Shown here in pieces: positions 1-32,121 of a DNA stretch of 32,121 nt. Where the stretch lies: positions 1 to 32,121 of the forward strand of contig JAJRVY010000160.1 of the NCBI GenBank assembly GCA_024277065.1. The letters are read 5' to 3'. Positions within the stretch are counted from its first letter, which is position 1; every line of letters starts with the position of its first letter. The notes beneath the pieces were generated by a model, which saw only the letters and a program-made list of their open reading frames with translations, had not been told where the DNA came from and made no database searches. The translations under genes and the position numbers were made by a program. Origin of the DNA: Planctomycetota bacterium (GTDB lineage Bacteria; Planctomycetota; JAJSAM01; JAJVHW01).

Positions 1-443
1 TGCAGTGCGTCGAGTTCGGGGACGGAGGCATAGTCCACGTCGATGCGCTGATCCACGTCACCGGCGATGACGTAGAAGATGCGCTCTCCGTTCGCGCGCC
101 TGTCCGCAGCGCCCTCGGAGGCCGAGTACTCCGCGGCGAGCGAGTCGTAGTTCGCATCCAGGACGGCAGCGTAGAGGCGCACGATCTGGGACTCGTCGAG
201 CTCGAGCTCCCCCTCGAAGCGATGGCGGCGCGGCGCGCGGACCGTCGTCTCGTACATCACCTTGCCGGTGCGCTCGATCTTGATCACGTAGTCCACCGGC
301 GGGCTCGTGGCCTCGAGCACGCGCAGCCCGATGAAGAAGTTCGGCGGCATGACGGGCGGCAGCGACGGTCCGCCCGAACCGAAGAGGCCACACGCAGGCA
401 GCAACGCGAGGAGGGAGACGAGGAGAGCGTGGGACCAGCGCAT
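1..443 (-). CDS. Putative lipoprotein, truncated by the left window edge (start at 443)
   Basis: Minus-strand reading MRWSHALLVSLLALLPACGLFGSGG...: signal peptide with lipobox-like LLPAC; open to the window edge. The supplied ORFs in this area are other frames. Confidence 0.75.
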   Translation of the reverse strand, partial: MRWSHALLVSLLALLPACGLFGSGGPSLPPVMPPNFFIGLRVLEATSPPVDYVIKIERTGKVMYETTVRAPRRHRFEGELELDESQIVRLYAAVLDANYDSLAAEYSASEGAADRRANGERIFYVIAGDVDQRIDVDYASVPELDAL

Positions 444-623
444 GGCGGACCTTCCTTTGGGGACGCGTCGCGGGGATCACTGCCGACGCAAGCCCGGGAT
501 CCTAGCGATTCGTGCTGAATTCGGTCGGCAATCGTCGCCGGGCCGCCGAGCGTCGGGGTCGCTCGGTACTCTCGCGGCTCCGGATCGGGAGGGCCGCGGA
601 CGGCACGGAGAGCAGAGAACGCC

Positions 624-1763
624 ATGCGCACACGACAGCAACTCGAGGATCAGGAGGACCGCGCCCTCGCCCCGTACGCCATGCGGAGCGCGGACTCGGC
701 GGGCCGCGAGCATCCCGAGCCCGAGCACGAATACCGAACCGTCTACCAGCGCGACCGCGACCGCATCATCCACTGCTCGGCGTTCCGGCGCCTCGAGTAC
801 AAGACGCAGGTCTTCGTCAACACCGAGGGCGACTACTACAGGACGCGCCTCACACACACCATGGAGGTGGCCCAGATCGCGCGCACGATCGCGCGTACGC
901 TCGGGCTCAACGAGGACCTGACCGAGGCGCTGGCGCTCGTCCACGACCTCGGGCACGCGCCGTTCGGACACTCCGGCGAGGCCGCCCTCGCGAACCGGAT
1001 GGCCGCGCACGGCGGCTTCGAGCACAACGGCCACGGCCTGCGCGTGGTCACCTATCTCGAGCGCCGCTACCCCACCTTCCCCGGGCTCAATCTGAGCCAC
1101 GAGACGCGCGAGGGCATGGCGCAGCACGGCGGGCACGTCCGCAAGGGAGCGGCCGCAGCAATCCGTCCCGGCGCATGCCCGCTGCTCGAGGCCCAGGTGG
1201 CCGATCACGCCGACCGGCTGGCGTACAACCACCACGATCTCGACGACGCGCTGACGTCGGGCATCCTGCGCGAGCGTGACGTGCGCGAGGTGCCGCACGT
1301 GGACGCCGCGTTCGCGACCGTGGACGAGGCGTCGCCCGGGATGCCGTTCCAATTGCGGGTCAATCAGGTTTTCATCCGTCTGATGAACCAGGCGGTGACA
1401 GGACTCGTGCGGGAGTCGGCGCGCCGGCTCGCCGACGCCGCGCCGGCATCGGTCGCCGACGTGCGCGCGGCGTCCGCTCCGCTGGCCGCGCACGACGACG
1501 TGGGCGCCGCGCGGCAGCAGGCGCTCCACGAGTTCCTGTTCGAGCACTTCTACAGCCACTGGCGCGTGGCCCGCACGCAGGAGAACGCCAAGCGCTACAT
1601 CCGCGCTGTATTCGACTACTTCGCCGACCATCCCCGCACGCTGCCGCCGGGCGCGCGCGAGCGGATCGCCACCGAGGGGCTGCAGCGGGCCGTCTGCGAC
1701 CACATCGCCGCGATGACCGACCGGCAACTCTACGACGAGTATCGCCGCATCATCCTGCCCTGA
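624..1763 (+). CDS. dgt: Deoxyguanosinetriphosphate triphosphohydrolase-like protein (HD domain)
   Basis: Motifs YRTRLTHTMEVAQIARTIAR and LVHDLGHAPFGHSGE, FEHNGHGLRVVTYLERRYP, ADRLAYNHHDLDDAL are typical of Dgt-like HD phosphohydrolases; 379 aa. Confidence 0.93.
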   Translation: MRTRQQLEDQEDRALAPYAMRSADSAGREHPEPEHEYRTVYQRDRDRIIHCSAFRRLEYKTQVFVNTEGDYYRTRLTHTMEVAQIARTIARTLGLNEDLTEALALVHDLGHAPFGHSGEAALANRMAAHGGFEHNGHGLRVVTYLERRYPTFPGLNLSHETREGMAQHGGHVRKGAAAAIRPGACPLLEAQVADHADRLAYNHHDLDDALTSGILRERDVREVPHVDAAFATVDEASPGMPFQLRVNQVFIRLMNQAVTGLVRESARRLADAAPASVADVRAASAPLAAHDDVGAARQQALHEFLFEHFYSHWRVARTQENAKRYIRAVFDYFADHPRTLPPGARERIATEGLQRAVCDHIAAMTDRQLYDEYRRIILP

Positions 1764-1781
1764 TCGCGTCACGCCTGATCA

Positions 1782-1802
1782 CGTCACGGGGGCGCGGTGA
1801 CG
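1782..1802. terminator. Small hairpin downstream of dgt
   Basis: CGTCAC-gggggcgcg-GTGACG, perfect 6-bp inverted repeat 18 nt after the dgt stop; no T-tract. Confidence 0.4.
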
Positions 1803-2153
1803 GCTACGGGTGGAGGCGGGTACGCTCGACGGGCGGTCCCGGCCACGAGGGGGGGGGCGCAGGAACGTCCCCGGAACGCAGCGCGGCCCCCGGGGGAGTT
1901 GGAGAGTCCCCGGGAGCCTGCCGGCTGCGGTCGGAGAGAGGTGACCGCTTGAAGGGATGCGTTGGTCTGTCGAAGTTGGGAGAGAGACGAACCAGAGTCA
2001 ACGCCTAACGTTGTTGAGGGAACATTACTGTGCGTCCCTAGGTACGTCAACCCGGCGCGTGCGAAAAAGTCGATAATCTCGTCCATCGAGCCTGCGCCGA
2101 GAGAGAACGGGGGCGGCGCGGCGCGAGATTCGGGACGCCGGAGACCGATGGCG

Positions 2154-2189
2154 GGCCGCGCGCGCTCGCTGCCACGTGCGCGCGCGGCC
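2154..2189 (-). terminator. Hairpin immediately downstream of etfA
   Basis: GGCCGCGCGCGC (2154-2165) / GCGCGCGCGGCC (2178-2189), perfect 12-bp stem, 12-nt loop, 4 nt from the etfA stop. Confidence 0.6.
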
Positions 2190-2193
2190 GGCT

Positions 2194-3177
2194 TCAGGCG
2201 CTCTTGGCTGCCTCGACGGCCTCGATCAGGGCGGGCAGCACCTCGAAGACGTCGCCGACGATGCCGTAGTCCGCGACCTTGAAAATGGGCGCCTCGGGGT
2301 CCTTGTTGACGGCCACGATGCACTTGCTGGACGACATGCCGGCGAGGTGCTGGATGGCGCCCGAGATGCCGCAGGCGACGTAGAGCCGGGGGGAGACGGT
2401 CTTGCCGGTCTGCCCCACCTGCTCGGAGTGCGGGCGCCAGCCCGCGTCCACCACGGCGCGGCTGGCGCCGACGACGCCGCCGAGCGCCGCCGCCAGCTTC
2501 TCGACCAGCTCGTAGTGCTCGGCCGCCTTCAGGCCGCGGCCGCCGGCCACGATGATCTCGGCCTCGGTCAGATCGACCTCGCGCGTCTCGGGAGCCTTGA
2601 CCTCCTCGACACGGGCGGCGGGCGCGTCGCCCGCAGCCGGCAGGTCGTGGGTCTCGGTGCGGCCGGGTTCGCCCGCCGCCATCGCCGGGAACGCGTTCGG
2701 GCGCAGGCCGATGCAGAACGGGCTGCGCCGAGCGACGAGGACCTGCAGTGCCTTGCCGGCGTAGACGGGGCGCGTGATCTGCACGTCCCCCCCATCGGCG
2801 ACGTCGATGGCCGTGGCGTCCGCGGCCACGCCGGCACCCATCGCGCCGGCCACCGTCGCGAGGAGGTCGCGGCCGAGAATCGTGGCCGGGAACAGCATCC
2901 AGCTCGCGCCCGCGGCCGCGGCGGCGGTCTTCACGGCGCGGCAGTGCGCACCCGCGAGCGACGTCGCCAGGTCGGCGTGCTCGATGACGTGCACGACGGT
3001 GACGCCCAGCGGCCGCGTGGCCGCGGCCACGGCGGACGCGTTCGGCGCGGCGATCACCGCGTGCAGTTCGACACCGAGCGCCGCCGCCAGCGCGGCGCCG
3101 GCTCCGAGTCCCTCGAACGCGGGCTTGCGCAGCCCCTCACCCTCGGTCTCCAGGTAAACAAGGACGTTGCCGCTCAT
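2194..3177 (-). CDS. etfA: Electron transfer flavoprotein subunit alpha
   Basis: C-terminal FAD-binding part: [82 protein letters not shown]. Confidence 0.96.
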
Positions 3178-3255
3178 CGCTTCTCTCCGCTCTCTCGTGT
3201 CTCTCGGTCTCGACGGGGTTCTGGGTCTGGTAGGGGCGCGCAGTGCGGCAGGCTG

Positions 3256-4014
3256 CTAGAGCACGCCGACGTCGTCGCGCAGGATGCGCACGAGCTCCGG
3301 CACGGCGGCCGCGCCCTCGCCGACGATGCGGCCCGCGGGACGCGCCGGCGGCGGGGTCAGCGCCACGAGTTCCGAGGCGTTCTCGGCGGCCGCCGGCGCC
3401 TGCTCGGCGAGCGGCTTGCGCTTGGCCTGCATGATGCCCTTCAGCGACGCGAAGCGCGGCTCGGCGAGTCCGCGCTGCGCGGTGAGGACGCACGGCGTCG
3501 GCACGTGCACGATCTCCTCGCAGCCCTCGACCTCGCGCGACACCCGCAGGCCACCGTCCGCGCCCTCGACCTTGACGACGAACGACGCATAGGCGTAGTC
3601 GAGACGCGCGGCGAGGAGGCCGGCGACGGCCGAGGAGTCGTCGTCGATGGCCTTCCAGCCACAGAACACGACGTCGGGCGACAGCCCCTCGAGCGCCGCG
3701 GCGAGCGCCTCGGCCGTGGCTGTCGGATCCCGGAAAGGACGGTCCTCGAGCACGAGCACGGCGTCGTCGGCGCCCATCGCCATGGCCTTGCGCAGCTCCT
3801 TGGTGGACTCCTTGGGACCGAGGCACAGCACGGTCACCTGGGAGGCGACGCCGGCCTCCTTGAGCTGCACGGCAGCCTCGAGCGCGATCTCGTCATAGGG
3901 TGAGATCACGTTCTCGACGCCCTGCGTGTCGATGGACTGGCCGTCCGCCGCGGGCCGGATCTTGGCCGCGCTGTCGGGGACGCGCTTGGCGCACACGACG
4001 ATCTTCATCTGCAT
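3256..4014 (-). CDS. etfB: Electron transfer flavoprotein subunit beta
   Basis: MQMKIVVCAKRVPDSAAKIRP..., VISPYDEIALEAAVQLKEAG, FCGWKAIDDDSSAVAGLLAARL; adjacent to etfA; stop codon TAG. Confidence 0.96.
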   Translation of the reverse strand: MQMKIVVCAKRVPDSAAKIRPAADGQSIDTQGVENVISPYDEIALEAAVQLKEAGVASQVTVLCLGPKESTKELRKAMAMGADDAVLVLEDRPFRDPTATAEALAAALEGLSPDVVFCGWKAIDDDSSAVAGLLAARLDYAYASFVVKVEGADGGLRVSREVEGCEEIVHVPTPCVLTAQRGLAEPRFASLKGIMQAKRKPLAEQAPAAAENASELVALTPPPARPAGRIVGEGAAAVPELVRILRDDVGVL

Positions 4015-4020
4015 CTCTCC

Positions 4021-4055
4021 GTCCGGGTCACTGGGTCCGGGTCACTGGGTCCGGG
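4021..4055. repeat. 14-bp direct tandem repeat (2.5 copies) in the etfB leader
   Basis: GTCCGGGTCACTGG at 4021-4034 and 4035-4048, partial GTCCGGG at 4049-4055. Confidence 0.85.
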
Positions 4056-4228
4056 GCGCCGGACAGCCGGCGCGGCGTCGCCATCAGCGGCGAGGGCGCC
4101 GAATGTAGCCGCATCGCGGCAGACGCCCGGACCGAAAGACGATGCGCGGCGCGATCGTCCGCGCAGGACGTGACCCACGTCGCAGACGCGAGGCCGGGAT
4201 GCCGCGGCAGCATGCGCGGCGGCGCTTC

Positions 4229-5365
4229 TCAGCAGGGCTCGTGCAGTTCGTCGTCGCCGACCCTGCGGTCGCTGCGCGCCGAGACCAGGGGCGCGAAGAT
4301 CTCGCCCTGCTCACAGAGATCCAGCAGCGCGTCCACGATCACGGGCTCGAAGTGCGCGCCCTTGCCGGCGACGATGATCTCTCGCACGGTGGTCTCGGGC
4401 AGCCCGAGACGGTACGCGCGGTCGCTGTAGAGCGCGTCGCAGACGTCGGCGATGGCCAGGATGCGCGCGAGCTCCGGGATGTCCTCGCCGCCGATCTTGT
4501 CGGGATAGCCGGTGCCGTCCCAGCGTTCGTGGTGGCAGCGCACGGGTGTGCACACGTCGGACAGCGCACTGATCGGCGCGAGGATGTTGGCGCCGACGAT
4601 GGGGTGCAGGCGAATGCTGTCCCACTCCGACGGCGTCAGCGACGAGGGCTTGTTGAGGATGGCGTCCGGCGTACCGATCTTGCCGATGTCGTGCAGCGTC
4701 CCCGCGCGGTAGAGCAGTTCGACGTCACGCTCGTCGCGGCCCATGTGGCGCCCGACCTTGGCGGCGATCATGCCCACGCGCTCCATGTGGCCACGGGTGT
4801 AGCTGTCCTTGGCGTAGACGGCCTCGACGAGCGCCCGCACGGCCTGCTTGGCGTGCTCGTCGGCCGCCTCCATGCGCACCATGAGCGTGTGGTACTCCTG
4901 CGCCTCCCGGTTCAGCCGCCGGCGCTCGAGCAGCCGCTTGACCGTGAACGTCATGGCGTCGAACGAGAACGGCTTCGCGAAGTAGTCGTACGCGCCGCGC
5001 CGCAGCGCCTCGACCGCGACCTTCTCGCCCGGCCGTCCGGTCACGATGATCACGTCCGGGCCGTGACCGTTCATCTGCGTGGTGATGGCCTGGATCTCGG
5101 ACAGCAGCTCGAGACCCGACAGCCCGGGCATGCCGACGTCGGTGATGACCAGGAAGTAGCCGCCGACCTTCAGCAGCTCGAGCGCACTCTCGGCGTCGGG
5201 CGCCGACTCGACGTCGAAGCCGAGGCGCGAGAGGAACACCGTCAGCATCGTGCGGATGGCCGGCTCGTCGTCCACGACGAGGATGCGCCGCTCCGTCGCC
5301 GTGGCGATCTGGATCGCCCCCTGCTGCGCCTTGCCGTCGGTCGCCGTGGTGGTGGGTGTGGTCAT
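4229..5365 (-). CDS. Response regulator with HD-GYP phosphodiesterase output domain
   Basis: Receiver ILVVDDEPAIRTML...VITDVGMPGLSG...KPFS; HD-GYP LHDIGKIGTPDAIL, HHERWDGTGYP. ATG at 5365 preferred to the ORF-track start at 5437. Confidence 0.92.
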   Translation of the reverse strand: MTTPTTTATDGKAQQGAIQIATATERRILVVDDEPAIRTMLTVFLSRLGFDVESAPDAESALELLKVGGYFLVITDVGMPGLSGLELLSEIQAITTQMNGHGPDVIIVTGRPGEKVAVEALRRGAYDYFAKPFSFDAMTFTVKRLLERRRLNREAQEYHTLMVRMEAADEHAKQAVRALVEAVYAKDSYTRGHMERVGMIAAKVGRHMGRDERDVELLYRAGTLHDIGKIGTPDAILNKPSSLTPSEWDSIRLHPIVGANILAPISALSDVCTPVRCHHERWDGTGYPDKIGGEDIPELARILAIADVCDALYSDRAYRLGLPETTVREIIVAGKGAHFEPVIVDALLDLCEQGEIFAPLVSARSDRRVGDDELHEPC

Positions 5366-5504
5366 GGTTCGAGCCGTCACGCGGCGCGAACTCCCAAGTT
5401 CTCCGGAGCGCACCGCAGCCTCCTTCTCATTCGGCATTCCGGGCCGCGCACTCCAGTCTCAGAGGGCGTGGACGAAGGAAACGGGACCGGCGCGCGTCTC
5501 CGTC

Positions 5505-6230
5505 TCACATCCGGAACCCCTCACCGAGGTAGATCTTGCGCACGACCTCGTCCTCGACGAGGTCGGTGGACGAACCCTCGCGCAGGATCTCCCCGTCGTG
5601 GATGACGTAGGCACGATCGGTGATCGAGAGCGTCTCGCGCACGTTATGGTCGGTGAGCAGGATGCGCATGCCGCGCTCGCGCAGCCGCAGCACGATGTCC
5701 TGGATCTCGGAGACGGCGATGGGATCGACACCGCTGAAGGGCTCGTCGAGCAGCAGCAGTTTCGGCGACGTCACGAGCGAGCGCGTGATCTCGAGTCGCC
5801 GGCGCTCGCCGCCCGACAGCGAGTGCGCCGTGGTCTTGCGGATCGGAGTCAGGCCGAGCTCGCCCAGGGACTGCTCCAGCAGCTCCCGGCGCCTGCGCCG
5901 ATCGACGGGCAGCGTCTCGAGGATCGCCAGTACGTTCTCCTCGACCGTGAGGTTGCGGAAGATCGACGGCTCCTGGCTCAGGTAGCCCATGCCGAGGCGC
6001 GCGCGGCGGTACATCGGGCGCCGCGTCACGTCCTCGCCGGCGAACATCACGCGGCCCTCGTCGGCGCGGATCATCCCCACCGTCATGCGGAACGAGGTGG
6101 TCTTGCCGGCGCCGTTGGGGCCCAGCAGTCCGACGATCTCACCGGGCGAGACGGAGTACGAGACCTCCTTCACGACGCGGCCGCGACCGCGGTAGGACTT
6201 CACCAGCTTCTGCGCGTCGAGGAGCGGCAT
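5505..6230 (-). CDS. lptB: LPS export ABC transporter ATP-binding protein
   Basis: GLLGPNGAGKTTSFRMTVGMI, GMGYLSQEPSIFRNLTVEENV, HSLSGGERRRLEITRSL, LLLDEPFSGVDPIAV; LptB signature spacing. Confidence 0.93.
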   Translation of the reverse strand: MPLLDAQKLVKSYRGRGRVVKEVSYSVSPGEIVGLLGPNGAGKTTSFRMTVGMIRADEGRVMFAGEDVTRRPMYRRARLGMGYLSQEPSIFRNLTVEENVLAILETLPVDRRRRRELLEQSLGELGLTPIRKTTAHSLSGGERRRLEITRSLVTSPKLLLLDEPFSGVDPIAVSEIQDIVLRLRERGMRILLTDHNVRETLSITDRAYVIHDGEILREGSSTDLVEDEVVRKIYLGEGFRM

Positions 6231-6239
6231 CCCTGGATG

Positions 6240-7781
6240 CTACTCGCGCGCCAGCTCGACGGCGCGGTCGAGAACGGGGTCACTGAGGGTGCCGGCCCCG
6301 CAGCGGCCCGGATCGACGACGACGTCGGGAGTGACACCAACGCCCTCGATGCACCGTCCGTCGGTGCCGAGCGCCTGCCAGCGGGAAGCGAAGACCGTCA
6401 CGCCGGGGAGCACCGCGAACGCCCCGGGGTTGCCGCTCGCGCCGCGCGAGGGCTGCCCCACCACCGTCACGCGCGGCAGCGCCTTGCACATCAACAGGAA
6501 CCCCTCGGTGCTGCTGACGCACCCGGGGCCCGAGAGGACGAAGACCTTGCCCGCATAGCGCTGCGCCGCCGGCGCCGGCTCCAGCACGCGGCTCTGTGCG
6601 GGCCCGAACCCGGTCAGTCCCGGAAGGGTCGCGTCCCGCCAACGCTGGCGCGCGTACTCCACGCGCTCGTCCGTCCAGCGCCCCGCGAGCGCCTGCCCGA
6701 AGCGTTCGTCGCCGCCGCCGTTCGGGCGCACATCGACGACGAGCGCCGGCGCGTCCGCGAACTCGGCCAGCGCGTCCTCGACCAGCGGCCACTCGGCGCG
6801 CGCCGCGACGAAGCTCGCCGTCAGCAGGTACCCGACGCGCTCGGCGCCCTCACCGATCCACCCGGCCAGGACGTTGCGACCGTGCACCAGCGGCTCGCCG
6901 TCGATCCGCCGCAGGACCGCGCGCACGTCGAACTGCGCACCCCGCGCCGGCGGCGCCGTCCCGACGCGCCCACGAGGCGTGTCCAGCCAGACATGCACGT
7001 CGTTCAGTTCCGCGAGCATGGCGCGCAGCGCGCCGCCGAAGGCCGTCACGTCCTTCGCCGCCACGGCGGCCGGACGGTGCCCGGCGAACAGCGCCTCGGC
7101 GGCCGGCTTCCCGTCGAGGCCCCAGAAGGAGTACGTGCGGCGCAGGTGGTCCGCGAGCGCGTCGAACGCGGCCGCGCGCGCCGGCTCGTCGAGTGGAGCG
7201 GTCGGCGTGACGCGGACGCGCACGTCGTCGAACCAGGCCGTGCCGGTCATCGAGTGGAAGACCCCGACCTCCGCGGAGACGGCCCCCGGCGGGGCGAGCC
7301 CGTCCACGATGAGATCCACCCAGTCGCGGTCCCCGCTGAGGACGGCGGTGGTCAGGAGAGCGAGGCGGTTGCCAGCCGCGTCACGAAAGAGCAGGGTGCC
7401 GTTGGAGTTGGCGTACTGGCGGCCTTCGCGCGCGACGCCCTCGCAGCGTGCTGCGATGCGCAGGGACACGCGGTCTCCCGGGCGCACGTCGATCGGCTGC
7501 GACAACATCGGCCAGAGCACGGCGCCGGCGCTGCCGGTCACGCGCAGCGACTTCGCGCCGTCACGCGCGACGGAGGCGTCGATGTCGATCCGCGGGCGCA
7601 CGCCGCCGTCGCCGGTCGTCGCTCCGACGGCCTCCGTCCAGCCGACCGTGCCGTCCTCGAACGACGGATTGACGAGCTGCGTCCCCGCGGACGCGGCCGT
7701 CGCGGCGAGCAACAGCGGGACGAGACTGAGAGCGGCGACGCGCATGGCGGATGTCCCTCCAGGTCGTGACGCGCCGTTCAC
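6240..7781 (-). CDS. S41 family peptidase with N-terminal carbohydrate-binding-like domain; secreted (alternative ATG at 7745)
   Basis: Signal peptide MRVAALSLVPLLLAATAASA; LVNPSFEDGTVGWTE N-domain; S41 core LVVDVRPNGGGDERFGQALAGRW and FVLSGPGCVSSTEGFLLMCKAL. The GTG at 7781 overlaps the upstream TGA (GTGA). Confidence 0.85.
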   Translation of the reverse strand: MNGASRPGGTSAMRVAALSLVPLLLAATAASAGTQLVNPSFEDGTVGWTEAVGATTGDGGVRPRIDIDASVARDGAKSLRVTGSAGAVLWPMLSQPIDVRPGDRVSLRIAARCEGVAREGRQYANSNGTLLFRDAAGNRLALLTTAVLSGDRDWVDLIVDGLAPPGAVSAEVGVFHSMTGTAWFDDVRVRVTPTAPLDEPARAAAFDALADHLRRTYSFWGLDGKPAAEALFAGHRPAAVAAKDVTAFGGALRAMLAELNDVHVWLDTPRGRVGTAPPARGAQFDVRAVLRRIDGEPLVHGRNVLAGWIGEGAERVGYLLTASFVAARAEWPLVEDALAEFADAPALVVDVRPNGGGDERFGQALAGRWTDERVEYARQRWRDATLPGLTGFGPAQSRVLEPAPAAQRYAGKVFVLSGPGCVSSTEGFLLMCKALPRVTVVGQPSRGASGNPGAFAVLPGVTVFASRWQALGTDGRCIEGVGVTPDVVVDPGRCGAGTLSDPVLDRAVELARE

Positions 7782-8257
7782 GCCCCGCGCGCTGCGCGGC
7801 GATCGGCGACGAACATGTATACGAACAGGAGCGCCAGAAGGGCCGCATGTCCGCCGTTGACGTACAACTCGCGATCGACGGAGGCCGCAGCGGTGGCGAA
7901 GAACGCGAAGCAGCCGCAGGCGAGCGCGCCGCCCCCTGCCGCCTTGGCGACGATCAGGAGCCCCGAGAACGCGAGCAGGAGCGCGAGCTAGAGAGCCACG
8001 CCGCGCCGCAGCGGGACGGCGCGGGCGAGCAGCGCCAGCCCGAGCAGCACCTCCAGCACGACCGAGGCGACGACGACGGACTTCGCGGGCATCCCGCCGC
8101 CGACGACGCGCGCCGCGAACTCGTACGCCGCTGTCGGCGCCAGCGCCTTGGCGACTCCCGCCCAGGTCCAGAACAGGCCTAGGTACACGCCGGTGAGGCG
8201 CAGCGCGGCTGCCCGTCTCCCGCCCGGCGCGGCGCCCCCCGCGGCGGCCGCCGTCAA
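7778..8257 (-). pseudogene. MauE/DoxX-family membrane protein interrupted by in-frame TAG (7988-7990)
   Basis: Same-frame reading: LTAAAAGG...GLFWTWAGVAKAL...VVLEVLLGLALLARAVPLRRGVAL[TAG]LALLLAFSGLLIVAKAAGGGALACGCFAFFATAAASVDRELYVNGGHAALLALLFVYMFVADRRAARGA*. CxCF motif typical of MauE. TTG start overlaps the previous TGA. Confidence 0.7.
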
Positions 8258-8640
8258 CGTGCGTTCTCCGCGATCTCGACGTCGTAGGTGCGATCGACGC
8301 GCCCCTTCTGTGTTACGCGAACCGCCGCCGGCACGGGCGTGTCGGCGGAGACGCTGACGCGCGCCCGATACCGGGCGTCGGGCGAGAGCTCGAGCGTGCG
8401 TCCCGGCGGTGCCACCCGCGCCGCGCCGCGCAGCACCTCGACCACGACCTCGTCGATCGTCTCGCCGCCGCGCGGCGACACCCGCACCTCGTAGACGTCC
8501 TGGGCCTCGTCGTGCAGCCGGTGCACGATGTCGATCTCGAGCTAGGGCTCGAGCGGCGCCACGCGCGCCGCGGCCACGCCCCCCGCCGCGAGCGCGAGCG
8601 TCGCGCAGACGATGATCCGGAGACGGGGGGAGAAGACCAT
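8254..8640 (-). pseudogene. Signal-peptide-containing hypothetical protein interrupted by in-frame TAG (8542-8544)
   Basis: MVFSPRLRIIVCATLALAAGGVAAARVAPLEP[TAG]LEIDIVHRLHDEAQDVYEVRVSPRGG...TYDVEIAENAR*; the same frame continues 95 codons after the stop. Confidence 0.65.
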
Positions 8641-8778
8641 CGGTTGAGCATAACCCGGCCCGCCGTCCGCCCGGCAGCCCACGGCACCGACGCAGCCGGA
8701 TCCTGAGCGTGCGGCTCGGCGGAGGTGGGTGTCTTGCTTGGCTGCCGGGCTCTCGTACACTTCCGCGCGGAGGTGGCG

Positions 8779-9186
8779 ATGGCGGCGAGCAAGGCGACGC
8801 TGATGGACGCGGGGCTCCTGATCGTGCGGATCGGCGGTGCGTTCCTCGCCGTGCACGGCTGGGGGAAGGTCGCCGCGGGCTTCGGCAGCTCGACGTGGGG
8901 GTTCGTGAGCGACGTCCGCGCCCTCGGGTTCCCGGCGCCGCTGGCCTTCGCGTGGGCAGCGGCGGTCGCCGAGCTGGCCGGGGGCGTCGCCGTCGTGCTC
9001 GGCGTCTACACGCGCTTTGCGGCGCTCACCTGCGCGTTCACGATGTTCGTCGCGGCGTTCATGGCGCGCGGCACGGACCCCTTCGCCGCCAAGGAGTTGG
9101 CGCTGCTCTACCTGGCGATGATGCTCGGCCTGGTGTTCACGGGCGGTGGCAAGCTGACGCTCGACGCTCTCTGGCGGAGGCGCTGA
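8779..9186 (+). CDS. DoxX family membrane protein
   Basis: GLLIVRIGGAFLAVHGWGKVAAGF...VRALGFPAPLAFAWAAAVAELAGGVAVVLGVYTRFAALTCAFTMFVAAF. Confidence 0.88.
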   Translation: MAASKATLMDAGLLIVRIGGAFLAVHGWGKVAAGFGSSTWGFVSDVRALGFPAPLAFAWAAAVAELAGGVAVVLGVYTRFAALTCAFTMFVAAFMARGTDPFAAKELALLYLAMMLGLVFTGGGKLTLDALWRRR

Positions 9187-9191
9187 ACGGC

Positions 9192-9662
9192 ATGGCACGG
9201 ACGAAGCGGTACTGGCTGTTCAAGAGCGAGGCGAGCGCCTTCTCGATCGACGACCTCGCGGCGGCGAAGGACGAGACGACACCCTGGGACGGCGTGCGCA
9301 ACTACCAGGCGCGCAACCTCCTGCGCGACGAGATCCGCAAGGGCGATCGCGTGCTCTACTACCACTCGAACTCGAGGCCCACGGGCGTCGCCGGCGTCGC
9401 GCGCGTCGTGCGTGACGCGTACCCGGATGCGACGCAGTTCGACCCGGCCTCCAGGTACCACGACCCCAGGTCGCCGCAGGACGCGCCGCGCTGGCTCTGC
9501 GTGGACGTCGCCTTCGTGAGGAAGCTGCCGCGCGTCATCGAGCTGTCCGAGCTGAAGGCCAACCCGGCGCTCGCGGACATGATGGTCACGCGACGCGGCG
9601 CGCGCCTCAGTATCCAGCCGGTGACGAAGGCCGAGTACGAGACCGTCCTCGCGATGGTCTGA
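9192..9662 (+). CDS. EVE domain-containing protein (thymocyte nuclear protein 1-like)
   Basis: YWLFKSEASAFSIDDL...TPWDGVRNYQARNLLRDEIRKGDRVLYYHSN...GVAGVARVV. Confidence 0.93.
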   Translation: MARTKRYWLFKSEASAFSIDDLAAAKDETTPWDGVRNYQARNLLRDEIRKGDRVLYYHSNSRPTGVAGVARVVRDAYPDATQFDPASRYHDPRSPQDAPRWLCVDVAFVRKLPRVIELSELKANPALADMMVTRRGARLSIQPVTKAEYETVLAMV

Positions 9663-9701
9663 CGACGGCGAGGATGTGGCGGGGACCGGCGACCGACGCC
9701 C

Positions 9702-10175
9702 TCACGCGTCCGACGACGGGCGCTGACGCTCGCGGATGCGCTCCTCGATCCTCGCCAGGATCTCGTCGCGCTTGCGACGACGGCCGGCGAGCGTGCCCTC
9801 GACGTGACCGCGCACACCGTCGATGCGGAAGCGCGTGATCCCGCCACGACGTCCGGAGTAGAAGAGCGGCAGCGAACAGAGCAGCGTCGTCACACCGACG
9901 ACCGACGCGATCGCCGCGCCCTCGCCCTCGAATCCGAGGACCGCCGCGGCGCCGAGGGTCAGCGCGCCGGCGGCGAGCAGCGCGACCGCGACCCAGCGCA
10001 TGCCGGAGCGCCGATCGGACCAGACCAGCATCCGCCGCGCGTCGCGGTAGGCCACCCGTGAGAGCCGCTCCGTGAAGAGCGGGCCCACGTGCCCCACCTC
10101 GATGCGATCCTCGTGGAGATAGACGCAGACGCACCCACCGAGCGTCGCCGTGACCATGACCGCACGCTCGCTCAT
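9702..10175 (-). CDS. Membrane protein of unknown function
   Basis: MSERAVMVTATLGGCVCVYLHEDRIEVGHVGPLFTERLSRVAYRDARRML..., two TM-like segments; ATGA overlap with the upstream gene. Confidence 0.7.
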   Translation of the reverse strand: MSERAVMVTATLGGCVCVYLHEDRIEVGHVGPLFTERLSRVAYRDARRMLVWSDRRSGMRWVAVALLAAGALTLGAAAVLGFEGEGAAIASVVGVTTLLCSLPLFYSGRRGGITRFRIDGVRGHVEGTLAGRRRKRDEILARIEERIRERQRPSSDA

Positions 10176-10714
10176 CGGTACGCCCTCACGAGCAGCAGCC
10201 CCGCGATCGCCAGCATCGGTACGACGACGATCGCGATCGCCGCGATCGGCGGCCACGGTGAGAGCCACGGCTCCTTGCGCCGCCGCCACAGCGCGAACAC
10301 GGCGAGCGCGAGGGCGACCGGCGCGAGCGGGCCGCAGCCCACGAGTCCGAGCAGGAGCGCCGGCACGCACATGCGATCCCAGCGCACGCGGCGCGTCCGC
10401 GTGGTCGCGAGCTCCTTGCGATCGTGCAGGAGATCGAAGCACGCCGGACAGAGCAGGTGCTCCCCGGTGCGCGTGACGCAGACGTCGCAGACATAGGCGC
10501 CGCAACGCCCGCAGGCATCGACGGCGTCCTTGCGCGGGTGCGTCAGGCAGCGGCCCTCACCGGCGGCCAGCGCCGCAGCACTCAGCAACGGCCGGAAGGT
10601 CGCGACCGAGACCACCGCGTCGCAGCCGGGGCAGGCCTCGCGGCCTGCCGTGAACGGCAACGGTCCCGCGCAGACGGGACACGCGATCGGCAACGGCGGC
10701 ACGTCCACTGTCAC
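10172..10714 (-). CDS. Zinc-finger (B-box-like) membrane protein
   Basis: CPVCAGPL...CPGCDA, CLTHPRKDAVDACGRCGAYVCDVCVTRTGEHLLCPAC, then hydrophobic segments. Confidence 0.75.
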   Translation of the reverse strand: MTVDVPPLPIACPVCAGPLPFTAGREACPGCDAVVSVATFRPLLSAAALAAGEGRCLTHPRKDAVDACGRCGAYVCDVCVTRTGEHLLCPACFDLLHDRKELATTRTRRVRWDRMCVPALLLGLVGCGPLAPVALALAVFALWRRRKEPWLSPWPPIAAIAIVVVPMLAIAGLLLVRAYR

Positions 10715-10727
10715 GGCCCGCCGCGGC

Positions 10728-11567
10728 TCAGTTCTGCGAGGCCACCGCGACGACCAGTGCGACGACGACCGCGTACGCGCCGACGGACAGGACGCAGCAG
10801 AGCACCATCCACGAGAGCACGGACATCCACGCCATGCCCCACGTGCTCTTGTGAACCTCCTTGACCATCACGACCGACGTCCAGATCGTCCAGAAGAACG
10901 CAACGACGCTTCCGAGGAAGGGGATCACGGCGAGGATGTTGGGCGCCTGCGCGTAGCAGTAGCCGCGCAGCGTCTGGTGGTACGGCGCGCCGACCTTCCC
11001 GGTCATCATCAGGAAGAGGTGCATGAGCCCGGCGACCATGAATGCACCGAGGATCGCGGCGACGGGCGACAGGAAGACCCCGATGCACGCCCCGAACGTC
11101 CCGCTGAACATCTGCGGCAGGACCATCTGCGATGCGTCGTCTCCCATTCCGCCTCCCATCTGGGAGAGGAACGCCATCATGCCGCCCATGATCGTGAGTT
11201 GCAGGATGCCGCTCACGATGGCGCCCAGAACCGCGAGAACGCACGGCACCGCGAGGCAGTCCCAGGTCGTGACCGACGTGTCCATGCGGCGGAAGAACCT
11301 GGCCGGGTCCGTCATCACCGCCTTGATCGTCTGCCAGAACGCGGACGCCATGCCCAGCTCCGCGCGGCGCTCCCACGCGGGCAACTCTAGGTCGCCGGAC
11401 GACGCCGTCGTGCCGCCCGACTCCAGCAGCCCCACTGCTTCGGCCTTGCACCCCGCGCAGTGGGTCCGGCCCTGGAACTCGACACGGCAGTCGTCGCAGA
11501 AACTGAACCCGCAACGATGACAGTGATCGAGACCGCTCTCGATCTGTGGGTGATTCCTGCAGGGCAT
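10728..11567 (-). CDS. Yip1-family membrane protein with N-terminal B-box-like zinc finger
   Basis: CRNHPQIESGLDHCHRCGFSFCDDCRVEFQGRTHCAGCKAE; FWQTIKAVMTDPARFFRRMD (Yip1 start) and multiple TM segments. Confidence 0.82.
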   Translation of the reverse strand: MPCRNHPQIESGLDHCHRCGFSFCDDCRVEFQGRTHCAGCKAEAVGLLESGGTTASSGDLELPAWERRAELGMASAFWQTIKAVMTDPARFFRRMDTSVTTWDCLAVPCVLAVLGAIVSGILQLTIMGGMMAFLSQMGGGMGDDASQMVLPQMFSGTFGACIGVFLSPVAAILGAFMVAGLMHLFLMMTGKVGAPYHQTLRGYCYAQAPNILAVIPFLGSVVAFFWTIWTSVVMVKEVHKSTWGMAWMSVLSWMVLCCVLSVGAYAVVVALVVAVASQN

Positions 11568-11601
11568 GGTCCGACGCTCCCTTCCGACTCGCAGAGGCTA
11601 A

Positions 11602-11766
11602 GGGCCCGCGCAGGAATAGCTTCGGGATTCGGTCGGCTACGACGACGCGGGGCGGCGTTGCCTCTCCTCCCCGACTCGGCTCCGCAATGAGTCGCGTCGT
11701 CGAGGCGCCTTGCCCCGCGCCGTCTCGCTCGCCCTCGGTCCTACGAACTCATTCCTGCACGGGCCC
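11602..11766. mobile_element. Putative non-autonomous element (MITE-like), 165 bp
   Basis: TIRs GGGCCCGCGCAGGAATAGCTTCG (11602-11624) and CGAACTCATTCCTGCACGGGCCC (11744-11766), 19/23 matches; flanked by direct TAA (11599-11601, 11767-11769); internal 10-bp IR CGACGACGCG (11640-11649)/CGCGTCGTCG (11693-11702). Confidence 0.7.
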
Positions 11767-12560
11767 TAATCGGCGCGAGGCGCGAGAGGTGCGGATGGAG
11801 TTCCGAAACGTTCGCGGGCCAGCACCGAGACGATGTCGCGGAGCAGCGTCTCGTCCGGCAGGGCGCGGTGCGCGTGCAGCCCGAGCGCATCCCGATAGTG
11901 GGCCGCCAGACGCCGCGCGATCGAGAGTCGCCGCGCCGTGTCGATGTGCGGCGCGGAGGCCACGAACTCGGTGAGCAGCGCGGCCTCGCGAGCCGGAAGA
12001 CGCGAGCGGATGCGCGCCGCCGCCCGGCGGTCGTCCTGCAGGCTGTTGTGCGCCGCGGCCAGCAGGCGCAGGGCACGCGGGGGCTTGTGGCGTACTTCGC
12101 GAATTACGCGCGTGCCGGCCAGCCAGTCGCCGGCGCGTCGTCCCTCCGGATCGAGGGTGATGAGGACTGCGCCGAGCAGCGAGCCGATCGGGAGCGCATC
12201 GAGCGGGCGCGCGGCATTGCGCACGAACGCCTGCCAGGCGAGGGGCGGCGTGGCGTTGGCCTGCACCGTGCGCAGCGACATCACGCGCTTGCCCCACGTC
12301 CGGCCGCGCCAGCGCGCCTCGGCCCACCAGCGGTAACCGAGGTCGAGCACGAAGCGAGCGATGATGACGAAGGCGAGCGCCGGGAGGAGACCGATGCCGA
12401 GCGTCACGGCGCCGAAGAGCAATGCGAGCAGACAGAGCAGCACCGTCGCGACGAGCAGCAGCATCTCGTCGAGCAGCCACGCGAGCCCGCGCTCCGCCGT
12501 GCCGGCCAGCCGGAACTCCAGCGGGACGAGTTCGGGAGTGGTCACCGCGAGGCGCCTCAC
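11766..12560 (-). CDS. RDD family membrane protein
   Basis: LVPLEFRLAGTAERGLAWLLDEMLLL...RWRGRTWGKRVMSLRTVQANATPPLAWQAFVRNAARPLDALP...GRRAGDWLAGTRVI; GTGA overlap with the upstream gene; stop TAG. Confidence 0.9.
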   Translation of the reverse strand: MRRLAVTTPELVPLEFRLAGTAERGLAWLLDEMLLLVATVLLCLLALLFGAVTLGIGLLPALAFVIIARFVLDLGYRWWAEARWRGRTWGKRVMSLRTVQANATPPLAWQAFVRNAARPLDALPIGSLLGAVLITLDPEGRRAGDWLAGTRVIREVRHKPPRALRLLAAAHNSLQDDRRAAARIRSRLPAREAALLTEFVASAPHIDTARRLSIARRLAAHYRDALGLHAHRALPDETLLRDIVSVLARERFGTPSAPLAPRAD

Positions 12561-13564
12561 GCGCGCCTCCCGCGCCGCCGCAAGAGGTCCGGCGACCACG
12601 CGAACAGGTAGAACGTGTACAGGCTCCCGAGAACCGCGGCGAACGCGATCTTGGCCTCGTACGCGATGAGCGGCTCGTGCATCTGGCTGAACGTGCCCTC
12701 GATGATCCCGGCGAGCACGAGCGTCGCGGTGGCGCCGAGGAGGAGCAGCAGCGCGTCCTTGCCCGCCGCTTCCAGTGCTCTCGCACGGCCACCGAGACCG
12801 GGCGCGAAGAGCGCACGCGCGAGGATCAGCCCGGCCGCCGCGCCGAGCAGCATGGCCGGAATCTCGAGGACGCCGTGCGGCCCCACCCACGCGAGGAGGA
12901 ACTGCCCCTGCCCGGCTCCCACGTAGTCCGCGCCGACGGCGCCCAGGTACGCGCCGTTGGCGAAGATCATCAGCACCGTGCCGATGCCGCCGGTCACCGC
13001 CAGCGCGAACGCGATGTACGTGACACTGCTGTTGTGGGTCATGAGCCGTGCCGCGAACGTCGTCCCCCCGAGAGCGGTGAGCCCCACCGGCACCCTGCTC
13101 CGTTCCTCCTCGGCCACGCGGTCGCGCGGATCGACGTAGCGATGCCCGAACGGCAGCAGCACCTCGCCCGCGCCGGGGTCGCTCGCCATCGAGACGGCGC
13201 CGTACGTCAGGCCCGCGAGGAAGACGAGCGCCGCGAGCAGAACCGCACGCACGCGGCGGCGCACGACCTCGGGGAAGTCCCGCGCGAAGAAGCGCTTGAC
13301 GGCCGGCCAGATGCGCGGCGGCGTGCCGCGGTACAAGAGTCCGTGGCCGCGCCCGACGAGCGCGCGCAGGTATTCGGTGGTCGCCGAGTCGGGATCGCGT
13401 CGGACCTCTTCGAGCAGGTCCGACGAGGCTGCGCGATAGAGCGCCGCGAGCTCGCGCGCGGACTCCGAGCGCAGCCTCTTCGCGCCCCCGAACTCGAGGC
13501 GGTCGAGGAGGCGCGTGAGCCGCCCCCAGCGCTCTTGCCGTGGATCCTCTCCGGCGGCCTTCAC
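12557..13564 (-). CDS. Stage II sporulation protein M-like (DUF95) membrane protein
   Basis: LLYRGTPPRIWPAVKRFFARDFPEVVRRRVRAVLLAALVFLAG...THNSSVTYIAFALAVTGGIGTVLMIFANGAYLGAV...GPHGVLEIPAMLLGAAAGLILARAL. Confidence 0.9.
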   Translation of the reverse strand: MKAAGEDPRQERWGRLTRLLDRLEFGGAKRLRSESARELAALYRAASSDLLEEVRRDPDSATTEYLRALVGRGHGLLYRGTPPRIWPAVKRFFARDFPEVVRRRVRAVLLAALVFLAGLTYGAVSMASDPGAGEVLLPFGHRYVDPRDRVAEEERSRVPVGLTALGGTTFAARLMTHNSSVTYIAFALAVTGGIGTVLMIFANGAYLGAVGADYVGAGQGQFLLAWVGPHGVLEIPAMLLGAAAGLILARALFAPGLGGRARALEAAGKDALLLLLGATATLVLAGIIEGTFSQMHEPLIAYEAKIAFAAVLGSLYTFYLFAWSPDLLRRRGRRA

Positions 13565-14796
13565 AGCAGACCCCGCGCCTTGGCGTCGAGATAGCGGTTG
13601 ACGGCCGATGCCGCGAGTTCGCCGGGCGGCAGCTCCGCGCAGTGTGCGCCCGCGTCGGACACCCGCCGCCGCACGAGGCGCTTCTCCTCGAGCAGCTCTG
13701 CCGCGGCCAGCGTGCGCGACAGCTCGCGCAGCCCCGTCGGCGGCGTCTCCGCCAGCGCCGACACGGCACGGTCCGCCGTCGTGAAACACGCCACGAGGTG
13801 TCGCCGGCGCAGGAGCGGCAGACAGCGCACGAGTTCCTCGCCCGCGACCTGGTCCGGCAGGTCCGTCAGGAAGACGACCAGCGCGCGGCGCGTCTGCCGC
13901 GCGGCGACGGCCGTGCACGCCGCGACGAACGACGCATCGGCCGGCGAGGGGGCGATGTCGTACAGCGCATCGAGGACGGCGGTGACGGTGCCGCGGCCAC
14001 TGCTCGGCGGCAGCCACGTGCGCAGCGCCGCGTCGAACACGGCCAGACCGCAGCGATCTCCTCCGGACGTGACGACGTGCGCCAGCACGAGCGCCGCGTT
14101 GACGGCCTCGTCGAGCTTCGACAGCCCCCCGGCGCGCGCCGTCATCACACGCGACGCGTCCACGGCCACGATCACGTCCTGGCTGCGCTCGGGCTGGTAC
14201 ACGCGCGTGATCGGGCGGCCCCGGCGGGCGGTCGCCTTCCAATCCACGTCGCGGTAGTCGTCGTCCACGTGGTAGTCACGCAGCCGGTCGAACTCGCGCC
14301 CGCGTTGGAAGCCGCGGCCGGCATGGATGCCGAGGGCCGTGAGGTTGCGGCTGCGCCGCAGCGTGTCGTAGCGCACGACGCCCGCGAGCGCCGGCACGAC
14401 GCGCGCCACGCTCGCGCACGGCGGCCGCGAGCGCCGCCGTGCGAGCACCCCGGTCAGCCCCACGCGCAACCACGGACCGGGGATCTCGACGCGGCCGCGC
14501 TCGCCGGGCACGACCGTGTAGCGCAGTTCGACGGCGCCCAGTGCGGGGATCGTGACGCGGGCGGGGAACAGTTCCTCGAACAGCTGCTCCGTCGCCAGCG
14601 ACTCGGGCAGGTTCTCGACGATCTGCGCGCTCACCGCGAGCCCGAGGCGGTTGCGCAGGTGCAGGACGACCTCCACCGGCTCGCCGAGGTCGAGCGTCCG
14701 CGGCATCACGCGCCGCGCCTCGACGGCGCCCTCGCGGCGGCGGGCCCGTGGCGCGAGGAACAGGCGTCCCTCGACGAGGATCGCGACGACGAGCAC
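13561..14796 (-). CDS. DUF58 domain-containing protein (vWA-like); true start may lie upstream, to about 14908
   Basis: GREFDRLRDYHVDDDYRDVDWKATARRGRPITRVYQPERSQDVIVAVDASRVM is a DUF58 signature; ends overlapping the SpoIIM GTG. The frame stays open upstream towards the moxR stop. Confidence 0.92.
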   Translation of the reverse strand: MLVVAILVEGRLFLAPRARRREGAVEARRVMPRTLDLGEPVEVVLHLRNRLGLAVSAQIVENLPESLATEQLFEELFPARVTIPALGAVELRYTVVPGERGRVEIPGPWLRVGLTGVLARRRSRPPCASVARVVPALAGVVRYDTLRRSRNLTALGIHAGRGFQRGREFDRLRDYHVDDDYRDVDWKATARRGRPITRVYQPERSQDVIVAVDASRVMTARAGGLSKLDEAVNAALVLAHVVTSGGDRCGLAVFDAALRTWLPPSSGRGTVTAVLDALYDIAPSPADASFVAACTAVAARQTRRALVVFLTDLPDQVAGEELVRCLPLLRRRHLVACFTTADRAVSALAETPPTGLRELSRTLAAAELLEEKRLVRRRVSDAGAHCAELPPGELAASAVNRYLDAKARGLL

Positions 14797-14903
14797 GGCC
14801 TGTAGCAGCAGCGCGACGGCGCCGCTCCCGGGAGCGAGCGGCTCCAGAGCGGCGACACCGACGAGCGCGCCGGCGGCGAGGACGGCAGAGCGGGCCGGGA
14901 GCG

Positions 14904-15865
<962 letters not shown>

Positions 15866-15866
<1 letters not shown>

Positions 15867-17155
15867 CACACGTCCTCCGCAATCGTCGTGGCGGCCTCGC
15901 CCGGGCGCTCGCCCAGTACCACCCACACCTTGCTCACCGCCGCGCTCCACGAGCCGGCGAACTTCGTCACGCTCACGTCGCGGTGCTGCGGCAGCGCCGC
16001 GACAGCCGCCTCGACACGCTCCGCGCGCTCGGGGTCCCGCGCCCGCAGCATGGCGAGCACGCGCTCGTAGGGAGTGCCGTCGCCGCGCGACAGGCGCCGC
16101 GCCACCTCGGCGCGCACCGTGCGACGCACGTCGGCCGGCGTGAGGCATGCCGCGTAGAGTCCGGCGCGCAGTTCCGCGTAGGCCTCGGGACGGTAGTCCT
16201 TGCGCGGGCGCACGAGACGGTCCGGGGCGTCGCTCGGCCCCACCCGCCACCAGACGAGCAGCAGGAGCAGGAACCCGGCCAGGAGAGCGGCGCCGAAGCC
16301 CTCCTCCTGGAAGAGTGAGAGCACGCCGCGCGTGGCGCTCTGGCCCATCGCACGATCGTCGAACCAGACCTCCCCGCCCGCGGCCAGCCTCTCGACCAGC
16401 GTGCCCATCCAGGCGGCGTTGTCGCCCTGCGCGAGGCGCACGTTCGTCGCGAACCAGGGATCGGCCACGACGATCACGCGCCCCCGCCCGCGCGTGGTCT
16501 CGACGATCACGGGCTGCGCGTCGCCGTCCTCCGTGCGCGTCGCGAGCACGGTGTCCGCCGGGCGCGCGGAGACCACGTGGTAAGGCGTGATCCAGGGGTC
16601 GCCGAGCCCCGGCATCGCGTGCTCCTCGACGACGCCGCCCCCGGCGCGGGGGACGTCGGGTCGCTCGCCGAAGATGCCCTCGAGCGCCGCCGTGTTGCCA
16701 GGCACCGGGAGGGGCCCCATGGGGAACGCCGGGGTGGGCACGTCGAATCGCGCGCGGACGGCCGGGAAGCCGCTGCCGAGGGGTGCCTCGGAGGCCAGCA
16801 GCAGCACGCCGTTGCCGGCCTCGACCCAGCGCGCGAGCGCGGCGCCCGCGGACCGCCGTTCCCGCTCGGGGACGCCGCCCGTGCCGGCGCCGGGCAGCCC
16901 CTCGACGCGGATCAGCACGTGCCCCGTGCCCCGCGGCAGGCGCGCGCCGCGACGGCTGCGTACGTCCCACCCGAGGGAGTCCAGCAGCAGGCGCACGGCG
17001 CGGTGGCCGCTCTCGTCGGCGCGAAAGCTGGAGCCGGCGACGGTCGCGCGCCCCGAGCGCTCCGCGCGCTGCGCCGCGCCGACGACGACCACCAGCAGAA
17101 TCGTGAGCACGAGCGCGCCGGCGACGGCGCCCACGGTCCGCGCGCGCCTACCCAT
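15866..17155 (-). CDS. DUF4350 domain-containing membrane protein
   Basis: SSFRADESGHRAVRLLLDSLGWDV, GNGVLLLASEAPLGS, GRGRVIVVADPWFATNVRLAQGDNAAWMGTLVERLA, C-terminal TM; overlaps moxR by 1 nt. Confidence 0.82.
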
Positions 17156-17966
17156 CGGTCGCCTCCCGGACGAGCGCCGCACGCACCATGTCCGCCTCGT
17201 CGATCGCACGCCGCAGACCGTCCGCGCCGGGTTCGTGGGCGCCGTACACGGCCGAATCGAAGCGCCGCGTCAGGGACAGGAACGGCGGCCGGGCGGGGTG
17301 GGCGCGGGCGAGATCGAAGACGTACGCCGTGTTCGTACGCGAGTGGTCGTAGTAGATGGCGCCTGCACGGTGCAGCCCCGCGAGCAGTTCGAGGTAGAGG
17401 GCGCGGAGCGCCTCGCCGCAGTCACCGCCGGCGGCCAGGCGCTCGGCGCGGCGGCGCCAGTCCTCCGGCGAGCGGGCGAGCGCGTCGTCCTCGCCGCCCC
17501 CCGCGTCCGCGACGGCGAGCGCCCGCGCGCCGGCGCGGCTGTCGGCGCGGGTCGCCCGCGACAGGCGCACCAGCAGCCACACGAGGACGAACACGGCCGC
17601 CACCACGACGGCCCAGAGCACGAACGTGCCGAGGACGCTCGCGCCCTCGGCCGCGCCCGCCCCGGAGAGGCCCGAGAAGAGCGAGCGGAGGGCCTTGAAG
17701 ACGCTCCCGAGGACCTTTCCGAGCGCGCTCAGGATGCCGCCGAACAGATCGGCGAAGGACCGCGCCAGGGCGCGCAGGAACGACGGCAGCCAGTTCATCT
17801 CCGGACGCGGCAATCGCGGCAGCCGATCAGCGTCGGCGAGCGGCTGGAACTCGGGCCGCGCGAGGACCTCGTGGACGCTCGCGCGGGCCTGCTGGGCGAC
17901 GCCCTCGGCGGCGCGCGCCGTGGCGGCGAGGACGAGCAGCAGGACGGCGCGCGACGCGTTCCTCAT
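17148..17966 (-). CDS. DUF4129 domain-containing membrane protein
   Basis: GDCGEALRALYLELLAGLHRAGAIYYDHSRTNTAYV...PPFLSLTRRFDSAVYGAHEPGADGLRRAIDEADMV; ATGA overlap upstream; stop TAG. Confidence 0.85.
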   Translation of the reverse strand: MRNASRAVLLLVLAATARAAEGVAQQARASVHEVLARPEFQPLADADRLPRLPRPEMNWLPSFLRALARSFADLFGGILSALGKVLGSVFKALRSLFSGLSGAGAAEGASVLGTFVLWAVVVAAVFVLVWLLVRLSRATRADSRAGARALAVADAGGGEDDALARSPEDWRRRAERLAAGGDCGEALRALYLELLAGLHRAGAIYYDHSRTNTAYVFDLARAHPARPPFLSLTRRFDSAVYGAHEPGADGLRRAIDEADMVRAALVREATDG

Positions 17967-18886
17967 GCCGCCCGCTCCCCTGTCCGCTCCCCTGTCCGCT
18001 CTCCCGGCCGCTCCCCTGTCCGCTCTCCCGGCCGCTCTCCGGGGGCGCCGGCCGCGTCGCCCGCCGCGCGCGCCGCGGCCCGTTCGTCCAGTTCGTCCGC
18101 CAGCCGTGCGAAACGCACGCCTTCGCGTTCGGACTCGCGGTCCGACTGCCACGCGGCGCAGGCGAGCACCGCCACGGCCTCGACGAGCAGCAGCGCGAAC
18201 AGGCCGGCGAAGCCCCAGGCGGCGGCGCGATCGGGCCGCAACGCGGCGATCCAGAGGTTCAGATCGACGCCCAGACCCCCGGCGCCTAGTTGCACGAGCA
18301 GGAACGGCAGCGCGAGCAGATTGACCACCAGGAAGCCCCACGCCACGGTGAGCACGAACGCCATGCCGATGGCGCGCCCGAGGTCGGCGAAGCACGCCCG
18401 GAAGGCGTCGCGCACGAGAGCGATGCCACCGGCCTCGGTGGTACCGGCGGCCGCCGCGAGAGCACTGCACGCCGCGAAGGCCGCCACGAGCGAGAGCCCC
18501 GCGGTCAGCGGCGTGGCGAGCACGAGCAAGAGCGTCGCCGCGGCCGCGAGGAGCGTCTCGGGCGCGCGGCGCAGAACGGCCCGCCACGCGTCGCCGATGC
18601 GCGCCTCGCGGCCGCGCGCGGTACGCGCCCCCCACGCGGCCAGCGCGCCCCAGCCGAGCAGCTTGGGCACGAGCAGCAGAACGACGCCGATCGCGTCTCC
18701 CCTCGGCATCGCGCCGCGCAGATCGAGATCCACGCACCAGATCAGGGCCGCGGCGAAGAACGGCAGCGACGGCAGCACGTGGAGCAGGAGCACGGCGACG
18801 GGATCCGCGCGGACGATGTCCACGGCGTCGTCGATGAGCGAGCGTGCGCCCCGCCGCCGAGCGGTGCCCATCGCAGCGGTGGTCAC
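17963..18886 (-). CDS. Multi-pass membrane protein with C-terminal GER(T/P) repeat tail
   Basis: MTTAAMGTARRRGARSLIDDAVDIVRADPVAVLLLHVLPSLPF... several TM segments; C-term APGERPGERTGERPGERTGERTGERAA; GTGA overlap with the upstream gene. Confidence 0.72.
   Translation of the reverse strand: MTTAAMGTARRRGARSLIDDAVDIVRADPVAVLLLHVLPSLPFFAAALIWCVDLDLRGAMPRGDAIGVVLLLVPKLLGWGALAAWGARTARGREARIGDAWRAVLRRAPETLLAAAATLLLVLATPLTAGLSLVAAFAACSALAAAAGTTEAGGIALVRDAFRACFADLGRAIGMAFVLTVAWGFLVVNLLALPFLLVQLGAGGLGVDLNLWIAALRPDRAAAWGFAGLFALLLVEAVAVLACAAWQSDRESEREGVRFARLADELDERAAARAAGDAAGAPGERPGERTGERPGERTGERTGERAA
17972..18043. repeat. 12-bp coding minisatellite, 6 copies
   Basis: CCGCTCCCCTGT x2, CCGCTCTCCCGG, CCGCTCCCCTGT, CCGCTCTCCCGG, CCGCTCTCCGGG; contiguous and in frame. 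Confidence 0.92.
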
Positions 18887-19239
18887 CGGCCGCTGTCCCC
18901 GTCCGGTGCCGCCGCGCGCTCGAACGCGACGGCCCCGAGACGCGACAGGCGGCCCGCCGCGACACCGAACACGCGTAGCAGCCCGAGCGCGAGCAGGAGC
19001 GCGGGAGCGAGCACGAGCAACGCGCAGGCGGCGGTCACGAGCCGCGGTGCGAGCGACGGCCGCTGCCGGAGCAGCGTGTCCTCGGTGGCGCCGAGGCACT
19101 CGCGGCAGTGCAGGATGCCGTCGATGCGGATGTGGCACTCGCCGCACACCGGACGCCGGCACGCCGCGCAGCGTCCGAGCGGCGCGCGCTCCGGATGGTG
19201 CACGCACCCCGCCGCCCTTCCCGCCGTGGTCTCCGCCAT
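18883..19239 (-). CDS. Small B-box-like zinc-finger membrane protein
   Basis: MAETTAGRAAGCVHHPERAPLGRCAACRRPVCGECHIRIDGILHCRECLGA + TM LVTAACALLVLAPALLLALGLL. Confidence 0.75.
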   Translation of the reverse strand: MAETTAGRAAGCVHHPERAPLGRCAACRRPVCGECHIRIDGILHCRECLGATEDTLLRQRPSLAPRLVTAACALLVLAPALLLALGLLRVFGVAAGRLSRLGAVAFERAAAPDGDSGR

Positions 19240-19339
19240 CGTGCGTCGAGGGTACATCGCCGCGCGCGGATCAGCGCGGGGTTCGCGCCTGGTCCCCGGA
19301 GGTCCCCGGGGCACGCCGCGTGGGCGCGCTGCGCAGCCG

Positions 19340-20974
19340 TCAGTCGGAGTCGCGGAAGATGTCGAGTTGCGGATCGTAGACCGACGTCCGGACCTCCATC
19401 AGACCGAGCAGTGAGTGGAACACGTACTCGTGGTCGAGCTCGTCGGCGCTGCGTCGTCGCAGGGACTCCATGCTCACGCGGCCGAACTGCGCGCCCATCC
19501 AGAACACGGCGGGGACATGGCGCTGCGCGTCCGGCGCGATGAAATCGGGCAGTCCGTGCAGGTAGATCCCGTTCTCGCCGAGGGACTCGCCATGGTCGCT
19601 GATGTAGAGCATCGCGACGTCGAACGCGTCGTCGTTCTGCGCGAGGAACTCGATGACCTTCGAGAGGAAGTAGTCGGTGTAGAGGATCGCGTTGTCGTAG
19701 GCGTTCCCGATCTCCTCGTCGCTGCAGTCCTGGAGCTGGTTGGTGCGGCAGACCGGCGTGAAGCGCTCGAAGTCGATGGGGGAGCGCTTGTAGTAGGCCG
19801 GCCCGTGGTTGCCCTTCTGGTGCAGTACGATCAGGAAATCGCCGTCCGGGCGCGCGTCGATGTAGGACTGCAGCCCCGACAGCATCCCGACGTCGCGGCA
19901 CTCCACGTCGCACACGGGGTTGTCGCGCCGCCGCTTGAAACCCTCGTTCGGAACCCGTTCCGCCACGCCCTTGGACGTCGAGTTGTTGTCCCTCCAGAGC
20001 ACGTTCACGCCGGCGCGCTGCACGACATCGAGCACGTTCTCCGTAGCGAGCGCCGTGGCGCGATCGAACTCGGAACTGTCGTAGACCGAGAACATGAAGG
20101 GCACCGACACCGCAGTCGATGTCCCGTAGCTCCAGAAGTCGGTGAACGTGACGACGTCCTTCTCGCGCAGCCGGGGGTTCGTGTCGCGCTCGTAGCCATT
20201 GAGCGAGAAACGATCGGCGCGGGCCGACTCGCCCACGACGAAGATCAGGATCTTGCGCTCGGGACGCGCCTTGACCACGCGGGCGTCCAGCCCGATCTGC
20301 CGGAACGGCACGGCCGCCGAAGCGAAGAGGCCGCGCACGTACTTCGTCGTCGCGTAGACGTAGCAGCCGGGATTGGAGTAGTAGCGCAGCTCCGAGTGCT
20401 CGCGGAGGAACGAGCTGTAGTAGTCGCTGAGCACGAACGCCAGGAGCAACGTCGTGCCCACGGCGCCGCCGACGAGCTTCGTGCGCGCCAGCACCTCGCG
20501 CCACGGCCGCGCGAACACGATCGTCGCGCGGCAGACCAAGAGCGCGGGCAGGACGCCGAGCAGAGCGACGTAGAGCGCCAGCCACGGACTGAGCAGTTCG
20601 AGTACCTCGCCGGTGTCGGTGCGCACGACGCTCTGCAGCATCTCCTCGTCGATGATCGCGTTGTAGGTGTCCATGAAGTACGCCGTGACCGACGAGATGA
20701 GCAGCACGGCCACCGCGATCGGCTTGGCCGTGCGGGGATTGCACACGAGCGCCAGGGCGATGGTGGTGACGGCGGCGAACACCCAGACGAGCGAGAGCAG
20801 GAAGCCGCTGTTCGCGAGCGTCAGGGGGTAGGCGCCCAGCACGTTCGAGAAGAACGCGACGTTGGCGAAGGCGATCTGGAAGGCGGCCAGAGCGACGATG
20901 AACTTCGTGCTCGAGATCGTCCTGCGACGGAACACCGCGCGCAGGAGGCCGGCGATGAAGCGAGGCATGCTCAT
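19340..20974 (-). CDS. eptA: Phosphoethanolamine transferase (EptA/sulfatase family)
   Basis: N-terminal TM bundle; FVVGESARADRFSLNGYERDTNPRL; GVNVLWRDNNS; LHQKGNHGPAYYKRSP; YDNAILYTDYFLSKVIEFL; YISDHGESLGENGIYLHG. Symbol tentative; family confident. Confidence 0.88.
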   Translation of the reverse strand: MSMPRFIAGLLRAVFRRRTISSTKFIVALAAFQIAFANVAFFSNVLGAYPLTLANSGFLLSLVWVFAAVTTIALALVCNPRTAKPIAVAVLLISSVTAYFMDTYNAIIDEEMLQSVVRTDTGEVLELLSPWLALYVALLGVLPALLVCRATIVFARPWREVLARTKLVGGAVGTTLLLAFVLSDYYSSFLREHSELRYYSNPGCYVYATTKYVRGLFASAAVPFRQIGLDARVVKARPERKILIFVVGESARADRFSLNGYERDTNPRLREKDVVTFTDFWSYGTSTAVSVPFMFSVYDSSEFDRATALATENVLDVVQRAGVNVLWRDNNSTSKGVAERVPNEGFKRRRDNPVCDVECRDVGMLSGLQSYIDARPDGDFLIVLHQKGNHGPAYYKRSPIDFERFTPVCRTNQLQDCSDEEIGNAYDNAILYTDYFLSKVIEFLAQNDDAFDVAMLYISDHGESLGENGIYLHGLPDFIAPDAQRHVPAVFWMGAQFGRVSMESLRRRSADELDHEYVFHSLLGLMEVRTSVYDPQLDIFRDSD

Positions 20975-20986
20975 CCGGCCGCCTCC

Positions 20987-21259
20987 GAGCGTGAGCAGGA
21001 ATCCCACGCGGCGCCGAGCACGCGGTTTGCGCGTGCGTGTCGCAGGACGAGCGTCTCGCGGCGACGGGCACCGCACGCAGGCCAACCGCCTCCGAGCGAC
21101 GAGCGCAAACCACGCGCCAGCAAACTGTTACGCCCGGAGGGCGCGCTGCGGCGTTGGCGCTCCTCCATGACTCGCTCCATGGAGTCGGGTTCGTCGCGCC
21201 GCCTTGCAGCGAACCCGCCGGACGCAATCGGCGCACAGCCGGGATTCCTGCTCACGCTC
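20987..21259. repeat. Region bounded by a perfect 19-bp inverted repeat in the eptA 5' leader
   Basis: GAGCGTGAGCAGGAATCCC (20987-21005) and GGGATTCCTGCTCACGCTC (21241-21259); nested stems GTTTGCGC/GCGCAAAC (21025-21032/21103-21110), GCGTGCG/CGCACGC (21031-21037/21072-21078), GGGTTCG/CGAACCC (21187-21193/21210-21216). Confidence 0.85.
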
Positions 21260-21291
21260 TCCGTCCATTCGAACCCCGTCCACTCGAGACG

Positions 21292-21331
21292 ACACGCCCC
21301 CCGCCGGGTCGCAGCCCGGCGGGGGGCGTGT
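21292..21331 (-). terminator. 17-bp perfect hairpin at the tRNA-Leu 3' end
   Basis: ACACGCCCCCCGCCGGG-tcgcag-CCCGGCGGGGGGCGTGT; its last base is the terminal base of the tRNA CCA. Confidence 0.7.
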
Positions 21332-21417
21332 GGTACCGGGAACAGGAGTCGAACCTGCACGAGCCATTGGCTCACCAGCCCCTCAAGCTGGCGCGTCTGC
21401 CATTCCGCCATCCCGGC
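21331..21417 (-). tRNA. tRNA-Leu (anticodon GAG)
   Basis: Minus strand GCCGGGATGGCGGAATGGCAGACGCGCCAGCTTGAGGGGCTGGTGAGCCAATGGCTCGTGCAGGTTCGACTCCTGTTCCCGGTACCA: class II long variable arm, loop TT-GAG-GG, T-loop GGTTCGACTCC, encoded CCA. Confidence 0.96.
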
Positions 21418-21500
21418 ACACGCTGGAGCGCCCCTGGAGGGGCCGCTCGGACCGAGGATCGTAGGATTGCACCGGGGGGACGCAAGGAAGATCGCCCCGG

Positions 21501-23462
21501 TCATCGCGTCTGCGGTTCCGCCAACTCGATCACGATCGTCACGTCGAACGCGGTCCCGTCGCGGTCGCCGCGCAGCGACAGTGCGCGCAGCGCCTCGAGC
21601 GGCCGCCAAGCCTCCCGATAGTGCTCGATGGCGGCCGGGAACTCCTGCTGGTTGCGACGCTCGAGTTGCAGCGCGATGCGCTCGTTCTCGTACACCTGCC
21701 GGTCCTCGCGGGAGAGGATCGAGCCGCTGCGGTCGAGTTCGCGGCGGATGGCCTCGCGCTCCGTGCGCCAGTCGTGCCGCGCCGCCTCGTCGGCGAAGGC
21801 CCAGCGCCGATCGTCGATCGTGCGCCGCAGGGGCCCGCCGTCGATGCGCAGCGCGATCGTGCGCGCGGGCGGCCCCGCCGCCGCCGGCAGCCCACCGGCG
21901 GCGCCGTCCACCATGCCGCCCACCGTGCCGTCGATGGCCGCCGCGCGAGCGACGAGCGCGCGGCGCAGGTAGCCCTCGTGGGTACAGAAGACGAGCAGGT
22001 CATCGACGATCGCGAACGCGGGTCGCAGGAGCGCCCATTCGCCGCCGAAACCGCGCTGCGCAAGGCTGAACACGCGCGCACCGCCGGGGCCCGGCGCGGT
22101 GCGGGGCGCAACGGGCGACCCGAACAGCGCCTCGGCCTCCGCGGACAGCACGCGGATGACGGCCTCGCCCGCGGAGCGACTCCCCGTGGCGCCGCCCGTG
22201 GCGTCCCCCGTGTCGCCGCGCAGGCGGAACACCACGAGCGTCGCCGGGATCGGGTGGACACCGCCCTTCCGGGGGTCGTCCAGCTCGAGCGCGTCCGCCT
22301 CGTCGATGCGCGCGACCACGCCACCGACGCCGTCCTGAAGGTGCGTGGCGATGCGCTCGGCGACGACGTCCACGGTCACGTAGCGCTCGGCGAGGATCTC
22401 GTCCAGCAGATCGCGCCGCGCGGGAGGCTGCGCGTCGGCCAGGGCACGCACGGCGGCGGCGGCACGCACGGCAAGTCCCATGGTCGCCACGGCCTCACCC
22501 GGAACGGCAAGGCGCCGCGCCTCGGCGAGCAGTCCGTCCGCCCCGGCGCCGACGTCACGCGCCAGCAGACGCAGCGCGGCCGGTGGTTCGCCACTCCAGC
22601 CGCCGCGAAGTCGGATCGTCACACGCGCGCGCGCGCCGAGGTCGAGCTCGCCCTCGAGCGCGTCGAGCGACGCGAGCGGGAAGAACGACGACAAGAGACC
22701 GGCCAGGTCGCCGTCGCCTCCTCCCCCGGGCGCCCCGGGCGCCGCGCCCTGCGCTGCGGCGGCGAGCGCCGGCGGCAGCGCCCAGACGAGCAGGCGCGCA
22801 CGCGGATGTCGCCCGCTGTCGAGCGCGCGCGCGAACCGCGACGGCCCCCGCGCCACGTCGTGCGGGGGATCGCCGAGGGCCGTCGCCGTCTCGAGCAGCT
22901 CGCGCGACGTCGATGCGACGAGCACGTCGCGCACCCGTCGCAGGAAGACGGGCGGCGCGCCCTCGCGGTCGAGCACGGCGACCCCGGCAACGACGCGCAG
23001 GCCCATGCCGCGCAGACGCCCCGTGTCCGCGCGTGCAAGCGCCTCGAGCAGCTTGCCACGCGTGGTGAGGCGCGAGAGAAACAGCACGTCGTCGCCGCGC
23101 AGCGCCACGATCACGTCCTGGCCGATCACGTCCCGCTCGAGGCGCTGCGCGAGCCCGAGCGTGGCCGCCCCGAGGCGGTCCTCGAGATCGGCGAGGGGCG
23201 AGAGGACCCGTTCGTCCAGCCCCGCGGCGCGCCGCGCCGCGACCACGCCCGGGTGCCGCCAGAGGAGCTCGGCGGAGGGGCTACCGGCGAGCGCGGCGGG
23301 ATCGAAGCGCACGGCGGCGGCGATGCCCGGCGGCAGCAGCGTGTCCAGCGGACCGGCATCCTCCTCGAACGGATCGAGCGGCCACCAGACGAGCAGCGCG
23401 GCGAGAGAACCGAACAGGAGGACGGTGAGTGCGAGGAGCAGCGGGCGGCGGCGCGAAGTCAC
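21501..23462 (-). CDS. Large single-TM (N-terminal anchor) hypothetical protein, extracytoplasmic
   Basis: MTSRRRPLLLALTVLLFGSLAALLVWWPLDPFEE...; continuous ~650-aa ORF, GTG start proposed at 23462. Resembles DUF3352-like proteins (low confidence). Confidence 0.7.
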   Translation of the reverse strand: MTSRRRPLLLALTVLLFGSLAALLVWWPLDPFEEDAGPLDTLLPPGIAAAVRFDPAALAGSPSAELLWRHPGVVAARRAAGLDERVLSPLADLEDRLGAATLGLAQRLERDVIGQDVIVALRGDDVLFLSRLTTRGKLLEALARADTGRLRGMGLRVVAGVAVLDREGAPPVFLRRVRDVLVASTSRELLETATALGDPPHDVARGPSRFARALDSGRHPRARLLVWALPPALAAAAQGAAPGAPGGGGDGDLAGLLSSFFPLASLDALEGELDLGARARVTIRLRGGWSGEPPAALRLLARDVGAGADGLLAEARRLAVPGEAVATMGLAVRAAAAVRALADAQPPARRDLLDEILAERYVTVDVVAERIATHLQDGVGGVVARIDEADALELDDPRKGGVHPIPATLVVFRLRGDTGDATGGATGSRSAGEAVIRVLSAEAEALFGSPVAPRTAPGPGGARVFSLAQRGFGGEWALLRPAFAIVDDLLVFCTHEGYLRRALVARAAAIDGTVGGMVDGAAGGLPAAAGPPARTIALRIDGGPLRRTIDDRRWAFADEAARHDWRTEREAIRRELDRSGSILSREDRQVYENERIALQLERRNQQEFPAAIEHYREAWRPLEALRALSLRGDRDGTAFDVTIVIELAEPQTR

Positions 23463-23547
23463 GTTCCGGGCAAGGTACCGTGCGCGCGGCGCGACGACGC
23501 TCGCGGATCGATCCGCGGCGGCCGCCGTGCCGTGTAGATTGCGGGTC

Positions 23548-24726
23548 ATGAGGACCAGCCAGCGCGTGCAGCAGATCCAGCCCTCGGCCACTCTCGCCCT
23601 CGTGGCGCGGACGGCCGAGCTGCGGGCCGAGGGTCGCGACATCGTCTCCTTCGGCGCCGGAGAGCCCGACTTCCCCACCCCCGCGAACATCCGCGCCGCC
23701 GGGGCGCGTGCCATCGAAGAGGGCCGGACCCGCTACACCGCGGTCGCCGGCGTGATCGAACTGCGGCGGGCCATCACCGCCGCCTATGCCTCGCGTTGGG
23801 ACCTGGCGTACGCCCCGAACGACGTCGTCGTGACGTGCGGCGCCAAGCAGGCGCTCTTCAACGCCCTGCTCGCCCTGCTCGACCCGGGCGACCGGGTGCT
23901 CGTTCCGGCGCCGTACTGGGTCAGCTATCCGGAGATGGTGAAGGCCGCCGGCGGCACGCCGGTGATCGTCCCGTGCCGCCACGACGACGGCTTCCGGCTG
24001 CGCCCGGACACGCTGCGCCGGCTCGGCAAGGGCGCACGCGTCCTGCTCTTCAACGGTATCTCGAACCCGACCGGAGCGGTCCACGACCGGGGCGAGATCG
24101 CCGCCATCGCCGAGGTCGCGCGGGAACTCGACCTCGCCGTCGTGAGCGACGAGATCTACGAGAACCTCGTCTACGACGGCGCAGACAGCGCGGCGTTCGC
24201 GGCCGTCTCGGCCGATGCGCGGTCCCGCGCGATCCTCGTCTCCGGCGTGAGCAAGACGTACGCCATGACGGGCTGGCGCATCGGCTGGGCGGCGGGACCG
24301 TCGGACGTCATCGGCGCCATGCGCAAGCTGCAGGGGCAGTCCACGAGCAACGCGTGCTCGATCTCACAGTGGGCCGCGCTCGAGGCGCTGAGCGGCCCGC
24401 AGGACGAGATCCTGGCCATGGTCGTCGAATTCCAGCGGCGCCGCGACCGCATGCTGCAGCTCCTGCGCGCGATTCCGGGCATCGACGTCGAGACGCCCGG
24501 CGGCGCTTTCTACGTGATGCCGCGCGTGGACGGCTTCTTCGGCCGCCGCGACGGCGTGGACGACTGCATGTCGCTCGCCGCCGGCCTGCTCGACGAGGCC
24601 GGCGTCGCCGTCGTCCCGGGGGCGCCGTTCGGCGCGCCCGAGCACGTCCGGCTCTCCTACGCGTGCTCGATGGAGGACATCGAGAGGGGCGTGCAGCGCC
24701 TCGCGAGCTACCTGTCCGAGCTGTAG
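23548..24726 (+). CDS. Class I pyridoxal-phosphate aminotransferase (aspartate aminotransferase-like)
   Basis: FGAGEPDFPTPANI, GRTRYTAVAGVIELRRAI, FNGISNPTGAV, VSDEIYENLVYDG, VSGVSKTYAMTGWRIGWAAGP (PLP lysine). Confidence 0.95.
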   Translation: MRTSQRVQQIQPSATLALVARTAELRAEGRDIVSFGAGEPDFPTPANIRAAGARAIEEGRTRYTAVAGVIELRRAITAAYASRWDLAYAPNDVVVTCGAKQALFNALLALLDPGDRVLVPAPYWVSYPEMVKAAGGTPVIVPCRHDDGFRLRPDTLRRLGKGARVLLFNGISNPTGAVHDRGEIAAIAEVARELDLAVVSDEIYENLVYDGADSAAFAAVSADARSRAILVSGVSKTYAMTGWRIGWAAGPSDVIGAMRKLQGQSTSNACSISQWAALEALSGPQDEILAMVVEFQRRRDRMLQLLRAIPGIDVETPGGAFYVMPRVDGFFGRRDGVDDCMSLAAGLLDEAGVAVVPGAPFGAPEHVRLSYACSMEDIERGVQRLASYLSEL

Positions 24727-24753
24727 CCGCCCGCGGTGCGGTCAGGCGCGCCG

Positions 24754-25719
24754 TCAGGGCGCCCTGAAGCCGCCCGGATCGCGCTTGTCCGCGGCGTCCG
24801 CCACCTCGTACGTGAAGTACGCCGGCGCCGGGAACGCCGAGCCGCAGAACACGCACGGGACAGCGCCCGCCGTGTGGTCGCAGTGCGGGCAGGTGGCGAC
24901 GTTCTCGAACGCATCGTACGAGCCGTGGCACCCCGGGCACGGCCAGCAGCTCCCCAGCGGCGGCGGCTCACCGCACTCGGGGCAGCGATGGGTCACGCGC
25001 CGCGCGACGCGCGCGGCCCGCGCGCGGGCGCGGGCGACGCGCAGCCCCCGCCACGACGACATCAGACTGAAGACCGCGATCAGCACGAGCCACCAGTCGC
25101 TGATGTAGAACGCGAGCAGCAGGAACCCGCCGGCCCCGACCAGGCCGACGATGGTCGCCACGGTCAGGCTCTGGTGCGGCCCGACGAAGAACCACAGCAC
25201 CGAGCGCAGGATCTGACCGCCGTCGAGCGGGTAGACGGGCAGCACGTTGAAGATCAGCACGATCACGTTGATGACGGCGATGCTCGACGTCAGCTCCGCC
25301 AGGTCGCTCCCCGGCACCGCGTTCGACACCGCCGCCCACGCGATGACGGTGAGCGGCACGAGCACGACGTTGACGAGGGGACCGGCCGCCGACACCCACA
25401 GCGTCGCGCCGGGGCGCTGGGGCGGGCGCACGTAGGCCACGCCGCCGAGCGGCCAGAGCAGGATGTGCTCGGCCCGTCCGCCGACGGAGCGGCAGGCCAG
25501 TGCATGGCCGAACTCGTGCAGCAGCACGATGCCGAACAGCGCCACGTACTCGCTGATGTTCCAGAACAGCCCGGAGTACGCCGCGGCGCGCGCCTGGACC
25601 ATGAGCACCGCCACCAGCAGCCACGCCCAGTGCACGTGCACGTTGATGCCGAAGACACGCGCGACGTGCAGAGCACCCCTCGGCGGCGGCATCGGCGGCG
25701 GCGCGGCGGTGTCGGTCAT
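24754..25719 (-). CDS. Site-2 protease family (M50) metalloprotease with C-terminal zinc ribbons
   Basis: LLHEFGHALACRSVGG, NVLPVYPLDGGQILRS; C-terminus with CPEC, CPGC, CPHC, CVFC. Confidence 0.9.
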   Translation of the reverse strand: MTDTAAPPPMPPPRGALHVARVFGINVHVHWAWLLVAVLMVQARAAAYSGLFWNISEYVALFGIVLLHEFGHALACRSVGGRAEHILLWPLGGVAYVRPPQRPGATLWVSAAGPLVNVVLVPLTVIAWAAVSNAVPGSDLAELTSSIAVINVIVLIFNVLPVYPLDGGQILRSVLWFFVGPHQSLTVATIVGLVGAGGFLLLAFYISDWWLVLIAVFSLMSSWRGLRVARARARAARVARRVTHRCPECGEPPPLGSCWPCPGCHGSYDAFENVATCPHCDHTAGAVPCVFCGSAFPAPAYFTYEVADAADKRDPGGFRAP

Positions 25720-25823
25720 GACGCGTCAGATCGTGAGGTCGTGGCGGCCCGCGACGACGGATTCCCGCAGCGCAGGGCACGCCCCGCGTCGCACTCTCCG
25801 GCGTCCCGTGCTTCGATGTCGCG

Positions 25824-27824
<2,001 letters not shown>

Positions 27825-27995
27825 GGTGGTCCTCCGCTGGGGTTTGCCGCGGAGCGAGAGGGCCGGGCCCGGGGGACGCGATCGTGCGCGATTCGGACAA
27901 CTTCGACGCACCTGGCGTCCGCAATCCTCCAAGGTTATCGGTGCGGCCACGCGGTCCGGAGCGAATCGGGCGCGCAGGGCGCCGGAGACACCATC

Positions 27996-29186
27996 TCAGG
28001 CTCCCCCGCGCGCGAGCTCGGACGCCGCGAACTCGCGGATCGTCGGGTCGGGATGCCGCGCGGCGGCGCGCGCCAGGAAGGGACGTGCCTCGTGCGGCTC
28101 GGCGAACGCCCTGCCGAGCAGGATGCCGACGCGAAACGACGCCTCCTCGGCATCGACGCCGCCGGGCTCGGTGCGCAGATAGCGCCGGTACGCCTGCAGC
28201 GCCTCGTGAGGCAGCCCGCGGCGGAAGAACTCGTGCGCGATCTCGATCTGCACGGGCCCCGGCAGCGGCTTCTCGCGGTCCATCGACTCGTACCGCGGAT
28301 AGAGGTCGAGCGCCGACTCGATGCGCCCCGAGCGCACGTCGCGCGTGATGGCGTCCTCGATCGCCACGAGCTGCGACTCGGTCGGGCGGATCGACACCGG
28401 GCGCGGCCCCACGCCGTGCCACGGCGTGCGGAAGCGCTCATCCTGGGACGACGCGAATCCCGTATGCACGTCCCAGGCGTCGCCGAGCCCGCCACCGCCG
28501 ACCCGCGGCTTGAGCCAGACGCCGGCGGCGACACCGAAGACCGCCCCGCCCACGTGTGCGGCGGTCGCCACGGAGCCCGCGGCGGCACCACGTGCCAGCA
28601 CCGTCAGGACGAGATCCTGCAAGACCCATGCGCCGATGATCCACTTCGCCCGCACCGGCACGATCTGCACGAAGAAGAAGAACCAGAGCAGCATCTTGAT
28701 GCGCGCTTCGGGAAAGAAGACGAGGTACGTCCCCATCACGGCGAAGATGGCCCCGGACGCGCCGATCAGGGGCACGACTCCCTGCACGGCCTGATCGCCG
28801 ATGACCTCGCGCACCTCTGCCGTGAACGACGACGTCACCAGGTACGCCCAGGTGGCGAGAACCCCGCCGGCCAGGTAGAGCGCGCCGAAACGCAGCCGCC
28901 CGAGCTTGTCCTCGACGTTGTCGCCGACGATCCAGAGCATCCACATGTTCCCCGCGAGATGTGCCGCGCCGCCGTGCAGGAACATGGACGTCAGGATCTG
29001 GACCGAGAAGGGGTGACGCTGGTCGAAGCCCCAGTTCGCAAAGACCTCGTAGAGCGCCGCCTCCCCGCCCGCGGCGCGCGTCGGCAGGTTCACGAGCGCG
29101 AAGACGGCGACGTTGACGGCGATCAGCGACCACGTCAGCCAGGGCCTCGTGCGGCTGGGATTGTCGTCGCCGATGGGGAAGAACAC
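27996..29186 (-). CDS. Rhomboid family intramembrane serine protease with C-terminal helical-repeat region
   Basis: TSMFLHGGAAHLAGNMWMLWIVGDNVEDKLG, PLIGASGAIFAVMGTYLVFFPEARI (GASG catalytic Ser), TAAHVGGAVFGVAAG (His). GTG start. Confidence 0.93.
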   Translation of the reverse strand: MFFPIGDDNPSRTRPWLTWSLIAVNVAVFALVNLPTRAAGGEAALYEVFANWGFDQRHPFSVQILTSMFLHGGAAHLAGNMWMLWIVGDNVEDKLGRLRFGALYLAGGVLATWAYLVTSSFTAEVREVIGDQAVQGVVPLIGASGAIFAVMGTYLVFFPEARIKMLLWFFFFVQIVPVRAKWIIGAWVLQDLVLTVLARGAAAGSVATAAHVGGAVFGVAAGVWLKPRVGGGGLGDAWDVHTGFASSQDERFRTPWHGVGPRPVSIRPTESQLVAIEDAITRDVRSGRIESALDLYPRYESMDREKPLPGPVQIEIAHEFFRRGLPHEALQAYRRYLRTEPGGVDAEEASFRVGILLGRAFAEPHEARPFLARAAARHPDPTIREFAASELARGGA

Positions 29187-29354
29187 GGCTCAGAGCAGAC
29201 CCCGGGGGCGGGAGCACGTCAACGTCCGGCCGGGCAGGGGCGGGATCGCCTGCACCCGGCGCCGCGCAACCCGGGTCGTGCATGGCGTCACGTCTCCCCC
29301 CCCGTCCCGCTGCGCACGAGAACGCCGGACGTCTCAACCATCCCGCGAATCGAG

Positions 29355-29392
29355 GCGGCCCCGCCGAGCGTCAGGTTCTCGGACGGGGCCGC
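29355..29392 (-). terminator. Hairpin downstream of the leuB-like gene
   Basis: GCGGCCCCGCCGAG (29355-29368) / CTCGGACGGGGCCGC (29378-29392): 14-bp stem with one bulged A, 9-nt loop. Confidence 0.55.
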
Positions 29393-29418
29393 GCGGCCGC
29401 ATTCGCCGCTGCGCGCCG

Positions 29419-30477
29419 CTACTTCGCCTGCACGAGTTCCACGACCCAGTCGCCGATCTCGTCGGTGCCGTGGGTGCCGGCGCGCAGGCTCTTGACGCGC
29501 CCGGTCGTCAGGAGCGTCTCGATGGCGCCGTCCACGGCCGCGGCCGCGTCCTTATCGCCGAGATAGTCGAGCATCATGCTGGTCGCCGCGATCGCCGCGA
29601 TCGGACAGGCCATGTTCTTACCCGCGTACTTGGGGGCCGAGCCGTGGATCGGCTCGAACAGCGAGACGCGCCCGGGGTGGATGTTGCCGGACGCCGCGAC
29701 GCCCATGCCGCCCTGGATGGCCGCGCCGAGGTCCGTGATGATGTCACCGAAGAGGTTCGGCGTGACGATCACGTCGTACCACTCGGGCTTCTTGATGAAC
29801 CACATGCACGTCGCATCGACGTAGCCATGGTCCGTCTCGATCTCGGGGTACTCCGTGGCGACCTCGGCGAAGACGCGGGTCCAGATGTCCTGCGCGCGGA
29901 TGGCGTTGGCCTTGTCCACGAGCGTCAGCCGCTTCTTCCGGCCACGTGCGCGAGCCAGATCGAAGGCATAGCGGATGACACGCTCGACACCGTTGCGCGT
30001 GTAGATCATCGTCTGCGTGGCGACCTCGTACGGCGTGCCCTTCTTGAGGATGCCGCCGATACCCGCGTAGGCGTCCTCGGTATTCTCGCGCACGACGACG
30101 AAGTCCACGTCCTCGGGAGTCTTGCCCTTCAGCGGGCAGAGTCGCTCGTCGTAGAGCTTGATGGGGCGCAGGTTGACGTACAGGTCCAGCTTGAAACGGA
30201 TGCCGGCGATGATCGCCCGCTCCATCATGCCGACCTCGACGCGCGGGTCGCCGATGGCGCCCAGGTAGATGGCGTCGTGCTGCCGCATCGCGTCCAGCGC
30301 GCTCTCCGGGAACTTCTCGCCCGTGTCCAGGTAGTGCTGCGTGCCGTAGGGGTACTCCGTGGCCTCGACGCCGAAGCCGTAGACCTCGGCGCTCGCGCTG
30401 AGGACCTTCATGGCCTCGCGCGTGACCTCGGGGCCGATGCCGTCGCCGCCGACGACCGCGATGCGGTGATTCGCCAT
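29419..30477 (-). CDS. leuB: 3-isopropylmalate/isocitrate dehydrogenase family protein
   Basis: [92 protein letters not shown]. Substrate specificity not assignable by eye. Confidence 0.88.
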
Positions 30478-30581
30478 TCTACCTGTCTCCGTCTCTCCGG
30501 GGGCGCACGCGCCGCCCGGTCTGTGTGCCCCGAACCCCGGCGTGCAAGCGCTGCCGGAGGGAGGTGCTTCCTCGGCGCCGT

Positions 30582-31382
30582 TCAGGCGCCCTTGAACTGC
30601 GCCTTCCGCTTCTCCAGGAAGGCCGCCGTGCCCTCGCGCATGTCGTCGGTGGAGAACGCCAGACCGAAGAGGTCCTGCTCCAGCCGCAGCCCGTCGTCGA
30701 GGCCCATGCCCGCGCCGTCCACGATCGCCTCGGTCGCCAGGCGCACGGCCACGGGGCCGCGCGACGCGATCTTGCGCGCCAGCTTCTCCGCCGCGGCGAG
30801 CAGTTAGCCGGCCGGCAGCACAGCGTGCACCAGCCCGTAGCGCTCGGCCGTGGCGGCGTCGATCATGTCGCCCGTGAGCGTCAGTGCCAGCGCCCGCCCC
30901 ATGCCGATGAGACGCGCCAGCCGCTGCGTGCCGCCGTAGCCCGGTATCAGGCCGAGCGTCACCTCGGGCAGCCCCATGCGCGCCGTCTCGGACGCCAGCC
31001 GCACGTGACAGGCGAGCGCCAGTTCCAGACCGCCACCCAGCGCGAAACCGTTGATCGCGGCCACCACCGGCTTGCCGCAGCGCTCGATCGTGCCGAAGAC
31101 GCCCTGCCCCTTGGCCGAGGCGGCCTTGGCCTGGATCGGCGTCATGGCGGCCAGCTCGGTGATGTCGGCGCCCGCCACGAAGGCCTTCTCGCCCTCGCCG
31201 GTGAGCACGGCGGCCTGGATCGTCGCGTCGTCCCGGATCGCCTCGAACGCCGTCTTCAGATCGTCGTGCGTGGCGTCGTTGAGTGCGTTCATCGCCGCCG
31301 GACGGCTCACCGTCACGAACGCGACGCCCTCACGCACCTCACAACGCACGTTCCGCAGCGAGTCGAGAGCGGCAGCGGTCAT
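30582..31382 (-). pseudogene. Enoyl-CoA hydratase/isomerase family protein with in-frame TAA (30804-30806, codon 193)
   Basis: [83 protein letters not shown][TAA]LLAAAEKLARKIASRGPVAVRLATEAIVDGAGMGLDDGLRLEQDLFGLAFSTDDMREGTAAFLEKRKAQFKGA*. The post-stop sequence is the expected crotonase C-terminus. Confidence 0.85.
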
Positions 31383-31660
31383 CGGGGTCCTCCGGCGGCA
31401 CTTCCCCGGCAACAGTGGGGGGAGAACCTCCGAACCTACCGCCCCGCGAGCCTCCCGGGCGAGCGAAACCGCCGCCCGCCGAGACTCCACGCCCCATCCC
31501 GGCCTCGAGCGTGCGACCTAGATCACAAGCGCCTCCGTGATCCGCCTCGAACGCTCAAACCGCCCGCGTCGCCGACTCCGAGGGTCCGCCGGGCGCCTCC
31601 CCGTGCTCCTGCCACGCCGCGAGGATCTCGCGGTTCATGCACACTTCGGCGCCCATCGCC

Positions 31661-31800
31661 TCACCGCACTTCTTGGACGGCCGCGGCCAGCAGGTGCACG
31701 CTCCCCATACTGCCCGAACCGAGCGCGCGCAGGAGCCGATGCGGCCCGATCTGCGTCGGCGCCGCGGCGTGCTCGATCCGCAGCACGTCATCAACGATGT
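31661..31800 (-). pseudogene. Possible remnant of a Ser/Thr protein kinase N-terminus (glycine-rich loop)
   Basis: DIVDDVLRIEHAAAPTQIGPHRLLRALGSGSMGSVHLLAAAVQEVR*: IGxxRLLRxLGxGxMGxVxL resembles kinase subdomain I, then terminates. Confidence 0.45.
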
Positions 31801-31814
31801 CCAGCGGCGACGCA

Positions 31815-31985
31815 ACGTGGACGCTCCTCGCGAGCGCCGTGGCGTCCGGCGCCGCCGGCGGGTCCGTGTACGACCTCCGCATCGTCCGCGCCGCGCGAGC
31901 CGCCGGCGCGACACGCCTGTTGCCCCTCAACCCCGCCGACTTCGATCGGCTGGCACTCGACGGCATCGAGATCGACGCGGTCTAG
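31815..31985 (+). pseudogene. C-terminal fragment of a PIN-domain (VapC-like) protein
   Basis: LLASAVASGAAGGSVYDLRIVRAARAAGATRLLPLNPADFDRLALDGIEIDAV*: PIN C-terminal pattern GGxVYDxxIVxAAxxAGATRLLxLNPxDFxRL; no recognisable N-terminus upstream. Confidence 0.6.
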
Positions 31986-32018
31986 CAGCCTGTCGGAGTA
32001 GTCCCGCGGACAACGTCA

Positions 32019-32112
32019 CGCGAGTTGTGATGGCTCCTGGCAGAGGGTGACAGAACGTCGTCCGCAGCGAGTGCGATCCGGCGCTGCCCGGCGATACTGC
32101 GCACAACTCGCG
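32019..32112. repeat. 11-bp perfect inverted repeat near the right edge
   Basis: CGCGAGTTGTG (32019-32029) / CACAACTCGCG (32102-32112), 72-nt spacer. Confidence 0.75.
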
Positions 32113-32121
32113 CGCCAGCAA

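Follow-up and report, generated by a model that had tools for sequence, protein, structure and literature searches.

Bacterial MITEs are usually viewed as decayed, lineage-bound scraps of insertion sequences (IS), in which selection acts on the ends only. The closest described systems include the Correia/NEMIS elements of Neisseria and the enterobacterial ERIC sequences, which are short non-coding repeats whose transcripts fold into long stem-loops (PMC2229807). REPs tagged with GTAG often supply the TAG stop codon of flanking genes (PMC3733652), and the ISAzo13 family of IS is reported to make 3-bp duplications (PMC10045372). In the window, i.e. the whole stretch of 32,121 nucleotides of planctomycetal DNA that was analysed, an element resembling each of these systems in part separates two co-directional genes. 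Its features are as follows.

10728-11567, minus strand: Yip1-domain gene downstream of the insertion (domain match PF04893).
11599-11601, no strand: left copy of the duplicated target TAA (sequence; duplicated 3-bp targets also at other copies).
11602-11766, no strand, with minus as the better-folding strand: MITE-like element of 165 bp forming an end-to-end hairpin (at least 40 genome copies, fold z-scores, full-length match to the covariance model R1).
11602-11624, plus strand: left terminal inverted repeat (19/23 against the right end; common to the ISAzo13-family element L031).
11627-11641, plus strand: outer left arm of the core (TTCGG-CGGCT-CG), near-invariant among genomes.
11650-11671, plus strand, limits approximate: inner left arm of the core (GGCGGCGTTGCCTCTCCTCC), near-invariant among genomes.
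11695-11714, plus strand, limits approximate: inner right arm of the core (CGTCGTCGAGGCGCCTTGCC), near-invariant among genomes.
11724-11739, plus strand: outer right arm of the core (CTCGCTCGCCCTCGGT), near-invariant among genomes.
11744-11766, minus strand: right terminal inverted repeat (19/23 against the left end).
11766-11768, minus strand: RDD stop codon TAG, whose G is the terminal base of the element (sequence).
11766-12566, minus strand: RDD-family gene, start codon provisional (domain match PF06271).
11767-11769, no strand: right copy of the duplicated target TAA (sequence).

The initial annotation described this locus accurately: the 23-bp inverted repeats with their 19 of 23 identities, the direct TAA repeats and the RDD and Yip1 identities of the flanking genes all hold. 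The RDD stop is indeed preserved as a minus-strand TAG with its G taken from the element, and the same stop is restored when the flanks are joined without the element and one TAA (...GATTAGCCTCTGCGAGTCGGAAGGGAGCGTCGG). The motif TGCAGGAAT, which had been seen to recur in the first Yip1 codons, does so at 11553. This recurrence is a matter of chance, as had been suspected: the motif spells the Cys-Arg-Asn codons of the Yip1 N-terminus, and a congener encodes the same residues by other codons. The only Rfam match within the window is a tRNA gene at 21334-21417 on the minus strand.

A search of the 4.44-Mb assembly with the 165 bp recovered at least 40 copies at 91-100% identity, and a 19-bp pattern built on the ends occurs 122 times in the genome against 8 times for the reversed control. 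Chance is thus excluded as a source of the repeat. In other copies the inverted ends are near-perfect. Matched flanking triplets of five different sequences (TAA, TTA, TTG, TAT and TTT) were found at 10 of the 32 full copies with long flanks, which identifies them as a duplicated target and not a fixed tag, in agreement with the 3-bp duplication postulated from the window alone. The triplets at the remaining 22 copies are unmatched, e.g. TAA/TGA or TAA/CAA; candidate causes are mutations acquired after insertion, recombination among the copies, or joins made during assembly. One mismatch recurs in element orientation, with TAA on the left and TGA or CAA on the right (L007, L013, L017, L019, L022, L030 and others in this genome). 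Plasmid records searched with the window element gave no match. The empty site that had been expected in relatives exists: the orthologous, syntenic RDD-Yip1 spacer of a congener (G001; contigs match JAJRPF01, Dive100_bin1.14) lacks the element, although its RDD stop and spacer sequence differ from those in the window. Being short, non-coding, present in many copies, bounded by terminal inverted repeats, flanked by a duplicated target and missing from a relative, the insert behaves like a MITE. It does not stand out within its family, and the interest lies with the family rather than with this insert.

The same genome contains an IS whose ends are nearly those of the element and which is flanked by a TTA/TTA duplication; this supports the earlier proposal of a non-autonomous IS derivative. 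This 1071-bp element (G000:C337:23153-24223, or L031 1154-2224) codes for a transposase of the ISAzo13 family (PF07592, E=3.7e-65). The proposal had also called for an autonomous IS with matching inverted repeats, and here the match of the ends stands, but the IS is defective: its protein matches PF07592 in pieces, with profile positions 82-158 absent and the C-terminal part forming a separate match, and no intact transposase with the ends of the element was found in the 92%-complete assembly. Likeness between IS and MITE is confined to about 22 nearly identical bp at the ends, and the core of the MITE does not occur in the IS. Thus, the element has the ends (in this genome only) and the 3-bp duplication of an ISAzo13-derived MITE, but no interior derived from L031, which is itself a defective IS. 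Intact members of the ISAzo13 family elsewhere in the phylum also have TTA duplications (L141, L144). Taken together, the shared ends, the TTA duplications and the 3-bp habit of the family make mobilisation in trans by an ISAzo13-type enzyme the best inference. The most likely mover of the 165-bp element in this genome would be an ISAzo13-family DDE transposase that recognises the GGGCCCGCGCAGGAATAA ends and cuts at TAA/TTA, giving rise to a 3-bp duplication. ISAzo13 as the partner of all related elements described below is unsupported, with PF07592 genes in 12 of 58 carrier genomes and in 60 of 395 genomes overall, i.e. no clear association.

Blast with the window element revealed relatives that have the same interior and other ends. 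A covariance model built from 11 such elements on the plus strand (R1) matches the window element over its full length and finds members in 58 of 395 sampled Planctomycetota genomes (E<=1e-4), most of them full length among the matches listed. Full-length relatives measure about 155-175 bp. In a pattern scan of named genomes, the matches listed stem mainly from Planctomycetota MAGs, and others lie in MAGs labelled Candidatus Schekmanbacteria, Latescibacterota (two) and Gemmatimonadetes, with 28, 19, 19 and 4 matches, respectively, and ends unlike those in the window; phylum assignments and binning are those given with the MAGs. One weaker match comes from a Fibrobacterota MAG. The hits of the pattern in Actinomadura and in a deltaproteobacterial MAG were unmatched by R1 and are attributed to chance. 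The 165-bp element belongs to a superfamily of end-to-end hairpins of about 155-175 bp in Planctomycetota and other phyla. A search of open-access papers yielded no description of such a family.

Across this superfamily the outer ~20 bp and the duplicated target vary with the genome, and a core of ~110 nt is conserved and structurally constrained. Besides GGGCCCGCGCAGGAATAA with TAA/TTA, the combinations of ends and targets comprise GGGGCTGTGAGGAAATAA with TAA, GAGCCTGAGCAAGAATCCC with TCA, TGTCCTGGATCAGAAATT and CAGCCTGTTGAAAAAGTC with CTAG, and GAAGCTGTTTTRAAACC with TCA/TGA. The near-constant part of the core consists of two segments per arm, which read on the minus strand CCGAGGCCGAGCGAG ... 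GGCAAGGCGCGCCGA ... GAGGAGGCGCAACGCAG ... CGCAGCCGGCCGAA; the stem between these segments and the apical hairpin change together among genomes. In the CTAG types, including that of the 6.9-Mb genome G157 (two contigs), mainly the inner part of the core is recognisable. G157 has 80 + 74 ends, most of which pair over a distance of 157-159 bp. Of the single-sided ends traced in this genome, all belong to short elements of about 107-159 bp except the unpaired L265. No autonomous partner was seen in the contigs examined from eleven end-sequence groups or in G398.

Several variants and neighbouring repeats were also observed. A type B subfamily in the same genome as the window element has GGACCTGTCCGGAAACAAC ends, a TCA duplication and the same core (L034 8-181, minus strand, G000:C184). 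Versions of 255 bp (L032 850-1104, L033 1016-1270, L043 1507-1761) contain ~90 bp of extra sequence in the middle of the element, which is itself hairpin-forming. Type C repeats (L004 1883-1942, L035 109-168, L060 45-104) are about 80% identical to the apical part of the core and lie in different surroundings. Another dispersed repeat consists of CTCGAGCCYGTTAGTTGCG, often in tandem, followed by GCCGTCCC (L015, L024, L030, L031, L037, L057, L062), and its TTA has been the target of both the MITE (L057) and the ISAzo13-family element (L031). Several copies of the short repeat GAAGGTGTTGACAAGAGGAA (L005, L022, L026, and similarly L007) directly adjoin a MITE copy.

The window element folds end to end with z-scores against shuffles of -6.0 for the plus and -8.9 for the minus strand. 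In an alignment of such elements (A1), 94.7% of the cells pair, compared with 36-42% when the partners are slid by 1-3 columns. A further alignment (A3) comprised the minus strands of 25 elements, one per genome or subfamily and without G157 and other CTAG types, aligned by sequence only. Here compensatory changes affect 49 of 56 pairs, and 90.7% of the cells pair against 30-47% in the slid control, which accounts for relatedness, with the structure itself derived from the same sequences. Covariation scores 0.637, whereas shuffles, which ignore relatedness, reach 0.195. Any inverted repeat should covary in its outermost pairs. In A3, however, covariation extends to 12 of 13 pairs in the inner stem and 6 of 7 in the apical stem, neither of which belongs to the terminal repeats. 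Compensatory changes thus exceed the controls, as in a structured RNA. The initial annotation had regarded a conserved structured RNA with compensatory changes as evidence against a mobile element; the covarying structure is there, but in an element that is multi-copy and mobile. No Rfam family matched above its gathering score, and weak hits in G157 are to generic long-hairpin models below their cut-offs.

The two strands are not equivalent. With RNA parameters, the minus strand is the more stable one in 29 of 30 elements (by 10.5 kcal/mol on average); with DNA parameters, this applies to 28 of 30. When the arms are folded back on each other, mismatches on the plus strand are pyrimidine-pyrimidine in a ratio of 318 to 23, and on the minus strand the same positions are purine-purine and form G-A-rich internal loops. 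On this strand G-U pairs outnumber A-C pairs by 43 to 15 (p=3e-4; pairs chosen by Watson-Crick pairing only) and, counted by genome, by 18 to 4 (p=0.001). Many members were found by means of R1, a plus-strand model, so that any resulting bias would favour plus-strand wobbles. Strand-biased mutation could be a partial source of the asymmetry. The asymmetric wobble pairs and stabilities point to constraint on one strand as a single-stranded molecule, either RNA or single-stranded DNA, both of which would leave the same signal of covariation and asymmetry.

As an explanation of the whole we favour, with a probability of roughly three in four, a non-autonomous MITE-like element that is mobilised in trans by an ISAzo13-type transposase and belongs to a superfamily with a constrained single-stranded core. 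That the core was kept with matching stem changes despite the differing ends suggests that folding as such serves the element in some way. The folded core would probably help it to persist or spread, as RNA or as single-stranded DNA used in mobilisation. A more far-reaching version can be offered only tentatively: the elements may be an undescribed class of mobile elements, defined by a single-stranded structure of ~110 nt with borrowed, lineage-specific ends and targets, whose fold is needed for spread or upkeep.

Less likely still is a plain MITE, that is, an internally deleted IS with a functionless core. Its long hairpin and covariation would stem from common descent and from quasi-palindrome correction, a form of templated repair that brings an imperfect hairpin closer to full pairing. 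A long hairpin is nothing unusual in a bacterial MITE (PMC2229807; PMC10969869), and one-sided changes exceed paired changes by 112 to 22 within this genome, as in decaying copies. However, the same core recurs in several phyla in elements that differ in ends and targets, and L031 shares the ends only. Furthermore, conserved mismatched loops lie beside the covarying stems, and correction should have erased these loops; it should also be roughly strand-neutral, in conflict with the excess of G-U over A-C on the minus strand.

The very stable hairpin between co-directional genes would also be in line with an RNA native to the RDD-Yip1 operon that regulates it in cis or attenuates it, but the congener has no such element in the corresponding spacer and the genome has it at 40 or more places, which makes this origin very improbable. 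A local effect of the element on the RDD-Yip1 mRNA is a separate matter and may exist. Among copies at stop codons, the better-folding strand is not enriched in the mRNA of the upstream gene (in G157, 4 copies against 8 the other way), which does not favour a simple role in the 3'-UTR.

The position at a stop codon, which the initial annotation had considered special, turned out to be an ordinary outcome of a TAA/TTA target in a GC-rich genome. Of the 32 copies in this genome, 9 lie exactly on the stop of a gene, as do 12 of the 23 copies sampled in G157, where the target is CTAG; these counts are approximate, with genes called by open frame and third-position GC. Such figures, and the targets TAA/TTA, TCA/TGA or CTAG in several genomes, could be taken to indicate active targeting of stop codons or terminator regions by the transposition machinery. 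Yet uninserted sites overlap stops to a similar extent once gene-interior sites are set aside (TAA/TTA, 20 of 86 in total and about 20 of 64 without these; CTAG, 11 of 38 and 11 of 19). Active targeting is rejected as highly unlikely, because the rates are those of tolerated target sites. The simple account is that a stop-like target is rare inside GC-rich genes and that damaging insertions are removed. Since the element starts with G, an insertion at TAA/TTA that overlaps a TAA or TAG stop regenerates the stop and leaves the protein unchanged. This should hold generally: insertion into TAA keeps TAA, and TTA with the G of the element gives TAG.

Least probable of all is a REPIN-like element moved through single-stranded hairpins by a RAYT/Y1 tyrosine transposase, for although high copy number, an end-to-end hairpin and compensatory changes are known from REPINs (PMC3116915) and no longer element with the same ends, as an autonomous partner would be, was found in G157 among the 100 of 154 ends that were listed, the target is duplicated as 3 bp of differing sequence without a fixed tetranucleotide tag, Y1_Tnp genes are no commoner in carriers (36/58) than overall (250/395), and no such gene occurs at E<=0.001 in G157 or G031, both of which carry the element in high copy number.

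If the favoured reading is true, the superfamily is an example in which a function of the folded nucleic acid of a MITE can be tested, and the covariance model could be used to find the element in uncultured phyla. Compared with the known systems, the ISAzo13-family ISs resemble the window element in the 22 bp of the ends nearly identical to L031 and in the 3-bp TAA/TTA duplication; they differ in that they lack the core, that other MITE subfamilies have other ends and targets, and that carriers are not associated with PF07592. Correia/NEMIS and ERIC share terminal repeats, target duplication, non-coding shortness and the long stem-loop fold (PMC2229807), but were described for particular genera or families, whereas the core described here recurs in several phyla, combined with different ends and with covariation specific to one strand. 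The likeness to the GTAG-tagged REPs lies in the provision of a TAG stop; those are 20-40 bp long with a fixed tag, as opposed to about 160 bp with a duplicated target. REPINs are likewise high-copy hairpins with compensatory hairpin changes and no transposase gene inside the element (PMC3116915), from which the present elements are set apart by their 3-bp target duplications and the missing association with Y1 transposases. Moreover, REPINs have invariant ends and a variable middle. Here the ends change and the middle is constant: the interior is conserved and constrained, on one strand and across phyla.
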